From Halpernia frigidisoli (GTDB lineage: Bacteria; Bacteroidota; Bacteroidia; Flavobacteriales; Weeksellaceae): a stretch of 64,000 nucleotides of DNA. The position numbers and the translations under genes were made by a program. The notes under the pieces are model-generated. The model searched no databases and was not told where the DNA came from. It saw only the letters and a program-made list of their open reading frames with translations. How positions within the stretch are numbered: the first letter of the stretch is position 1; the number at the start of each line of letters is the position of its first letter. Shown in pieces: positions 1 through 64,000 of the stretch. The stretch lies in contig NZ_FOQT01000005.1 of assembly GCF_900113805.1 (NCBI RefSeq), positions 186,001-250,000 on the forward strand, read 5' to 3'.

Positions 1-611
1 AAGCCATCTAATTTTACATTAGAATTAAAAGGTATTATTGCATTTTCAATTTTGGCACCTAAACTATTCAGTTTATCTTCTAGTAAATAAGGAACCTGAT
101 CAGTTTTACCTACCAATTTTTCTTCTATATTGCTAAAACAGGTCATGTTTTTATTTTTTAAGAAGCCATTTTGATGATTTTCTGCGGCAATAAAGGCAGC
201 AGAACCATGACAAACTGCGGTTACATATTTGCCGGCATTATAAAAATCAATGATCAGTTTCCCTGTTTCTGCATCTTCTGAAAGATCGAACAATGGACCG
301 TGTCCACCAGAAATAAAAAGTGCGTCGTAATCTGCAGCCTGTACTTCACTGATTTTTTTTGTAGTTTTAAATTGATTCTGAAGAATTTCGTCATCCTGAT
401 ATCTTCTGTTTGATGCGGTGATATTTTCTGTTAATGCACTTGTTGGATCTATAGGAGGTTCACCACCTTTTACGCTCGCCAAAGTAGTTTCAAAACCTGC
501 ATCTTTAAAATCATAAAATGGATCTGTAAATTCTTCCAGCCAAACTCCGGTTTTACTGTCCGTATTTATCAAAGAGCTATGTGACGTAAGAATCATCAAT
601 ATTTTTTTCAT
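1..611 (-). CDS. DJ-1/PfpI (Hsp31-like) class I glutamine amidotransferase-fold protein, partial
   Basis: The gene runs off the left edge of the window; about 203 codons are visible from the ATG at 609-611. The translation begins MKKILMILTSHSS and shows the DJ-1/PfpI/Hsp31 pattern: a conserved acidic residue in VWLEEF (about residue 26), the SGGHGPLFDL loop (about 101-110) and a nucleophile-elbow Cys in TAVCHGSAAF (about residue 134). Family members are cytosolic chaperone, glyoxalase III or deglycase proteins; which activity applies here cannot be read from sequence. There is no signal peptide. It diverges from the pectate lyase gene to its right and has no evident link with pectin use. The family call is firm, the exact function is not, and the C-terminus is missing. 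Confidence 0.85.
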   Translation of the reverse strand, partial: MKKILMILTSHSSLINTDSKTGVWLEEFTDPFYDFKDAGFETTLASVKGGEPPIDPTSALTENITASNRRYQDDEILQNQFKTTKKISEVQAADYDALFISGGHGPLFDLSEDAETGKLIIDFYNAGKYVTAVCHGSAAFIAAENHQNGFLKNKNMTCFSNIEEKLVGKTDQVPYLLEDKLNSLGAKIENAIIPFNSNVKLDG

Positions 612-790
612 AATAATTTTTTTGATTTTGTAACAAGTTTTAGACCTAAATAAAAGAAATCAATAGCAATGAATCAGTGAATTTTATTACGATTGCTCAA
701 TAACGTAAAATAATAAAAAAAAATTTCAATAAAATATTACGAAATTTTAATATTTAAATAAAAATAAATACAATATCCCAAAAAATATAA

Positions 791-812
791 TATATTTGTG
801 CAATCGATTACA
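791..812 (+). promoter_or_regulatory. -7 box plus LacI-family operator, pectate lyase promoter (site A)
   Basis: TATATTTG (791-798) matches the Bacteroidetes -7 consensus TAnnTTTG. TGCAATCGATTACA (799-812) follows with no gap and is a 14-bp near-palindrome fitting the GalR/LacI consensus TGNAANCGNTTNCA. The start of transcription should fall inside the operator, which suits repression. A GTG at 798 that would extend the reading frame lies across this element, so it is unlikely to be the start codon. Confidence 0.8.
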
Positions 813-866
813 TATATGAAATCGGTTATAAATTTTTCAAATTTTAAATTAAATAATCAGAAAAAG

Positions 867-3419
867 ATGTTAAAAAAATTATTTCTTTCATTAAGTTTTT
901 TACTGCTTGCGATAGTTGTAAAAGCGCAGGCTGTGACGATCACAGAATCTGCAGGCTGGCTGGAATCTGCCTACATAAAATGGACGCCGGTGAGTGGCGC
1001 TACAAGCTATAACGTTTACTACACCGGAAACGGCATCACCAAGAAAAAAATTGACACACAACTAATAAGAAGTTATGGCTCGTATTTTCGTGCTGATGTT
1101 TTAGGATTGGCTGCAGGAAATTATACAGTTAGTGTTGCCCCGGTAATCGGCGGTGCGGAAGGTACTTTAACTGTAAGTGGAAATATTGCCGTTGCAGCAC
1201 ACGACAGGACAGGTTTCGCATTCTCAGGCGGTTATAATCCAAGTGCTTATAATCTGGACGGAACAGAGAAATCGAATGCTGTTATTATTTACGTTACTCA
1301 AAATACAAAAAATACAGTCTCGCTAACAGTAACTGGCGCAACAGCAAACCCTTGTGTTGGTTTACAAACAATTTTAGAAGGTTTTAAAAAAGGAAAAGAC
1401 AACAGACCTTTAATTATAAGATTAATTGGAAATATCACTGACCTAAGTTACATGCAAGGTGGTGATATTGTTTTTGAAAATAATAATAATGTGGCCGGAT
1501 CTATCACAATGGAAGGTGTTGGCGATGATGCTGTTACTAATGGATGGAGCGTTCGCGTGAAAGGTATGACCAATTTAGAAGTCAGAAATCTTGCAGCAAT
1601 GAACTGCGACAGTATTGCAGGCGATGATTTTGGATTACAGCAGGATAATGATCATATCTGGATACACAACAATGATATGTTTTATGGTAATGCAGGGAGT
1701 GATGCTGATCAGGTAAAAGGTGACGGCGCGATGGATGTGAAAGGTTCTACTTTTATTACTATTTCCTACAATCACTTTCATGACAATGGAAAATCAAGTT
1801 TATTGGGTTTAAGTGAAAATACGACAGTTGGTCTGTATATCACTTACCACCATAACTGGTTTGATCATTCAGATTCAAGACATCCACGTGTTCGTTTTTA
1901 TTCTGCACACATATATAATAATTATTTTGACGGAATTTCTAAATACGGCGCAGGTTCGACAGAGGGTTCTTCCCTTTTTGTAGAAAACAATTATTACCGT
2001 AATTCTAAACATCCAATGATGGTTTCTTTACAGGGAACTGATGTCTGGAGCCCGGGTAAAATGATGAATGACCCAGGAAATCAAGGCACATTTTCGAGTG
2101 AAGATGGTGGAAGTATAAAAGCTTTTAACAATACTTTAGATACAGATATCGCGACTAATGATATGCGTTTTGTACCATATGCAGATCCAAATCCTGCATT
2201 TAATATTACTGGTGTCATTAATTCTACCACAGATTTTGATGCTTATGTTCCGGCAACCCGCGCTGAGCAGGTTTCTGCAAGTGTAAAATCTAAAGCTGGC
2301 GCAAATACTTATAATAACTTCGATACAGATCCGGCTTATTATGTGAAAAATCTTGTACCGGATCTACCGTTGGCGGCAAGAGATAAAACGATTCAATACG
2401 CAGGTCGTGATTTTGGAGGTGATTTAAAATTCACATTTAATAATTCGGTGGATGACACCGCATATTTAGTTAACCAAGCCTTGAAAACGGCGGTTAGCAA
2501 TTATAAAACAAATTTAGTTTTCGTACAGGGTGAAAATTCCGCGGCAACTACTCAGACTTTAACTTCTTCTACAAATAACAGCCAGACCGTTGCTGCAAAT
2601 ACAGCAATTGATCCAATGATTTTTACGTATGGAGGTGATGCTACAGACGCTTCAGTAAGCGCATTACCAGCTTCAGGTATTACTTTTGTGAAAGATACAA
2701 CAGCTAAAACGATCACAGTTTCCGGTACGCCGACAGCTAATGTTTCTTTCACAGTTACAACTTCAGGAGCAACAGGAACTCCGGTATCTTTAAACGGGAC
2801 AATTACGTTGGCAGGAACTTCTTCAGGAAATCTGATCCAAAATTTCACGACAGATGGAAAAGTAAGTACATTTTATAATATTTCTGGAAATATCAACAGC
2901 ACAAACGGAAGTACTACTTATGATGGTTTAACTCTTACTACAAGATTAAAAATTGAGACAGCAACGAATATCACTTACACAACAAGTGCAATTTCAACCT
3001 TAACTTTGGTTTTTGATCCTGGTTTTGCGTTAAAAATCAAACTAAACGGTGTTTCTTATAACGCAAACAATGGGGTTGTTGTAATACCTAATGTACCGGC
3101 AGGCGCAAATTCTATTACTAAAGGCGATACAACCAATTTATATTACATTAAAACTGAATATAACGGTAATTTGAGTGTAAGCGATGCTTTCAAAAACAAA
3201 CTGGCTATTTATCCAAATCCTGTTTCCTCTGTTCTAAATTTCACCACTTCGGATGATATTTTAAGAGTAGAGATCTACAGCATGAGCGGCGCTCTAGTTA
3301 AAAAATTTGAAGCAAAAACTTTAAAATCAATAGATTTAAGTTCTTTGACGACAGGCAATTATATTGTGAGAGCGGTAACAAAACAAGGCAGCTTTCAAAA
3401 GATGATCATTAAAAAATAG
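867..3419 (+). CDS. secreted pectate lyase (PL1) with T9SS sorting domain
   Basis: Extracellular endo-acting pectate lyase, cleaving polygalacturonate by beta-elimination. I chose the ATG at 867 because it opens directly onto a signal peptide (MLKKLFLSLSFLLL..KAQA); an in-frame ATG at 816 and GTG at 798 lie next to or within the operator. Domain order in the 850-residue product: signal peptide 1-21, a fibronectin-III-like domain (about 22-100), a PL1 beta-helix (about 110-530) with IWIHNND and the catalytic-type RHPRVRF near residue 338, a low-complexity putative Ig-like linker, a beta-sandwich module (about 660-770) resembling that of the protein at 8644-9462, and a T9SS type A sorting domain (last ~75 residues, IYPNPVSS...MIIKK). 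It is single-gene, with site A upstream and a strong terminator downstream. The PL1 and T9SS calls are solid; the accessory modules are by eye. Confidence 0.88.
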   Translation: MLKKLFLSLSFLLLAIVVKAQAVTITESAGWLESAYIKWTPVSGATSYNVYYTGNGITKKKIDTQLIRSYGSYFRADVLGLAAGNYTVSVAPVIGGAEGTLTVSGNIAVAAHDRTGFAFSGGYNPSAYNLDGTEKSNAVIIYVTQNTKNTVSLTVTGATANPCVGLQTILEGFKKGKDNRPLIIRLIGNITDLSYMQGGDIVFENNNNVAGSITMEGVGDDAVTNGWSVRVKGMTNLEVRNLAAMNCDSIAGDDFGLQQDNDHIWIHNNDMFYGNAGSDADQVKGDGAMDVKGSTFITISYNHFHDNGKSSLLGLSENTTVGLYITYHHNWFDHSDSRHPRVRFYSAHIYNNYFDGISKYGAGSTEGSSLFVENNYYRNSKHPMMVSLQGTDVWSPGKMMNDPGNQGTFSSEDGGSIKAFNNTLDTDIATNDMRFVPYADPNPAFNITGVINSTTDFDAYVPATRAEQVSASVKSKAGANTYNNFDTDPAYYVKNLVPDLPLAARDKTIQYAGRDFGGDLKFTFNNSVDDTAYLVNQALKTAVSNYKTNLVFVQGENSAATTQTLTSSTNNSQTVAANTAIDPMIFTYGGDATDASVSALPASGITFVKDTTAKTITVSGTPTANVSFTVTTSGATGTPVSLNGTITLAGTSSGNLIQNFTTDGKVSTFYNISGNINSTNGSTTYDGLTLTTRLKIETATNITYTTSAISTLTLVFDPGFALKIKLNGVSYNANNGVVVIPNVPAGANSITKGDTTNLYYIKTEYNGNLSVSDAFKNKLAIYPNPVSSVLNFTTSDDILRVEIYSMSGALVKKFEAKTLKSIDLSSLTTGNYIVRAVTKQGSFQKMIIKK

Positions 3420-3446
3420 TTTTTTGTAAATATCATTTTTAAATTG

Positions 3447-3484
3447 AAATCCCTTCTTATTAATTTAAGAAGGGATTTTTTTTT
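3447..3484 (+). terminator. rho-independent terminator after pectate lyase
   Basis: Inverted repeat AAATCCCTTCTTA / TAAGAAGGGATTT (3447-3459 and 3466-3478) with a 6-nt loop and a T run. It lies 28 nt after the pectate lyase stop and probably also serves the convergent esterase gene. Confidence 0.85.
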
Positions 3485-3523
3485 GATTAGTAATTAATGA
3501 AAATCGTCTTTTAAAAAGGTCAA

Positions 3524-4450
3524 TCAATAATTATATTTAAAATTGTTTGATTCCAACCAGAGTTCGCATTGTTTTGTCCAGGTTTTATTACTTGAAGTAT
3601 TTCCCAAGCCAAAACCATGTCCGCCTTTCTCGTATAAATGCATTTCCGCTGGAATATTTTTCTCTTTTAAAGCCAGATAATACGAAACACTATTTTCAAC
3701 TGGAACACTTTTATCATCAGTTGCGTGCGCTAAAAAAGTGATTGGCGTAGAAAAATTCACATTTTTATCTGCAGAAAATTTTAGCACTAAATGTTCCGAA
3801 GGATTTTCACCCAGAAGTGCTTTTCGAGAACCTAAATGTGCTATTTTTTCATCCATAGAAATCACAGGATAAATCAGAATACTGAAATTTGGTTTTGCAC
3901 TGACAGTGTCCGTTTTTTTATAAATCTCATCTTTGAAATGCGTGCTCAAAGTTGCTGCTAAATGTCCACCAGCAGAAAATCCAATCACTCCAATTTTCTT
4001 TTTATTTAAATTATATTTTTCTGCATTTCTTCTTACAAAACGCATCGCTTCCTGCGCATCCCGTAAAGGACCAATACTTTTATCCGTCATAATGCTGTCA
4101 GAAGGCAATCTGTATTTTATCAAAAAAGCCGTAATTCCCAAAGAATTCAACCATTCTGCAACCTGAAAACCTTCTTTTTTCATGCTCAAATGTTCATAAC
4201 CGCCACCAGGAAAAATTAAAACTGCCGTTCCATTTGGTTTTGCAGGTTTATAAATTGTAATCGTCGGAACTGAAACTTTACTTGCTTTAACCAAAACGGA
4301 ATTCTCAAAAATATCGACTTCCTTATATTTAGGATTTACAATAGAATTTGGGATTTCATTGGGCCAAAGATTTACAGTTTCCATTTGAGCAAAAATAATT
4401 TGACTGAAAATTATAGAAAAAAATATTAAAAATAGTTTTAAAAATTTCAT
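3524..4450 (-). CDS. secreted alpha/beta-hydrolase esterase (acetylesterase-like)
   Basis: A 308-residue serine esterase with a signal peptide (MKFLKLFLIFFSIIFSQIIFAQ). Visible signatures are the oxyanion loop FPGGGYEH (about residue 84), the nucleophile elbow GFSAGGH (about 158), an Asp in HATDDKSVP (about 240) and the catalytic His in GGHGFG (about 277). The fold resembles acetylxylan esterase/BD-FAE enzymes, which remove acetyl groups from plant polysaccharides. It is the last gene of the minus-strand operon that starts at 8507, 5 nt after the CE12 gene, so pectin or rhamnogalacturonan O-acetyl groups are the likely substrate. The substrate is inferred from context. Confidence 0.82.
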   Translation of the reverse strand: MKFLKLFLIFFSIIFSQIIFAQMETVNLWPNEIPNSIVNPKYKEVDIFENSVLVKASKVSVPTITIYKPAKPNGTAVLIFPGGGYEHLSMKKEGFQVAEWLNSLGITAFLIKYRLPSDSIMTDKSIGPLRDAQEAMRFVRRNAEKYNLNKKKIGVIGFSAGGHLAATLSTHFKDEIYKKTDTVSAKPNFSILIYPVISMDEKIAHLGSRKALLGENPSEHLVLKFSADKNVNFSTPITFLAHATDDKSVPVENSVSYYLALKEKNIPAEMHLYEKGGHGFGLGNTSSNKTWTKQCELWLESNNFKYNY

Positions 4451-4455
4451 TTATC

Positions 4456-5211
4456 TTATTTAATAAATTTATTCAAAACCGGAACTTCCTTTTTCAGCGC
4501 ATTTACAGCCAAACCAGCCACTTTCATCGCGCCCAATTTTGATAAATGCGTGTCATCATTATGACCTTTTGGATAATATGGATCTTCTCCAATCGCATAA
4601 TGCAAATGCAACTTTTTGGAACCTTCAACGCCATAAGACTCTTCCAGTTTTTTAGTTAAATTTTCCATATCAACCATTGGAACATTTAATTCTTTCGCAA
4701 CCAAGAGTGTCACAACCGTATAATTGCCGTGTGTATATTTTATTTTTCCACTTTCGTCGAAATCTCTTCTCACAATTGAAGTAAATAAAACCGGAATTGC
4801 ACCTTTGCTTCTACTCTCTTTTACAAATTTTTCTAAATTGGTTTTGTATGTTGTGTAAGGTTCTGTAAAACATTTTGGGTCTTCTTTTTTCTCGTCATTA
4901 TGCCCAAATTCTATGAAGACATAATCGCCTTTTTTTAATTTCACGTAAACAGAATCCCAGCGTTTTTCGTCGATAAAACTTTTCGTGCTTCTGCCATTTT
5001 TTGCAGCATTTTCAATCTTAATATCACTTTTTAAAAATTCCGGTAAAACCTGTGCCCATCCATATTCCGGGTTTTTATCCGGGTTGACTTTAGTTGCCAT
5101 TGTAGAATCTCCGACGCAATAAATAGTTAGATTATTTTGTGCAGTTTTCTCCACACTTTTACAAGCCAATAAAACGATTGATGAAATTAAAATTATTTTA
5201 AAAATTTTCAT
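4456..5211 (-). CDS. rhamnogalacturonan acetylesterase (CE12, SGNH hydrolase), lipoprotein
   Basis: A 251-residue SGNH-fold esterase. The N-terminus (MKIFKIILISSIVLLACKS) carries a lipobox ending LLAC, so it is probably a lipoprotein. Block I is CVGDSTM (Ser about residue 36), block III is FGHND (about 101) and block V is DDTHLSKLGA (Asp and His about 220), the CE12 pattern. The family deacetylates rhamnogalacturonan and related pectin. Its start overlaps the end of the CE8 gene upstream by 14 nt, which suggests translational coupling, and it is followed within 5 nt by another esterase. Family call is firm. Confidence 0.87.
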   Translation of the reverse strand: MKIFKIILISSIVLLACKSVEKTAQNNLTIYCVGDSTMATKVNPDKNPEYGWAQVLPEFLKSDIKIENAAKNGRSTKSFIDEKRWDSVYVKLKKGDYVFIEFGHNDEKKEDPKCFTEPYTTYKTNLEKFVKESRSKGAIPVLFTSIVRRDFDESGKIKYTHGNYTVVTLLVAKELNVPMVDMENLTKKLEESYGVEGSKKLHLHYAIGEDPYYPKGHNDDTHLSKLGAMKVAGLAVNALKKEVPVLNKFIK

Positions 5212-6181
5212 ACCACTGCTTGCTATTTGTTAGTTTAATATCTCCTAAAACATTTTTTAAAGTATATTTTTCCGCTTCAATTTTTGTTAATTGATGCGAC
5301 CAATTTGCTCTTTTATCAATTTTACTTCCCGCGCCTTTGTTATTGTATTCCGCATAAAAACTTGCTTTTTCTGCATCAGGCTTATTCCAATTATTCCAAC
5401 CTTCTGATAAAATTTGTTTGCCTAGATCGCAATTCAAATAAACCGTTTTAGCAAAAATTCGCCAGGGTCTTCCTAAAAAAACTTTATCAATTCCGTTTTC
5501 TGCTAAAATTTTACAATTAGAAAAAACGAAACCAAACTCTGCATTTTCCGACGTGGAAGCGGCAGTTGTAAAGGAGTTTGTTTTATTTAAAATCTCACAG
5601 TTTTCAAAAAAAGCAGTTGCATTGCCAAAAATGAAATCAGTTCCTCCTGAGATAAAACAATTTTTAAAATATTGCTTCCCGTTTCCTGCCGCATACAAAG
5701 TATCTTGAAATCCTAAAATTTTGCAATTTTCAACTTTTACTTTTGTGGCAGTTATTGAAAGTGCAATCGCTTGTCCAACTTCGCCAGAAGTATTTTCTAT
5801 GGTTAAGTTTTTAATTAAAATCTCATCTGCTTCTACCGATAAAGTTGGTGTGTAAAACGTAGAATTTCTGCCTAAATTTATTTTTTTAAAATTATCATCA
5901 AAAGAAATAATTGTTTTATCTGAACTTTCGCCAACCAAAGAAAGCATTGGATTACAATTTGGGATTTTCACTTTTTCTTTGTAAAAACCATTTTTTATTA
6001 AAATCGTGACTCTTTTATAAGGAAAAGCAGGAGACGCATTTATGGCTTCCTGAATGGTTTTAAAATCTGCACTTCCGTCTTTTGAAACTGTGATAATGTA
6101 TTCATCAATTTTTGTTGAAGTATTTTGCGCAATAAAACATTGTGTGAAAATCAGAAATATAAATGCAAAAAGGTATTTCAT
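5198..6181 (-). CDS. pectin methylesterase (CE8)
   Basis: Demethylates homogalacturonan, releasing methanol and exposing galacturonate to lyases and hydrolases. I chose the ATG at 6181 (MKYLFAFIFLIF), which starts the signal peptide; the reading frame extends three codons upstream. CE8 motifs in order: GFYKEK (about 68), QDTLYA (about 158, acid/base Asp), DFIFGNA (about 180, nucleophile Asp) and FLGRPWR (about 237). At about 327 residues it is the single-domain size for the family. It overlaps the CE12 gene and lies 161 nt downstream of the GH105 gene, with a Flavo-1-like repeat in that gap. A second, much larger CE8 is at 32248. Confidence 0.88.
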   Translation of the reverse strand: MKYLFAFIFLIFTQCFIAQNTSTKIDEYIITVSKDGSADFKTIQEAINASPAFPYKRVTILIKNGFYKEKVKIPNCNPMLSLVGESSDKTIISFDDNFKKINLGRNSTFYTPTLSVEADEILIKNLTIENTSGEVGQAIALSITATKVKVENCKILGFQDTLYAAGNGKQYFKNCFISGGTDFIFGNATAFFENCEILNKTNSFTTAASTSENAEFGFVFSNCKILAENGIDKVFLGRPWRIFAKTVYLNCDLGKQILSEGWNNWNKPDAEKASFYAEYNNKGAGSKIDKRANWSHQLTKIEAEKYTLKNVLGDIKLTNSKQWYENF

Positions 6182-6225
6182 AACTGTCATTTTATTTTTA
6201 AAAATAAACTTTATTCTTATTTCCC

Positions 6226-6335
6226 AATTGCAGCCCGACTTGAGTGGAAATCCTTTTTGCTTGCGAAAATTTTCTATTTAAAAATTAATCTCGTAGCAAA
6301 AAGATTGGGAACGGAAGGCGGATCAAGCTGCCCAA
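6226..6335 (+). repeat. Flavo-1-like structured repeat, copy 1
   Basis: In the gap between the GH105 and CE8 genes, oriented antisense to the operon. A left block with GCAGCCCGACTTGAGTGG and a right block with GGGAACGGAAGGCGG flank a helix AATC-C-TTTTTGCT / AGCAAAAA-GATT that has one bulged C. GCAGC and GCTGC can pair outside it. The same layout recurs at 28740, 41274 and 54609. The link to the published Flavo-1 RNA motif is from memory. Confidence 0.55.
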
Positions 6336-6341
6336 ATAATT

Positions 6342-7541
6342 CTATTTATTCAATTCTAAAGCCGCTAAAATAAACGGTCCGGTTGCTTTTGGATCATTAT
6401 CCTGTTTTCTTTCGTTAACGTAATACTCGTATGAGCCGTCTCTGTAAGGCGTTCCGCCCAAACCTGCAACTGCGCACGCTTGCGTTATCGTCACTAAACC
6501 ATTTTCATCCACTTTTACCAAATCACGCGTCATTCCGTCAAATGCTTTTTCTGCTAAAATTTTGTAAGATTTTGGTAAATAATTTTTATTCGCGCCTTTT
6601 GCAAAAGCATACGCGAACATTGCAGTTCCCGAGGCTTCCAAATAATTTCCTTCGCGATTTCCCTGATCTGTGACCTGAAACCACATGCCGGATTTATCCT
6701 GAACTTTTGCCAAAGCCGGCGCTAATTGATTTAAATAAGAAATTAATTCTGTTCTTTTTGGATGCTTTTCCGGGAAATTATCCAAAACATCGACCAAAGC
6801 CATGGCGTACCAACCGAGCGATCTGGACCAGAAATTGGGGGAAGTTCCGGTGGTTTTATTTGCCCAGGCCATTTTTTTACTTTCGTCCCATCCATGGTAA
6901 AGCAAACCGGTTTTCGGATCGACCAAATGTTTCTGGATAATTTCAAATTGTTTGGCAACATCATCCAGTTTTTTTCCATTTTCAAATTTTGAGGTATAAT
7001 GAGAATAAAATGCTTCACCCATGTAAAGTCCGTCCAGCCACATTTGGTTTGGATAGGTTTTTTTGTGCCAAAATCCGCCTTCCGAAGTTCTTGGCTGCGT
7101 ATCCAATTGCTTTCGCAAAGTTTGCATTGCCGTCAAATATTTTGCTTCTTTGGTTTTATCGTATAAAAGAAAAAGGATATTTCCTGCTTCGATCATATCG
7201 ATATTGTATTTTGAAGCGTCGTAGGAAGGGATTATTCCGTCGGGATTTATGGTTGAATCTGCATAAGATTTTACGTAATTAAAATAATTAATGTTGTCCG
7301 TTTTTTGATATAGTTTTTCAAAACCCGTTAAAACCAAACCGTGTACATAATCCCATTTTGGTTCTTTGACATTATCGGTCATGTAAGATTGTGGATGGTT
7401 TTCCATTAAAGTTAAAGCCATTCTTTCCGACCATTTTAATTTGGAAGAAACTGTTTTTGTATCTTTAAATTTAACCGAACTGCAAGCTGATACTATTAAA
7501 AATAAGAATGTAAAACTTAGAATTTTTAATTTATTTTTCAT
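6342..7541 (-). CDS. unsaturated rhamnogalacturonyl hydrolase (GH105/GH88 family), lipoprotein
   Basis: A 399-residue (alpha/alpha)6-barrel hydrolase that removes the 4,5-unsaturated galacturonate left at the non-reducing end by lyases, feeding the KdgF/KduI branch. The N-terminus MKNKLKILSFTFLFLIVSACSS has a lipobox (VSAC). GH105-type motifs are WLDGLYMGEAF (about residue 170, catalytic Asp region) and SRSLGWYAMALVD (about 242). It follows an esterase by 54 nt in the operon and precedes CE8. Lipidation suggests periplasmic or outer-membrane placement. GH105 is more likely than GH88 given the YteR-like motifs and pectin context. Confidence 0.87.
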   Translation of the reverse strand: MKNKLKILSFTFLFLIVSACSSVKFKDTKTVSSKLKWSERMALTLMENHPQSYMTDNVKEPKWDYVHGLVLTGFEKLYQKTDNINYFNYVKSYADSTINPDGIIPSYDASKYNIDMIEAGNILFLLYDKTKEAKYLTAMQTLRKQLDTQPRTSEGGFWHKKTYPNQMWLDGLYMGEAFYSHYTSKFENGKKLDDVAKQFEIIQKHLVDPKTGLLYHGWDESKKMAWANKTTGTSPNFWSRSLGWYAMALVDVLDNFPEKHPKRTELISYLNQLAPALAKVQDKSGMWFQVTDQGNREGNYLEASGTAMFAYAFAKGANKNYLPKSYKILAEKAFDGMTRDLVKVDENGLVTITQACAVAGLGGTPYRDGSYEYYVNERKQDNDPKATGPFILAALELNK

Positions 7542-7595
7542 ATTAAATTTTTATTGTGTTGCCAGATCAAATTGCAAATTTCAGGTTTAAAATGT

Positions 7596-8507
7596 TTAGA
7601 AATTTTTTGATTTAGTTTTAAGTTTTTGATCTAAAAATGAATTTATAAAGTAGGTAGTTTCTTCAAACCAAGGGTGAAAAATCCAAAAAGTATGCGGCGT
7701 TTCCGGTATTGTAACCACGTGACAATCTACTGAAAATTCTTTTAGTTTTTCAATCATATCATCTCGACCGGCATGAAAACGTACATTTTGACTATTTAAA
7801 AACAAAATTGGTGGTGAATTTACTGAGACATGATTTGATGCCGAGGCTTCTTCCCATATTTTCGGCTTTTCCTCATAAGTTCCGCCTAACCATAAAGCAG
7901 CTACTTTTCCCTCCGCAGATTCCGGGTGGTGAAAAGCTAAAATGCCGTCGATATCAACAATTGCGTTTACCAAATCCGGGTATTTATTACCGATTAGAGC
8001 CGCCATTTGTCCACCACTTGAAACGCCTAAAATCGCAATTTTGTTGCTATTAATATTGAATTTCTTTTTATTTTTTTTTATAAATTTAATAGCGTTTATC
8101 ACGTCATCCACGCCGCCTGGATATTTTACTTCATCGGATAATCTGTATTCGATTTCGAAACAATTGTATCCGTTTTCCGCGAGATTTTCTGCTAAAGGAT
8201 ACATCATTTTTTTATCGCCGGATTTCCAGCCGCCGCCATGAATTAATATTACGGCAGGATAATTTTCCTTTTCTTTATTTAAAAGTGCATCAAAGTGCAA
8301 ATCTCTTCCGTTTTCGGATTTATAAATCAGATCTTTTTCAAAAACAATGTTTTCACTTTTTTTATATTCTACAGGTATAATGAATGAATATTTTTTAATA
8401 GTTTTCACATATTCCGAGTGGTCTGTAAAAGTGGTGTCTTTTACAACTTGTGCATTTCCCCAAGTAATTAGCGAAAAAATCTGGAAGAATGTGATTAATT
8501 TTAACAT
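7596..8507 (-). CDS. secreted alpha/beta-hydrolase (acetylxylan esterase-like)
   Basis: First gene of the minus-strand esterase/GH105/CE8/CE12 operon. I chose the ATG at 8505-8507, which begins a signal peptide (MLKLITFFQIFSLITWGNAQ); the frame runs back to 8540 by a TTG lying across the operator and -7 box. The 303-residue product has the oxyanion motif IHGGGWKSG (about 88), nucleophile elbow GVSSGGQ (about 164) and a His in TPHTFW (about 268). The family includes acetyl, feruloyl and methyl esterases acting on plant polysaccharides; removal of pectin O-acetyl or ester groups is inferred from the neighbours. Confidence 0.82.
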   Translation of the reverse strand: MLKLITFFQIFSLITWGNAQVVKDTTFTDHSEYVKTIKKYSFIIPVEYKKSENIVFEKDLIYKSENGRDLHFDALLNKEKENYPAVILIHGGGWKSGDKKMMYPLAENLAENGYNCFEIEYRLSDEVKYPGGVDDVINAIKFIKKNKKKFNINSNKIAILGVSSGGQMAALIGNKYPDLVNAIVDIDGILAFHHPESAEGKVAALWLGGTYEEKPKIWEEASASNHVSVNSPPILFLNSQNVRFHAGRDDMIEKLKEFSVDCHVVTIPETPHTFWIFHPWFEETTYFINSFLDQKLKTKSKNF

Positions 8508-8523
8508 AGAACACTTTAAAATC

Positions 8524-8545
8524 TGCAATCGATTACACAAATTTA
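8524..8545 (-). promoter_or_regulatory. -7 box plus LacI-family operator, esterase/GH105/CE8/CE12 operon (site B)
   Basis: On the minus strand TAAATTTG (8545-8538) is followed at once by TGTAATCGATTGCA (8537-8524), 16 nt before the chosen ATG at 8507. The layout is the same as sites A and C-F. One half-site base differs from the perfect palindrome, as at site A. Confidence 0.8.
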
Positions 8546-8591
8546 CATTTTTTATTTAGTATTAATCTTTGCTTTCACGTTTTTTAAAATA

Positions 8592-8626
8592 AAAAAGACA
8601 GCATTTTTTGAAAATGCTGTCTTTTT
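8592..8626 (-). terminator. rho-independent terminator, bidirectional
   Basis: Perfect 16-bp stem AAAAAGACAGCATTTT / AAAATGCTGTCTTTTT with a 3-nt loop, T-rich on both strands. It lies downstream of the secreted protein gene (stop at 8644) and separates it from the esterase operon promoter. Confidence 0.85.
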
Positions 8627-8643
8627 AACAAAAAAATTTAATT

Positions 8644-9462
8644 CTATTTTACCAAAACTTTTTGAGACAATGTCCCTTTTTCTGATACAATATTAACGAT
8701 GTAGAACCCTGCTTTTAAAGGAAGATCCGTACTTGTTTTTGTATCTACAGATTTTACCAAACGGCCGTCAGACGTGAAAACACTTACTTTTGAATCCGCT
8801 GTTATGTTGCTAACATGAACAACACCTGCAGTTGTATAAATTTTTGAAGGGTTTTTAGCTTTAACATCATTTGTAGCAAGTGTGTTGGATGCTAAAGTAG
8901 TTGTAACATTTGCACCTGAAACTTCAATTTTATAAAAATTAATTGCTGCATCTGTGTAGATGTAAAATGTACCCGCAACAGGAACATTAACAGTTAGAAT
9001 TGCAGAATCAACCGGTGAAGCAGTTGGAACCGTAGCAACAGATCCATATAAAACAGAACCACCGTTTGAAACATTAACTGTTCTGACAGCGCCTCCAGAA
9101 CCACTTTTATACCACGCCTTAACTGTACAACCAGCATCTACCTGAACGAAAAAATAGCGTTGCGTTGGTGTAAAAGTACCAGCTGTTGGAGAACCACCAC
9201 CGTTTGTCTGTAAACGGTTTCCAGTTGCAACGTAACCGTCAGAAAAAGTTGCCTGCGATGAATTGGTTATTGCGGCAAAATTTGTATTTGTTGCGATTGG
9301 ATGAAGCCCCAAACCATTTTTTACAATATCTGAAGTACCGATACCTGCACTTATTGGCCAAGTTGCTGTATCGTTACTAAAGTCATAAACTTTAGTTTGT
9401 GCTTTTAAACTGAACAGAGATGTAGCTACTGTAAAAGCTAAAAATAATAATTGTTTTTTCAT
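8644..9462 (-). CDS. small secreted protein: one beta-sandwich module plus T9SS sorting domain
   Basis: A 272-residue secreted protein with no catalytic domain that I can recognise. It has a signal peptide (MKKQLLFLAFTVATSLFSLKAQ), one beta-rich module (about 22-185: VYDFSNDTATWP, RYFFVQVDAG, TFYIYTDAAINFYKIEVSG) and a T9SS-type C-terminus (last ~70 residues, ending SQKVLVK). The module resembles the region after the signal peptide of the CE8 protein at 32248 (VWDFGG..., then a sugar-binding-like beta domain) and a segment of the PL1 protein at 867. It is transcribed alone from its own operator (site C) and ends at a strong terminator. A pectin-binding or surface-capture role is inference. 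Confidence 0.75.
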   Translation of the reverse strand: MKKQLLFLAFTVATSLFSLKAQTKVYDFSNDTATWPISAGIGTSDIVKNGLGLHPIATNTNFAAITNSSQATFSDGYVATGNRLQTNGGGSPTAGTFTPTQRYFFVQVDAGCTVKAWYKSGSGGAVRTVNVSNGGSVLYGSVATVPTASPVDSAILTVNVPVAGTFYIYTDAAINFYKIEVSGANVTTTLASNTLATNDVKAKNPSKIYTTAGVVHVSNITADSKVSVFTSDGRLVKSVDTKTSTDLPLKAGFYIVNIVSEKGTLSQKVLVK

Positions 9463-9487
9463 AACGATATTTTTTATTTATTATTAA

Positions 9488-9509
9488 TGTAATCGATTAC
9501 GCAAATATA
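9488..9509 (-). promoter_or_regulatory. -7 box plus LacI-family operator, secreted module gene (site C)
   Basis: Minus strand: TATATTTG (9509-9502) joined to CGTAATCGATTACA (9501-9488), 26 nt upstream of the ATG at 9462. It differs from the perfect palindrome only at its first base. It gives this single gene its own pectin-type control. Confidence 0.8.
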
Positions 9510-9570
9510 AAAAATATTTGTCATTCATAGTATTTTTTAACATTTATTTAAATAAAAATTTTACAATACT

Positions 9571-11187
9571 CTAATTATCAAATCTTAACCAATCCAGTTT
9601 GACATACCCGGCATCATTTGTAAAACTGTCCCGCAAGGCAACAAATCCGATCTTCGCACCTATCCATTTTCCTTCTTTCATATGAAAACCTGAACCAATT
9701 TTTTTGAAGTTTAAATTGTTTTCGCTGACATAAAAATTACTTTGTCCATCTGCTGTCAGTTTTACCCGAAGATATACTGTTTTAGAATTTAGAGAGACAG
9801 ATTCAATCTGTTTTTCAGTCATATGTTTATCTGCATTTTCACAAATAACCTGGGAAATTATTAGTTGATCACCCTTTTTTTTAATTTTTAAATAAGAATA
9901 ATCCAGACCTAAAATTACAAGTCCTGCTTCCTCAGTTTCATCTTTAAAATAAGTATCAATTTTTGCTGTCGCTGTAAAATTTGGTGCAGGAATTTTTTGA
10001 AGGAAAGCATTTGGTGCATCAAAAAGGTTTTTAAAGTCGGTAGGTTTTGGAATACAGTTTAAAGTAAAATATCCTAAACTACTCGGAAATCCCCAGACGA
10101 TTTGAGAATTTGCATTCCACTGCCACTGTAATCCTAACTTTGGTAAATTAAATTCTTCAGAATCCGGAGGCGAGATTTTAGCATAAGTTTTACCAACATT
10201 TGGTTTTTTAAAGATTGAAACCGGTTCGCCAATACCATCGTTATCAAAATCATTTCCAATAATTGGCCAGTTGTCTTTCCATTTCATCGGTTCTAAAAGT
10301 ACAATCCTGCCAAAAGCACCTTTGTCCTGAAAATGAATAAACCAATCCTCGCCGGAATCTGTAAAAACCCATGCGCCCTGATGCGGACCGTTAATATTGG
10401 TTTTCCCCTGATCCATCACTTTTCTTTTTTCATAAGGTCCAAATATATTTTTTGATCTAAGAACAGTTTGCCAACCGGTTGAAACGCCACCAGCTGGAGC
10501 AAAAACATAGTAAAAGCCATTCTTTTTATAAATTTTTGGTCCTTCGATGGTTGATTCTTCCTGATGACCGTCTATTAAAAGAACGTCATCCTGATTTGCG
10601 AGAGTTCCCTCTTGATTCATTGTACAGATCATCAATATACTTTTTATCCCGGCGCGACTTCCTGCAAATGCGTAAGCCAAATAAGCTTTTCCATTATCAT
10701 CCCAAAGTGGCGAGGGATCTATCAAACCTTTTCCAGGTTTCATTAAAACTGGTTGACTCCAATCTCCTTCAGGATTTTTAGTTTTAATCATGTAAATACC
10801 AAAATCAGGATCAGGATAAAAAATGTAAAAATAATCATCATGAAATCTGATGCAAGCTGCCCAAACGCCTTTTCCCGGTTGAACTTTATTATATAATTCT
10901 TCCGGAATATTTTTCTTTAAAGCATAATTTGTTAATTCCCAGTTTACCAAATCGTAAGATTTTAAAATCGGCAATCCCGGAATACAGTTGAATGAGGAAG
11001 CCGTCATATAATAGGCATCACCGGCTTTAACAACATCGGGATCAGAATAATCACTATGTAGAATGGGATTTGTGTAAGTTCCGTTTCCATTATCGGCATT
11101 CCAAACAGAAGCTGTAATCTTCTCTTTTTGTGCAAAAAATAATAAATTTGGAAAAATGATGAAATTTAAAATAAGTAATGCTTTCAT
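9571..11187 (-). CDS. glycoside hydrolase family 43 protein
   Basis: Five-bladed beta-propeller hydrolase, probably an arabinofuranosidase, xylosidase or galactanase acting on pectin side chains. I chose the ATG at 11187 (MKALLILNFIIFPNLLFFAQ, signal peptide); the longer frame to 11235 would begin inside a terminator stem. GH43 catalytic positions: general base Asp in HSDYSDPDV (about 46), pKa-modulating Asp in DPSPLWDDNGKAY (about 157) and proton donor Glu in ESTIEGPKIYK (about 217). Residues ~330-538 form a C-terminal beta-sandwich of the GH43 C2 type. It is last in the GH28-SusC-SusD-GH43 series but separated from susD by a hairpin, so it may be expressed at a lower level. The substrate is not certain. 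Confidence 0.87.
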   Translation of the reverse strand: MKALLILNFIIFPNLLFFAQKEKITASVWNADNGNGTYTNPILHSDYSDPDVVKAGDAYYMTASSFNCIPGLPILKSYDLVNWELTNYALKKNIPEELYNKVQPGKGVWAACIRFHDDYFYIFYPDPDFGIYMIKTKNPEGDWSQPVLMKPGKGLIDPSPLWDDNGKAYLAYAFAGSRAGIKSILMICTMNQEGTLANQDDVLLIDGHQEESTIEGPKIYKKNGFYYVFAPAGGVSTGWQTVLRSKNIFGPYEKRKVMDQGKTNINGPHQGAWVFTDSGEDWFIHFQDKGAFGRIVLLEPMKWKDNWPIIGNDFDNDGIGEPVSIFKKPNVGKTYAKISPPDSEEFNLPKLGLQWQWNANSQIVWGFPSSLGYFTLNCIPKPTDFKNLFDAPNAFLQKIPAPNFTATAKIDTYFKDETEEAGLVILGLDYSYLKIKKKGDQLIISQVICENADKHMTEKQIESVSLNSKTVYLRVKLTADGQSNFYVSENNLNFKKIGSGFHMKEGKWIGAKIGFVALRDSFTNDAGYVKLDWLRFDN

Positions 11188-11218
11188 AAATTTTAAAATA
11201 AGTAGAAATTTTAGCCAA

Positions 11219-11271
11219 AAAAAACTTGCCATCAAGAAACATTTTGAGCTGTTTTTGATGGCAAGTTTTTT
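11219..11271 (-). terminator. strong hairpin terminator between susD and GH43
   Basis: A 17-bp perfect stem (11219-11235 with 11255-11271; core ACTTGCCATCAA / TTGATGGCAAGT) with a 19-nt loop and a long T run on the minus strand, 20 nt after the susD stop. No operator or clear -7 box follows it before GH43, so GH43 probably depends on read-through or mRNA processing. Confidence 0.8.
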
Positions 11272-11291
11272 AATGAAAAATTAATTGGTGT

Positions 11292-13079
11292 CTAGTAACC
11301 GTAATCGTTCTTCAACGTGCCGTTACTTGTGTCTATAAAAACTTGCCAAATTGGCCAGAATTGTTTTGTATCCGGATTGTTTTTGTAGAGTGCCGCAATT
11401 TTTGAATCTGTAAGTACAGTCCAGTCAATTGAAGTCCAGCCTGCGCCAGGGTTTGTAGTTTCTCCTCTGTTTAAACCATAAATCTGCAATGTAAATCCAT
11501 CTGCTGCGTATTTAAAATATAGAGTTTTAGGAACATCTGTATAAGCGCCCGCACGGTTTTTAAGATCTGTTAACTGTGCTTTTGCATTTGCAAGATTTGC
11601 ACCTAATAAATTCCAACGGATAAGGGATTGTTTACGTTCCATTTCACCAGTAAATTCATATTTATTTTCATTAACAATTGCTGTAAACATTGCCGGTTTT
11701 GAACTAAGACTGTTTACATAAGCATCAACCTGAGTAGGCTGATCCGCAGCGCTGAAAGCTCTTGCTCTAATTTGTTTGAGATAAGGTGCCGCGGATGAAG
11801 GACCTTCAAGTTCGTTAGCAGCTTCTGCCGCTATCAATAAGATCTCAGCATAACGCATATAAATTTTATTAACACCGTCGTCATTTGTAGAGGTTACCAA
11901 CCTTGTCATCCATTCATATCTGTATTTACCAAAATACCATTTATTAATCGCGCCAAGTTGTTGTTTAGCAATACCGTTTACAGCTGCTCCCCATAAATAT
12001 GGTACACAAGTAACGTCTCTTCGCAAATCTTTTACATTATAATCGTAAAAAACATTTGGTAAAGGTCCACCTTGTCCACCTCTGTTTGCACCATTTTGCT
12101 GAAACTGATCATTAGTAGTATGTCTCACTGCGAATGTGAATAACACACGACCTCTTCCTGCTGCGAATGGAATTTCCCAAAGGGATTCACTACCTGCAGT
12201 TAAAACTTCTTTATTAAGATTTCTCCATAAAGTTTCAAAAGAAGGAACCAGACTTGCTGATCCGCTGGTAATAACTGATCTACACTCGTCAAGCGCAATT
12301 TTATACATTTTGGCAACAGACAAATCCGCGTCTGTAGAACGTCTTACACCATCTGGATATTGCTGAAATCCGGAAGCAGCCATTGCCAGTCTTGCTCGTA
12401 AACCTTTAACAAAAGCTTTATTGATATGCTCTGTATCGTTTGTAGCGAAACCTCCGTTTGGCCAGGGAACTAATTCTTCTGCCTCAGCAAGATCTGCTAT
12501 GATCTGCTTATAAATAACATCACGACTTGATTTAGGAACATAAACTGAGTTTATATCAGTTGGCTGAAAACGTGCTGGTACGTCACCCCAGGTTTTAAGC
12601 AAATCTGCATAGTAAATTGCTCGGTAAGTTAAAGCAGTACCCAGATAGTATCCAAAAGCAGAACCTACTGTTGGACTACCGTATTGGCGAATTCCTACGA
12701 TACATTGGTTTGCTCTGTCAATCCCCAAATACATTTGTGCCCAAACATTATTTGTTGTATTCATCAAACTATTGTTTGCTTTTGTATCATAAATACACAA
12801 ATCAGCATTATCATTGGAAGTAGATTCTGAGGAATTATACCATTCTGCATCGGTATTCATACCATACCACGGAATATATCTGCCACGATAAGAATTTGTC
12901 TCCCCGATTGGAACCAAAATACCATCGATAGCATTTTTTGTAAGGTCGATATTTGAGAATATAGTTTGGGTTTCTAAACTTGAGGGCGAGGCTACATTAA
13001 GCAGATCATCCTGAAGTTTACTACAGGAAACTGTCGTAATCAACAGCAGTAACCCGGTTAATTTTATATATTTTATCAT
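11292..13079 (-). CDS. susD: SusD/RagB-family outer-membrane glycan-binding lipoprotein
   Basis: A 595-residue SusD homologue, the surface lipoprotein that caps the SusC barrel and captures oligosaccharides. Signal peptide with lipobox LITTVSCSK; alpha-helical TPR-like body; conserved features such as YLGTALTYRAIYYADLLKTWGDVPARF and MRYAEILLIAAEAANEL, the latter in the C-terminal RagB region. It starts 11 nt after the susC stop, the usual SusC-SusD order. With GH28 upstream and GH43 downstream, the ligand is most likely a homogalacturonan or galacturonan oligosaccharide; that is inference from context. Confidence 0.92.
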   Translation of the reverse strand: MIKYIKLTGLLLLITTVSCSKLQDDLLNVASPSSLETQTIFSNIDLTKNAIDGILVPIGETNSYRGRYIPWYGMNTDAEWYNSSESTSNDNADLCIYDTKANNSLMNTTNNVWAQMYLGIDRANQCIVGIRQYGSPTVGSAFGYYLGTALTYRAIYYADLLKTWGDVPARFQPTDINSVYVPKSSRDVIYKQIIADLAEAEELVPWPNGGFATNDTEHINKAFVKGLRARLAMAASGFQQYPDGVRRSTDADLSVAKMYKIALDECRSVITSGSASLVPSFETLWRNLNKEVLTAGSESLWEIPFAAGRGRVLFTFAVRHTTNDQFQQNGANRGGQGGPLPNVFYDYNVKDLRRDVTCVPYLWGAAVNGIAKQQLGAINKWYFGKYRYEWMTRLVTSTNDDGVNKIYMRYAEILLIAAEAANELEGPSSAAPYLKQIRARAFSAADQPTQVDAYVNSLSSKPAMFTAIVNENKYEFTGEMERKQSLIRWNLLGANLANAKAQLTDLKNRAGAYTDVPKTLYFKYAADGFTLQIYGLNRGETTNPGAGWTSIDWTVLTDSKIAALYKNNPDTKQFWPIWQVFIDTSNGTLKNDYGY

Positions 13080-13090
13080 TTTAAATTTTT

Positions 13091-16084
13091 TTAAAAATTA
13101 AGATTAAATCCAAATACAACCTGTCTTGATTTTGGATAAGGTGAAGAGTCAACACCAGGTGTGAAAGGTGTTTTTCTACGGGTTGAAACTTCAGGATCCA
13201 AACCTGAATAATTAGTTAAAACGAAGATATTAAAACCTGTCGCATAAATTCTGATTTTTGAAAGACCAACCTTTGAACTTAAAGACTCAGGAAATTTATA
13301 ACCCAAAGTCAAAGTATTTAAACGAAGAAAAGACGCATCTTCTATGGCCCAATCCGTCAAAACATATCTTGACATAAATGGAGACCAGAGTTTCGTATTA
13401 GCATTTAAAGCAGTAAGAGCGGTAGGATCAGTAACCGTCGCGCCAGTATTTGGGTCAATATTAGTCCATCTTATTCCATCAGCCATTTCTGTGCTTAGAT
13501 TTCTGTATTGACCATCCGGTGAGGATGATGTAGCCGTTGTAAATTCAACTCTATTTGCGTTATAAACATCATTACCAACACTAAAATTTAAAGAAGCTGA
13601 AAGATCAAAGTTTTTAACATTTGCATTTAAAACAAAACCTCCGGTAAATTTTGGATTAACGTCACCAATTATAGACTTATCACTAATATCAACTTTTCCA
13701 TCACCATTAATGTCTTTTAATTTCATCGTTCCTGGCTGAACTGCACCAACGATCGTGGAAGAATTCACAACACCTGTTTTTAAGGTATAAACACCGTTTG
13801 CAAAGTTAAAATCTGAAACTTCATAGCGGCCGTCATTTTTATAACCATACATTAAACCAAAAGGCTGTCCTACTTTTACCTGATAATCTGTCCCAATAGT
13901 TGATGCCCAGTTTGACGCTGCATCAAAATTATTTAAAGTGCCAAGTGAAACAACATTGTTTTTATTGAAAGCCATATTAAAGCCGAAGTTTAAGCCGTAA
14001 TCTTTCTTTTTTATAGCATCAAAATTAATGGAACCTTCTAAACCCTTATTTTCAACTTCACCAATATTTCTGAACTGAAATTCATATCCTCCGGAATTGA
14101 TCGGGAATGATACTAACAGATCTCTGGTATTATTTTTATACACATCCAAGGTTCCTGATATTCTTCCTTTAAAAAACTCATAATCTAAACCAATATTCTG
14201 CGTCGTCGTAGTTTCCCACTTAAGATTTGGATTTGCCAGAATATTTGTCGGTGCTAAATAACTAAGCACACCATTTATGTAATTTAGTCCGGAAAGCGGC
14301 GATACAAATTGTTGCGTTGTAAGACCGTTTGGAATATTATTATTACCTGACTGTCCGTAACTTAACCTCATTTTTAAAAGGCTGATCCAGCTTACATCCT
14401 GTAAGAAATTTTCCTGATTAATCTTCCACGCTAATGCAGCCGAAGGAAAATATCCCAGTCTATTACCCGGAGTAAATTTACTTGAACTATCTGCACGAAG
14501 AGTGGCTGTTAAAATATATCTGTTTTTAAAATCGTAGTTAACACGTCCAAAAAATGAAAGCAAACGGTCATCCTGCGAATAAAAATTTAAATAATTCTGT
14601 GGTGCTACATCTGAACTGCTGTCTAACGCATTCTGAAAATTAAATGCTTTAGTGAAACCATTTATTACAGTCGTTTTGTCATTTCTCTGAAAACGCTGGT
14701 ATTCCTGACCAATCAATAATTTCAAACTATGATCATCACCCAAAATACTTTTAAAATCGTAATTTAAAACATTCGAGATCCTGTATTTATCATCCGAACG
14801 CTGGGTATAAACTAGTGAGGGCAATCCCTGCAAAGCAACCGGTGGTACATTTCCTGCGTAATAAGTGGTACGGCCGTAAAAACGGTAAGTTGAAGTTCTG
14901 TTAAATTCTACACCAAAATTACTGTTAAAAGAAAGGTTTTTAATTATTTTGTAACCCAAACTTCCCTGTAAGACAGAATTTTTCTTTTCCTGCTTTTGGT
15001 CATTTTCTCTAATGGCCGTTAAAGGGTTAACCAAGTAGCCATCTTCAGCATCATCTGGATTTTCGGTAACCAATCCTGGAATAATAATTGGCGAATATGC
15101 CACACTGTTGCGCAATCTGGAATCTGCAGATGAAACTTCATTTTGCTCATTTGCACCACTTCCATTTAATCTTTGGTTGGAATATCTAAATGTAAAACCA
15201 AGATCAATTTTGTCGTTTACTTTAGATTTAAGATTTAATAAAATATTATCTCTTTTAAATTTAGAACCGATCTGAATTTCTTCTGCGTTGTAGTGTCCTA
15301 AATTAATGTTGAAATTTAATTTACTTGAACCACCAGTTACGCCAAGTTCTGTATTTTGATAAGTTCCTGTATTTCCGTAGATCTGTTTTTGCCAATCTGC
15401 CCCCTTAAAATCCCGGTATTTATTAATTGTGCTGTAAGGCCCAAAAAATTTCTCATAAGATGGAACATCTTTTATTAAGGTAGCAAATTCATACTGCCAT
15501 TTTGCATAATCCAAAGGCGATAAAACATCAATTTCGTTTGCTAAAAATTTATAACCTGAATAACCGTTCAAAGTGACGCGCACCTGTCCGGCTTTACCTG
15601 CTTTTGTCGTTACCAAAATAACACCATTTGCACCTCTTGAACCGTATATTGCGGTTGATGAAGCATCTTTTAAAACTGTGATATTCTGAATAATGGAAGA
15701 AGGAATATCATTTAAACTTCCCACAGGGAAACCATCCACGATAATCAAAGGATTATTATCCTGAGAAATAGAAGTTCCGCCTCTAACTTTCAAATTTATT
15801 TCCGCATCTGGCGAACCTTCCGTGGTAGTAACAGTTAAACCCGCAATTTTACCAGTTAAAGCCTGCGCTACATTTGCAATAGGTGCTTTTTCAAGTTCAG
15901 CGCCACCAACAACTGCCACAGAGCCGGTAAGATCACTTTTTCTTGTAGTTCCATAGCCGATCAATACAACTTCATCTATTTTCTTTTCTTTCCCTAATGT
16001 ATCTTTTACTTTTTGGGCAGAGATATCAAAACCAAAATAAAAGACTGCAACTGTACAGGTTAGTTTTATTAAACTGTTTTTCAT
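13091..16084 (-). CDS. susC: SusC-family TonB-dependent outer-membrane receptor (short N-terminus)
   Basis: A 997-residue TonB-dependent importer of oligosaccharides. After a signal peptide (ending DISAQ) comes the TonB-box/SusC signature DEVVLIGYGTTRKSDLTGSV at about residues 36-55, then the plug (LKVRGGTSISQDNNPLIIVDG, LKDASSTAIYGSRGANGVI) and the beta-barrel ending VVFGFNLNF. The carboxypeptidase-regulatory-like domain of ~80 residues usual at the N-terminus of SusC proteins is absent: only about 12 residues separate the signal peptide from the TonB-box region. It is 12 nt after GH28 and 11 nt before susD. The start codon is supported by the signal peptide. Confidence 0.93.
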   Translation of the reverse strand: MKNSLIKLTCTVAVFYFGFDISAQKVKDTLGKEKKIDEVVLIGYGTTRKSDLTGSVAVVGGAELEKAPIANVAQALTGKIAGLTVTTTEGSPDAEINLKVRGGTSISQDNNPLIIVDGFPVGSLNDIPSSIIQNITVLKDASSTAIYGSRGANGVILVTTKAGKAGQVRVTLNGYSGYKFLANEIDVLSPLDYAKWQYEFATLIKDVPSYEKFFGPYSTINKYRDFKGADWQKQIYGNTGTYQNTELGVTGGSSKLNFNINLGHYNAEEIQIGSKFKRDNILLNLKSKVNDKIDLGFTFRYSNQRLNGSGANEQNEVSSADSRLRNSVAYSPIIIPGLVTENPDDAEDGYLVNPLTAIRENDQKQEKKNSVLQGSLGYKIIKNLSFNSNFGVEFNRTSTYRFYGRTTYYAGNVPPVALQGLPSLVYTQRSDDKYRISNVLNYDFKSILGDDHSLKLLIGQEYQRFQRNDKTTVINGFTKAFNFQNALDSSSDVAPQNYLNFYSQDDRLLSFFGRVNYDFKNRYILTATLRADSSSKFTPGNRLGYFPSAALAWKINQENFLQDVSWISLLKMRLSYGQSGNNNIPNGLTTQQFVSPLSGLNYINGVLSYLAPTNILANPNLKWETTTTQNIGLDYEFFKGRISGTLDVYKNNTRDLLVSFPINSGGYEFQFRNIGEVENKGLEGSINFDAIKKKDYGLNFGFNMAFNKNNVVSLGTLNNFDAASNWASTIGTDYQVKVGQPFGLMYGYKNDGRYEVSDFNFANGVYTLKTGVVNSSTIVGAVQPGTMKLKDINGDGKVDISDKSIIGDVNPKFTGGFVLNANVKNFDLSASLNFSVGNDVYNANRVEFTTATSSSPDGQYRNLSTEMADGIRWTNIDPNTGATVTDPTALTALNANTKLWSPFMSRYVLTDWAIEDASFLRLNTLTLGYKFPESLSSKVGLSKIRIYATGFNIFVLTNYSGLDPEVSTRRKTPFTPGVDSSPYPKSRQVVFGFNLNF

Positions 16085-16096
16085 ATAATTAATTTT

Positions 16097-17533
16097 TTAA
16101 TTTTTATTATAAACGGTTTCTGCACCATTTATAAAGGTTTTTATCAATCTTAAATTTTCGACATTTTTTACGTTAAAATTCTCTTTTACTTTCTCAATTT
16201 TTACATTCCTGAAAGTGATATTAGAGATTTTAGAATTTTCTAAACCATCAGCGAAAATTGCATATTTACCACCATCTTTTACCGTCACATTTTCCAGAAC
16301 AATATTTCTGATCTCCGGTAAAAAATTTCCTTTTTGATCTCCGTAGATCGCATAATTCATGGTGATATGTAAAACAGCCTCTTTTACTTTTCCAACAGTA
16401 ATATTTCTAACATAAACGCCGTCCACTACGCCGCCTCTTCTGGTATTGGTTTTTAATCTTATCGCACGTTCAAGTTCTGGACTGTCCATTAAACAATCTT
16501 CCACGAAAACATTTTTAACACCTGCAGACATTTCACTTCCGATGACCACACCACCGTGTCCGTCAATCATTTTGCAGTTTCTTACGATGATATTTTCACT
16601 TGGAATGCCCACTTTTCTTCCTTCATTATCTCTACCGGATTTTATTGCGATGCAATCATCACCTGTATTAAATGTGCAGTTTTTAATTAAAACATTCTTA
16701 GAATATTCCGGGTCACAACCATCGTTATTCGGACCATGGCTGTTAATATCCACACCATCGATCGTTACATTGGTACTTTTAATTGGGTGAAGGATCCAGA
16801 ATGGTGCATTGATAATTTTTACACCTTGTATTAAAACATTTTGACAGTCAAAAGTTTCAATGAAATTTGGTCGCAGATATTTTCCTTTACCAAAAATTCT
16901 TTGCGAAACCGGTACATCATTATCTGCCATTTTAACTAAAACCGGAAGGTTTCCTGGATCGTTTTGCATAGGCTGACCTTTTACATAACCGTAAGTTCCT
17001 CCCTCTGAAGTTGAACCTTTCCACGGCCACCAGTTGGTTTCGTTGGCCTGTCCATTTAAAATTCCTTTGCCTGTAACTGCAATGTTTTTTTTGTTTTTTG
17101 CGTAAATTAAAGGCGAATAATTCATCAGTTCATTTCCTTCAAATGAAGTCTGAACCAAAGGATAAAAATCGTCCGGATTTGTGCTGAATCTAATTTCCGC
17201 GCCTTCTTCCAGATGAAAATTTACATTATTTTCAAGATGAATTGGTCCGGTAAAATATATCCCGGCCGGCACCACTACCCTACCTCCGCCTTTAGATGAA
17301 CATTCAATAATGGCTTTTTTAAAAGCAGCAGTACAACTTGATACACCATCCGCAATTGCACCATAGTTTTTTACATTATAATCCACATTTTTGAAAGTTG
17401 GCGGTACAATATTTTTTTCAATGTTTTTTAAATTATCCCATGCCTGAGAAGTCATGTCGGTTTGTTGCGTCACGCCTTTATGACATGAAATTATTAAACT
17501 TAAAGCAGAAAAATAAAACAAAAGATTTTTCAC
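16097..17533 (-). CDS. polygalacturonase (GH28), lipoprotein
   Basis: Hydrolyses alpha-1,4 galacturonosyl bonds, yielding saturated galacturonate for the UxaCBA branch. A 478-residue right-handed beta-helix with lipobox (LSLIISCHKG), so probably membrane-anchored. All GH28 motifs are present: NNDGCDPE (about 268, Asp), GDDCIAIKSG (about 293, Asp pair), GHGGVVIGSE (about 326, His) and RAIRLKTN (about 359). It is first in the operon with susC and susD and is controlled by site D, divergent from the lacI pair. Whether it is exo- or endo-acting is not decided; lipidated Bacteroidota GH28s are often exo-acting on oligomers. Confidence 0.92.
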   Translation of the reverse strand: MKNLLFYFSALSLIISCHKGVTQQTDMTSQAWDNLKNIEKNIVPPTFKNVDYNVKNYGAIADGVSSCTAAFKKAIIECSSKGGGRVVVPAGIYFTGPIHLENNVNFHLEEGAEIRFSTNPDDFYPLVQTSFEGNELMNYSPLIYAKNKKNIAVTGKGILNGQANETNWWPWKGSTSEGGTYGYVKGQPMQNDPGNLPVLVKMADNDVPVSQRIFGKGKYLRPNFIETFDCQNVLIQGVKIINAPFWILHPIKSTNVTIDGVDINSHGPNNDGCDPEYSKNVLIKNCTFNTGDDCIAIKSGRDNEGRKVGIPSENIIVRNCKMIDGHGGVVIGSEMSAGVKNVFVEDCLMDSPELERAIRLKTNTRRGGVVDGVYVRNITVGKVKEAVLHITMNYAIYGDQKGNFLPEIRNIVLENVTVKDGGKYAIFADGLENSKISNITFRNVKIEKVKENFNVKNVENLRLIKTFINGAETVYNKN

Positions 17534-17578
17534 AAATATTCTTTTTAAAACTAAATTAAATGATTTGATTTCTTAAAA

Positions 17579-17600
17579 TGTAATCGATTACAAAAATATA
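17579..17600 (-). promoter_or_regulatory. -7 box plus LacI-family operator, GH28-susC-susD operon (site D)
   Basis: Minus strand: TATATTTT (17600-17593) joined to a perfect palindrome TGTAATCGATTACA (17592-17579), 46 nt upstream of the GH28 ATG. A TTG at 17621-17619 lies 18 nt upstream of the -7 box, a plausible -33 element. Confidence 0.82.
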
Positions 17601-17737
17601 TTTCTTTTTTTGAACAGACAAGACTTTTTTAGTAAAATTTTAATAATTTTCAACAAGAGTGTTAATATTAACTACAATTAATCTTAAATATTCTCATATA
17701 ATTAACAAATATTTCACATTTGTATTTTTCTATTATC

Positions 17738-17745
17738 TATCTTTG
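17738..17745 (+). promoter_or_regulatory. -7 box for the first lacI gene
   Basis: TATCTTTG matches TAnnTTTG and lies 31 nt before the chosen ATG at 17777. No operator palindrome follows it, unlike the pectin promoters, so control by the operator is not evident at the start of transcription. Confidence 0.5.
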
Positions 17746-17776
17746 CACCTTTGAAACAAGCCCCATAATTACCTTT

Positions 17777-18802
17777 ATGCAAAGAAAATCCACCATTTAC
17801 GATATTGCAGCAAAACTGAATGTTTCGGTAGCTACGGTATCCAGGGCTTTAAATGACAAACCAAATATCAGCGCGAAGACTAAAAAATTAGTTTTAAAAA
17901 CCGCTGCTGAGATGCACTACGAGCAAAATTTACTTGCAGTTGCTCTCAAAAGCGGCAGAAGCCAAAACGTAGGTGTAATAGTTCCAAGAATTGACAGTTA
18001 TTTTTTCAGTACCGTGATAAAAGGTATTGAAGAAGCACTTAATCCGTATCATTATAACGTAATTATTTGCCAGACATACCGAGATAAAAACACTGAGCTC
18101 ACAAAGATCGAAGCCTTATTAAATTCTCAGGTTGACGCTATTTTTATATCGACTTCAAATGACAACGAAGCTGCGTACGAAAGGGTTTTAGAAAAAAATG
18201 TTCCGCTTATATTTTTTGACAGAACTACTGATATTGAAACGGCAAGTTCGGTTACAATCAATGATTTTGAGGGCGGTTATCAAGCAACCAAGCACTTAAT
18301 AAACAGTGGATGCAAAAAAATTGCACACTTTAGCGGTGATCAGAATATTCCGATTTTTCGCGAAAGATTTTTGGGATACAGAAAAGCTCTGGACGATTTT
18401 GCAATCGATTACAACGAAAATCTGGTTATTAAAACGAGAAGCAGTCTTGAAGAGGGGAAAAATGCTGTAAAAAACCTGATTTCACAAAACATTTTACCAG
18501 ATGCAATTTTTTCTGCGATAGACTACGCCGCACTTGGTGCCATACAAGAATTGCAAGAAGGTGGTTACAAAATTCCGGAAGAAATCTCCGTGATCGGTTT
18601 TAGCAATGAACCTTTTACCAAATTCATGGAATTGTCAATTACTACAATTAATCAGTTTCCTTTGGAAATGGGCAAAATGGCCGCGCAGATATTTTTAGAA
18701 CAACTTGATAGCGCTGATGCAAAAATAATTAAAAAAGTTGTTTTAAATCCTGAACTTATTTTAAGGAAAACAACGAAAGAAATTTCTGTTATAGATAAGT
18801 AA
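17777..18802 (+). CDS. LacI-family transcriptional regulator, paralogue 1 (predicted pectin regulon repressor)
   Basis: A 341-residue LacI/GalR regulator. I chose the ATG at 17777 (MQRKSTIYDIAAKLN) because the helix-turn-helix begins at once; the frame extends to 17720 with no homology-like sequence. HTH at residues ~6-25 with recognition helix SVATVSRALND, the VA..R type of GalR and CcpA; hinge region ALKSGRSQNVGV; then a periplasmic-binding-protein-like ligand domain (VGVIVPRID..., PDAIFSAIDYAALGAI, ISVIGFSNEPF). It lies between the two catabolic arms of the locus and next to the palindromes its family would bind. An operator-like 14-mer lies inside the gene at 18400. The inducer, probably a uronate or its catabolite, is unknown. 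Confidence 0.9.
   Translation: MQRKSTIYDIAAKLNVSVATVSRALNDKPNISAKTKKLVLKTAAEMHYEQNLLAVALKSGRSQNVGVIVPRIDSYFFSTVIKGIEEALNPYHYNVIICQTYRDKNTELTKIEALLNSQVDAIFISTSNDNEAAYERVLEKNVPLIFFDRTTDIETASSVTINDFEGGYQATKHLINSGCKKIAHFSGDQNIPIFRERFLGYRKALDDFAIDYNENLVIKTRSSLEEGKNAVKNLISQNILPDAIFSAIDYAALGAIQELQEGGYKIPEEISVIGFSNEPFTKFMELSITTINQFPLEMGKMAAQIFLEQLDSADAKIIKKVVLNPELILRKTTKEISVIDK
18400..18413 (+). promoter_or_regulatory. operator-like 14-mer inside lacI paralogue 1
   Basis: TGCAATCGATTACA, identical to the operator half of site A, lies within codons for AIDYNE. It has no TAnnTTTG box on either flank. The paralogue has GIEYNE at the same place with a different DNA sequence. It may be an autoregulatory roadblock or auxiliary operator, or a coincidence. 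Confidence 0.45.
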
Positions 18803-18840
18803 ATAAGACACACAGAAATCTACGACATCGTAATTTCGTT

Positions 18841-18848
18841 TATATTTG
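18841..18848 (+). promoter_or_regulatory. -7 box for the second lacI gene
   Basis: TATATTTG, a full match to TAnnTTTG, lies 37 nt before the ATG at 18886, in the 83-nt gap between the two lacI genes. The second regulator can thus be transcribed apart from the first. Confidence 0.5.
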
Positions 18849-18885
18849 TAGCTATTTTCACTTCACAATTTTCAATAAAAAACTA

Positions 18886-19902
18886 ATGGTAACCAACAAA
18901 AAAAACACAATTTATGACATTGCCGATCAATTAAATATCTCGGTTGCAACAGTTTCCAGAGCTTTAAATAATAAAACAAATATTAGTCCCACAACAAAAG
19001 AATTGGTTTTGAAAGCTGCCGAAAAAATGGGTTACGAGCAAAATAAACTTGCTTTAGCTCTGAAAAGCGGTAAAAGTAAAACGGTAGGAGTAATAGTACC
19101 GCGTGTCGACAGTAGTTTTTTTGGATCAATAATTACCGGTATTGAAGAAGAACTCAATGCGCACAATTACAGTGTGATCATTTGCCAGACACATGGAGAT
19201 CCTAAAAAAGAAATAGCAAATATTGACACTTTATTAAATTCTCAAGTTGATGCTGTTTTTATTTCCACATCCATGAAGGACGTTTCTGCGCTAGAAAGGG
19301 TTTTGAAAAAAGGAGTTTCTTTAATTTTTTTCGACAGAAAAAAAACCATGGAAAACGTAAGTTCTGTTACTATCAATGATTTTCAAGGTGGTTATAGCGC
19401 TACGCAACATTTAATAAACACCGGTAGCAAAAGAATCGCTTACTTTTCAGGTGATCTTGATCTGGAAATTTTTCAGGAACGTTTGGCAGGTTACAAACAT
19501 GCGCTTTCTGATAATGGAATTGAATACAATGAAAATTACATTTTCCGCACAGAAAGTAATATTGACGAAGGAAAAAAAGCGGCTAAAAAACTTTTAAAGT
19601 TAAATCCATTACCCGACGCCATATTTTCTTCAAGTGATTTTGCAGCTTTAGGTGCGATACAGGAACTCAGAGCCAATAACCTAAATATACCGGAAGACCT
19701 TTCTGTAATTGGTTTTGCGAATGAACCATTTACACAGTTTATGGAATTATCGATCTCAACTGTTGATCAGTTTCCTTTAAAAATGGGTAGAATGACCGCG
19801 AAAGTTTTTCTGGAGCAGGAAGAAAATCCAACTAATATGGTGATTCACAAAAAAGTAGTTCTCGAGCCGGAACTTATTTTACGGAAATCAACAAAAAAAT
19901 AA
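18886..19902 (+). CDS. LacI-family transcriptional regulator, paralogue 2 (predicted pectin regulon repressor)
   Basis: A 338-residue LacI/GalR regulator closely similar along its whole length to the one just upstream, so the pair looks like a tandem duplication. The recognition helix SISVATVSRALNN is nearly the same as SVSVATVSRALND, implying the same operator. Hinge region ALKSGKSKTVGV; ligand domain with VTINDFQGGY, PDAIFSSSDFAALGAI and LSVIGFANEPF. Differences cluster in the ligand-binding domain, which suggests different inducers or simple drift. It is convergent with uxaA 33 nt away; no clear terminator separates them. Confidence 0.9.
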   Translation: MVTNKKNTIYDIADQLNISVATVSRALNNKTNISPTTKELVLKAAEKMGYEQNKLALALKSGKSKTVGVIVPRVDSSFFGSIITGIEEELNAHNYSVIICQTHGDPKKEIANIDTLLNSQVDAVFISTSMKDVSALERVLKKGVSLIFFDRKKTMENVSSVTINDFQGGYSATQHLINTGSKRIAYFSGDLDLEIFQERLAGYKHALSDNGIEYNENYIFRTESNIDEGKKAAKKLLKLNPLPDAIFSSSDFAALGAIQELRANNLNIPEDLSVIGFANEPFTQFMELSISTVDQFPLKMGRMTAKVFLEQEENPTNMVIHKKVVLEPELILRKSTKK

Positions 19903-19935
19903 GATGCATTATTTCTAATGGATCTTAAAATTTAT

Positions 19936-21546
19936 TTATAAAGAAACCCCTCTTTTCCAGGGAATAAACACATCCTGTTTCAGCTGATCTGCTTTCGTTT
20001 CCACGTTTCCGCTTGCCAGTTCTATAATGTAATCTACAATTTCTTCTCCAACTTCTTGGATGGATTTTTCACCCGTAATTACGGTTCCAGCGTTAATATC
20101 AATGATGTCTGACATTCTTTCTTTCGTTGTCGTGTTTGAGGAAATTTTCACCACCGGCGCAATTGGATTTCCCATCGGATTTCCTAAACCCGTTGTAAAT
20201 AAAACCACTGTTGCACCTGCTCCAACCAATCCTGTGGTACATTCTGCATCATTTCCGGGTGTGTTTAAAAGATTTAAACCTGATTTTGAAATGTATTCGC
20301 CGTAATCTAAAACATCAACAATTGGTGCTGTTCCTCCTTTTTTGGAAGCTCCAGCAGATTTCATGGCATCGGTAATTAATCCGTCTTTAATATTTCCTGG
20401 AGATGGATTCATGTCAAATCCCGAACCTGCATCTACAACCGATTTTTCAAACGCTTTCATTAACCTTAAAAATTTATCGGCGTCTTTTTCTTCCACACAA
20501 CGATTCATTAATTCTTGCTCAACGCCGCATAATTCCGGGAATTCTGCTAAAATTGTTTTTCCGCCTAAAGCTGAGAAAATATCAGAAACAATTCCCAAAG
20601 AAGGATTTGCAGAAATTCCGGAAAAACCGTCAGATCCGCCACATTCTAAACCAATACTAAGTTTTGATAAAGGCGCTGGTTTTCTTTCGATTTGATTGGC
20701 TCTTTTTATGGCTTCAAACGAATCTTTAATGACCATTTGAAACATTTTATCGGTCGTTCCGATTTGTTGTTGTTCATAGATCAAAATTTCTTTATCACTA
20801 TTCGGACTCATTTCTTTTAAAGCGTTTTGAAAAATATCGATCTGTAAATTCTGGCAACCTAAACTTAAAACAGTTGCTCCGGCTACATTTGGATTATTCA
20901 CGTAACCTGCAAGTAATTTTGCCAACAATTCAGAATCCTGACGAATTCCGCCACATCCACCTTGATGATTGATGAATTTAACTTCAATATTATCTAAAAG
21001 ATTTTCAGTTAAAGATTTATCTTCAACTTCATCTACACTTTTTTCCTCAATTAAAGAACGAAGGAAATTTTTATATGAAACCTCTTTTTTAGGCAAAAGT
21101 TCATTCTCAAAAATATCCTTTAATTTCTCGATATTTTTATTTTCACAGAAAACCAGAGGGAAAAATAACCAGACATTTTTGGTTCCAACTTGTCCATCTG
21201 CACGATGATAACCGTTGAAAGTTTTGTCTTTCCAACGTTCAACATTTGGTGGCGTCCAACCAAGATTTCCGTTTTTACCGAAAACCTGTTCACTTTGGTG
21301 TTTTACGTTTTCAGTGGTAATTACTTCCCCTTTTTTCACAGGTTTTGAAGCTTTCCCCACTAAAACGCCGTACATTATAATTTCATCACCAACTGCAAAA
21401 TCATTTTCCGCAATTTTATGTTTTGCTTTTACCGCAGTTTCAGTGACGATTTCTTTATATTCAAAGGTCAAAATTTCACCTTTTTCCAGGTTTTGCAAAG
21501 CAACTATGACGTTGTCTAAAGCATTTACCTTCATTAATTTTTTCAT
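19936..21546 (-). CDS. uxaA: altronate dehydratase (UxaA)
   Basis: Converts altronate to 2-keto-3-deoxygluconate (KDG), the last step of the saturated galacturonate branch. The 536-residue product has an N-terminal SAF domain (about 5-90) and the UxaA catalytic region with YHRADGQVGTKN, GCGGIRQD, LGLECGGSDGFSG and PLGNPMGNPIAP-like Cys/His-rich stretches typical of metal-dependent altronate/galactarate dehydratases. It is the last gene of the ten-gene operon starting at kduI, 12 nt after uxaB. Full family length. Confidence 0.93.
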   Translation of the reverse strand: MKKLMKVNALDNVIVALQNLEKGEILTFEYKEIVTETAVKAKHKIAENDFAVGDEIIMYGVLVGKASKPVKKGEVITTENVKHQSEQVFGKNGNLGWTPPNVERWKDKTFNGYHRADGQVGTKNVWLFFPLVFCENKNIEKLKDIFENELLPKKEVSYKNFLRSLIEEKSVDEVEDKSLTENLLDNIEVKFINHQGGCGGIRQDSELLAKLLAGYVNNPNVAGATVLSLGCQNLQIDIFQNALKEMSPNSDKEILIYEQQQIGTTDKMFQMVIKDSFEAIKRANQIERKPAPLSKLSIGLECGGSDGFSGISANPSLGIVSDIFSALGGKTILAEFPELCGVEQELMNRCVEEKDADKFLRLMKAFEKSVVDAGSGFDMNPSPGNIKDGLITDAMKSAGASKKGGTAPIVDVLDYGEYISKSGLNLLNTPGNDAECTTGLVGAGATVVLFTTGLGNPMGNPIAPVVKISSNTTTKERMSDIIDINAGTVITGEKSIQEVGEEIVDYIIELASGNVETKADQLKQDVFIPWKRGVSL

Positions 21547-21558
21547 TTTCTAAAATTT

Positions 21559-23022
21559 TTAAGAAAATTTTGCAATAAAATTTTGATATCCTTTTTCGAT
21601 TCCGTTTTGATCCATTTCCGAAATGGCAAATACGATCGCTTCTTCCAAACCTTCAACCTTCGTTAGATCTTGATCCCAAAATTCGGTATTTGATAAGGTT
21701 TGCGAAACTGCTTTTTCGATGCTATTTTCACTCCAATATTCCCTCATTGTTTCTACAATTTCCTGCGAATCTTTTACGGGAAGATCTTCATTTTGCCAGG
21801 ATCCCTGATAAAATCTGATCGTTGCTGCGAAACCAAAAACCAAATTTAAAGGTAATTTATTTTCTGCTTTAATGAAATCTAAAATCGTTGGTAAAACCCG
21901 AACTTTAAATTTAGGAATTGAATTTAAAGCAATATCTGAAAGCTGATGTTTGATGAATGGATTTCTAAAACGATCCATCACTTCATCTGCGAAATTCTTT
22001 AGATCTTCTTTGTCCATATCCAAAGTGGGAACAATTTCATCGTAGGTCAATTTTTGAATAAAATCTCCGGTGAATTCATTATCCATGGATTGTTGAACCG
22101 TTTTATTTCCAAACATAATGGAAAAAGGAACCATTGCGGTATGAATTCCATTCAAAATTCTCACTTTTCTTGTGCGGTAAGGTTGCATATCTGAAACGAT
22201 CTTCACGTCCAGATTTATTTTATCGAATGGTAATTTTGCTTTCAGATCTTCGCCACCTTCTATTACCCAAAGGAAAAATGGTTCTGCGGTGACCAAAATA
22301 TCATCCTGATAATCCAATTTATTATTGTATTGATCAATTTCATTTCGTGGATATCCCGGAACAATTCTGTCTACCAAAGTATTATGAAATGAACAGGCTT
22401 CGGAAATCCAGGTCTTAAATTCAGCTTCTAATTTCCAAAGATCTGCGTATTGCAAAAGAATTTCTTTTAATTTATCACCATTATAATTGATGAGTTCGCA
22501 AGGTATAATTGTTAAACCTTTTTCAGAATCTCCTTTAAAATAATTAAATCTTTCATAAAGAAAAATAGCTAATTTCGCGGGAAAAGAGGCCGGACTTTCA
22601 TTAGAAATAACGTCTGTGTCTACGAATTCTATCCCTGCTTCTGTGGTATTTGAAATCACGAATTCTAAAGAATCCAACTTCGCAACATCTAAAAAATCCT
22701 GAAAATCTTTATACGGATTAATACATTTTACCACATTATCGATCAACTCAATTTCCTGAATTTTTTCGCCGTTTTTTATGCCATTTAAAAATAAAGTGTA
22801 AAGACCGTCCTGTTTGTCAATAAAATCTACCATTCCGCCTGCAAGTGGCTGCACCAAAGCAATTCCGGCATTAAAATTAACTTCTTTATTTAATTTAAAA
22901 AAAGCATAATCAACAAATGCGCGTAGAAAATTACCTTCTCCAAATTGAAGAACTTTGATGGGTAATATCTCAGTTTTCCCGGCGTTTTGTCTGTTTATTT
23001 TTAATTTAGTTTGAGTTTCCAT
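21559..23022 (-). CDS. uxaB: tagaturonate reductase (UxaB)
   Basis: NADH-dependent reduction of tagaturonate to altronate in the cytosol. The 487-residue product belongs to the mannitol dehydrogenase/long-chain polyol dehydrogenase family: an N-terminal Rossmann region starting VLQFGEGNFLRAF (about 25-37), GGMVDFIDKQDGLYTLF, and a C-terminal domain with RTRKVRILNGIHTAMVPF (catalytic-type Lys and Asn/His). It sits 7 nt after the transporter gene and 12 nt before uxaA. UxaB is preferred over fructuronate reductase UxuB because UxaA, not UxuA, is encoded beside it. Confidence 0.92.
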   Translation of the reverse strand: METQTKLKINRQNAGKTEILPIKVLQFGEGNFLRAFVDYAFFKLNKEVNFNAGIALVQPLAGGMVDFIDKQDGLYTLFLNGIKNGEKIQEIELIDNVVKCINPYKDFQDFLDVAKLDSLEFVISNTTEAGIEFVDTDVISNESPASFPAKLAIFLYERFNYFKGDSEKGLTIIPCELINYNGDKLKEILLQYADLWKLEAEFKTWISEACSFHNTLVDRIVPGYPRNEIDQYNNKLDYQDDILVTAEPFFLWVIEGGEDLKAKLPFDKINLDVKIVSDMQPYRTRKVRILNGIHTAMVPFSIMFGNKTVQQSMDNEFTGDFIQKLTYDEIVPTLDMDKEDLKNFADEVMDRFRNPFIKHQLSDIALNSIPKFKVRVLPTILDFIKAENKLPLNLVFGFAATIRFYQGSWQNEDLPVKDSQEIVETMREYWSENSIEKAVSQTLSNTEFWDQDLTKVEGLEEAIVFAISEMDQNGIEKGYQNFIAKFS

Positions 23023-23029
23023 GTTTTTT

Positions 23030-24565
23030 TTAATCTTTTATTACTTTATAAGTAGGAACGAGTGATTTCATGATGAACCAGGCAATTAAATAAGCCACGG
23101 CGCAAATTGAGAAAATAATCATATATCCTTTATCAATTCCATCTGAAATGATGACTCCGGAAGTTTTTAATGTTTTAAATAATTCATCAGGAATACGTTC
23201 TGTTGCATATTGCGGGTATTTTTGAAGGAAAGGAACGCCATCAATTGTCGTCCAGGTTTTATGAGAATAATCAAACAAAACGCCGGAACCTTTATTAATT
23301 AAAAACGAACCAATTCCACCGGCCATACCACCAATTCCGGTTATCGTGGCAATTGCTCTTCGAGGAAACATATCACCAACAACGGAAAAAATGTTTGCAG
23401 ACCAGGCTTGATGTGCCGCTCCGGCAATACCGATAATTAAAACCGGAAACCAGAAAGAAATACTTCCTGCAGGTTGCGCTACCAAAGCTAACAATGGGAA
23501 AAACGCGAAAATTAACATTGCTTTCATTCGTCCGGAATAGGGATTCATTCCCTTCTTATCAACAAAATATTTTGGCAACCAACCCCCAATAATTGAGAGT
23601 AAAGTGATGGCGTAAAGAACAAATAATGGAATTGCACTTTGCGTAGAATCCATTCCATAAACGGAACTTAAATAAGCCGGTGTCCAGAAAAGATAGAACC
23701 ACCAAACTCCGTCTGTCATGAATTTTCCAAAAATAAATGCCCAGGTTTGTTTGTGTGTAAATGCTTGTGCAAAGGTGAAACTTTTTGTTTTTTCGCCGGA
23801 ATTTGTTTTTGCAGATTCTTCTTCCGTATCATCCTGTTGAATATATTTTAATTCGTGCTCATTAACTTTTTTATGCAGATGTGGTTTTTTGTAGGTAAAC
23901 TGCCACAAACCCATCCAAATAAAACCAAGCGCGCCAATTATGATAAAAGCCATTTCCCAACCATAAGCTGCGGCAATAAAAGGAATCGTCAATGGTGCTG
24001 CTAAAGCACCAACCGTTGCACCTGCATTAAAAATACTGGTGGAAAATGCACGGTCTTTTTTCGGGAAAAATTCTGCGGTTGTTTTAATCGCCGCTGGGAA
24101 ATTCCCTGCTTCACCCACTGCTAAGATCAATCTTGCGAAGATAAAAAGCGTTACACTTGTGCTTATAATTAATGCTGTATTATCAACTTTTTCTAAAGCT
24201 TCTTTTGAACCTTCAAAACTCATGATCCATTCACCGGTTATTAATCCTGAAGTAGCAATTCCGCAAAAAGCATGTAAACATGCACCTACAGACCAAATCC
24301 CGATTGCCCAAAGGAAACCTTTTTTGGTATCCAACCAATCCACTAATTTACCCGCAAAAAACATACTTATCGCATAAAAGATGGAAAATAACGCAGTTAT
24401 ATTACCATAATCATTGTTGTTCCAATGAAATTCAGGTTCTATAAAATCTTTCCAGGTTAAGGATAAAACCTGTCTGTCCATATAATTGATCGTTGTTGCC
24501 AAGAACAACAAGGTACAAATAGTCCACCTGAATGCGGTTGGTTTAGTAGAATTTTGTGGATTCAT
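23030..24565 (-). CDS. exuT: MFS hexuronate transporter (ExuT-like)
   Basis: Inner-membrane importer of galacturonate and related hexuronates by proton symport. The 511-residue product has about 12 predicted membrane helices and the anion:cation symporter signature near the N-terminus (TINYMDRQVLS), plus ARLILAVGEAGNFPAAIK typical of ExuT/GudP proteins. A ~45-residue insertion between helices 2 and 3 (around GITSGLITGEWIMSFEG-like sequence) makes it longer than E. coli ExuT. It lies between kdgA and uxaB in the operon. Substrate by family and context. Confidence 0.88.
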   Translation of the reverse strand: MNPQNSTKPTAFRWTICTLLFLATTINYMDRQVLSLTWKDFIEPEFHWNNNDYGNITALFSIFYAISMFFAGKLVDWLDTKKGFLWAIGIWSVGACLHAFCGIATSGLITGEWIMSFEGSKEALEKVDNTALIISTSVTLFIFARLILAVGEAGNFPAAIKTTAEFFPKKDRAFSTSIFNAGATVGALAAPLTIPFIAAAYGWEMAFIIIGALGFIWMGLWQFTYKKPHLHKKVNEHELKYIQQDDTEEESAKTNSGEKTKSFTFAQAFTHKQTWAFIFGKFMTDGVWWFYLFWTPAYLSSVYGMDSTQSAIPLFVLYAITLLSIIGGWLPKYFVDKKGMNPYSGRMKAMLIFAFFPLLALVAQPAGSISFWFPVLIIGIAGAAHQAWSANIFSVVGDMFPRRAIATITGIGGMAGGIGSFLINKGSGVLFDYSHKTWTTIDGVPFLQKYPQYATERIPDELFKTLKTSGVIISDGIDKGYMIIFSICAVAYLIAWFIMKSLVPTYKVIKD

Positions 24566-24585
24566 ATCAAAAATTTTTTATGAAA

Positions 24586-25251
24586 TTAATTTGATTTAAT
24601 ATCTTTTATCAATTCTAAAACTTTTTTAGTTTCAGATTCGATTGTTGCGTAATCTTTATCCGCCATTAATCGTTTGCTGATCAATTTACTTCCCATTCCA
24701 ACTGCAGAAACGCCGGCTTTGAACCAACCAGAAATATTTTCCCTCGTCGTATCCACGCCGCCAGTTGGCATAAATAATAATTTTGGGAAAATATCTTTAA
24801 TACCACTTAAGAAATCAGGACCGAGCATGTTTCCAGGGAATAATTTAATAAAACCAATTCCTGCGTTTTCAGCCGCGATAATTTCGCTTGGCGTCATACA
24901 ACCTGGACTGTAAAATGCGTTTTTTGATTTTAAATATTCTGCAACTTCCGGCACAAAACCCGGACTTATGTAAAAATCTGCACCTGCGCTTTCAAAATCT
25001 TTGGCTTGTTCTAAATTTTTAATGGTTCCAATTCCTAATAATAAATCAGGCATTTCAGAATTTCTCAATTCTACCATTTTTTTAAAATTTGCCAAAGCCG
25101 CTTCACCACGGTTTGTATATTCTACCGCGCGAATTCCGGCTTTGTAAATGCTTTTCAAAACCTCAAGCGTTACTTGTTCATCGGCGTTAAAATATAAGGG
25201 AAGCGTTCCCTGGTTTACAATTGCGTCGGTTACTTTTTGAATATTGCTCAT
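24586..25251 (-). CDS. kdgA: KDPG/KHG aldolase
   Basis: Cleaves 2-keto-3-deoxy-6-phosphogluconate to pyruvate and glyceraldehyde-3-phosphate, where both branches of pectin catabolism end. A 221-residue class I TIM-barrel aldolase: Glu in AVEYTNRGE (about 41), Schiff-base Lys in IKLFPGNMLGP (about 135) and phosphate loop PTGGVDTT. Cytosolic. It follows the YhcH-family gene by 10 nt in the operon. Also called eda in enterobacteria. Confidence 0.93.
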   Translation of the reverse strand: MSNIQKVTDAIVNQGTLPLYFNADEQVTLEVLKSIYKAGIRAVEYTNRGEAALANFKKMVELRNSEMPDLLLGIGTIKNLEQAKDFESAGADFYISPGFVPEVAEYLKSKNAFYSPGCMTPSEIIAAENAGIGFIKLFPGNMLGPDFLSGIKDIFPKLLFMPTGGVDTTRENISGWFKAGVSAVGMGSKLISKRLMADKDYATIESETKKVLELIKDIKSN

Positions 25252-25261
25252 ATTATTTTTC

Positions 25262-25711
25262 TTAAATTTTAACTTTAAATACTAATTTCTTAATTGCACC
25301 TTCGCCTATCATTGGTGCGTGGACGTCTTCCGGATAAAAAATGGCAAACTGACCATTTGTCAACTGGAAAAACATATCCGGCGAATCATTAAAAAACTGC
25401 ACATCTTTCTCAGAATTATAATCTTCTTTTGGATTATTGCACTTTTCTTTAGGTTTCCAGCCAATTGTTTCATTGCCGTTAACGCAGATTTGGATGTCGA
25501 TATTTTGTTGATGACATTCAAATTTTTCTAAACTGGTTTCCTTGGTTTTTCCGTTTCCGTTGCTGACAATCAATTTTAAACCTTCGGCGATGTCGTGTTT
25601 TCCGTCTTCGAGATCTTGTAAATCTTTGCCTTGAAGAAAATCAAATGCTGTTTTAAAAAGTGGATTTAAACTTTCGTATTTCTGAGCGTTTTTTAAACTA
25701 TCTATTATCAT
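25262..25711 (-). CDS. YhcH/YjgK/YiaL family protein
   Basis: A 149-residue beta-sandwich (cupin-like) protein of the YhcH/YjgK/YiaL family (DUF386). Visible motifs: ECHQQNIDIQICVNGNETIGW and QFAIFYPEDVHAPMIGEGAIKKLVFKV, with conserved Glu/His residues suited to metal or sugar binding. Members often accompany sugar acid or sialic acid catabolism and are thought to act as sugar anomerases or isomerases. Between kdgA and kdgK here, so a uronate or keto-sugar acid is the likely ligand. Function not established. Confidence 0.85.
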   Translation of the reverse strand: MIIDSLKNAQKYESLNPLFKTAFDFLQGKDLQDLEDGKHDIAEGLKLIVSNGNGKTKETSLEKFECHQQNIDIQICVNGNETIGWKPKEKCNNPKEDYNSEKDVQFFNDSPDMFFQLTNGQFAIFYPEDVHAPMIGEGAIKKLVFKVKI

Positions 25712-25715
25712 AATT

Positions 25716-25817
25716 GGTTGTCGGTTGTTAGTTGTCAGTTGATGGTTTTTAAATTTAGGTTTTAGGTTTCATTTAAAAATTTATCAGTTAAAAACTGACA
25801 ACTATCAACCATCAACC
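25716..25817. repeat. GTTGTCAGTTG-type dispersed repeats as an inverted pair
   Basis: The 111-nt gap between kdgK and the YhcH-family gene holds GGTTGTCGGTTGTTAGTTG...TCAGTTGATGG on the left and, in reverse, AAACTGACAACTATCAACC..ATCAACC on the right. The same words recur at 39461-39486, 39645-39692 and 41151-41206. The pair can fold into an imperfect hairpin inside the operon. Confidence 0.6.
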
Positions 25818-25822
25818 AAATC

Positions 25823-26863
25823 CTATCTCGCTACTCTACCGGAAGCGTCGCCGCCCATTAATTTATTTACCTCATCGACAGTTACTAAATTCGCGTCACC
25901 TTTGATGGTGTGTTTTAAACAAGAGGCTGCAACTGCGAAATCTAAGGCGTTTTGGTCGTTATTCGGGTAAGTTAAAAGTCCGTAAATCAAGCCGCCCATG
26001 AAAGAATCGCCGCCGCCAACGCGATCTACGATGTCTGTAATTTGATATTGACGCGTTTGCAACATTTCTTTTCCGTCGTATAAAACGCCTGCCCAAGTGT
26101 TGTGGGAAGCAGAAATTGATCCTCTTAAAGTGGTAATTACTTTTTTCGCTCTAGGGAATTTTTTCATCATTTGCTCGCAGACATTTAAAAATGCTTCTGC
26201 TTTTACATCATGACCGTGCGTTTGAACTGCCGCGCCGTCTGGTTTGATGCCAAAATGCATTTCTGCGTCTTCTTCATTTCCTAGAATCACATCGCAATAA
26301 GATGTTAATTCTGTCATTATTTTTTCTCTATCGCCGCCATATTTCCAAAGTTTTGCGCGGTAATTAAGATCTGTTGAAATAGTAATTCCTAATGCGCTTG
26401 CTGCTTTTACGGCCTCAAGACAAACATCTGCGGAATTTTGAGAAATTGCAGGTGTAATTCCTGTCCAGTGAAACCAATCAGCGCCCTGGAAAACCTCTTC
26501 CCAGTTTACCATTCCGGATTGAATTTCAGACATTGCAGAATGTGCTCTGTCATAAACCACTTTACTACCACGAGAAACTGCGCCTGTTTCAAGGAAATAA
26601 ATCCCTAAACGATCGCCGCCCCAAACAATTTTATCAACACCAACGCCGCGTTTTCTCATTTCCATCATCGCACATTCGCCGATGTCATTTTTCGGTAAAC
26701 GTGTTACAAAATCAACAGGAATACCATAGTTTGCCAATGAAACTGCGACATTAGATTCGCCACCGCCATAAACAACGTCGAAATTATCGGCCTGTGAAAA
26801 TCTTAAAAATCCCTGCGGTGATAATCTCAACATGATCTCACCAAACGTTACTACTTTACTCAT
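25823..26863 (-). CDS. kdgK: 2-keto-3-deoxygluconate kinase (PfkB family)
   Basis: Phosphorylates KDG to KDPG, the meeting point of the UxaABC and KduID branches. A 346-residue PfkB/ribokinase-fold enzyme: N-terminal VVTFGEIMLRLSPQG, GGGESNVAVSLAN (about 33-45) and C-terminal signature VDRVGGGDSFMGGLIYG (about 285-300) with catalytic Asp. Cytosolic. It follows the KdgF-like cupin by 40 nt. The call of KDG as substrate follows from motifs shared with KdgK and from kdgA beside it. Confidence 0.93.
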   Translation of the reverse strand: MSKVVTFGEIMLRLSPQGFLRFSQADNFDVVYGGGESNVAVSLANYGIPVDFVTRLPKNDIGECAMMEMRKRGVGVDKIVWGGDRLGIYFLETGAVSRGSKVVYDRAHSAMSEIQSGMVNWEEVFQGADWFHWTGITPAISQNSADVCLEAVKAASALGITISTDLNYRAKLWKYGGDREKIMTELTSYCDVILGNEEDAEMHFGIKPDGAAVQTHGHDVKAEAFLNVCEQMMKKFPRAKKVITTLRGSISASHNTWAGVLYDGKEMLQTRQYQITDIVDRVGGGDSFMGGLIYGLLTYPNNDQNALDFAVAASCLKHTIKGDANLVTVDEVNKLMGGDASGRVAR

Positions 26864-26903
26864 TATCTTTAGTTTTTTTTATTTTATGTTTTTTTATAAT
26901 TTT

Positions 26904-27227
26904 CTATTTTACAAAATCTTTCCGCATCGGACTGAAAGATTCAATTAAAATGCCTTCTTCCAGACAAACCACACCGTGCGTAACATTACTTTTTAAAAAG
27001 AAAGTATCACCTTTTGTCAAGACTTTTTTGTAATCTTCAATCTGAACCTCGAAAGATCCCGACTCGATGTATGCTACTTGAGAATGAATGTGATTGTGAA
27101 GTTTTCCTATTCCGCCTTTTTTAAATTTTACGATGGTTTGCATTAAAGAATCATCGAAAGCAACAACGGCTCTGTCTAAATTTTCATCAACTTTTTCCCA
27201 GTTGTAATTTTTACTTTCTAAAAACAT
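26904..27227 (-). CDS. kdgF: KdgF-like cupin, unsaturated uronate ring-opening protein
   Basis: A 107-residue single cupin. KdgF proteins open the 4,5-unsaturated galacturonate made by lyases and GH105 to 5-keto-4-deoxyuronate, the KduI substrate. Metal-ligand pattern LHNHIHSQVAY (His 44, 46, 48; Gln 50), a later His in NVTHGV (about 84) and the C-terminal SFSPMRKDF, close to the FTPMREDF ending I recall for KdgF. It lies between uxaC and kdgK. A generic cupin is the alternative, but motif and context agree on KdgF. Confidence 0.83.
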   Translation of the reverse strand: MFLESKNYNWEKVDENLDRAVVAFDDSLMQTIVKFKKGGIGKLHNHIHSQVAYIESGSFEVQIEDYKKVLTKGDTFFLKSNVTHGVVCLEEGILIESFSPMRKDFVK

Positions 27228-27238
27228 TTTATTCCTAT

Positions 27239-28642
27239 TTAAAAATTAAAATATTCTTTCGCGTTGTTATAACTGATGTCGGAAACCATTTTTCCGATCC
27301 ATTCCATTTCGCTTGCAGGTAATTCGCCTTTTTCGATTTCCTGACCTAAAAGATTACAAAGAACTCTTCTGAAATATTCGTGTCTTGGAAAAGAAAGGAA
27401 ACTTCTTGAATCAGTCAACATTCCGATAAAACAGGAAATTAATCCCATATTTGAAAGCGCATTCATCTGTTTTGTCATCCCGTCTTTTTGGTCTAAAAAC
27501 CACCATCCGGAACCGAACTGTACTTTTCCTTTTACACTTCCGTCATTAAAGTTCCCGATCATTGTCGCTAAAACTTCATTATCAGCAGGATTTAAATTAT
27601 ATAAAATGGTTTTTGCTAATTTATCTTTTGAATCCAAAGCATTTAAAAATTGCGATAATTTTGCTGCTTGAGAAAAATCGCCGATAGAATCCCAACCGGT
27701 GTCTGGACCTAAAACTTTCAACATTCTTGCGTTATTATTTCTAAGTGCACCCAAATGAAATTGCTGAACCCAACCAAATTCGTGGTAAGTTTCTGCTAAA
27801 AATAATAGAATTGCACTTTGAAATTTTACGGCTTCCTGATGTGAAATCGTTTGATTTTCTCTCTTCTTTTTGAAAATATCTTTGATTTCACTGTCGGTAA
27901 AATTTTCAAAATAAATTTGATTTAAACCGTGATCGCATAATCTGCAATTGTTTTCATGAAAATATGTGATTCTTTTCTTTAAAGCAAAACACAAATCATC
28001 AAACGTATTAATCGGAAAATCTGCAACTTGTGCTAAAACATTGATGTAATCATTATAACCATCATTTTCTATTAAAATGGCTTTGTCCGGACGAAATGCG
28101 GTACTTACTTTAACGTTGTAATCACTGTTTCTTAATTTTTGATGGTGTTCCAAATTATCAATCGGGTCTTCTGTGGTACAAACCAATTCAGCATTTACTT
28201 TTTTGAGTAAATTTCTGGTGCTAAATTCTGACGTTTGTAATTTTTCTGAAGTTTCGTTGTAAATTTTTTCTGCAGAATTTTCATTTAATAATTCATGAAT
28301 GTCAAAATATCTTGCTAATTCTAAGTGTGTCCAATGATACAAAGGATTTCTCATGGTGTAAGGAACGGTTTTTCCCCAGTTTAGAAATTTATCTTTATCG
28401 GATGCATTTCCGGTGACGAAACTTTCGTTGATGCCCAAAGTACGCATTGCGCGCCATTTGTAATGATCACCTTTGATCCAGACTTCGGTAATATTTTGAA
28501 AAATATGATCTTCTGCAATTAATTGTGGCGAAAGGTGATTATGATAATCAATTATAGGTTGTTTCGCGGAATAATTGTGGTACAATTCTTCTGCAAACTT
28601 GTTTTCTAAGAGGAAATTATCGTGTATGAAATTCTTGCTCAT
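27239..28642 (-). CDS. uxaC: uronate isomerase (UxaC)
   Basis: Isomerises D-galacturonate to D-tagaturonate (and glucuronate to fructuronate), the first cytosolic step for saturated monomers released by GH28. The 467-residue amidohydrolase-like enzyme shows the UxaC N-terminus IIDYHNHLSPQLIAEDHIF (His-x-His metal ligands, about 33-35), FRPDKAI, HLGALRNNN and FPRHEYFRRVLCNLLG near the end. Full length. It is separated from kduD by ~205 nt holding two repeat elements and followed by the KdgF-like gene after 11 nt. Confidence 0.94.
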   Translation of the reverse strand: MSKNFIHDNFLLENKFAEELYHNYSAKQPIIDYHNHLSPQLIAEDHIFQNITEVWIKGDHYKWRAMRTLGINESFVTGNASDKDKFLNWGKTVPYTMRNPLYHWTHLELARYFDIHELLNENSAEKIYNETSEKLQTSEFSTRNLLKKVNAELVCTTEDPIDNLEHHQKLRNSDYNVKVSTAFRPDKAILIENDGYNDYINVLAQVADFPINTFDDLCFALKKRITYFHENNCRLCDHGLNQIYFENFTDSEIKDIFKKKRENQTISHQEAVKFQSAILLFLAETYHEFGWVQQFHLGALRNNNARMLKVLGPDTGWDSIGDFSQAAKLSQFLNALDSKDKLAKTILYNLNPADNEVLATMIGNFNDGSVKGKVQFGSGWWFLDQKDGMTKQMNALSNMGLISCFIGMLTDSRSFLSFPRHEYFRRVLCNLLGQEIEKGELPASEMEWIGKMVSDISYNNAKEYFNF

Positions 28643-28656
28643 TTTTTATTTTTTTC

Positions 28657-28701
28657 CTCACCCTAACCCTCTCCAAAGGAGAGGGAATTGTTGGGTGAAT
28701 A
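28657..28701. repeat. CCTCACCCTAACCCTCTCC-type palindromic repeat
   Basis: CCTCACCCTAACCCTCTCC followed by AAAGGAGAGGG. CCCTCTCC and GGAGAGGG pair around AAA. Sequences of this type occur in intergenic DNA of many bacteria (recalled, not searched). It lies inside the uronate operon between uxaC and kduD and could act as an mRNA 3'-end hairpin. Confidence 0.6.
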
Positions 28702-28739
28702 TTTCTTATTATATTCTAATTTCTCTTTTAAGCGAATCT

Positions 28740-28820
28740 CTTGCAGCCCGACTTGAGTGGAACTCCTTTTTTTGCATTTGAAAAAAAGAGTGGGAACGGA
28801 AGGCGGAAATTGCTGCCCAA
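28740..28820 (+). repeat. Flavo-1-like structured repeat, copy 2
   Basis: Close relative of the copy at 6226: GCAGCCCGACTTGAGTGG left block, GGGAACGGAAGGCGG right block, and a helix ACTC-C-TTTTTTT / AAAAAAA-GAGT with a bulged C. Terminal GCAGC and GCTGC pair. Antisense to the operon, between uxaC and kduD. Confidence 0.58.
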
Positions 28821-28847
28821 AAAAAATTAATTTATATTTAACTTGTT

Positions 28848-29633
28848 TTAATCTTCGTTTGAAGGTTTACCGATGGTTGCTAAAATTCCACCGTCCACAT
28901 AAATAATCTGTCCGTTTACAAAATCACTGGCTTTTGAGGCCAAAAAAATTGCCGCGCCACCCAAATCTTCGGGATTTCCCCATCTTGCAGCGGGCGTTCT
29001 GCTGATAATAAATTCGTTGAAAGGATGTCCATCAACGCGAATCGGCTCTGTTTGGGTTGTCGCAAAATAACCGGGACCAATTCCATTGACCTGAATGTTA
29101 TGTTTTGCCCATTCTGTTGCTAGGTTTTTGGTCAACATTTTTAGTCCGCCTTTTGCCGCGGCGTAAGCGGAAACGGTACTTCTGCCCAATTCGCTCATCA
29201 TAGAACAAATGTTGATTATTTTGCCTTCTTTACGCTCAATCATTTGTTTTGCAACGAGTTGAGACATTATAAAAGGACCAACTAAATCGACATCGATCAC
29301 TTTTCTGAAATCTGAAACGGGCATTGTGATCGCTAGTTCACGTTTTATAATTCCGGCATTATTTACCAAAATGTGAATATCACCTATTTCTTTTGAAATT
29401 TTTTCTAAATTTTCTGCGGCTGCGTTTTCATCTGTTACATCAAACAAGTAGCCTTTTGCAAAATAACCTTTGGAATGATAGTGTTCCAGGGCTTTTTCCA
29501 TTTTTTCCGGTGTATTTCCGGTAACTATAATTTGCGCGCCGGCTTCTGCCAATGCCTCTGCCATCGCCATTCCCAAACCGTGTGTTCCGCCGGTAATTAA
29601 TGCTGTTTTTCCTTTTAAATTAAATAAATCCAT
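28848..29633 (-). CDS. kduD: 2-deoxy-D-gluconate 3-dehydrogenase / DKI dehydrogenase (KduD)
   Basis: Reduces 2,5-diketo-3-deoxygluconate (DKI-II) to KDG with NAD(P)H, after KduI. A 261-residue short-chain dehydrogenase: TGGTHGLGMAMA (cofactor loop, about 14-25), NNAGI (about 90), catalytic Ser in ICSMMSELG and YAAAKGG (Tyr-x-x-x-Lys about 156-160), C-terminal FVNGQIIYVDGGILATIG. It follows kduI by 3 nt. In this setting KduD is preferred over gluconate 5-dehydrogenase. Confidence 0.92.
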   Translation of the reverse strand: MDLFNLKGKTALITGGTHGLGMAMAEALAEAGAQIIVTGNTPEKMEKALEHYHSKGYFAKGYLFDVTDENAAAENLEKISKEIGDIHILVNNAGIIKRELAITMPVSDFRKVIDVDLVGPFIMSQLVAKQMIERKEGKIINICSMMSELGRSTVSAYAAAKGGLKMLTKNLATEWAKHNIQVNGIGPGYFATTQTEPIRVDGHPFNEFIISRTPAARWGNPEDLGGAAIFLASKASDFVNGQIIYVDGGILATIGKPSNED

Positions 29634-29636
29634 CCG

Positions 29637-30473
29637 TTATTTTAATTCATTTGTTGCCACAATATCCATATCGCCGTAATCTAAATTTTCACCTGCCATT
29701 CCCCAAATAAAGGAATAATTGGAAGTTCCCGCTCCTGAATGAATCGACCATTCCGGTGATAAAACTGCCTGGTTATTTTGCATGAAAATATGACGCGTTT
29801 CGTTTGGTTCGCCCATAAAATGAGAAATCGTTTGACCTTCTTCCAGATCAAAATAAAAGTAGGCTTCCATTCTTCTTGTGTGCGTGTGAGAAGGTATTGT
29901 GTTCCAAATATTTCCGGGTAACAATTCTGTTAATCCCATCTGAAGTTGACAGGTTTCAACAATTTCGTTGACGATCAATTTATTTAAAACTCTTTTGTTT
30001 GCTGTATTTTCATCGCCTAACTGAATAACAATTGCGTTTTCTTTGCTTACTTTTTTTGTTGGAAAATTGGTATGTGCAGGTGCTGAATTTAAATAAAACA
30101 ACGCTGGTACGTTTGAACTTTTGCTTCTGAAAATTACATTTTTAATTCCTTTTCCTACATAAAGTGCTTCTTTTTTTGAAAGTGAAAAAATTTCACCGTC
30201 AACTTCCACTTCGCCATCGCCACCAACGTTCACTATTCCTAATTCTCTACGATCCAGAAAATTTTCTGATTTTAAATAAGGGATAGTTTCTAATTTTAAA
30301 TCTTCAGTTAATGGCATCGCTCCACCAACAATAAATCTGTCGTACATTGAGTAAACGAGGTTGATCTCATTTTCAGAAAATGGTTTTTCTATTAAAAACT
30401 CATCTCTAAGCCTTTGTGTATCGTATGATTTTGCATCTGCAGGATTTGCTGCGTACCTAAAACTAAAATTCAT
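29637..30473 (-). CDS. kduI: 5-dehydro-4-deoxy-D-glucuronate isomerase (KduI)
   Basis: Converts 5-keto-4-deoxyuronate (from KdgF) to DKI-II. I chose the ATG at 30473 (MNFSFRYAANPADAKSYDTQRLRDEFL), the usual KduI start; a TTG-led extension to 30506 would cover the operator. The 278-residue bicupin has the zinc site HTHTRRMEAYFYF (His, His, Glu) and a later His (EWSIHSGAGTSNY). It is the first gene of the ten-gene uronate operon, controlled by site E. Confidence 0.94.
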   Translation of the reverse strand: MNFSFRYAANPADAKSYDTQRLRDEFLIEKPFSENEINLVYSMYDRFIVGGAMPLTEDLKLETIPYLKSENFLDRRELGIVNVGGDGEVEVDGEIFSLSKKEALYVGKGIKNVIFRSKSSNVPALFYLNSAPAHTNFPTKKVSKENAIVIQLGDENTANKRVLNKLIVNEIVETCQLQMGLTELLPGNIWNTIPSHTHTRRMEAYFYFDLEEGQTISHFMGEPNETRHIFMQNNQAVLSPEWSIHSGAGTSNYSFIWGMAGENLDYGDMDIVATNELK

Positions 30474-30489
30474 GTATGTTATTTTTGAC

Positions 30490-30511
30490 TGTAATCGATT
30501 ACACAAAGATA
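30490..30511 (-). promoter_or_regulatory. -7 box plus LacI-family operator, uronate catabolic operon (site E)
   Basis: Minus strand: TATCTTTG (30511-30504) joined to the perfect palindrome TGTAATCGATTACA (30503-30490). A TTTG at 30533-30530 lies 18 nt upstream of the -7 box as a good -33 element. The kduI ATG is 16 nt downstream of the operator. Confidence 0.85.
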
Positions 30512-30566
30512 AAAATATTTCTGTTATACCAAATAGTTTAACGTAAACTATTTAATATTTTAAATC

Positions 30567-30589
30567 AAATAACTGATAATCAGTTATTT
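30567..30589. promoter_or_regulatory. perfect dyad in the divergent kduI / pectate lyase intergenic region
   Basis: AAATAACTGA-TAA-TCAGTTATTT, 10-bp arms and a 3-nt centre, about 60 bp upstream of the kduI -7 box. It is unlike the LacI operator and I saw it nowhere else in the window. No regulator can be named. Confidence 0.4.
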
Positions 30590-30730
30590 AAATAATCAAA
30601 ATATTATTGGACATTGAGATAATTGTGCAAAAATTATTTACTCTGTTTTAAAATAACAAGAAAATATTAATTAAGATATCCGAAAAATGTCACAGTTAAT
30701 GCAAAATATTTCATAAAAAAGAGCTTCCAA

Positions 30731-30756
30731 TATGCCAGCACAGTTTACTTGGCATA
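30731..30756. promoter_or_regulatory. spaced inverted repeat upstream of the second pectate lyase
   Basis: TATGCCA and TGGCATA, separated by 12 nt, lie about 70 bp upstream of the -7 box at 30828, a usual place for an activator site. The rest of 30512-30827 is AT-rich non-coding DNA with no ORF that I can support. Confidence 0.4.
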
Positions 30757-30827
30757 AAACTGATTGATAAAACAAAAATATTTTTATAAGAAATTTTGAA
30801 ATTTATATTTTCGTTATAAATTATTTA

Positions 30828-30849
30828 TATATTTTCGTAATCGATTACA
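30828..30849 (+). promoter_or_regulatory. -7 box plus LacI-family operator, PL1-CE8 operon (site F)
   Basis: TATATTTT (30828-30835) joined to CGTAATCGATTACA (30836-30849), 12 nt before the ATG at 30862. It differs from the perfect palindrome only in its first base. Confidence 0.8.
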
Positions 30850-30861
30850 TAAAATATTATA

Positions 30862-32220
30862 ATGAAAAAATTTAGCTTTTTATTGCTCTTTTTAATCACA
30901 TTTCAAATCAGTTTCAGTCAAAACTATAATATGACTTCTCCCGAAGGTTTTGGCGCCGCTGCAACTGGCGGTGGAAATGCTACACCTATTACAGTTACAA
31001 CTTATACTGCTTTAAAAAATGCATTAAACTCAACAACAACAGCCAATTCCGTTATATTGGTTTCCGGTATTATTGACTGTGTTTATACGAGTGTCACTTT
31101 AAATAATAAAACAATTATTGGTTTACCAGGTGCAAGGCTAAGAAATCTGCAAATCACGCCGGGAAATTCTACGGCTTCTGCAAATGCTTCCGGAATTTTA
31201 TATATAAAGCCGGGTTCAAATAATGTGATCATCAGGAATTTAATTTTTGAAGGACCGGGCGCTTATGATGTCGATGGACGCGATAATTTAACTAATGAAG
31301 GAACAAATGTCTGGGTAGATCATTGTGAGTTTCAGGACGGAATGGACGGTAACTTTGACAATAAAGGCGCCGCAGACAATGTTTCAATTTCCTGGTGTAA
31401 ATTCACTTATCTAAAACCGGCAATCGCAGGAGGTTCCGGCGGTTCTGCTGACCATCGATTTACAAATTTAGTTGGCTCCGCAATTACTGATTTTCCTGCT
31501 GATGGACGATACAGCATCACCTTTCAAAATAATTATTTTGCTGAAGGCTGTAAAGCAAGGATGCCACGAGCTAGAAATGCAGAGCTTCATGTCTTGAACT
31601 GCTATTATAAAACCAGTGTTTCTGGTGCTTCTGCGATAGGATTGGGTGCCGGTAATAGTGGTACAACCTGCTATGTAGAGAATACAAATTTTGAGCAAAT
31701 AACAAATATTTCCACTCCAGTTAATGAAGGTACTGGCACAACTTCTGTGAAATTCGCTGGTTCTATAAAGGGTACATCTGGTGCAGATGTCACAGGTTTA
31801 GATCAAGGTACAGCATTAAAACCAACCTACGCCTATACCACAATGCCTGTAGCGGATGTAGCAACTTCTGTTTCAAATGCAACTTGTGGCGCAGGTGCAA
31901 CACTTCAGGTAAGTTCTGCAGGGGTAATTTCTTCAAGCTGTGCACCTTTGGCTACAAATGAAGTTTTATCGCAATTAGGTTTAAAATATTATCCATCCAT
32001 CGTAAAAGATATTTTAAACATTGATTTTTTAGATAAAAGTTCTGGTAAAACGGATCTGAAATTTTATTCTGTAACAGGCCAAAAAGCGCTTTCTGTTTCT
32101 AAAAAAATAAATTCAGGTGAAAAATTAAACTTAAATCTGGGAAATTTACCTGCGGGAGTTTATATATGTAATGTTACGAGGAATGAAAAATCAACCTCGT
32201 TCAAATTTATTAAGAAATAA
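30862..32220 (+). CDS. secreted pectate lyase (PL1), second lineage, with T9SS sorting domain
   Basis: Extracellular pectate lyase. The 452-residue product has signal peptide 1-19 (ending SFSQ), a PL1 beta-helix from FGAAATGGGN through VWVDHCEFQDGMDGN (about 150, calcium-binding region) and KARMPRARNAELHVLNCYY (about 231, catalytic Arg region), and a T9SS domain (about 366-452, LKYYPSIVKDI... to FKFIKK). It is more compact than the PL1 at 867 and only distantly alike, so the two are different PL1 subgroups. It is followed after 27 nt by a CE8 gene and shares its promoter. The start is supported by the signal peptide and the short leader. Confidence 0.9.
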   Translation: MKKFSFLLLFLITFQISFSQNYNMTSPEGFGAAATGGGNATPITVTTYTALKNALNSTTTANSVILVSGIIDCVYTSVTLNNKTIIGLPGARLRNLQITPGNSTASANASGILYIKPGSNNVIIRNLIFEGPGAYDVDGRDNLTNEGTNVWVDHCEFQDGMDGNFDNKGAADNVSISWCKFTYLKPAIAGGSGGSADHRFTNLVGSAITDFPADGRYSITFQNNYFAEGCKARMPRARNAELHVLNCYYKTSVSGASAIGLGAGNSGTTCYVENTNFEQITNISTPVNEGTGTTSVKFAGSIKGTSGADVTGLDQGTALKPTYAYTTMPVADVATSVSNATCGAGATLQVSSAGVISSSCAPLATNEVLSQLGLKYYPSIVKDILNIDFLDKSSGKTDLKFYSVTGQKALSVSKKINSGEKLNLNLGNLPAGVYICNVTRNEKSTSFKFIKK

Positions 32221-32247
32221 AAAATTTAATTACTTAAACCTTATATC

Positions 32248-35200
32248 ATGATAAAAAAATTATTCTTTTTATGTTGTGTAATTCTACTTTCAAATAATCT
32301 TTTAAAGGCTCAAAAAACTGATGTCTGGGATTTTGGCGGAGCAGTGTTAGATACAAGTTTGTATAATAATCAATTAACTGTAGATGCAATAAACGCTTTT
32401 TATCCAGGCGTAACTGCCGGAACGGTGGGACCAACTGTACCATCAACAACAGTTTTAACATTAACCCCAGGTGTTTTAACTTTCAAAACTGGCGGTAATG
32501 ATAGATTATACACTACCAATACTGCAATTACAAGATACGGAACCAGTGTAAGAACAACTGATCCAAATTATACTGGAGGGTATTATTGTAATGGCGCAGC
32601 GGCTCTTAGTAATGGAACGCGGATTTTTACAATGACTTTGAATGAGGACGATCAGGTTACATTTGTCGCAAGTGCTGAATCTACTGGAAACACTTTAATA
32701 GTGACTAATTCTGTAAGTGGGCAAAATGAAAGTATTCCGATTGCTGCTGTTAACACAGCTACTTTAGCTAAATTTCAAGCAAAACAAGCCGGTGACTATA
32801 GCATATATTGTTCACTCGCGGGTAAAGGGGATTTTTTTAGAATTTTGAGAAAGGCAGCAACTTATACCACTGTTTCAGGAACTGTAAATTTATCCCAAGC
32901 GCCAGGAATTGCAGCTAACTACGGAATCAGCTTCACAAATGCTGCAGGTAAAACATGGTCATCAACTATAAATAGTGATGGAACTTATTCGGTAAAAGTA
33001 CCGCAAGGATTTAGTTATACAGCAAGTCTTACAAATGCAAATGGTTACATAATCACATCAGGGAAAACCCTTGATTTAACCGCAGTAACTGATGCAACTT
33101 TCAATCAGGGAATTTCTGTTTTAAAGGTGATTTTATTTAATGTGACTGGTAACGTAACTGGTTTAGGAACTGCTATTTCGAATTTAAGTTTGACTTATAC
33201 ACCAGATGCTTCTACCAATTCTATATACGTACCTCAACCAACTGTAAACAAAACCAATTCTACGTATAGTGTTCAATTAGAACCAAGTAAACAATATACA
33301 ATTACTGCTTTAGGAGTCAATGATTATCAGGTTGCACCTCTAACGATAACAATTCCGAGTTCAGATACGTCAGCAGATCTAACTTTTACTGCAAAACAAA
33401 AATATAATATTACTGTAACTGCGCCTGAGTTAAACGCAACACAGTTAGCAGCTTTAAATCTAACATTTACCAACGTCAACGAAACCGGATATGTTTATAA
33501 TTTTAGCGGTATTAATGGTATTTCTCTAAGAAATAGCACGTATGCAGTTACTTCTGGCGGTTTAGATGCTTATCCGTTGCAACAGGATTTAACTTCATAC
33601 TTAACAGTAAACAATGGTGATTCTTCTAAAGTTTTGAAATTTATTCCAGTGACTAATTGGTCATTTGATGATAAAGTAATCACTAATGCAACACCAAATT
33701 ACAAAGGAATGTCTTTCACAGGAAATGTTGCCAACGAGATTGCAAAAGGACATTTAATTGGTCAGGCAGGATCTACAATTACAGTCCCAATGAAGCCAGG
33801 CGATAAAATGAAAGTTTCTTATTATTACTCAGCAAATTTCAGCATAAATGGCGGTGCTGCAGTCACATCAACCAGTGGAAGCACTTCTAATGTCGAAAGT
33901 GTAGATTATACGTATCCAGGTACATCTGCAGGAAATGTGGTAATTAATGTTGCCGGACAAACATATTTCACAGAGATCTCGACTACACCAATTGTGGCTT
34001 ATTCACCAACGATCACTGTAGGTTCAGGTAAAAATTATTCTACTATTAATGATGCTTTAACTGCAGTTTCAAGAATGGTTCGTGATAATACACAAAGAGT
34101 CACAATAGCAATCGATCCAGGTAATTATGAAGAAATGATCGTAGTAAACAGTCCAAATGTTACTTTAAAAAATGCTTCTGCTACACCAAGTATTGCTTTA
34201 AATAATAAAGGATTAGGTATTGATGCAAATGCGGTAAGAATTACATCATACTATGGTTATGGATACAATTATCTAAGTCAGGGAACAGATAATAAGTATA
34301 ATGCAAGTGTACTTGCTGTGAATAAAGCCAATGGTTTTACCAATTACACCAACGTAAGTGGAACTACCAACAATTCTTTTTGGAATGCAACTGCCGTAAT
34401 CAACGCAAATAATTTTATCGCTGAAGATATTATTTTCGAAAATTCATATAATCAATACATTTCTCAAAAAGAATCGCAGGATGTTTTGGTACTAGCCGAT
34501 GGAAATAAAGGCGTTCGTCCAACTACTGCAAATGATTTAGGTGTTCAAAGTAAAACTTTCACGGAAAGAGCTGCAGCACTTGGAGTTCCTAACAATATTG
34601 ACAAGGTTTTCTTAAAAAACTGCAGATTGGTTGGTCGTCAGGATGTATTTTTTGGCGGAACAAATGCAAGAGTAGCGGTTTACAAAGGCGTTATGATGGG
34701 AGCTGTAGATTATATTTTTGGTGGGATGGATGTTGTTTTTTACCAGTCTGCTTTTGCTATGAACGTTAGTGAAGCAAGTTCTGATCAATCGTACCTAACT
34801 GCACCACAGCAAACGAGCGGAAGAGGTTATTTACTGTATGAATGTAAAGTAACATCCGCAATTCCACTTGTAGAAACAGCTTCAGCAACGAGAGCAAAAC
34901 CAGGTTATTTCGGTCGTCCATGGGCGCCAAATACAGGTGAAGCGGTGATGTATAAAACAACAGTTGAAACTTCTGATGCTGCAGGTTTCGCCGGTCAATC
35001 TCTAATTTCACCTGCAGGATGGCTAAATACATTAGCAGGAACTTCAGACCGGATTTATGAATTTGGAACTATCGAGCAATCGAATGTAAATAATTCTGCA
35101 AACCGTGTTTCATGGTCAAAAGTTTTAACAACACCATTTTTAACAGACGGAACAGAAATCACCACTTTTAATTTTACCAAAGGAAATGACAATTGGGATC

Positions 35201-35460
35201 CTTTCGCAGGTTTAACAACTTTGGCAGTGTCTGATACAACATCTGCTAAAATGGGTGTGAATGCTTTCGCTTCCGGTAAAAAAATATACATCACGGAAGT
35301 AAAATCTTCTACTGAAGTAAAAGTTTACGGGATGAATGGAAGCCTATTAAAAACAATAAATGTTAATCAAGAATCCAATTTTGATTTTACAACTGGACTT
35401 TATATTATAACTTTAAAATCTAAAGACGGAATTAAATCTGTAAAAGTTTTAGTTAAATAA
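32248..35460 (+). CDS. large multidomain pectin methylesterase (CE8) with T9SS sorting domain
   Basis: A 1070-residue surface or secreted CE8. Domain order: signal peptide 1-21, beta-sandwich module (about 24-205, VWDFGG... FFRILRKA) resembling the stand-alone protein at 8644, two or three repeated beta domains (about 208-590, including transthyretin-like VSGTVNLSQAPG and NVTGNVTGLG), CE8 beta-helix (about 595-990) with GNYEEM (about 624), QDVFFGG (about 797), DYIFGG (about 820) and YFGRPW (about 888), then a T9SS domain (about 1004-1070) ending KVLVK. It is second in an operon with PL1; demethylation would feed the lyase. About three times the length of the CE8 at 5198. Confidence 0.88.
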   Translation: MIKKLFFLCCVILLSNNLLKAQKTDVWDFGGAVLDTSLYNNQLTVDAINAFYPGVTAGTVGPTVPSTTVLTLTPGVLTFKTGGNDRLYTTNTAITRYGTSVRTTDPNYTGGYYCNGAAALSNGTRIFTMTLNEDDQVTFVASAESTGNTLIVTNSVSGQNESIPIAAVNTATLAKFQAKQAGDYSIYCSLAGKGDFFRILRKAATYTTVSGTVNLSQAPGIAANYGISFTNAAGKTWSSTINSDGTYSVKVPQGFSYTASLTNANGYIITSGKTLDLTAVTDATFNQGISVLKVILFNVTGNVTGLGTAISNLSLTYTPDASTNSIYVPQPTVNKTNSTYSVQLEPSKQYTITALGVNDYQVAPLTITIPSSDTSADLTFTAKQKYNITVTAPELNATQLAALNLTFTNVNETGYVYNFSGINGISLRNSTYAVTSGGLDAYPLQQDLTSYLTVNNGDSSKVLKFIPVTNWSFDDKVITNATPNYKGMSFTGNVANEIAKGHLIGQAGSTITVPMKPGDKMKVSYYYSANFSINGGAAVTSTSGSTSNVESVDYTYPGTSAGNVVINVAGQTYFTEISTTPIVAYSPTITVGSGKNYSTINDALTAVSRMVRDNTQRVTIAIDPGNYEEMIVVNSPNVTLKNASATPSIALNNKGLGIDANAVRITSYYGYGYNYLSQGTDNKYNASVLAVNKANGFTNYTNVSGTTNNSFWNATAVINANNFIAEDIIFENSYNQYISQKESQDVLVLADGNKGVRPTTANDLGVQSKTFTERAAALGVPNNIDKVFLKNCRLVGRQDVFFGGTNARVAVYKGVMMGAVDYIFGGMDVVFYQSAFAMNVSEASSDQSYLTAPQQTSGRGYLLYECKVTSAIPLVETASATRAKPGYFGRPWAPNTGEAVMYKTTVETSDAAGFAGQSLISPAGWLNTLAGTSDRIYEFGTIEQSNVNNSANRVSWSKVLTTPFLTDGTEITTFNFTKGNDNWDPFAGLTTLAVSDTTSAKMGVNAFASGKKIYITEVKSSTEVKVYGMNGSLLKTINVNQESNFDFTTGLYIITLKSKDGIKSVKVLVK

Positions 35461-35480
35461 ACCTTCAAAATAATTCAAAT

Positions 35481-35516
35481 AAAAAGCAGTAAATCGAAAG
35501 GTTTGCTGCTTTTTTT
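35481..35516 (+). terminator. terminator after CE8
   Basis: Stem AAAAAGCAGTAAA / TTTGCTGCTTTTT (one T-G wobble) with an 8-nt loop and a T run, 20 nt after the CE8 stop. It closes the pectin locus. Confidence 0.75.
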
Positions 35517-35610
35517 ATTATTTTAAATTAAATGTAAAATTAAAGCAGAATTTTACCTAAAATATTAAGATCAAATTACATTCAATTTTTTGTAAATAAT
35601 AAGGAATTTT

Positions 35611-35644
35611 AAGCAAAAAAAAAACCTTGCAAATTGCAAGGTTT
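35611..35644 (-). terminator. terminator after the tRNA cluster
   Basis: AAACCTTGC...GCAAGGTTT hairpin directly after tRNA-Arg, followed on the minus strand by a run of ten T. Confidence 0.75.
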
Positions 35645-35647
35645 ATG

Positions 35648-35721
35648 TGAGCGCGACAGGATTCGAACCTGTGACCGTCTGCTTAGAAGGCAGATGCTCT
35701 ATCCAGCTGAGCTACGCACCC
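35648..35721 (-). tRNA. tRNA-Arg (TCT)
   Basis: A 74-nt cloverleaf. Acceptor GGGTGCG / CGCGCTC with two G-T pairs, D-stem GCTC/GAGC, anticodon stem TCTGC/GCAGA with loop CTTCTAA (anticodon TCT), T-loop TTCGAAT. CCA is not encoded. Last of three tRNAs in one minus-strand cluster. Confidence 0.93.
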
Positions 35722-35798
35722 ATTACCAATTAAAAATACTTAGTGGAAATTAAAAATTTCTAAAAAGTACCGATAATTAAGTTGGGAATTTTAAAAAG

Positions 35799-35873
35799 TC
35801 GGGGCGGCAGGATTCGAACCTGCGACCTCCTGGTCCCAAACCAGGCGCGATGACCGGACTACGCTACGCCCCG
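35799..35873 (-). tRNA. tRNA-Pro (TGG)
   Basis: A 75-nt cloverleaf. Acceptor CGGGGCG / CGCCCCG, anticodon stem CCTGG/CCAGG with loop TTTGGGA (anticodon TGG), T-loop TTCGAAT. CCA is not encoded. 77 nt upstream of tRNA-Arg. Confidence 0.94.
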
Positions 35874-35894
35874 AAAAGTTTTTTTTGAAAGTTG

Positions 35895-35981
35895 CGGAGA
35901 GTAAGGGATTCGAACCCTTGGTACAGTTTCCCGCACGCTTGTTTAGCAAACAAGTCCTTTCGGCCACTCAGGCAACTCTCC
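35895..35981 (-). tRNA. tRNA-Ser (GCT)
   Basis: An 87-nt tRNA with a long variable arm, as expected for Ser. Acceptor GGAGAGT / ACTCTCC, anticodon stem CTTGT/ACAAG with loop TTGCTAA (anticodon GCT), T-loop TTCGAAT, discriminator G. 21 nt upstream of tRNA-Pro. Confidence 0.93.
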
Positions 35982-36112
35982 TTTGCAATATTTTTAAGAG
36001 CTTCTGTTCTGTAATTGCGAGTGCAAATATAAAATAGTTTTAAGTAGTAACCAAAAAAAATTCTAAATAAATTAGTATTTTTGAACAATAAAATCAAAAA
36101 CAAAAATCTTCA

Positions 36113-37114
36113 ATGCGTAAATCATTATATATCATTAGTTTAGGAATTTCCCTGCTATCATGCGAAACTCAAAATAAAGTTGTTCAGACTGTAAAGCCAA
36201 AACCAACGCCCCAAAAACAGGTACAACCACCTAAAATAGTAAAACCACCTGTCGAAACTGAAAGGGGAGAATATTTTACTGTTAATCTGGCAGATGCCGC
36301 AAAAAATGACAATACAATAAGCTTTGGGTCTATTGTATCTGCAAAACCAGCCCAATACAACGTTGTTAAAACATACTTTCCAGCTTTAGCGCAGAATTTT
36401 AGACAGAAATATTTAGTACTTCATTATACCGCCTTAGATGATGAAAAATCTATTCGGGTTTTAACCGAGCAAACTGTCAGTGCGCATTATTTGGTAAACG
36501 ATCTGGATGATAAAGAAATCTACCAGTTGGTAGATGAAAATAAACGTGCCTATCACGCCGGAATCAGCGCCTGGCGCAAGGATAAAAACTTAAATGACAA
36601 TTCCATCGGTATAGAAATCGTGAACATGGGATTTACCTCAGATGCGACGGGTAAAAAAGTTTTCGTCCCTTTTCCTGAGTATCAATTTAAAAAAGTGGCA
36701 GCTTTAGCAAAAAATATTGCTACGCGCTATATGATTCCGCCAACCAATATTTTAGGCCATTCTGATATTGCGCCGGGAAGAAAACAAGATCCAGGTCCGA
36801 ATTTTCCGTGGGAAAGACTTTACAAAGAATACCAATTGGGAATGTGGTACGATGATGCGGTAAAACAAGCTTTTTACGATCTTGCAGTGAGTACGGATTT
36901 TCAGTCTCAAGTTATTACAAGCCCTTTTATATTTAAAGTTCAAACGATGCTGCAGGGATTTGGATACGATGTTCAACCTTCCGGAACGATGGATGATGCT
37001 ACAAAAAAAACAATCGAAACCTTTCAGTATCATTTTCGTCCAGCAAATTATGACGGTATTTTAGATCCTGAAACTTATGCGATTTTACAGGCATTAGTTC
37101 AGAAATATCCATAG
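36113..37114 (+). CDS. N-acetylmuramoyl-L-alanine amidase (AmiD-like), lipoprotein
   Basis: Peptidoglycan amidase cutting the bond between N-acetylmuramic acid and L-Ala. The 333-residue product has a lipobox (LGISLLSCETQ), a Pro/Lys-rich linker, an Amidase_2 domain (about 100-250) with zinc ligands in VLHYTA, SAHYLV...YHAG and GHSDIAPGRKQDPG, and a C-terminal peptidoglycan-binding domain (about 270-333, VQTMLQGFGYDV...DPETYAILQ). This matches AmiD, an outer-membrane-anchored amidase used in wall recycling. Stands alone between the tRNAs and a terminator. Confidence 0.92.
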   Translation: MRKSLYIISLGISLLSCETQNKVVQTVKPKPTPQKQVQPPKIVKPPVETERGEYFTVNLADAAKNDNTISFGSIVSAKPAQYNVVKTYFPALAQNFRQKYLVLHYTALDDEKSIRVLTEQTVSAHYLVNDLDDKEIYQLVDENKRAYHAGISAWRKDKNLNDNSIGIEIVNMGFTSDATGKKVFVPFPEYQFKKVAALAKNIATRYMIPPTNILGHSDIAPGRKQDPGPNFPWERLYKEYQLGMWYDDAVKQAFYDLAVSTDFQSQVITSPFIFKVQTMLQGFGYDVQPSGTMDDATKKTIETFQYHFRPANYDGILDPETYAILQALVQKYP

Positions 37115-37129
37115 ATTTTTTCAAATTTT

Positions 37130-37182
37130 AAAAGTTCAAAAAATGATTAAAACCTATTTTTTGATCATTTTGGAACTTTTTT
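37130..37182. terminator. bidirectional terminator
   Basis: AAAAGTTC-AAAAAATGAT pairs with ATCATTTTG-GAACTTTT around a ~17-nt loop, between the convergent amidase and glycosyltransferase genes. T-rich on both strands. Confidence 0.75.
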
Positions 37183-37205
37183 ATTTTAAATCTATTTTAA
37201 TGAAG

Positions 37206-38207
37206 TTATTGTTTATAATAATGCGTTGGAAAAGCATTTTCCGGCTTTTGGCGTAAAATATTAAGCAAAAACCAAGATTTTAAAAAACCAAAACCATAAG
37301 AAAACAGTTGAATATAACTGGAAATTACGGCAAGCGAAGCAATACTTACATTTCTTGTTTTTAATAAAGCGTGAAGAAAAATAATTAAGGTGTAAAGGCC
37401 ATAAAGTGCTAATAAAAAACCGTTTTGCCACATAAAATAATTTAAAATTCCCATTAAATACCCAAGCAGAAAAAGTGATGGAAATGCAAATGTTAGTTTG
37501 GTGTATTTTGGATGGCGCTGATTTAAAATTGGTCGCGCTACACCAAACTGATAAACCTGTTTTGAAAACCTGCCAAAATCAGTTCGCCGTTTGTGATAAA
37601 CGCCAATATTATCAAAAAATCTGGTAGTGAAATTATTTTCCCATAAAGTCATTGATAAATCCGGATCCTCACCTACGCGCAAATCTGAAAAACCGCCAAC
37701 TTCTAAAAAAGCAGTTTTCCGAACGCCCATATTAAAACTTCTCGGCTGGAATTTCGTCACTGATTTTGCACTTCCACGAATTCCACCAGTTGTGAAAACC
37801 GAAGTCATGGAATATGAAATCGCTTTTTGAATTAAATTAAAACCTTTATGCGCTTTATCCGCCCCACCAAAAGCATCGCAGGAATTTTCTGCAATATTTT
37901 TTTTAATATTTTTTATGTACTCCTTCTCAACGATCACATCAGAATCCACAAAAACCAACCAATCATTTTTGGCTCTTTTTGCACCATAATTTCTTGATAA
38001 ACCAGGACCAGAATTCGGTTTGCGGAAAAACTGAATATTTAGACTTTCAGAAAATAATTCGATAGTGTGACGCAAATCTATTTTAGAACCATCATCAACC
38101 AAAATGATTTCAAAATCTTTATCCGTTTGCAAAAGCAATGACGAAAGCAACTCAAAGAGTTCGTCTTTGCGGTTGTAGATGGCGATTATTATTGAGATTG
38201 AGTTCAA
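37206..38207 (-). CDS. family 2 glycosyltransferase, membrane-associated
   Basis: A 333-residue GT-A fold glycosyltransferase. N-terminal SIIIAIYNRKDEL, nucleotide-binding VDDGS (about 37), DSD metal motif in LVFVDSDV (about 86-92), acidic GEDPDLSM (about 182) and a degenerate acceptor motif around RRTDFGRFSKQVYQFG. The C-terminal third has two or three predicted membrane helices. Substrate unknown; cell-surface glycan synthesis is the usual role. Convergent with the amidase. Confidence 0.88.
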   Translation of the reverse strand: MNSISIIIAIYNRKDELFELLSSLLLQTDKDFEIILVDDGSKIDLRHTIELFSESLNIQFFRKPNSGPGLSRNYGAKRAKNDWLVFVDSDVIVEKEYIKNIKKNIAENSCDAFGGADKAHKGFNLIQKAISYSMTSVFTTGGIRGSAKSVTKFQPRSFNMGVRKTAFLEVGGFSDLRVGEDPDLSMTLWENNFTTRFFDNIGVYHKRRTDFGRFSKQVYQFGVARPILNQRHPKYTKLTFAFPSLFLLGYLMGILNYFMWQNGFLLALYGLYTLIIFLHALLKTRNVSIASLAVISSYIQLFSYGFGFLKSWFLLNILRQKPENAFPTHYYKQ

Positions 38208-38267
38208 TATAACAATTTAGAAATGTAACAGTTTAACAATGATAAAATATTAGAAGATCACAAATAT

Positions 38268-39455
38268 TTATTCTGTTTCCGATTCTGTTTCATTCTCATT
38301 ATTCAACTTATGAATTTTCTTCGTCCCTTCATACATTTCGTATTGCAAAAAGCGGCATTCTAATTTTCCATTAAATAATTTTATTTTTCTGGAAGGTCTT
38401 AAGTGTACTTTTTTGACGCCTTCATAATCTGAAGAAATCATCCAGGCCAAAGTATTCGGGTAATTTTTCTTAAAAGTATCGCCTATTTTGGTGTAAAAAT
38501 CTTCGTCAGAAATTTCAATCCTTTCATCATAAGGCGGATTAAAAACCATTAACAAAGGAAATAATTCTTTTTTACTATCGAAAAAGTTTTGCTTTCTAAC
38601 CTCGATAACTTCTTCCAATTCAGCGGCAGCAATATTTTCTTCGGCGGCATCAAGCATGAAATTATCAATATCATAACCGATAATTTTCCCGGTAAATTCT
38701 TTAATTCTTTTAATGCGGTTTTCTTTGATTGTTGAAAATAATTCTGCGTCATAATTTGGCCAGTTTTGGAAACCAAATTCTTTACGGAAAATCTGCGCCG
38801 GCAAATCCATCGCGATCATTGCGGCTTCAATTAGCAAAGTTCCGGAACCACACATTGGATCCAGAAAATTTCCTTTTCCGTCCCAATTGGCAAGATGCAA
38901 CATTCCGGAAGCGAGAACTTCATTGATCGGCGCTTCACCTTGGGTTTTTCTATAACCTCTTTTAAATAAAGGATCGCCAGAAGAATCCAAAGAAATCGTC
39001 ACCAATTCCCGGTCGATATGCAGATGAATTTTTATTTCTGGATTTTTAGAATCAACATTTGGACGTGTGTTGAATTTAAATTTAAAATAATCAACAATCG
39101 CATCCTTCATTTTTTGAACCATAAATTGCGAGTGCGTAAAACGGTCAGAATAAATGGTTGAATCTATGGCAAAACTTTGATCAACGCGCAAATAATCTTC
39201 CCACGGAAAATCAAATATTTTGTCGTAAAACCGGTTTTCATCCCAGGTTTTAAAAGTCATAATTGGCACTAAAATCTTTAAAGCCGTTCTACAACTGTAA
39301 TTAATTTTATAAAGAAAACCCAGATCGCCTTCGCAATTAACGGCGCGGTTTTTCACTTCTACGTTTTGTCCGCCCAGTTTTCTTAATTCTTCTGCTAAAA
39401 TTTCTTCTAGTCCGAAAAAGGTTTTGATCTGTATTTTTAAATTGTCTGAATCCAT
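38268..39455 (-). CDS. 23S rRNA (guanine-N2) methyltransferase, RlmL-like (THUMP + methyltransferase)
   Basis: RNA N2-guanine methyltransferase of the RlmL/TrmN group. I chose the ATG at 39455 (MDSDNLKIQIKTFFGLEEIL), since the extension to 39500 is encoded by a dispersed repeat. Order: N-terminal ferredoxin-like and THUMP domains (about 1-160), then a Rossmann methyltransferase with FLDPMCGSGTLLIEAAMIA (about 198) and catalytic NPPYDERIE (about 322). About 395 residues, so only the RlmL half and not the RlmKL fusion. A C-terminal Asn/Glu-rich tail is seen. Confidence 0.88.
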   Translation of the reverse strand: MDSDNLKIQIKTFFGLEEILAEELRKLGGQNVEVKNRAVNCEGDLGFLYKINYSCRTALKILVPIMTFKTWDENRFYDKIFDFPWEDYLRVDQSFAIDSTIYSDRFTHSQFMVQKMKDAIVDYFKFKFNTRPNVDSKNPEIKIHLHIDRELVTISLDSSGDPLFKRGYRKTQGEAPINEVLASGMLHLANWDGKGNFLDPMCGSGTLLIEAAMIAMDLPAQIFRKEFGFQNWPNYDAELFSTIKENRIKRIKEFTGKIIGYDIDNFMLDAAEENIAAAELEEVIEVRKQNFFDSKKELFPLLMVFNPPYDERIEISDEDFYTKIGDTFKKNYPNTLAWMISSDYEGVKKVHLRPSRKIKLFNGKLECRFLQYEMYEGTKKIHKLNNENETESETE

Positions 39456-39460
39456 TTTAA

Positions 39461-39486
39461 GTTGTTGGTTGATAGTTGTCAGTTGT
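39461..39486. repeat. GTTGTCAGTTG-type dispersed repeat
   Basis: GTTGTTGGTTGATAGTTG followed by TCAGTTG, just upstream of the rlmL-like start. It is inverted relative to the copy at 39645-39692, so the two flank the divergent promoter region. Confidence 0.6.
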
Positions 39487-39644
39487 TTGCTTTCAATCAC
39501 TAGTTTTTATTTATAAAAACTTTGATTTCAAGTAATAACTTACGTTTTGATCGTATTTCTGCAAATTTAGTTAATTTTAATTCGTGATTTTTTTTAGTTT
39601 TTTAAAAAGATGAAAATTTAAAAATTATTATCATCGAAAAACTT

Positions 39645-39692
39645 ACAACCGACAACTGACAACTATCAACTAAAAAAGAACAACTATCAACC
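39645..39692. repeat. GTTGTCAGTTG-type dispersed repeat (inverted copy)
   Basis: ACAACCGACAACTGACAAC, then ACAACTATCAACC further on. It is the reverse complement of the element at 39461. The 39501-39712 gap otherwise holds AT-rich DNA with no ORF that I can support. Confidence 0.6.
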
Positions 39693-39712
39693 AAAAAACT
39701 TATTTTTGCCGA

Positions 39713-40441
39713 ATGGAATGGTTTGAAACTTGGTTTAACACGCCGTATTATCACATACTTTACAAAGACCGGGATTACGAAGAAGGTGAACGTTTTTTAG
39801 AAAAACTTGTTGAATCATTAAATCTAAAACCAAAAGCAAAAATTATTGATTTAGCCTGCGGAAAAGGCCGACATTCGGTTTTTTTAAATAAAATTGGATT
39901 TCATGTTTTAGGTTTAGATCTTTCGGAGAAAAGTATCTTATTTGATAAAAAGTATGAAAATCCTGATCTTCATTTTGCCGTTCATGATATCAGAAATGAG
40001 ATTGAAAGCGAAAAAGTAAATGCTGTTTTTAATTTATTTACCAGTTTTGGTTATTTTAAAACAGATGAAGAAGATCAAAAAGTTTTCACATCAGTTTCTA
40101 ATATATTGGAAAAAAACGGACTTTTCGTTCTTGATTTTTTGAATGCTGAATACGTAAAAAATCACATAGAATATCAATCTACGATAAGAAAAGGTGAAAT
40201 TGACTTTCATATAAAGAAGACCATTGAAAATAATCATGTGATAAAAGAGATCACTTTTCATGATGACGGACAGGATTTTAAATTTGAAGAAAATGTAAAA
40301 TTGCTTGATTTAGAGGATATTAATAATTTTGCAAAAAACTCATATTTAAAACGTATTAAGATTTGGGGAGATTATCAGCTGAATGAATTTGACGTAAAAT
40401 CTTCTCCGAGATGTATTAATGTTTTTAAAAAAATAAAATAA
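39713..40441 (+). CDS. class I SAM-dependent methyltransferase
   Basis: A 242-residue methyltransferase. Motif I is IIDLACGKGRHSVFL (about 43-57), followed by LGLDLSEKSI (motif II acidic loop) and FNLFTSFGYF (motif IV region). Domain order fits Methyltransf_25-type small-molecule enzymes; the substrate cannot be predicted. It is followed after 2 nt by the ZIP transporter, so the two probably form an operon. No signal peptide. Confidence 0.85.
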   Translation: MEWFETWFNTPYYHILYKDRDYEEGERFLEKLVESLNLKPKAKIIDLACGKGRHSVFLNKIGFHVLGLDLSEKSILFDKKYENPDLHFAVHDIRNEIESEKVNAVFNLFTSFGYFKTDEEDQKVFTSVSNILEKNGLFVLDFLNAEYVKNHIEYQSTIRKGEIDFHIKKTIENNHVIKEITFHDDGQDFKFEENVKLLDLEDINNFAKNSYLKRIKIWGDYQLNEFDVKSSPRCINVFKKIK

Positions 40442-40443
40442 AT

Positions 40444-41145
40444 ATGGTTCAGTTTTTTATATTTATCTTATTGATTTTAAGTGTTGTAGCGGGAATTATT
40501 TTAGGTAAATATTTTGGCAAACAAGAAAAATTTGCAAAAAATCTTTTGATTTTAAGTGCTGGTTTTCTGATCACTATTTGTTTGACGGATGTTTTTCCGG
40601 AAGTTTATTCTTCAGAAAATCATTTGATTGGTTTGTGGATTATTGGCGGTGTTTTGGTGCAAATGATTCTTGAAAGTATGACGAAAGGCTTTGAACACGG
40701 GCACTTTCACAGTCATTCTGAGAAAGCAATTTTACCAATTGCTTTGATGATCGGCTTATTTTTCCATGCATTTTTGGAAGGAATTCCACTGGCTTCAGAA
40801 ACTGAAATTTTCTCGCCTTATTTAATGGGAATTTTATTTCACAATCTTCCGATTTCATTTGTTCTCGGTGCTTTTTTAATAAAAGGTCGTAAAACTTTTA
40901 CAGCAAAATCGTGGTTGATTATTTCAATTTTTGCGCTTGCTTCGCCGGTTGGACTATTTTTGGGCCATTATTTTAATCCAGATCTCAAAATATATTTTCT
41001 AGCGGTTGTTGGCGGTATTTTCCTTCACATTGCTTCGGTCATCATTTTTGAAAGCAGCAATAATCACAATATTGACTGGAAAAAAATTGGACTTGTCATT
41101 CTTGGCGTTTTACTGGCTTTAAGCGGGCATTTGTTGCATGGGTAA
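40444..41145 (+). CDS. ZIP-family divalent metal transporter
   Basis: A 233-residue inner-membrane protein with about eight predicted helices. A His-rich segment GHFHSHSE (about 84-91) precedes the ZIP metal-site helices FHAFLEGIPLASE (about 108-120) and FHNLPISFVLGAFL (about 130-143); HIASVIIFE lies near the end. The family moves Zn, Fe or Mn into the cytosol. Two nt after the methyltransferase gene. Metal specificity is not known. Confidence 0.88.
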   Translation: MVQFFIFILLILSVVAGIILGKYFGKQEKFAKNLLILSAGFLITICLTDVFPEVYSSENHLIGLWIIGGVLVQMILESMTKGFEHGHFHSHSEKAILPIALMIGLFFHAFLEGIPLASETEIFSPYLMGILFHNLPISFVLGAFLIKGRKTFTAKSWLIISIFALASPVGLFLGHYFNPDLKIYFLAVVGGIFLHIASVIIFESSNNHNIDWKKIGLVILGVLLALSGHLLHG

Positions 41146-41150
41146 TATTG

Positions 41151-41206
41151 GTTGGTGGTTGATAGTTGTCAGTTGTCGGTTTTCAGTTTTCAGTTGATAG
41201 TTGTCT
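41151..41206. repeat. GTTGTCAGTTG-type dispersed repeat
   Basis: GGTTGATAGTTGTCAGTTG, then TCGG and TTTTCAG copies and GTTGATAGTTGTC, right after the ZIP stop codon. The 310-nt gap 41146-41455 holds this repeat, a Flavo-1-like element and a terminator. Confidence 0.6.
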
Positions 41207-41273
41207 GCTAATAAACAGATACAAATTATATTTCTATTATTAAATAACTTGCTTATTATAAAATATCTTTCGC

Positions 41274-41404
41274 AAAAGGGATAGAAGCGGCATCCTTTTT
41301 TTGTTGCGGGAAATGTTCTAATTTAAAAACTAAGCTTCGGCAAAAAAAGATATAGCGGACAGCCCGACCCGAGCGGCTGGAAAAGCGTCGGCGAGGGATT
41401 TGCC
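41274..41404 (+). ncRNA. Flavo-1-like RNA/DNA element, copy 3 (candidate)
   Basis: AGGGATAGAAGCGGCATCC, then a T run, a ~45-nt loop, and CAAAAAAAGATATAGCGG followed by ACAGCCCGACC. The helix ATC-C-TTTTTTTG / CAAAAAAA-GAT keeps the bulged C of the other copies. Resembles the Flavo-1 motif of Flavobacteria as I remember it; function unknown. Confidence 0.5.
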
Positions 41405-41410
41405 AAAAAA

Positions 41411-41440
41411 AAAGACTTTCACTAATGCGAAAGTCTTTCT
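41411..41440. terminator. terminator after the FadL-like gene
   Basis: AAAGACTTTC / GAAAGTCTTT with an 8-nt loop and T-rich flanks on both strands, between the convergent ZIP and outer-membrane protein genes. Confidence 0.75.
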
Positions 41441-41455
41441 TTAAATAATATTGGG

Positions 41456-42850
41456 TTAAAATTTATAACCTAAAGTAATTGAAACATTATTTCTGTTGTT
41501 TTTAACCTCACTTACGGCATAATTGCTTGTTGGAAGTACAAAATTATCTGAGAAATAGTTAGAATTTACATTATTGTCGCCTTGTAAAAAAGGGCTATTG
41601 TACGTTGACTTAATGTTTTGATAAGCTGCATCTAGATAAATTGAGCCAAAATCATAACCAATTCCGCCTGCCAAAGTGGTTTTTTTGCCAACGATAAAAT
41701 TATCAAAAGATCTGTTAGACACAGAACCATCATTTTGGTAGGCAGCAATGTTTTGAGAATCAAACGGACTGCTTGAATAGCCATAACCGCCGCGCAGTCT
41801 AAATCCCATAATTCTATACTCTGCACCTACTTTCACCTCATTTAGATTTGAGTAATTATTGTCAAAATAATTATTTAATTCTGTTTCTGCAATGCCGTAA
41901 ACTTTATATTTCGGTTTTGTAAGCCCTAATGTATAGTCAACATTTAAAGAAAAATCTTTACTTGCTACAAAAGCAGCACTCACGGTTGCCTTTAAAGGAG
42001 AAGATAATCTTCTGTCTTCAGTAAACGTACCATCGTCCGGATTTGAATACTCTGTGTAAACCCTGTTGATTTGCCAAAAAGTTGGAGATTCAACTGAAGC
42101 GCCCAATCTGATCTGATCATTTACTTTACCAATAACGCCTAAACTTGCAGCAAATCCATTTGACTGCTCGGAAAAAGGTGTGTATTGTTTGTTAAAAATT
42201 TCAGTTTTATTGACGAATGTGTCTGTAAAAGCAGCAGTGTCATATTGCTCAATATCCGCGCTTTTGAAGTGCAGAGCTGCACCAAAATATAAATTATTAT
42301 TGTAATTGGCACCAACTGCAAAACTGCTTTTAGAAATATTTCCGTAGCGGTTGTATGCGTGTCCATTAAAATCTAAAGTTGTAGTTGCAGATGGAATGGC
42401 AAACCTAATATTTGTATTACCTCCCGACTCCGTATAATCTTCTACACTTTCAACAGTGTAGTTCACTGCAACGTTTACGAATTTCCATGGTGAATCACCT
42501 TCAAAACGTATCGTCCCAACTCCACCCGTTTGACCAAGATCTGTATTGTTTATTTTATACTTTGTTGATTGTCCATTAAAGTTTGTTGTGTTTTCACTGT
42601 TGTTAATTGACAATGTACCGTTAATACCGCTTGAGATAAAAACTCCAATTCCTGCTGGGTTTGTGTCTATAGTTGAGATATCTCCGCCTAAAGCTCCCAT
42701 TGAGCCTGCCATTCCCTGGAATTTTGCAGTACCTGAATTTGAGTTATTCGAATAAATATCAGATGTATTTCTAATCGTCGAAATATCCTGAGCACTGAGA
42801 AGAGAAAAACTTGCAGCGAGTGTTAGTATCGCTAAAGAATTTTTTATCAT
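41456..42850 (-). CDS. outer-membrane protein, FadL/OmpP1-like beta-barrel
   Basis: A 464-residue predicted beta-barrel with signal peptide (MIKNSLAILTLAASFSLLSAQ). The N-terminal plug-like segment SGTAKFQGMAGSMGALGGDISTIDTNPAGIGVF fits the OmpP1/FadL superfamily (often annotated as hemin receptor in Chryseobacterium). It ends in alternating hydrophobic residues with terminal Phe (ITLGYKF), the barrel signature. Likely imports or binds a hydrophobic ligand; PorV-type T9SS barrels are a related alternative. Second of two minus-strand genes, 20 nt after the Gly/Tyr-rich lipoprotein gene. Confidence 0.8.
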   Translation of the reverse strand: MIKNSLAILTLAASFSLLSAQDISTIRNTSDIYSNNSNSGTAKFQGMAGSMGALGGDISTIDTNPAGIGVFISSGINGTLSINNSENTTNFNGQSTKYKINNTDLGQTGGVGTIRFEGDSPWKFVNVAVNYTVESVEDYTESGGNTNIRFAIPSATTTLDFNGHAYNRYGNISKSSFAVGANYNNNLYFGAALHFKSADIEQYDTAAFTDTFVNKTEIFNKQYTPFSEQSNGFAASLGVIGKVNDQIRLGASVESPTFWQINRVYTEYSNPDDGTFTEDRRLSSPLKATVSAAFVASKDFSLNVDYTLGLTKPKYKVYGIAETELNNYFDNNYSNLNEVKVGAEYRIMGFRLRGGYGYSSSPFDSQNIAAYQNDGSVSNRSFDNFIVGKKTTLAGGIGYDFGSIYLDAAYQNIKSTYNSPFLQGDNNVNSNYFSDNFVLPTSNYAVSEVKNNRNNVSITLGYKF

Positions 42851-42870
42851 TTTTTATATTTTTTTTAATA

Positions 42871-43905
42871 TTATCTTCTAAAACCGCCACCGCCGCTTGA
42901 TCTTGTCGCACCACCAGATTGGCCACCACCGCTGTTAAAACCACCGCCGCTTGAACCTGAACGAAAACCACCACTATTGGAATTATATCTTGGCTGATAA
43001 GAAGGTTCTGATCTCTGTGGCTGCTGATATTGCTGAGTTCTTCTTGGTTGGTATTGCTGTTGTTGTCTTGTCCCGTTTTGGGTTGTTTCACCGTTTCTGT
43101 ATCTTATGCCAGAATTTTGGTTGTGGTTTGAAAGGGAATTATTTCTCGTGCGGGAAGGATCCTGAGTAGAATATCTTGGATTTCTAAACGCGCTTTCTAC
43201 ATTGCCTCTTCCATTGTTATTAAATCTTGCATTGGATTGACGATTATTAAGTCCGCCACCATTTTCACCACTTCTTCTGTAATTATAAAAGTTTCCGTAA
43301 CCGTTACCATAACCATTGTAATAATTTCCATAGCCGTTATAATAATTTCCAAAACCTCCATAATAGTTGCCAAAACCTCCATAATAGTTACCAAAGCCAC
43401 CATAATAACCGCCGAAACCACCATAATTGCCTCCGAAGCCACCACCATAATAATTTCCAAAATAGCCAAAAGGACTGTAACCAAAGGAGTAATATGGATT
43501 AAAACCGTAATAAGGACCATATCCGTATCCAAAATAATTACCAAATCCATATCCAAAATTTGAGTAAATATTTACATTTGTTTCAGTACCTGCGAAGCTG
43601 CCCCAATCAGAATCAGTGTTGTTGCTCCAGGCGTCGTATCTGTTATCACGCAAATTTTGATTTTCAGTACTTTTTTGGATAATCGACTGATCTTGATAAT
43701 TATAATAATCGCCCACTTGATTTTGGTCATTAGACACATATCCTTCTGGAAGTGTATCTGTGTTTGGATTATAATAAACGCCATCTGTTTCACTATAACC
43801 GCCGGTTTGCATTACGCAGGAAGTCATCATCGCAATTACCGACAATGATAAAAGACTTTTCAAAGCCAGCCTGAAAGTCTTATTTATTTGTATATTTTTT
43901 CTCAT
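42871..43905 (-). CDS. Gly/Tyr/Asn-rich repeat lipoprotein
   Basis: A 344-residue low-complexity protein. N-terminus MRKNIQINKTFRLALKSLLSLSVIAMMTSCVMQ with lipobox MTSC. The middle (about 115-210) is a run of aromatic-glycine repeats such as GGFGNYY and NGYGNYY; the C-terminal third is Gln/Arg/Ser-rich and ends in a Gly-rich GGGGFRR. No enzyme motif. Orthologues next to proS are known in Chryseobacterium as hypothetical proteins. A structural or adhesive surface role is possible but unproven. It may share a transcript with the FadL-like gene. Confidence 0.75.
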   Translation of the reverse strand: MRKNIQINKTFRLALKSLLSLSVIAMMTSCVMQTGGYSETDGVYYNPNTDTLPEGYVSNDQNQVGDYYNYQDQSIIQKSTENQNLRDNRYDAWSNNTDSDWGSFAGTETNVNIYSNFGYGFGNYFGYGYGPYYGFNPYYSFGYSPFGYFGNYYGGGFGGNYGGFGGYYGGFGNYYGGFGNYYGGFGNYYNGYGNYYNGYGNGYGNFYNYRRSGENGGGLNNRQSNARFNNNGRGNVESAFRNPRYSTQDPSRTRNNSLSNHNQNSGIRYRNGETTQNGTRQQQQYQPRRTQQYQQPQRSEPSYQPRYNSNSGGFRSGSSGGGFNSGGGQSGGATRSSGGGGFRR

Positions 43906-44049
43906 GATGATGTATAAATTTTAATTATAAATTATATTTGCAAATAATACCAAAATTATACCAATAGAGGCATTGATTTTAGGTTTAAAATTACGCATTT
44001 AAAGTTAGATACAAATACATATCAAAAGTTAAAAATAATTTAGTAAAAA

Positions 44050-45525
44050 ATGGCAAAACTTACAACAAGAACGGAAGATTACAGCAAATGGTATAATGAA
44101 TTAGTTGTAAAATCAGATCTAGCAGAAAATTCCGGGGTACGCGGGTGCATGGTGATTAAACCTTACGGATACGCAATCTGGGAAAAGATGAGGGATGAGA
44201 TGGATAAAAAATTTAAAGAAACCGGTCATCAAAACGCCTATTTTCCACTATTTATTCCTAAAAGCTATTTTGAGGCAGAGGAAAAAAATGCGGAAGGCTT
44301 TGCAAAAGAATGCGCCGTTGTTACGCATTACCGTTTAAAAACTGATCCAAATAATCCCAAAAAATTAATTGTAGATCCGGAAGCAAAATTAGAAGAAGAA
44401 CTCATCGTTCGTCCAACTTCAGAAGCTATTATCTGGAATACATATCGTGGTTGGATCCAGTCTTACAGAGATTTGCCGATTTTAATTAACCAATGGGCAA
44501 ATGTTGTTCGCTGGGAAATGAGAACAAGGTTATTTTTAAGAACAGCAGAATTTCTTTGGCAGGAAGGTCATACCGCGCACGCTACAAAAAACGAAGCCAT
44601 TGAAGAAACCGAAAAAATGCTTCACGTTTATGCAGATTTTGCTGAAAATTTTATGGCAATGCCAGTAATTAGAGGGATAAAAACTGAATCTGAAAGATTT
44701 GCCGGTGCGGATAGAACTTATTGCATCGAAGCCTTAATGCAAGACGGAAAAGCCTTACAAGCAGGAACTTCTCACTTTTTAGGACAAAATTTTGGAAAAG
44801 CTTTCGATGTAAAATTTACCACTAATGAAGGTAAAATTGAGCACGCCTGGGGAACGTCCTGGGGAACTTCTACCAGATTAATGGGTGCTTTAATTATGAC
44901 ACATTCTGATGATCTTGGTTTGGTTTTACCTCCAACTTTAGCACCAATTCAGGTTGTGATCGTTCCTATTTTTAGAAGTGATGAGCAACTGGAAGAAATA
45001 AATACTGTGGTTGACAAACTTCAAAAAGAATTAAAGTTAAAAGGAATTTCCGTTAAATATGACGACCGCAAAGAAAATAAACCAGGCTGGAAATTTGCCG
45101 AATATGAACTTAAAGGTGTTCCTGTGAGAATTGCGATCGGGCCGAAAGATTTAGAAAACGGAACGGTAGAATTGGCACGAAGAGATAATTTAACCAAAGA
45201 AACGCAACCATTAGAAGGTTTGGAAAATTATATTGAAACTTTGTTGACGACCATCCAAAAAGATATTTATGCGAAAGCAGAAAAATACCGCGATGAGAAT
45301 ATGACAAAAGTGGATTCTTATGAAGAATTTAAAAAAGTTTTAGAGGAAAAAGGTGGTTTTATTCTGGCACATTGGGACGGAACTGCGGAAGAAGAAGCTC
45401 AGATTCAGGAGGAAACAAAAGCTACGATCAGATGTATTCCGTTAAATAACGATTTGGAAGATGGAATTTCAATGGTTTCAAAAAAACCGTCAAAACAAAG
45501 AGTTATTTTCGCAAAAGCCTACTAA
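44050..45525 (+). CDS. proS: prolyl-tRNA synthetase (archaeal/eukaryal-type ProS)
   Basis: Charges tRNA-Pro. At 491 residues it is the short ProS type without the bacterial editing insertion and with the C-terminal zinc-fold-like extension ending in Tyr (RVIFAKAY). Class II motifs: motif 1 around [16 protein letters not shown] (about 32), motif 2 [23 protein letters not shown] (split RxE, about 157-179) and motif 3 [17 protein letters not shown] (about 275-291). Start by alignment with SKWYNELV near the N-terminus. A tRNA-Pro (TGG) is encoded ~8 kb upstream. Confidence 0.96.
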
Positions 45526-45623
45526 GACTTTATTTAAAAAGTTTGTATTAAAGTTAAATGTAAAAAATTGGTAATTGGACTTAAAATTGATATTAACTAA
45601 TCTAACATTTTAAATAAACTATT

Positions 45624-46931
45624 ATGTCATTAAACATTATCGATCTTATTAAAGGTCAATTAGGCTCTGGTGAAATTTCGCAGGCTTCCACAAACTTGGG
45701 AGAAAGTGAATCTAGCATCAGCAAAGCAATTAGCGTACTTTTACCAACTATCGTTGGCGGACTTGCAAACAATCACGACAAGCCAGGTGTTTTAGATTCA
45801 ATATTAGGTGCTTCTGCAGGGAATTCTGCCGGGAACTTAACAGAGGGATCAAACAATTCAATGATCACCACAATTTTAACTGCATTGTTTGGAGATAAGT
45901 TGAGCGCCATTACAAATTCCGTTTCTTCTTACTCAGGAGTTAGTGAAAATTCAGCTTCATCTTTATTAAATATGGTTACTGGTGCCACAGTTGGCTCCTT
46001 AGGAACTTATGCAAGTGAAAATAATTTAGGTACTTCAGGATTGTCAAGTTTACTTTCAGAGCAAAAAGGTATAGTTTCAACACTACTTCCTGCTGGTATT
46101 TCTTTAGCATCTTTGGGCCTTGGTCATTGGGGAACTTCAGAAACTACAGCTGTTCCACCAGTAACTGAAAATATTAAAGTAACATCTTTTGATGAACCTA
46201 AAGTTGATGTTACACGTGCTGGCGAAACTCATATGAACGTAGAGCCGGAAAATAATAACGGCGGCGGCTCCATCTGGAAGTGGCTTTTACCACTTTTATT
46301 GGCGTTAATAGCTGCATGGTTTATCTGGAGCAGATATAATAAAAGTAAAGATGCGAACACAACAGCATCAAATACAGATTCAACAATGATGAAATCTGAT
46401 ACGATGAATACTGCACCTATGATGGTTGATTCCACTGCAATGAATGCTTCAACAAAAACAGATACTGACATTGATCTTAACGGAAAAATGATAAAAGGTT
46501 ATGCAGGTGGAATGGAAGCTTCAATGATTTCTTTCTTAAAATCCGGCGGATATCAAAATGCAGCAGATGATGCAGCATTAAAAGGAACCTGGTATAATTT
46601 TGACAAAGTAAACTTTAAAATAGGAAGCGCTACTGATTTAGAAGCAGGTTCCCAAGGACAACTTGAAAATCTTGTTGCTATTTTAAAAGCTTATCCAGAA
46701 GCAAAAATTAAAGTTGGTGGCTACACTGACAAAACCGGCGATGAAGCAAAAAATCTTACATTATCTCAGGAAAGAGCAGATTTTATTAAAAATGCATTAA
46801 CAAAATCTGGAGTTGGTTCTCAGGTATTAGAAGCAAAAGGCTACGGAAGTTCTCAAGCAACTGTTGCTGCGACTGCAACTAATGATGAACGTGCTATTGA
46901 TAGAAAGATGGCGGTACGTTTCGCAAAATAA
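45624..46931 (+). CDS. DUF937 + OmpA-like C-terminal domain protein
   Basis: A 435-residue fusion. Residues ~1-160 are a DUF937-like domain (MSLNIIDLIKGQLGSGEISQ..., ATVGSLG). A single membrane helix follows (WKWLLPLLLALIAAWFIW, about 213-230), then a Thr/Met-rich linker and an OmpA-like peptidoglycan-binding domain (about 318-435) with YPEAKIKVGGYTDKTGD and LSQERADFIKNAL, ending DRKMAVRFAK. It probably ties a membrane-anchored protein to the cell wall. Single gene with a terminator. Confidence 0.85.
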   Translation: MSLNIIDLIKGQLGSGEISQASTNLGESESSISKAISVLLPTIVGGLANNHDKPGVLDSILGASAGNSAGNLTEGSNNSMITTILTALFGDKLSAITNSVSSYSGVSENSASSLLNMVTGATVGSLGTYASENNLGTSGLSSLLSEQKGIVSTLLPAGISLASLGLGHWGTSETTAVPPVTENIKVTSFDEPKVDVTRAGETHMNVEPENNNGGGSIWKWLLPLLLALIAAWFIWSRYNKSKDANTTASNTDSTMMKSDTMNTAPMMVDSTAMNASTKTDTDIDLNGKMIKGYAGGMEASMISFLKSGGYQNAADDAALKGTWYNFDKVNFKIGSATDLEAGSQGQLENLVAILKAYPEAKIKVGGYTDKTGDEAKNLTLSQERADFIKNALTKSGVGSQVLEAKGYGSSQATVAATATNDERAIDRKMAVRFAK

Positions 46932-46954
46932 AATACAATTCATAGAATATTTAG

Positions 46955-46982
46955 AATCCCGAATCTTTTCGGGATTTTTTTT
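46955..46982 (+). terminator. terminator after the DUF937/OmpA gene
   Basis: AATCCCGAA / TTCGGGATT with a 4-nt loop followed by a T run, 24 nt after the stop. Confidence 0.85.
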
Positions 46983-47054
46983 GCTTAAAATTTAAAAATT
47001 AGTGAAATAACAAAAGATTTTACTAAACATTTTAATTAGTAAGAATAATTAAAC

Positions 47055-47079
47055 TACATTTGTTAGACTAAACTAACAA
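47055..47079 (+). promoter_or_regulatory. -7 box with overlapping dyad upstream of mntH-like gene
   Basis: TACATTTG (47055-47062) is a -7 box. TTGTTAG-ACTAAA-CTAACAA (47060-47079), 7-bp perfect arms, overlaps its end. The TTAG...CTAA core resembles DtxR/MntR-family sites. It lies 6 nt before the start codon of a manganese-type transporter. Confidence 0.5.
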
Positions 47080-47084
47080 TCGAA

Positions 47085-48401
47085 ATGGACCGCGGCTGGA
47101 GAAAAGAAAAACATCAAAACTCACTATCAGAAGTATTTTCAAGTGTAAATATTCCTGAGGGCGCTGGATTTTGGCGAAAATTTCTAGCATTTGCCGGTCC
47201 TGGTTTAATGGTCGCTGTCGGTTATATGGATCCAGGAAACTGGGCGACAGATATAGCAGGTGGTGCGAAATTCGGCTACACTCTATTATCGGTAATTTTA
47301 ATTTCAAATATTTTCGCCATTATTTTGCAGCATTTAGCCGTTAAATTGGGTGTAGTTGCAGAACGCGATTTGGCACAGGCCTGCAGAGATCATTTCAAAC
47401 CCACAACTAATTTTATTTTATGGATTTTATGTGAAATTGCCATCGCTGCCTGTGATTTAGCAGAAGTGATCGGCTCTGCAATTGCGTTAAATTTACTTTT
47501 TGGCATTCCGCTAACCTGGGGAATTGCAATAACGGGAATTGACGTTTTCATCATTTTACTCTTACAATCGCGTGGATTTCGCTGGATCGAAGCTTTTGTT
47601 GCAGGATTAATTTTTGTAATATTTGCCTGTTTCGGCTATGAGATTATTGCCAGCAATCCTGATATTTTTCCTTTACTTAAAGGTTTAGTGCCAACAAAAC
47701 AGATTGTTTACAACCCGGAAATGCTCTACATCGCTATTGGGATTTTAGGCGCAACGGTGATGCCTCACAACTTATATTTACACAGCTCGATCGTTCAAAC
47801 CAGAAATTATAAACGAGATATTAAAGGGAAAAAAATGGCGATCAAATTTGCCACACTTGACAGTACATTTTCATTATTTCTTGCATTTTTCGTCAACGCG
47901 GCAATTTTGATAGTTGCCGCTGCTACTTTTCACAACACAGGAAATCAGGATGTTGCGGACATTTTTGACGCTCATAAACTTTTAGATCCACTTTTGGGAA
48001 CAGGTTTAGCAAGTGTATTTTTCGCCATCGCACTTTTGGCTTCGGGACAAAATTCTACTTTAACGGGAACTCTCGCTGGACAAATTGTGATGGAAGGTTT
48101 TTTAAATATTAAATTAAAACCCTGGCTTCGGCGCCTTATCACACGATTGATTGCCATTGTTCCTGCACTAATTGTGGCTATTCTTTATGGTGAGAAAGGT
48201 ACCACTCAATTATTAGTGTTAAGCCAAGTTATACTTTCAATGCAACTAAGTTTTGCGGTAATTCCTTTGGTTATGTTCACCAATTCTAAAGCAAAAATGG
48301 GAGAATTTGCCAATAAAAATTTCTTAAAAATAATTGTCTGGCTGATAACTTTTATCATTTTGGTTCTAAATCTTTACCTCCTATATACGACCATTTTTTA
48401 G
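47085..48401 (+). CDS. Nramp-family divalent metal transporter (MntH-like)
   Basis: A 438-residue inner-membrane transporter of Mn2+ or Fe2+ with proton symport; about 11 predicted helices. Metal site: AVGYMDPGNWATD (DPGN in helix 1, about 41-51) and GATVMPHNLYLHSS (MPH in helix 6, about 225-238), both diagnostic of Nramp. The 5' flank carries a dyad. The next gene, 44 nt downstream, encodes an outer-membrane protein that may be in the same transcript. Confidence 0.92.
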   Translation: MDRGWRKEKHQNSLSEVFSSVNIPEGAGFWRKFLAFAGPGLMVAVGYMDPGNWATDIAGGAKFGYTLLSVILISNIFAIILQHLAVKLGVVAERDLAQACRDHFKPTTNFILWILCEIAIAACDLAEVIGSAIALNLLFGIPLTWGIAITGIDVFIILLLQSRGFRWIEAFVAGLIFVIFACFGYEIIASNPDIFPLLKGLVPTKQIVYNPEMLYIAIGILGATVMPHNLYLHSSIVQTRNYKRDIKGKKMAIKFATLDSTFSLFLAFFVNAAILIVAAATFHNTGNQDVADIFDAHKLLDPLLGTGLASVFFAIALLASGQNSTLTGTLAGQIVMEGFLNIKLKPWLRRLITRLIAIVPALIVAILYGEKGTTQLLVLSQVILSMQLSFAVIPLVMFTNSKAKMGEFANKNFLKIIVWLITFIILVLNLYLLYTTIF

Positions 48402-48445
48402 TAAAAATCATTTAATTATTTTCTTTTTATCTAAAAATCATTTAA

Positions 48446-49189
48446 ATGAAAAATATATTTTTATTAACATTTCTATGTTCAAATTTTATTTTTTTTAAAG
48501 CGCAGGAAAAGATAGAACTGGATCGACCTGATCAAACAGAGACTTCTGCAACTGTTCCTTTACATTATTTTCAAATGGAAAATGGCTACGTTTATGAACA
48601 GATCAACAAGGTTGAAAATTCTCAGCAATTTCCCGGAATTTTATTTAAATATGGTATTGGGGAAAGTACAGAACTAAGGTTGATAACTCAATTTAATTTT
48701 GATAAAATTGATGATTTAAAGAAAAATAAATTTCAACCAATCACTTTAGGTTTCAAAACAAATTTAATTAAGGGGAAAAATAAAATTCCCAATATTTCTT
48801 TTTTGGGACATTTATCATTTTTTGCGAAAGATGATAATGGAAGAAATCGAATAATTCCAGAGTTTAAATTTCTTTTTGATTACAACTTATTTGAAACTGT
48901 AAGTTTGGGCTACAATCTCGGAATGGAATGGGATAATAATTTAAATGAAAATTATACTTACACATTTACAATTGCAAAAGCTGTCAGTCCAAAATTAAAT
49001 ATTTTTGTGGAAGCTTACGGATTTGTAAGTCCAATTATTTCAGCAGACCATCGCTTAGATGGAGGTTTTACCTATTTTCTAAGTAATAATTCTGCCATTG
49101 ACCTTTCAGCGGGAAAAGGTCTGTCGAAATTTTCACCTGATTATTTTGTTTCTTTCGGTTACTCTTTTAGAATAAATTTAAAAAAATAA
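48446..49189 (+). CDS. outer-membrane beta-barrel protein (MetA-phenol-degradation-like)
   Basis: A 247-residue protein with a signal peptide (ending FKAQ) and beta-barrel-like body; DRPDQTETSATVPLHYFQMENGY at the mature start is typical of the transporter family often annotated as MetA-pathway-of-phenol-degradation outer-membrane proteins, and the C-terminus YSFRINLKK fits a barrel strand. Real substrate unknown; the annotation name does not imply phenol use. It follows the Nramp gene by 44 nt, so a link with metal uptake is possible. Confidence 0.75.
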   Translation: MKNIFLLTFLCSNFIFFKAQEKIELDRPDQTETSATVPLHYFQMENGYVYEQINKVENSQQFPGILFKYGIGESTELRLITQFNFDKIDDLKKNKFQPITLGFKTNLIKGKNKIPNISFLGHLSFFAKDDNGRNRIIPEFKFLFDYNLFETVSLGYNLGMEWDNNLNENYTYTFTIAKAVSPKLNIFVEAYGFVSPIISADHRLDGGFTYFLSNNSAIDLSAGKGLSKFSPDYFVSFGYSFRINLKK

Positions 49190-49329
49190 AATACTCAGTC
49201 AATTATCGTATTCAGTATTTTTAAAGTATTTAATCTGTTTGAATATAGAAGCTTAAAAAAAAGAAATTCTGCCTAAATGTCCAATTCCATTCTTTGGCAA
49301 ATTGTTTGTGAATGTCGCTTTATAAAATT

Positions 49330-49881
49330 ATGAAAATGGACGACAACAAACATATTAACGAAGAGGAGTTTAATTCTACTGAAGAAACACAAGAAGAAAA
49401 CCAAACAAATCCTGAAGAAAACACAGAAAACCTGACAGTTGAAAAATCATCAGAAGAATTGGCAGAAGAAAAAGACCGCTATATTCGTCTTTTTGCGGAA
49501 TTTGAAAATTATAAGAAAAGAACTGTAAAAGAACGTAACGAATTTTTTCAATACGCCAGCCAGGAAATGATGGTTTCTATGTTATCAATTCTTGATGATT
49601 TCGAAAGAGCCATGAAAGAAATTTCTAAAAACGGAAACGAAGCTGATTTAAAAGGCATTGAATTAATATACCAAAAGCTAAAAAGTAAATTAACTGAAAA
49701 AGGTTTAAAACCTATTGAAGTGAATGTTGGCGATGTTTTTAATGTAGATTTTCATGAAGCCATCACTGGAATTCCTGCTCCAACGCCGGAATTAAAAGGC
49801 AAAATTGTAGATGTGATCGAAACTGGTTATCAATTGCACGACAAAGTAATTAGATTCGCAAAAGTAATAACCGGACAATAA
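49330..49881 (+). CDS. grpE: nucleotide exchange factor GrpE
   Basis: Co-chaperone that releases ADP from DnaK. I place the start at 49330 or 49336 (MKMDDNKHINEEE); the frame runs to 49312. An acidic, Gln/Glu-rich N-terminal tail is followed by a long coiled coil (about 45-110) with YIRLFAEFENYKKRTVKERNE and a C-terminal beta domain ending HDKVIRFAKVITGQ, with the usual FNVDFHEAITGI. Upstream of dnaJ in the same direction; dnaK is not in this window. Confidence 0.93.
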   Translation: MKMDDNKHINEEEFNSTEETQEENQTNPEENTENLTVEKSSEELAEEKDRYIRLFAEFENYKKRTVKERNEFFQYASQEMMVSMLSILDDFERAMKEISKNGNEADLKGIELIYQKLKSKLTEKGLKPIEVNVGDVFNVDFHEAITGIPAPTPELKGKIVDVIETGYQLHDKVIRFAKVITGQ

Positions 49882-49890
49882 ATTTATTTT

Positions 49891-49941
49891 TAATGGGTAA
49901 TAAGTAATTGGCAATTGTCCGATTAAATTTATTACCCATTA
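49891..49941. repeat. 13-bp inverted repeat between grpE and dnaJ
   Basis: TAATGGGTAATAA (49891-49903) and TTATTACCCATTA (49929-49941) around a 25-nt loop, starting 10 nt after the grpE stop. Words like ATTACCCATTA and ATTACTCATTA recur next to it. No T run, so it is more a dispersed intergenic repeat than a terminator. Confidence 0.6.
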
Positions 49942-49967
49942 TTTATTACTCATTAGTTATAAATAAG

Positions 49968-51089
49968 ATGGCAAAAAGAGACTATTACGAAATATTAGAA
50001 ATTTCAAAATCTGCTTCACCAGAGGAAATAAAGAAAGCCTATAGAAAAATGGCGATCAAATTTCACCCGGATAAAAATCCCGGAGATGCAGCGTCAGAAG
50101 AAAAATTCAAAGAAGCCGCGGAAGCCTACGAAGTTTTAAGCGACGGGAATAAAAAAGCACGTTACGACCAATACGGACACGCAGGAATGAGTGGCAATGG
50201 AGGTTTTGGTGGCGGCGGAGGCGGCTTCGGTGGCGGTATGAATATGGACGACATTTTTAGCCAGTTTGGAGATATTTTTGGCGGTCATTTTGGCGGCGGC
50301 GGCGGAAGACAGCAACAGCAGCAAGTTCGCGGTTCTAATTTAAGAGTTAGAATAAAATTAAATTTAGAGGAAACTCTAAACGGCACTCAAAAAACCATTA
50401 AGGTTAAAAAAATGAAGTTTGCCAAAGGCGCAACTTCTAAAACCTGCCCAACATGTAACGGAGCTGGCGCGCAAATAAAAGTGATGAACACTATGTTTGG
50501 GCAAATGCAAACGCAACAGACATGTAGCACTTGTCAGGGAATCGGGAAAGTAGCTGATAAAATTCCGGCTGGAGCAAATGCACAAGGCTTGATAAAAGAA
50601 GACGAAGAAGTAACAATTAATATTCCTGCAGGCGCAAGAGACGGTGTTCAACTAAGCGTTCGCGGTAAAGGAAATGATGCGCCTTTTGGTGGAATGGCTG
50701 GCGATCTTTTAGTTGTTGTGGAAGAAGAAATCGACAAAACAATTAAACGCGAAGGCGATAATCTTCACCAGGAACTCTACATATCATTTGCAGAATCAGC
50801 TTTGGGAACTTCAAAAGAAGTAAATACTGTTGGAAGCAAAGTGAAGATTAAAATAGACGCTGGAACGCAATCCGGGAAAATTTTAAGATTAGCAGGTAAA
50901 GGTTTGCCGAGTCTTGAAGGTTATGGAAAAGGCGATATGTTTGTTCATATCAATGTTTGGACGCCACAAAACCTAACACCTTCTCAAAAAGAATTTTTTG
51001 AAAAACAGATAGAAAATGGCGAAATGATGGCAGAACCTTCTGGAAAAGAAAAAACATTTTTCGATAAAGTAAGAGATTTGTTTAATTAG
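49968..51089 (+). CDS. dnaJ: chaperone DnaJ with reduced zinc domain
   Basis: Hsp40 co-chaperone of DnaK. I chose the ATG at 49968 ([17 protein letters not shown]); the frame extends 20 codons upstream through repeat DNA. The 373-residue product has a J-domain (about 1-70, HPD in FHPDKNPGD), Gly/Phe-rich linker (about 75-120), a cysteine domain with only two CxxCxGxG motifs, CPTCNGAG and CSTCQGIG (about 160 and 190), where four are usual, and a C-terminal substrate domain. Motifs 1 and 4 are replaced by non-Cys sequence. Motifs 2 and 3 fit one zinc site. Clear DnaJ. Confidence 0.93.
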
Positions 51090-51112
51090 ACAAATAGAAA
51101 ATAGACCGATAT

Positions 51113-51143
51113 AAAAGAGACTTTTTTTAAAGTCTCTTTTTTT
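51113..51143 (+). terminator. terminator after dnaJ
   Basis: AAAAGAGACTTT / AAAGTCTCTTTT with a 4-nt loop and T run, 24 nt after the dnaJ stop. Confidence 0.85.
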
Positions 51144-51221
51144 ATGATAAAAATCAAAGTGTACAAATTGGTAAATCGATTGTTAATTCTTGTTGGAATT
51201 TAATCTACTCCAAAAATTATC

Positions 51222-51629
51222 ATGAAGAAATATATTATCACATTTATTTTGGCACTTTTCGCCTCATTCTCTTTTGCGCAGAGCAAAGATTTTCAGCTTT
51301 CAACACATATTTTAGATGTTTCTAAAGGTTTGCCTGCAAGTGGCGTTTCCATTAAATTAGAAAAGATGAATTCTAAAACAAAAATATGGGATTATGTAGA
51401 TCAGAAAACGACAGATGAAAATGGAAGAATCCCTGATTTTTTAAAAAACGACAAAGATAATTCTGGGATCTACAGATATACTTTTTTAACGAAACCATAT
51501 TTTGAAAAACAAAAAGAGGAAAGTTTTTATCCCTTTATAGAACTTGTTTTTGAGATCAAAGGAAAAACGCATTTTCATGTGCCAATTACCCTTTCAGCGT
51601 ACGGTTATTCCACTTATAGAGGAAGTTAA
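51222..51629 (+). CDS. secreted 5-hydroxyisourate hydrolase (transthyretin-like)
   Basis: A 135-residue protein with signal peptide (MKKYIITFILALFASFSFAQ) and a transthyretin-fold HIUase: N-terminal LSTHILDVSKGLPASGV, a conserved Arg/His region (FHVPITLSAYGYSTYRGS) and the C-terminal YRGS tetrapeptide diagnostic of HIU hydrolases. The family hydrolyses 5-hydroxyisourate from urate oxidation, here probably in the periplasm. No urate oxidase or OHCU decarboxylase gene lies nearby. Confidence 0.88.
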   Translation: MKKYIITFILALFASFSFAQSKDFQLSTHILDVSKGLPASGVSIKLEKMNSKTKIWDYVDQKTTDENGRIPDFLKNDKDNSGIYRYTFLTKPYFEKQKEESFYPFIELVFEIKGKTHFHVPITLSAYGYSTYRGS

Positions 51630-51630
51630 A

Positions 51631-51960
51631 TTATTTTAAATATTTGGTAAAATTCCAAAATTTCCTGGTTTTTAAATAATTTAAATCATATTCTTTACTG
51701 TAAGCTTCACGTTCAAAACTGATATTCTGGTAAGCAAAATAGGGATTTTTAAATTTAATCAGTAAATAATAATATTCTAAAACATACCACAGATAGAAAA
51801 AGACAATAAACATTTCCAACTGCTGACGAAGGTGAATTTTTTCATGATTAAGCAGGATCTTATTTTTTTTATCTGAAGAATTTTTTAAAAGAATAAAAGG
51901 AAAAAGCGTAATGCCGTTTATTTTCGTATTTTTGAGTAGCAGATTACAAACTAATATCAT
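51631..51960 (-). CDS. small hydrophobic protein with HExxH motif, unknown function
   Basis: I choose the ATG at 51960 (MILVCNLLLKN), giving 109 residues, since the frame to 52077 overlaps the opposite DUF5522 gene and has no homology-like sequence. It shows an HEKIHLRQQ motif (HExxH zinc motif), a predicted membrane segment (MFIVFFYLWYVLEYYY) and FEREAY as a possible third ligand, then YDLNYLKTRKFW. Hydrophobic HExxH proteins of this kind recur in Bacteroidota as hypothetical proteins. A small membrane metallopeptidase-like fold is a guess. Confidence 0.65.
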   Translation of the reverse strand: MILVCNLLLKNTKINGITLFPFILLKNSSDKKNKILLNHEKIHLRQQLEMFIVFFYLWYVLEYYYLLIKFKNPYFAYQNISFEREAYSKEYDLNYLKTRKFWNFTKYLK

Positions 51961-51996
51961 AGCGCAAATATAAAAATGATTTTTAGGATTTAACTT

Positions 51997-52185
51997 ATGA
52001 TAGAAAAAGAAATCAAAGAGAATGAAGACTTTTATTACAACGAACAGGGCTACCGGGTTTTTACGGAAAAATACCATTTAAAACGTGGTTATTGCTGCAA
52101 AAGCGGCTGTAAACATTGTCCTTTTGGTTACGATAAAAAAACTGATTCCTTCAAAAAAGTAATTGGTGCAGACAAAAAATTTTAA
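51997..52185 (+). CDS. DUF5522 protein (Cys-rich)
   Basis: A 62-residue protein with the DUF5522 pattern: FTEKYHLKRGYCCKSGCKHCPFGY, that is three Cys and HCP motifs able to bind metal or an Fe-S cluster. Function unknown. It diverges from the HExxH gene, with a 36-nt gap if that gene starts at 51960. Followed by a DUF4136 lipoprotein. Confidence 0.8.
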   Translation: MIEKEIKENEDFYYNEQGYRVFTEKYHLKRGYCCKSGCKHCPFGYDKKTDSFKKVIGADKKF

Positions 52186-52218
52186 ATAAAATAATTTAAC
52201 TCTAAATAAAAAACCATC

Positions 52219-52746
52219 ATGCAAAAAAAATATTTCGCTCTGTTATTTGCAGTAGTTCTGGGATTAACTTCCTGCAGCCCTTTTCAGGTAAGATCTGATT
52301 ATGCTGAAACTGCTAATTTTAGTAATTATAAAACTTATAAATTGAGAATTAGTGATCTCAATCTCAATGATATCGATAAAGACCGCGTTCTTAATGAAGT
52401 TTCAAAACAGCTTCAAATGAAAGGATTACAGGTTTCTGAAATGCCTGATTTAGTTGTTAATTTAAAAGCCAATCATAAACAAGTAAATGACGTTCAAAGC
52501 AGTCCTTATGGATTATACGGAGGATTTGGATATGGTGGATTTGGTTTTGGGATGAGCAGAACTTTTAGCAATAACTATAATGAAGGTTCACTTATAGTTG
52601 ATCTTGTTGACGCAAAAACCCAAAAATTGGTTTGGCAGGGAATTGGAAAAGGAATTTCTGTAGATTCGCCAAAAACAAAACAAAAACAAATTCCGGAAAT
52701 CGTAAGTGAAATTATGGCAAATTATCCTCCAGAAATGAAAAAATAA
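52219..52746 (+). CDS. DUF4136 lipoprotein
   Basis: A 175-residue protein with lipobox (LGLTSCSPF) and a DUF4136 body: VRSDYAETANFSNYKTYKL (about 23-41), a Gly/Tyr/Phe-rich loop (about 98-115) and TQKLVWQGIGKG with the Trp-Gly core near the end. The family is periplasmic or outer-membrane, of unknown function. 33 nt after the DUF5522 gene; terminator follows. Confidence 0.85.
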   Translation: MQKKYFALLFAVVLGLTSCSPFQVRSDYAETANFSNYKTYKLRISDLNLNDIDKDRVLNEVSKQLQMKGLQVSEMPDLVVNLKANHKQVNDVQSSPYGLYGGFGYGGFGFGMSRTFSNNYNEGSLIVDLVDAKTQKLVWQGIGKGISVDSPKTKQKQIPEIVSEIMANYPPEMKK

Positions 52747-52765
52747 ATTTCAAAATTTGATATAT

Positions 52766-52811
52766 AAAACCAAAAAAACTGTTTAAAGATTTGAACAGTT
52801 TTTTTGGTTTT
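52766..52811. terminator. strong bidirectional terminator
   Basis: An 18-bp perfect stem AAAACCAAAAAAACTGTT / AACAGTTTTTTTGGTTTT with a 10-nt loop, between the DUF4136 gene and the convergent pafA gene. Confidence 0.88.
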
Positions 52812-52851
52812 TTTTTTTTGATTCTTGGCTCTTCGCTCTTGAATCTTAATT

Positions 52852-54495
52852 CTACTTTCCTAAAACCTCAGTAATCGGGTTTCCAACATTTCCGCTGGGA
52901 AACTGAATGTGCAAAAGCGCACAAATCGTTGAGGCAATATCCGTCATGTAATAATCTTTGTTACTTTCCCCTTTTTTAATTCCCCAACCCATAAATATTA
53001 ACGGAATATGAGAATCATACGAGTTCCAGGCGCCGTGCGTCGTTCCCAGTTTTGAATAACTTGGCAAAAGTGAATCGTGGTAAATGATTTGAATATCGCC
53101 ACTTCTTTGCCAGTTAAAACCGTTTATAATTCTTGTTTTAATCGGCTCCGGAATAGAAAATTGCGCTACTTTTTTCATATCAACAGCAAACAAAACACTT
53201 TTGTCTTTATTCAAAGAATTAATCAAATAATTTTTCACTTCATCACCGTCTAATTTATTGTCATCCATCAACTTATCATCTAAATAAATTTGGCTATTCG
53301 TGTAAGAACTTACAAGTTTTTCAACTTTAAATTTATCCTTTAAAAGTTGATTATACTCTTTTTTCGCATCTTCACCATAAAAACCAGTCGCCATTTTATG
53401 CTCCTCCATGAAACCTTCAGAATGTGCGCCACCATGATCTGCACTTAAAAAAACGGTATAATTTCCTGCACCCACATTTTTGTCTAAATATTTAAAAAAT
53501 TCGGCTAAATCCCGGTCTAAACGTAAGTAAACATCTTCTACTTCCACAGAATTTGGTCCAAATTTATGTCCGGCATAATCTGTTGAAGCTAAATTTATCG
53601 CTAAAAAATCTGTAATGGCGTCAGCGCCTAAACTTTCCCCTTTTAATGCGGCTTCAGCGGCTTTTAATGTTAAAGTATTTCCAAAAGGCGAAGTTCTGAT
53701 ATTGTCTTTATCTTTTTGATAATCCGCTGCAAAATTACTGTACGGAAAAGTCGGCGTTTTTGCACTTCCCAAAAGTCCTTCCCACGGTGAATTGTCTGGC
53801 GAACTTTCCGTGTATTCTGAAATTGGCAACAAAGTATTCCAGCCATTTTTCACTAGATTATCCGGAACTTTTTCTGCATTAAAATCATTTAGCCATTTAG
53901 GTAGTTCTTTCATATAATAAGAACTTGTCACAAAATTTCCGGAGGAATCGTCGAACCAATACGCACCATTTGGATTATGTCCTGCAGGTAAAATGGAAGC
54001 GCGGTCTTTTAAAGAAATTCCAACTACTTTTCCTTGAAAATTAGTAGCAATTCTTAATTCATCGGTCATTGTCGTAGACCAAAGATTTTTCGGGGATTGG
54101 CTTCCCACTTTTGCATTTGTAGTACCAACGGGTTTTACGGAATCATCTTCTGTGCAGTAAACGCTTCTCCCCAGTGATTTGTCAAACCAGTCATTGCCGG
54201 GAATTCCATTAATTGCAGGAACTGATCCTGTATAAATTGAACTGTGGCCAACCGCGGTGTAAGTTGGAATATAAGGAATGTGCACATTGTTAGCAGAAAA
54301 ACCCTCATTTAATAATCGTTTAAAACCATCATTTTGGTATTTATCATAATATCGGTAAAGATAATCCCAGCGCATTTGATCGACTACTAAACCAACAACA
54401 AGTTTTGGTCTTTGTAAAGTTGTATTTTTATTTTTTTGGGCAAATAAACCTGTTGAACAAATCGCAAGTGTAATGAGCGTGAATTTTCTAAACAT
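52852..54495 (-). CDS. pafA: alkaline phosphatase PafA-type
   Basis: Secreted or periplasmic phosphatase of the alkaline phosphatase superfamily (PafA/NPP group). Signal peptide MFRKFTLITLAICSTGLFAQ; Asp metal ligand in VVDQMRWDYLYRY (about 37); nucleophile Thr in VHIPYIPTYTAVGHSS (about 80); second and third metal sites in STDYAGHKFGPNS (about 307) and FLSADHGGAHSEGF (about 353); HGAWNSYDSHIPLIFMGWG near the C-terminus (about 490). 547 residues matches PafA. Monomeric PafA releases phosphate from many organic phosphates. Single gene. Confidence 0.9.
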   Translation of the reverse strand: MFRKFTLITLAICSTGLFAQKNKNTTLQRPKLVVGLVVDQMRWDYLYRYYDKYQNDGFKRLLNEGFSANNVHIPYIPTYTAVGHSSIYTGSVPAINGIPGNDWFDKSLGRSVYCTEDDSVKPVGTTNAKVGSQSPKNLWSTTMTDELRIATNFQGKVVGISLKDRASILPAGHNPNGAYWFDDSSGNFVTSSYYMKELPKWLNDFNAEKVPDNLVKNGWNTLLPISEYTESSPDNSPWEGLLGSAKTPTFPYSNFAADYQKDKDNIRTSPFGNTLTLKAAEAALKGESLGADAITDFLAINLASTDYAGHKFGPNSVEVEDVYLRLDRDLAEFFKYLDKNVGAGNYTVFLSADHGGAHSEGFMEEHKMATGFYGEDAKKEYNQLLKDKFKVEKLVSSYTNSQIYLDDKLMDDNKLDGDEVKNYLINSLNKDKSVLFAVDMKKVAQFSIPEPIKTRIINGFNWQRSGDIQIIYHDSLLPSYSKLGTTHGAWNSYDSHIPLIFMGWGIKKGESNKDYYMTDIASTICALLHIQFPSGNVGNPITEVLGK

Positions 54496-54608
54496 TTTTC
54501 ATTTTTAAAATATTAATTCAAATTTAAGGAAATGTTTGGGAAGCGTTATCTGTGCTGTATTAATTTTATAATAAAATTTAAACTTTTCAAAAATAAAAAC
54601 CCCCGGTC

Positions 54609-54683
54609 TTCTTAGCCCCGATTGAAACGGTATCCTTTTTCTTTTGAAAAAAAAGAAAAAGATATAGTGGAAAGCGGGAACTC
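54609..54683 (+). ncRNA. Flavo-1-like RNA/DNA element, copy 4 (candidate)
   Basis: The neatest copy: TAGCCCCGATTGAAACGG, then helix TATC-C-TTTTTCTTTT / AAAAGAAAAA-GATA closed by GAAA, then GTGGAAAGCGGGAACTC. Bulged C as in the other copies; outer CCCG pairs with CGGG. In the 279-nt gap between pafA and mdh, plus strand, opposite to both genes' direction. Confidence 0.55.
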
Positions 54684-54774
54684 TTTTGAAACAAAAACCA
54701 AAATCTTCTTGCTTCTAAAAAAAATTATCCCGCCGAAAAACGACAGGACAATTTATATTTATTTGATTGATTTC

Positions 54775-55701
54775 TTAAAATCCTAAATCACCATTGACCT
54801 CACGCACGGCTTTTGCAGCGGTTGCGAAACTTTCTTTTTCAGAATCAGTAAGGGAAATATCAACAATTTTCTCAATTCCATTTTTCCCAATGATACACGG
54901 AACGCCCATGCAAATGTCGCTTTCGCCATATTCGCCATCAAGCATTACGGAACATGGAATCATTTTTTTCTGGTCGCAAACGATGGACTGCACCAAAACC
55001 GAAACCGCTGCGCCCGGCGCATACCAAGCAGAAGTTCCTAATAATTTTGTTAAAGTAGCACCGCCAACTTTCGTTGCTTCGGCTAAGTTATTTTGAGTTG
55101 ATTCATCTAAAAATTCTGAAATAGAAACACCATTTCTTGTTGCTTTTGATAATAATGGCAACATTCCTGTATCACTGTGAGCCGCGATCACCATTCCATC
55201 TACGTCAGAAATTGGGCAATCTAATGCTTCCGCCAAACGGTATTTAAAACGGGCTGAATCTAATGCGCCACCCATTCCGATAATGCGTTCTTTTGGCAAA
55301 CCTGAAGTTTTATGAACCAAATAAGCCATCGTATCCATCGGATTAGAAACCACGATAATGATCACATCCGGTGAATGTTTTACTAAATTTTGAGTTACTT
55401 CTTTTACAATTCCGGCGTTGATGCCGATCAATTCTTCGCGCGTCATTCCCGGTTTACGTGGAATTCCAGAAGTTATAACAGCTACTTTTGAACCGGCTGT
55501 TTTAGAATAATCGCCAGTTGTGCCAGTAATTTTGGTATCGAAACCATTTAGGGATGCGGTTTGCATTAAATCCATTGCTTTTCCTTCTGCAAAGCCTTCT
55601 TTTATGTCAACAAGAACAACTTCAGAATTGAAATTTTTCATTGCGATGTATTCTGCACAACTTGCACCTACTGCTCCTGCGCCAACTACGGTAACTTTCA
55701 T
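54775..55701 (-). CDS. mdh: malate dehydrogenase
   Basis: Interconverts malate and oxaloacetate with NAD(H). A 308-residue LDH-like MDH: VTVVGAGAVGASCAEY nucleotide loop (about 3-18), acidic VDIKEG (Asp about 32, NAD specificity), IPRKPGMTREEL substrate Arg loop (about 80), SNPMDT, and catalytic His in IAAHSDTGML (about 172-181). Full length. The start at 55701 is overlapped by a small upstream ORF, and the leader is an array of 50-bp repeats. Confidence 0.94.
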   Translation of the reverse strand: MKVTVVGAGAVGASCAEYIAMKNFNSEVVLVDIKEGFAEGKAMDLMQTASLNGFDTKITGTTGDYSKTAGSKVAVITSGIPRKPGMTREELIGINAGIVKEVTQNLVKHSPDVIIIVVSNPMDTMAYLVHKTSGLPKERIIGMGGALDSARFKYRLAEALDCPISDVDGMVIAAHSDTGMLPLLSKATRNGVSISEFLDESTQNNLAEATKVGGATLTKLLGTSAWYAPGAAVSVLVQSIVCDQKKMIPCSVMLDGEYGESDICMGVPCIIGKNGIEKIVDISLTDSEKESFATAAKAVREVNGDLGF

Positions 55702-55751
55702 ATTAATTTATTTATTGTTTTTAATGGAAATATGGAAACTTGCGTTTTCAT
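55698..55751 (-). CDS. upstream small ORF (17 codons) in mdh leader, candidate
   Basis: Encodes MKTQVSIFPLKTINKLI. Its TGA overlaps the mdh ATG as ATGA, the arrangement seen in translational coupling. A similar ORF (55849-55902, MKTQVSIFPLKTLEKII) overlaps the next unit's ATG in the same way. The two middle units are broken: MKT-stop at 55790-55801 and a 14-codon version at 55808-55852. Translation is not proven. Confidence 0.3.
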   Translation of the reverse strand: MKTQVSIFPLKTINKLI

Positions 55752-55902
55752 ATTAATTTATTTATTGTTTTTAATGGAAATATGGAAACTTACGTTTTCA
55801 TATTAATTTATTTATTGTTTTTTAATGGAAATATGGAAACCTTTGTTTTCATATTATTTTTTCTAATGTTTTTAATGGAAATATAGAAACTTGCGTTTTC
55901 AT
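55702..55902 (-). repeat. tandem array of four ~50-bp units in the mdh leader
   Basis: Four units with starts at 55751, 55801, 55852 and 55902 (periods 50, 50, 51, 50 from the mdh ATG). Each starts ATGAAAAC and carries GTTTCCATATTTCCATTAAA followed by AAT-rich DNA. The mdh start codon sits exactly one period from the nearest unit. A -7 box (55923-55916) lies just upstream, so the array would be the mRNA leader. Confidence 0.9.
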
Positions 55903-55915
55903 ATTATAGATTTCT

Positions 55916-55923
55916 CAAATTTA
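55916..55923 (-). promoter_or_regulatory. -7 box for mdh
   Basis: Minus strand TAAATTTG matches TAnnTTTG and lies 14 nt upstream of the first repeat ATG. Transcription from here would put the whole 50-bp repeat array in the mdh leader. Confidence 0.5.
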
Positions 55924-56055
55924 CAAAATATTGAAGTTTTGCGCAATTTTGTATTTATTAAAGTTTTATTAAATATTTACCAAAGAATAAATAAAATCTA
56001 TGGTTCTTATCATTATTTGCTAACCTAAATCAAGAAGAATACTAAAATTGTAGAC

Positions 56056-56063
56056 TATCTTTG
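56056..56063 (+). promoter_or_regulatory. -7 box for cysE-cysM
   Basis: TATCTTTG matches TAnnTTTG and lies 19 nt before the cysE ATG. The 55924-56055 stretch is otherwise AT-rich non-coding DNA. Confidence 0.5.
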
Positions 56064-56082
56064 TTTTAAATTTAAACAAAAA

Positions 56083-56898
56083 ATGAGTTTCGCAAAGCAT
56101 TTGCACGAGGGCTATTCTAACCGAAAATTTGACATTGATAAAAAGAAAATTGAAGATTTTATCGACCGTTTCTTTAGGTTTATATTTTTTTTAGAATATC
56201 AAAGATGCGCAGAACTCAGCAATATCGAATCCAGGCTAAATGATTTTAAAAACGAGTTTAATGATATTTTATATTCTGTAACTGATATAAAAGATAATTT
56301 TCAGACCGAATTATTTTTTGAAAATTTTCCGAAAATCTACAAAACTTTAGAAAACGATGCGCAGATAATTTTAGAAAACGATCCTGCCGCAACAAGCAAA
56401 GAAGAAGTGATGTTTTCTTATCCTGGTTTTTTTGCCGTGGCGATTTACCGCTTTTCGCACGAACTTTATAAAATAGGAATTCCGTTAATTCCCAGAATCT
56501 GGACAGAATTTGCACACAGTAAAACCGGTATCGATATCAATCCCGGCGCTCAAATTGGTGAAAATTTTTTTATTGATCACGGCACAGGAATTGTGATCGG
56601 TGAAACGACGATTATAGGAAGTAACGTGAAAATTTATCAAGGTGTGACTTTGGGTGCGCATTCTGTGGCTAAAAATTTACAAAATGTAAAGCGTCATCCA
56701 ACTATTGAAGACGGCGTCGTTATTTACGCAAACGCGACAATTTTGGGCGGCGATACGATAATTGGAAAAAATGCATTAATTGGCGGAAATGTCTGGATCA
56801 CGGCAAGCGTTGATGAAAATTCAGTAGTTTTTCACAAAGGACAAGTGACAGTTAAAAATAAATTTCCCACACACGAGCCAATCGTTTTTAGCATTTAA
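56083..56898 (+). CDS. cysE: serine O-acetyltransferase (CysE/EpsC-like)
   Basis: Makes O-acetylserine from serine and acetyl-CoA, the first step of cysteine synthesis. The 271-residue product has an alpha-helical N-terminal domain (about 1-125) and a left-handed beta-helix of hexapeptide repeats with [31 protein letters not shown] (Asp/His catalytic region, about 145-175) and [10 protein letters not shown]. It is upstream of cysM by 29 nt, so acetylserine is made and used by adjacent genes. It ends with a short tail (HEPIVFSI). Confidence 0.93.
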
Positions 56899-56927
56899 AA
56901 ATAGAATAATTTTAAAAAAATATAGAT

Positions 56928-57866
56928 ATGAAACTGAACAATATTTTAGAAGCAATCGGAAATACGCCGATAATTAAAATATATAAACTTTTCCCGAAAA
57001 ATGTTGAAGTTTATATGAAATTGGAAAAGCAAAATCCGGGCGGAAGTATTAAAGACAGAATTGCTTTGGCGATGATTGAAAAAGCCGAACAGGAAGGGAA
57101 AATTAACAAAGACACTTTAATTATTGAACCGACTTCCGGAAATACAGGTGTTGGTTTGGCAATGGTTTGCGCCGTAAAAGGGTACAAATTAGTTTTGGTA
57201 ATGCCGGAAAGTATGAGTGTTGAACGCAGAAAACTAATGAGCTCCTATGGCGCGCAATTCGTTTTGACACCAAAAGAAGCGGGAACTTCCGGCGCTATTA
57301 AAAAAGCTATCGAAATGGGAAATGAAATTGAAAATTCCTGGATTCCGCAGCAATTTGAAAATCCTGCAAATTTTGAAATTCACGTTAAAACTACCGCAGA
57401 AGAAATTCTAAAAGATTTCCCGGAAGGTTTTGATTATTACATTACTGGCGTTGGAACCGGCGGTCATATCACAGGTGTGACAGAAGTTTTAAAGCAAAAA
57501 TTTCCAAATATGAAAAGTTTTGCAGTTGAACCTGAAGATTCACCCGTTATTTCCGGCGGCGCGCCTGGACCTCATCCTCTGCAGGGAATTGGCGCAGGTT
57601 TTATTCCTAAAAATTTACACACAGAAGTTCTTGACGGAATAATTCAGGTCGAAAAAGCGGACGCATTTGCTTTTACTAAAAGATTAGCCGCTGAAGAAGG
57701 AATTTTAGCAGGAATTTCAACAGGTGCTTCTTTAGCAGCAATTAATAAAAAATTGAGTGAAATACCTGAAGGTTCAAAAATATTGACTTTCAACTACGAT
57801 ACCGGCGAGAGATACTGGTCTGTTGATGGGCTTTTTGAGGAAAATCTTTACGACGAAAATAAATAG
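56928..57866 (+). CDS. cysM: cysteine synthase (O-acetylserine sulfhydrylase)
   Basis: PLP-dependent; joins sulfide to O-acetylserine. 312 residues. PLP-Lys in [16 protein letters not shown] (Lys about 42), substrate loop [12 protein letters not shown] (about 67-78), Gly-rich phosphate loop [11 protein letters not shown] (about 174) and a C-terminal Ser in [10 protein letters not shown] (about 262). Cysteine synthase A and B are hard to tell apart; CysM-type is favoured by context alone. A terminator follows directly. Confidence 0.92.
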
Positions 57867-57884
57867 AATTTCAATTTAAAATTT

Positions 57885-57913
57885 AAAATCCCGCTTCTAA
57901 ACGGGATTTTTTT
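57885..57913 (+). terminator. terminator after cysM
   Basis: AAAATCCCG / CGGGATTTT with an 8-nt loop and T run, 18 nt after the cysM stop. The convergent Nei-like gene ends at its edge. Confidence 0.88.
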
Positions 57914-58646
57914 ATTTGTAAAGTTTCTGGCATTTTTCGCAAACATACGTTTTGCGTTTTACTTTGCCCATTTCTTCAATCACCAATTCGGTTTTGTCTT
58001 TTGGACAGGTTTTTTTACCATAAATTGTCGCAGATTCTTTCACCTTATCGGTTTTTAATAGTTCTAAAAATTCCTGAGAATATTCCACAACCATTTTAAT
58101 TAAAAAAATCAACTTTTTTTCCGGAATTACATTTATCATACTATCAGGATGAATTTTCGCGTGGTATAATGCTTCAATTCTGATAATATTTCCAACGCCT
58201 GTAAATAAATTTTGATCCATTAAAACATCCCCTATCATCTGCTCAGAATGTTTTGTCTGTAATTCATTTAAGACAAAATCCGCATCAAATTCAGGTTTTA
58301 AAATATCAGTTTTAAAGTTGAAATAATCATCTGGTTTTCCTTGATAAAATTTAGTTTTTGCGACGTAAAAATTAATCTCGGATTCTGCAAAATGCAGGGC
58401 AAAACTGGCGTTTACCTTTTTGCGTTTATTAACCAACATACTTCCGAAAAGTCCTAAATGAACCGCAATGAAAAAATCTTTAAAAACAAAAAGTAAATTT
58501 TTACCAAAAGCATCAATATCTTCCAGTTTAATATTTTCAATTTTAGACTTGTCCATTTCGCCATATCCAGACGCTTCAGATACGGTTTTACCTTTAAATC
58601 TTTGTAATTTATTTCTCAGGAAAAGTATAGATGGACCTTCAGGCAT
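57912..58646 (-). CDS. Fpg/Nei-family DNA glycosylase
   Basis: Base-excision-repair glycosylase/AP lyase. The 244-residue product begins MPEGPSILFLRNKL, where Pro2 and Glu3 form the active site after Met removal. H2TH motif DQNLFTGVGNIIRIEALYHAKIHP (about 157-180). The C-terminal zinc-finger region (about 210-244) reads TCPKDKT...YVCEKCQKLY: one Cys of the usual four-Cys set is replaced by Asp. Nei is favoured over Fpg by the MPEGPS start. It is the last gene after bphP and bphO, 24 nt after the latter. Confidence 0.85.
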   Translation of the reverse strand: MPEGPSILFLRNKLQRFKGKTVSEASGYGEMDKSKIENIKLEDIDAFGKNLLFVFKDFFIAVHLGLFGSMLVNKRKKVNASFALHFAESEINFYVAKTKFYQGKPDDYFNFKTDILKPEFDADFVLNELQTKHSEQMIGDVLMDQNLFTGVGNIIRIEALYHAKIHPDSMINVIPEKKLIFLIKMVVEYSQEFLELLKTDKVKESATIYGKKTCPKDKTELVIEEMGKVKRKTYVCEKCQKLYK

Positions 58647-58669
58647 TTGGTATTATTTAAAAAATTTAA

Positions 58670-59218
58670 TTAATGATTTAACAAAAACTGATATGCCATT
58701 TCTGCGCCGTTTAAAAAATCCTGATCATCAAAAAACTGCGATTTTTCTTCTAAATTTTCTATAAATAATTTCCATAAAAAACCGGTCTGATCACCATAAA
58801 GACCGAAATAATTAAAATTTACGCCATCGAAATGTATGTTTTTTAACAGATTTTTTGCGATCATATTTCCGCCCAAAGTGGCGCCTTCCATCACATATAA
58901 AATGCCAAAAGCTTCAGCTTCATTTTTTAAAGATAACTTGGATTTTTCAAATAAACGCGAAATATCGAAAAGCAAAATGTCTTTTGTAATAGCCGGCAAT
59001 TTTCTTCGTTTTTCAGGATGCAATTTTTCTGCTGATTCTACTGAAATTTTAGAAAAAACTGCTTCTTCAAAATGATTTATAAAATTATAATTGTGCTTTA
59101 AAACGAAACGGTAATCATTTAAATCAAAACTTTTGTCCATTATTTTTTTTGACAATAATCTTTCTTCAACCTGATCGTGTAAACTTCTTGTTTGTTCTTT
59201 TAAAAGAATCGAAATCAT
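58670..59218 (-). CDS. biliverdin-producing heme oxygenase (BphO-like)
   Basis: A 182-residue all-alpha heme oxygenase that opens heme to biliverdin, the chromophore of bacteriophytochromes. The proximal His is in LLKEQTRSLHDQVEERL (His about 14); YVMEGATLGGNMI carries the distal Gly-rich helix (about 105-118). It starts 9 nt after the stop of the phytochrome gene, an organisation known for bphP-bphO pairs. No ferredoxin or biliverdin reductase gene is seen. Confidence 0.9.
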   Translation of the reverse strand: MISILLKEQTRSLHDQVEERLLSKKIMDKSFDLNDYRFVLKHNYNFINHFEEAVFSKISVESAEKLHPEKRRKLPAITKDILLFDISRLFEKSKLSLKNEAEAFGILYVMEGATLGGNMIAKNLLKNIHFDGVNFNYFGLYGDQTGFLWKLFIENLEEKSQFFDDQDFLNGAEMAYQFLLNH

Positions 59219-59227
59219 TAAAATATA

Positions 59228-61411
59228 TTACGGTTTTTGAAATTTTAATATAAATGTCGTGCCTTTACCAGAGAAACTTTCATAGGAAATTTCACCGCCG
59301 ATACGGTTCATAATACGATTTACGATGGACAAACCTATTCCGTTTCCTTTATAGGATCTCGCGTTATCCATTCTGCTAAAAACCTTGAACATTTTATTTT
59401 CTTCTTCTTTTTGAATACCAATTCCATTGTCTGAAATTTTATAAACGACTTCGTTATCAACAATTTCACCGTTAATTTCTACCAAAGGATTTTCCTGTTG
59501 CGCAGAATATTTCACGGCATTGGTAATGACATTTAGAAAAATCTGATAAAGCATAGTTTTATCAGCAAGAACTGCCGGACAATCCTTTACTATAATTTCG
59601 GTTTCAGATTTTCCGTAAGATAATTTCGAGTCGCTGCTTATTTTTTCAATTAAAACTTTTGTAGATTCTTCTTTTAAGACAATTTCCTGCGATTTTGATT
59701 TACTTAACTGCAAAACATTTCTCATCATATCAGCCATTCCATCAATTTCCGAAATAATTCCGCCTACTCTTTTTTGAAGATTTTCATCTTCTTTATTTTT
59801 CATCAAAAGCATTTGCGCATTGATTTTCATGACCGTAAGCGGCGTTCCAAGATCATGAGAAACGGTATAAGAAAAACTGTCAAGTTCTTCATTAACTTCC
59901 TTAAGTTCTGCAACGAGTTCTTTTACCTTAACAAACTGACTATGTGATGCTTTAAGAACAATTTCAACCACTTTTCTCATGGCAATTTCATCCTTTAATT
60001 TCCAGGGTTCAGATTTTCCTTTGATACTTTCCCTGTAGATCGCGAAAGATTTACGCGGGGAAATCATCATTTTTTCAACACCGCCTTCAGTAACAGATTC
60101 AAAAGTTTTCTCGGGATTTCCTGCCCATAGAATATCTTCATCCAATTCTTTCCGGAACCACAAAATCAGTTCTTTCTTCGTATTGTCAATGTAAGCAGTT
60201 GCCATACCGGCAGCATTTTTTATATCCGGAAAGTATGAATTTTTAAACTCATTACTAAAAAAGAAATTTTCTGTCAAATCGTCGCGAACCCAATCTCTCA
60301 CTTTCAAAATATCTTCTTCAGAAGGTGTACTTCCAAAAGTTTCAATTTTATCTGCGATGATAATTGCGACACCATCAGCATCTGGATATTTGCAAATTTC
60401 TTCTATATTCTCATAAAGTGCAATATCTAAATTTTCAAAATTTAAAAATTTCTGCATCAACAGCGCATTTTTCTTATCCAGTTCAAGACTTACCTCTAAG
60501 CTTTGTTTTGCAATCACTGCCGTATAAGTATTTGCCGCAATAATTGTTAAAACTTCGGCCTGAATTCTATTAATAAGGTTGATATGTTTCTGCGTGATAT
60601 TCTGGCAGGTTACTAATCCCCACAATTTTTCATCAATAATAATAGACGTGCTAAAGCTGGAAACTGCACCACCATTTTTTAAATACTGATTGTGAATGGG
60701 CGACATTGCCCTTAGATCGGAATGAGTAAGATTTATTTTTTCATCAGTTTCACTTAAAATGGCGACCTGATCACAATCAGCATCGCTCAGAATTCTTTTT
60801 TTATTTTTAAGATAAAGTTCTCTTGCTTGCTTCGGAATATCGCTTTCCGGGTAATGTAAATGAAGGTAACTTTCTATATTATCATTCTTTTTCTCGGCGA
60901 TCACTTTTCCACTTCCGTCTTCCAGAAATTGGTAAACCATCATTCTGTCATAACCGACAGTGTCCGTAAAAGCACTTAAAAGATTGTTCCAAATCGCTTC
61001 TTCGGATTTTGATTTGTTAATATTGTCATATTTGCAGGACAGAAAAATTTTCTTTTTATCTTCTTCAATATTCTTCTCGAACTGCAAAAAAATAAATTCA
61101 CCGGATCGAAAACCTGTAAAATGATAATCTATATTTGAAATTAAAACAGTATTAAAGGAAATTTCCGCTTCATTTAAAGAATTTTTACTTAAATGACGGT
61201 AATTATCAGAACTGGTCACGGCAGAAAAAACACCATCAAAATCTTCCAGATTTTTACCAAAAAAAGAGGTTTTCACGGGGAAAATTTCAGGAAGATTTTC
61301 ACTGAAAAACTTTATTTTTTTTGAAGTTGAATCCAACCCGATCAAATATCCAAAACTTTGAATATATCCGGGAATGTGAATCTGCTCTTCATGACAGGCG
61401 ACAAAATCCAT
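59228..61411 (-). CDS. bacteriophytochrome sensor histidine kinase
   Basis: Red/far-red photoreceptor kinase of 727 residues. PAS with chromophore Cys near the N-terminus in VACHEEQIHIPGYIQSFG (Cys6), GAF with YPESDIPKQARELYLKNKKRIL (about 180-205), PHY with the tongue motif SPRKSFAIYRES (about 450), then a histidine kinase: H-box SYTVSHDLGTPL (His about 515), N-box NVITNAVKYSA, G-box DNGIGI and GKGTTF. No receiver domain, and no response regulator gene next to it. It is 51 nt after ndpA and followed by the heme oxygenase. Confidence 0.93.
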   Translation of the reverse strand: MDFVACHEEQIHIPGYIQSFGYLIGLDSTSKKIKFFSENLPEIFPVKTSFFGKNLEDFDGVFSAVTSSDNYRHLSKNSLNEAEISFNTVLISNIDYHFTGFRSGEFIFLQFEKNIEEDKKKIFLSCKYDNINKSKSEEAIWNNLLSAFTDTVGYDRMMVYQFLEDGSGKVIAEKKNDNIESYLHLHYPESDIPKQARELYLKNKKRILSDADCDQVAILSETDEKINLTHSDLRAMSPIHNQYLKNGGAVSSFSTSIIIDEKLWGLVTCQNITQKHINLINRIQAEVLTIIAANTYTAVIAKQSLEVSLELDKKNALLMQKFLNFENLDIALYENIEEICKYPDADGVAIIIADKIETFGSTPSEEDILKVRDWVRDDLTENFFFSNEFKNSYFPDIKNAAGMATAYIDNTKKELILWFRKELDEDILWAGNPEKTFESVTEGGVEKMMISPRKSFAIYRESIKGKSEPWKLKDEIAMRKVVEIVLKASHSQFVKVKELVAELKEVNEELDSFSYTVSHDLGTPLTVMKINAQMLLMKNKEDENLQKRVGGIISEIDGMADMMRNVLQLSKSKSQEIVLKEESTKVLIEKISSDSKLSYGKSETEIIVKDCPAVLADKTMLYQIFLNVITNAVKYSAQQENPLVEINGEIVDNEVVYKISDNGIGIQKEEENKMFKVFSRMDNARSYKGNGIGLSIVNRIMNRIGGEISYESFSGKGTTFILKFQKP

Positions 61412-61461
61412 AGAAAAATGTAAGTTAAAACGTTCAAAGATAATCTTTTATTTTAAAACCT

Positions 61462-62478
61462 TTATTTTTCTTCCTCGAAGTAAAGCATATAAAATTTGCC
61501 ATTTTCATCCTGTCCTTGCTGAATCATTTTTCGATCACCGTGAACATAAATGCTAAAGTTTTTATCCAATTTAATGATGCTTTTAAAATAGCGCTGGTTT
61601 TTCTTTACCGCAGTTTGATTAATTGGAAATTCTTCTGAAATAGAAACCTGCATTTCCTGCTCATAATCACTTTTAAAATTGGAAAAACTTTCAATTACAG
61701 TTTCGTCTTTTAGAACTTCTTTGGTAAATTCATCGTAATCGAAGGTTTCTTTTTCTTTAAAAAAGTTGATTGATTTGGTTAAAAAATCGGCTTGATCAGG
61801 TTTGTTGACTTCAAATTCCTGCGGCAATTGTTTGATGATAAAATCCTTGAAAACCGACAAAGTTTCCTGCGTGTGAAAATATTCATCATCACGCTGTTTT
61901 ACTTTTAGGAAGTCTTCAAACCAATAATATTGATCGCCATTTTTATTATTATCAACCACAGAAATCGCAAAACCGGATTCTTTATCAGTGTTGTAAATTA
62001 AACAACCTTTATCCAATTTGGCTAATGAGATTCCGTAATCTTTTTCAATCTCATAATTTTCATCTTTCGGCAAGATTTTAAGAAAAGGATTTTTATTTTC
62101 TGTTTTAAAAATTCCGATCGAGTCGATTTGATCGCCTTCCTCAGTGATTCCGCCTTCAAAATAAACCACAAACATTTCACCGCCTTGAACGCGCGGATTT
62201 TCCGAAATTTCGTATAAATGTTTCGCAATATTCTCAGATTCAAATCTGAACTTGTCTTTATCTTCAAAAATCTCTGCAACCGAAGAATAGATCGGATTTA
62301 AAGACAAATAAGAATCGCTGTAAAACTGAAATTGTTCTTCAGATTTAAAAGCATTCAGGAAATAATCGGTCAACAATTCCTTCATATCTTCATCAATCTG
62401 AAGTTCTTCTTCCGAAAGAAAAAGGTTTTCCTGATTGATTTTATTCCCGACTTTGTGAACTATAATTTTTGAGAGCAT
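61462..62478 (-). CDS. nucleoid-associated protein (NdpA/YejK family)
   Basis: A 339-residue protein of the 37-kDa nucleoid-associated family. I chose the ATG at 62478 (MLSKIIVHKVGNKINQENLFLSEEEL), a typical family start; the 33-codon extension to 62577 is not homology-like. Family stretches: FYSDSYLSLNPIYSS (about 60-75), MFVVYFEGGITEEGDQIDSIGIFKTE (about 123-148) and a basic-residue-rich C-terminal region. It lies 51 nt upstream of bphP, so co-transcription is possible. DNA binding is known of the family, not shown here. Confidence 0.85.
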   Translation of the reverse strand: MLSKIIVHKVGNKINQENLFLSEEELQIDEDMKELLTDYFLNAFKSEEQFQFYSDSYLSLNPIYSSVAEIFEDKDKFRFESENIAKHLYEISENPRVQGGEMFVVYFEGGITEEGDQIDSIGIFKTENKNPFLKILPKDENYEIEKDYGISLAKLDKGCLIYNTDKESGFAISVVDNNKNGDQYYWFEDFLKVKQRDDEYFHTQETLSVFKDFIIKQLPQEFEVNKPDQADFLTKSINFFKEKETFDYDEFTKEVLKDETVIESFSNFKSDYEQEMQVSISEEFPINQTAVKKNQRYFKSIIKLDKNFSIYVHGDRKMIQQGQDENGKFYMLYFEEEK

Positions 62479-62690
62479 TTTTGATTTTTTGTTGGTTGCA
62501 AAGATATTTTTAAAAGATTGAAGCAGGAAATATTTAAAGAAAAATAAAAATTTCCAGGCTAAATTTTTCCTGCTCAATAAATAGTTAAGTTGTTATAAAT
62601 AATATTAAAGTTTCAAAATATTAGAAAAAGTGGAATTATTGTTGGTTTCAAGAAAGCCAATTAAAAATATTAATCAAAACAACATTGAAA

Positions 62691-63257
62691 ATGAAAAAGC
62701 AAAAAATGATCAATACGAAAAAAGCGGTAATTGCAACTTTATTTTTTGGCGCAGTAAGTTTCGGATATGCACAAACTACGACAATGCCGAGCGACAGCGC
62801 AAAAGTTGAAACCGCACAAACACAAACAGCTTCTGCAAACCCTGAAATCGACACTTTAAAAAAACAAGTAGCAACTAATGCAAACGATACTGCAGCGCTG
62901 GTAAAATTAGCAACCGCTTATCAGGACGCGAAAGATTTACCGAACGCACTTGCAACCTGGAAAAATATTTCAACTTTATTGCCAGACTGGGCACCGGGAT
63001 ATTATAGTCAAGGATACGTTTACCAAAGTATGAAAGACGATGCGAATGCAAAAACGGCCTATGAAAAGTACATAACTTCAGTAAAACCTGAAGAATTGGA
63101 AGCGAATAAAAAGAATCTAGCTTACGCGGAATTCTTCGTAGCCTACAATCTGAAAGACACGGATAAGGAATCTGCAAAACAACATATTGCAAAATCTTTG
63201 GAATATGATCCAATGAATGCCGATGCAACGAAGCTGAAAACATTTCTAAATCAATAA
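62691..63257 (+). CDS. secreted tetratricopeptide-repeat protein
   Basis: A 188-residue protein with signal peptide (MKKQKMINTKKAVIATLFFGAVSFGYAQ), a low-complexity TTT/QTQTA segment and about three TPR units (about 58-180; DTAALVKLATAYQDAKDLPNALATW, and PGYYSQGYVYQSMKDDANAKTAYEKYI). I start at the ATG at 62691; a TTG two codons upstream is possible. Partner proteins are unknown. Confidence 0.8.
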   Translation: MKKQKMINTKKAVIATLFFGAVSFGYAQTTTMPSDSAKVETAQTQTASANPEIDTLKKQVATNANDTAALVKLATAYQDAKDLPNALATWKNISTLLPDWAPGYYSQGYVYQSMKDDANAKTAYEKYITSVKPEELEANKKNLAYAEFFVAYNLKDTDKESAKQHIAKSLEYDPMNADATKLKTFLNQ

Positions 63258-63259
63258 TT

Positions 63260-63286
63260 AAAATGCCTCTTTTTGAGGCATTTTTT
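63260..63286 (+). terminator. terminator after the TPR gene
   Basis: AAAATGCCTC / GAGGCATTTT with a 5-nt loop and T run, 2 nt after the stop. Confidence 0.88.
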
Positions 63287-63295
63287 AGTTAAAAA

Positions 63296-63323
63296 ATTCC
63301 TCTAATTTTCATTAGAGGAATTG
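63296..63323 (-). terminator. terminator after the thioredoxin-like gene
   Basis: AATTCCTCTAAT-TTTC-ATTAGAGGAATT, with T run on the minus strand. The same hairpin is repeated at 63969-63998. Confidence 0.8.
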
Positions 63324-63345
63324 ATATTTTTGACCTTAATTGAAT

Positions 63346-63864
63346 TTACAATTTATCAGTAAAAACCTGTTTAATTATTGCTAATTGGGTCTCATTTAAT
63401 TTCGAAGTTTTCTTTACTTTATTTACAAAAGAATCAATTTCTTCCGGCGTAGAAGGACAACCGAGGTTCTCTTTTTTCTCAGTTAAAGAATTGTCTAAAA
63501 CTTTTCCGTTCTTATCAATGAATACAAAAAATGGAAGTCCGGCATCTTTTCCGCCATATTTTGCCATGAAATCTTCACCGTTCGGATTTTCCAGTTTTTC
63601 TTTTTCCCCGCGTTCCAAAACATCGATTGGCGCAACAACATAATTATCATCAAATAAATTTTTAGTTGAAGGCAAGTTCATTTTTTTGTCCATTAATTTA
63701 CACCAACCGCACCAGGAAGCGTGGAAGAAAACCATGACGTTTTTATTTTCTGCTTTTGCTTTTTTCTGTGCATTTGCAATAACAACTTCTGCATTTTCCT
63801 GCGCAAAAGCAATCTGCATAAAACCAAATAATAAAGCGACAACTAAGATTTTTGTGAATTTCAT
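63346..63864 (-). CDS. secreted thioredoxin-like protein (CGWC)
   Basis: A 172-residue periplasmic thioredoxin-fold protein. Signal peptide MKFTKILVVALLFGFMQIAFAQ, active-site FFHASWCGWCKLMDKKM (Cys about 51 and 54), cis-Pro region GLPFFVFIDKNGKVL (about 110-124). The CGWC and DUF255-like spacing suit thiol-disulfide exchange or thiol reduction in the periplasm. It ends at a terminator shared in sequence with the hairpin on its other side. Confidence 0.87.
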   Translation of the reverse strand: MKFTKILVVALLFGFMQIAFAQENAEVVIANAQKKAKAENKNVMVFFHASWCGWCKLMDKKMNLPSTKNLFDDNYVVAPIDVLERGEKEKLENPNGEDFMAKYGGKDAGLPFFVFIDKNGKVLDNSLTEKKENLGCPSTPEEIDSFVNKVKKTSKLNETQLAIIKQVFTDKL

Positions 63865-63936
63865 TTATTTTTTATTTTAGGTAAAATTAGGATTTTTTGA
63901 GGATTTAGAGATTTTTTAGACAAAAAATTTTAAACG

Positions 63937-63960
63937 GATTGCTTCGTTTCTCACGATGAC
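63937..63960. repeat. remnant of GATTGCTTCG..CTCACGATGAC repeat
   Basis: GGATTGCTTCGTTTCTCACG followed by ATGAC matches, from memory, the widespread intergenic repeat that pairs with a second half. The other half is not in the window. Short and partial. Confidence 0.4.
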
Positions 63961-63968
63961 ACAAAAAA

Positions 63969-63998
63969 AATTCCTCTAATTTTCATTAGAGGAATTTT
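63969..63998. terminator. second copy of the ATTCCTCTAAT hairpin
   Basis: Same stem as at 63296, AATTCCTCTAAT / ATTAGAGGAATT, at the right edge. It may end a gene lying beyond the window. Confidence 0.7.
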
Positions 63999-64000
63999 TA

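Follow-up and report, generated by a model that had tools for sequence, protein, structure and literature searches.

Translational attenuators and riboswitch expression platforms, such as the ermC leader, rely on mutually exclusive leader hairpins that decide access to the initiation region, and in start-codon-sequestering RNA thermometers short AT-rich stems close over the AUG. The Bacteroidota initiate without Shine-Dalgarno pairing, and message-level control of initiation is poorly known in these bacteria. In F. johnsoniae, start-proximal structure and upstream adenines tune initiation, likewise without Shine-Dalgarno pairing (PMC6847099). Among dispersed repeats, BrickBuilt of Porphyromonas gingivalis is a minisatellite inside a MITE; it is intergenic, lies 49-591 nt from coding sequences, is promoter-like and has a 23-nt unit (PMC4596501).

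Here we analyse the leader of the malate dehydrogenase gene (mdh) in a 64-kb stretch of Halpernia frigidisoli DNA, which we call the window. The reading that we prefer, and to which we give a probability of roughly 0.6, is that of a bistable leader composed of four tandem copies of a lineage-specific element, which resides at ATGAAA starts and masks either a decoy or the true start. The features concerned are as follows.

54775-55701, minus strand: mdh, malate dehydrogenase, 308 aa, beginning ATGAAAGTTACC (ORF list; Pfam Ldh_1_N 2.9e-44, Ldh_1_C 7.1e-21).
55916-55946, minus strand: predicted Bacteroidota-type promoter, with TTG at 55946-55944, a 20-nt gap and TAAATTTG at 55923-55916 (sequence match).
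55853-55902, minus strand: unit 1, 50 bp, hairpin and linker; 17-codon uORF MKTQVSIFPLKTLEKII whose ATGA overlaps the start of unit 2 (covariance model 61.9 bits).
55802-55852, minus strand: unit 2, 51 bp, with a one-base insertion in the linker; 14-codon uORF (68.6 bits).
55752-55801, minus strand: unit 3, 50 bp; its uORF ends after 3 codons, within the GTAA loop (74.2 bits).
55702-55751, minus strand: unit 4, 50 bp; 17-codon uORF MKTQVSIFPLKTINKLI whose ATGA overlaps the mdh start (75.8 bits).
55729-55754, minus strand: stem A of unit 4, AATATG-A-AAAC GCAA GTTT-C-CATATT, 10 bp with an A.C mismatch and a GNRA loop, burying the decoy ATG (fold and cross-species covariation).
55779-55804, 55830-55855 and 55880-55905, minus strand: the equivalents of stem A in units 3, 2 and 1 (fold).
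55696-55737, minus strand: stem B of unit 4, TTCCATATT (55737-55729) with AATATGAAA (55704-55696, the mdh start), excluding stem A (compensatory pairing across genes; forced fold).
55702-55728, minus strand: conserved A-rich linker TCCATTAAAAACAATAAATAAATTAAT, consensus nACCaTTAAAAACAATAAATA, the probable initiation region (alignments A1 and A2; long-element consensus).

The Bacteroidota promoter consensus is TTG-N17-23-TAnnTTTG, and transcription from the predicted mdh promoter presumably starts near 55910. Downstream of the promoter box, as a sequence-only reading of this DNA had already claimed, four repeats of about 50 bp run in step with the mdh ATG: ATGAAA occurs on the minus strand at 55902, 55852, 55801, 55751 and 55701, that is at -201, -151, -100, -50 and 0 from the mdh start. 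The same reading had correctly described 17-codon ORFs in two of the units (1 and 4), each ending in an ATGA that overlaps the next start, the last being that of mdh, and had the other two as broken, unit 2 by a one-base insertion (14 codons) and unit 3 by a stop after 3 codons. Between units 3 and 4, 49 of 50 positions are identical; for the most divergent pair of units the figure is 42 of 50, with one gap. Tandem Repeats Finder reports 4.2 copies of period 50 with 91% matches and a score of 350, while the runner-up in the 64-kb window scores 115, so that the array is not a product of chance. The runner-up is a 21/42-bp tandem repeat at 43304-43444. Both Tandem Repeats Finder and an ungapped repeat search thus describe a tandem minisatellite, i.e. 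head-to-tail copies of a unit within 10-100 bp, and the four-unit array occurs only once in its own genome. Calling it a minisatellite of mdh is correct as far as the tandem repeat goes; the mdh-specific framing is too narrow, as the unit is one member of a family of leaders found at scattered loci, and the covariance model of the mdh element also matches many other genes.

By sequence comparison, each mdh repeat unit is a copy of a small conserved RNA leader element and not merely a piece of minisatellite. The element consists of a hairpin (stem A, ATGAAAnC-GNAA-GnTTcCAT) and an A-rich linker, ACCaTTAAAAACAATAAATA, that ends at the start codon. Folding of the mdh array yields the same hairpin in all four units, AATATG-A-AAAC-loop-GTTT-C-CATATT, in which the ATG forms the 5' arm; the loop is GCAA or GTAA in three of the four. 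Mdh leaders from about 110 relatives carry this hairpin too, in many species with altered letters (AACC/GGTT, AACT/AGTT, AGCG/CGTT, AATC/GATT), and a linker close to nACCATTAAAAACAATAAATA runs up to the start. Across 33 copies of stem A, 83.7% of the cells are paired against 72.8+-1.3 in shuffled alignments, double-change cells number 38 against 14.6+-2.6, and the covariation score is 0.317 against 0.136+-0.016, values reached by 0 of 500 shuffles. Here and for the second stem below, copies that share an ancestor enter the counts as if they were independent, and the significance figures overstate that independence. Pairing falls to 46% or less when the register is slid. The whole mdh leader fold is not more stable than its shuffles (z -0.49), and the case therefore rests on covariation; the short AT-rich stems of the element are marginal at 37 C. 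A spacing of 22-24 nt in most copies is conserved as well, together with the linker sequence and the start-codon position. As a search pattern, the linker alone was enriched in the sister species (genome G001, 16 matches against 3 in the control) but only weakly in genome G000 (5 against 3). Without the hairpin the element is therefore not defined, and the idea of a generic A-rich leader motif was rejected.

A covariance model of the mdh element (R1) finds it in at least 170 of 321 genomes of the family and in 12 of 33 genera, at mdh first and then at other genes, and these counts are lower bounds, with about 16 candidates scored per genome in the family-wide searches. The family is, as we infer, Weeksellaceae in the usual sense; the mdh relatives belong to Frigoriflavimonas, Kaistella, Chryseobacterium, Epilithonimonas, Cloacibacterium and Riemerella. 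In a 296-genome sample of the order, matches lie within the family and none outside it. Besides mdh, the element precedes exbD, 3-hydroxyacyl-CoA dehydrogenase, rpmJ, rpiB, pheT, acetyl-CoA acetyltransferase, a PfkB-type kinase, a TolC-like protein, etfB, ychF and many lipoproteins (all named from their N-termini and not by family search), and since these genes share no evident pathway, they indicate no signal. Three more convincing copies are present in the genome of the window itself, ahead of ychF, an RND transporter and a bL31-type ribosomal protein gene. In many copies the loop is 40-50 nt long and closed by ATCGC/GCGAT. Its consensus, ATGAAATCGCCATGATTT..AAACAC..ATGAAGAT..GCGATTCCATATGACCTTTAAAAACAATAAATATCTACATATGAAA with a GCGATT end, is common to 43 genes that are distinct by N-terminus, which argues for descent from one ancestor, and such a spread of one ancestral sequence over unrelated loci is what is seen in MITEs and other mobile repeats. 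The distribution is patchy, and the element is absent from mdh of the sister species.

That mdh (L032, genome G001) has a long leader with a weak, remnant-like TGAAAA...TTTTCA stem. In front of mdh in Chryseobacterium (L084, L087, L098, L101 and others), a long inverted repeat, ATTCCTGAAArATTGCyCAATTTTTCAGGAAT, spans the -33 TTG; it shows compensatory differences (CCCGAAA/TTTCGGG) and looks like a promoter-overlapping operator.

Searches against Rfam found no model for the mdh leader or for any of ten representative loci, and within the window Rfam recognises only Flavo-1 RNAs and tRNAs; elsewhere the search gave one sub-threshold chance match. Flavo-1 (RF01705) resembles the element in being a structured RNA of Flavobacteriia, with one copy about 1 kb from the mdh leader, but neither it nor any other Rfam family matches the element loci tried. 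The three Flavo-1 copies are on the plus strand at 54610-54685, 41267-41373 and 28738-28814, the first shortly past the 3' end of mdh, which runs on the other strand. The element appears to be previously undescribed, no description having been found in the open-access literature searched.

The link to start codons is tight. A pattern made of the 3' arm and the early linker, stopping before the start codon, matched 88 times, in 40 of 60 Chryseobacterium genomes, and its reversed control 0 times. Of 30 matches read, 28 sit 30-37 nt upstream of a long ORF that starts with ATGAA(A/T), one is an inner array unit and one has lost its start. Among 93 parsed copies the gene starts with ATGAAA in 91 and with ATGAAT in 2; for comparison, ATGAAA opens 13 of the 47 long ORFs of the window. 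ATGAAA stands at both ends of the element, and element-free mdh orthologues exist. At mdh in Chryseobacterium, the stretch leading to the native start of element-free species aligns with that leading to the 5' ATGAAA of the element (e.g. L074 and L075, aataataaaaagtaatattATGaaa against aataataaaaaagtaaatattATGaaa), so the element duplicates the start and leaves the old one at its 5' edge and the new one at its 3' edge. A duplicated translation start, as proposed from the sequence alone, is thereby borne out. Comparison at the sequence level establishes the element as such, its dispersal through the family, its place at the start codon, the start duplication and the covariation of stem A and of a second stem described below.

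Some copies lie inside apparent operons, for instance that of exbD, which directly follows the stop codon of the preceding gene, and this points to a role in RNA and not to a promoter element. It also bears on the idea of a DNA operator, in which a protein would bind a palindromic site repeated after the promoter. The mdh units do form imperfect palindromes and lie shortly after the -7 box; many sites, however, are inside operons or far from promoters and are fixed relative to the start codon, and the letters of the arms differ between genes while their complementarity is kept, as is typical of RNA. We regard a DNA operator as highly improbable.

Translation of the uORFs, coupled through ATGA to mdh and with unit number tuning expression, was a possibility raised by the sequence-only reading. 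The overlap is seen in 2 of the 4 window units, 67 of 75 5' arms contain ATG, and unit number differs among species. As a conserved feature, however, the coupling did not survive comparison: among 68 elements with an upstream ATG, GTG or TTG start, only 4 have a uORF that reaches and overlaps the gene ATG, most uORFs end after 3-28 codons in varying frames, and 2 of the 4 window units are broken. Neither peptide nor frame is conserved among the elements compared, and a conserved uORF or peptide was rejected as a candidate, base pairing being conserved instead. The ATG of the 5' arm is already accounted for by its pairing with CAT, it is dispensable for stem A (AGG or CTG replaces it in several mdh copies), and the upstream AUGs are predicted to be buried in stem A. 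Coupled uORF translation is thus an improbable explanation.

Stem A is one of two stems. The triplet that follows CAT in the 3' arm pairs with the triplet preceding the gene's own ATG (stem B, TTnCATnnn with nnnATGAAA), for example CATCTG with CAGATG (exbD, pheT and hydroxyacyl-CoA dehydrogenase), CATGTG with CACATG, CATAAG with CTTATG, CATAAC with GTTATG and CATTTT with AAAATG. In 30 genes with one copy each, leaving out the loci that had been found with a fixed CATATG pattern, the free triplet forms Watson-Crick pairs at 82 of 90 positions against 53.4+-3.1 after permutation (0 of 20,000). Where the decoy and the true start differ, the TTnCATnnn segment, hereafter the anti-start, is complementary to the true start alone in 34 cases and to the decoy alone in 3. 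The register test gives z = 9.9 at offset 0 and -1.6 to 1.3 at other offsets. In alignment A2, in which linkers were cut to a common length, double-change cells number 20 against 4.4+-1.7 and covariation is 0.202 against 0.039 (0 of 500). Orthologues of ychF co-vary in stem B, with AAC/GTT in the genome of the window and TTG/CAA in another genus. The search model R1 encodes stem A and not stem B, and hence cannot have created the complementarity to the start.

One position of stem B stays unpaired. Across 62 deduplicated copies, C, G or A stands opposite +4A of ATGAAA, but in no case T (0 of 33 paired in a second count), so the mismatch is maintained, and this argues against simple palindrome repair. 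The observation weighs on a neutral history, in which slippage generates the repeats and quasipalindrome template switching generates the complementary arms without selection, since template switching would repair the mismatch; the conserved spacing, linker and start-codon position speak against it as well. Such a history could still account for copy number itself, and the arrays keep to the ATGAAA register, as recombination between direct repeats predicts. For the element as a whole, neutral evolution seems no better a candidate than uORF coupling.

Stem A (ATGAAAyCG with CGrTTnCAT) and stem B share the same TTnCAT bases and are therefore mutually exclusive. Two exclusive stems with covariation behind each are the configuration of a bistable attenuator. 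In our preferred reading of a bistable leader, the old start would stay as a decoy at the 5' edge, a new copy of the start would stand at the 3' edge, and the anti-start between them would pair either with the decoy (stem A) or with the true start (stem B), never with both. Whatever occupies or melts stem A, be it a decoy-bound ribosome, a protein or a change in temperature, would shift the exposure of the true start, and the element would thereby set, and may switch, access to it. Computed probabilities of A and B sum to about 1 in most copies. Stem A dominates in most of them and stem B in some (exbD, pheT and one hydroxyacyl-CoA dehydrogenase). For the mdh leader the fold predicts stem A as the default, and a forced stem B at mdh lies 2.7 kcal/mol above the minimum free energy. 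The predicted unpaired probability is 0.01-0.06 for the decoy AUGs of units 2-4, 0.27-0.35 for that of unit 1 and 0.50-0.55 for the mdh AUG; the decoys would thus be hidden and the mdh AUG comparatively open, and stem B, which encloses the gene's AUG according to sequence and folding prediction, would close it. We infer that the element switches translation initiation in these bacteria, which lack Shine-Dalgarno recognition, and that the ribosome is likely to land on its A-rich linker.

Compared with ermC-type attenuators, the element likewise has exclusive leader hairpins and an upstream start codon in the first of them. It differs in that it sequesters the start codon and its upstream triplet and not a Shine-Dalgarno site, that its decoy duplicates the start, that there is neither a conserved leader peptide nor a ligand-binding core, and that it serves dozens of unrelated genes. 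RNA thermometers resemble it in their short AT-rich stems, which in the element are predicted to close over the AUG, but they have no counterpart to its alternative stem with a decoy start. With MITEs, REPs and BrickBuilt it shares the character of a short non-coding dispersed repeat with inverted repeats, some of these having tandem arrays and BrickBuilt being from a Bacteroidota genome. Unlike BrickBuilt, it abuts ATGAAA starts, supplies the start codon and can form either of two competing stems, and no linkage to a transposase was found at the Y1 loci searched.

The last comparison leads to the main rival of the bistable leader, namely a selfish mobile element, MITE-like or resembling a single-stranded DNA transposon, that survives best at ATGAAA starts. 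ATGAAA would be its target and right boundary, and the stems would serve excision and integration. Insertion after ATGAAA regenerates the start, so that insertions at start codons would be harmless and survive. Several observations fit: copies at unrelated genes share a loop that is otherwise unconstrained, the ATGAAA boundaries resemble direct repeats, mdh offers occupied and empty sites, one internal segment that pairs with both boundaries recalls the guide pairing of IS200/IS605, and Y1 transposases occur in all 12 genomes checked. On the other hand, survivorship alone should leave more copies at intergenic ATGAAA sites away from starts than the 28 of 30 at gene starts, all in one orientation, would suggest, and mdh copies persist in many species with compensatory changes of stem A made in place. 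At 20 Y1 transposase loci, the class searched for a mobilising enzyme, there are hairpins of their own and no convincing copy of the element (best model match E = 1.2), nor was one exact pattern of it found in viral contigs. An origin from REP/Y1 transposases was rejected on the absence of the element beside these 20 genes. A purely selfish element is accordingly the strongest of the alternatives, though still unlikely. The Y1 transposase genes of the family (L352-L369) are flanked by palindromes of their own, e.g. GGGCTTTAGCCCG, typical of REP/RAYT pairs.

Beyond mdh, the bistable leader suggests a broader proposal, which we put forward tentatively and hold slightly less probable than its negation: a dispersed, probably mobile-derived class of RNA switches for non-Shine-Dalgarno bacteria, which would colonise ATGAAA starts, turn the old start into a decoy and let the anti-start pick the exposed copy, tandem amplification giving multi-decoy leaders as at mdh. 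If true, a family-wide element that duplicates and hides starts would be a handle on initiation control in Bacteroidota, the more so as it stands at central genes (mdh, etfB, exbD, rpmJ, pheT, rpiB and ychF) and nature provides orthologues with 0 to 4 units.

A comparison of unit number, which the sequence-only reading had called for among strains, reveals this range among species at mdh (one genome each), with none in the sister species, a single unit in most carriers and 2, 3 or 4 in others. Two units are present at L066 and L124, three at L038 and in genome G276, and four in genome G278. Arrays also precede a PfkB-type kinase (L211/L213/L346) and a response regulator (L171, three 87-bp units). 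All are in register with ATGAAA, as expected from recombination between ATGAAA repeats, and they probably arise by recombination or slippage between these direct repeats. Since extra units bring decoys and anti-starts in equal number, each can stay self-contained. The fourfold repetition itself may be neutral, and there is no sign of selection on unit number.

In the sister species, the response-regulator array (L171, G001:C3:55700-57000) comprises long-loop copies in step with the ATGAAA of that gene. In the same genome, two tandem units (L172, G001:C2:1026500-1027600) precede a gene that starts with GTGAAA, and the boundary between the units is GTGAAA as well, so that here the copied start is of the type that the gene itself uses. 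The mdh leader of Frigoriflavimonas (L061/L195), in which a run of N interrupts the assembled array, holds at least three units.
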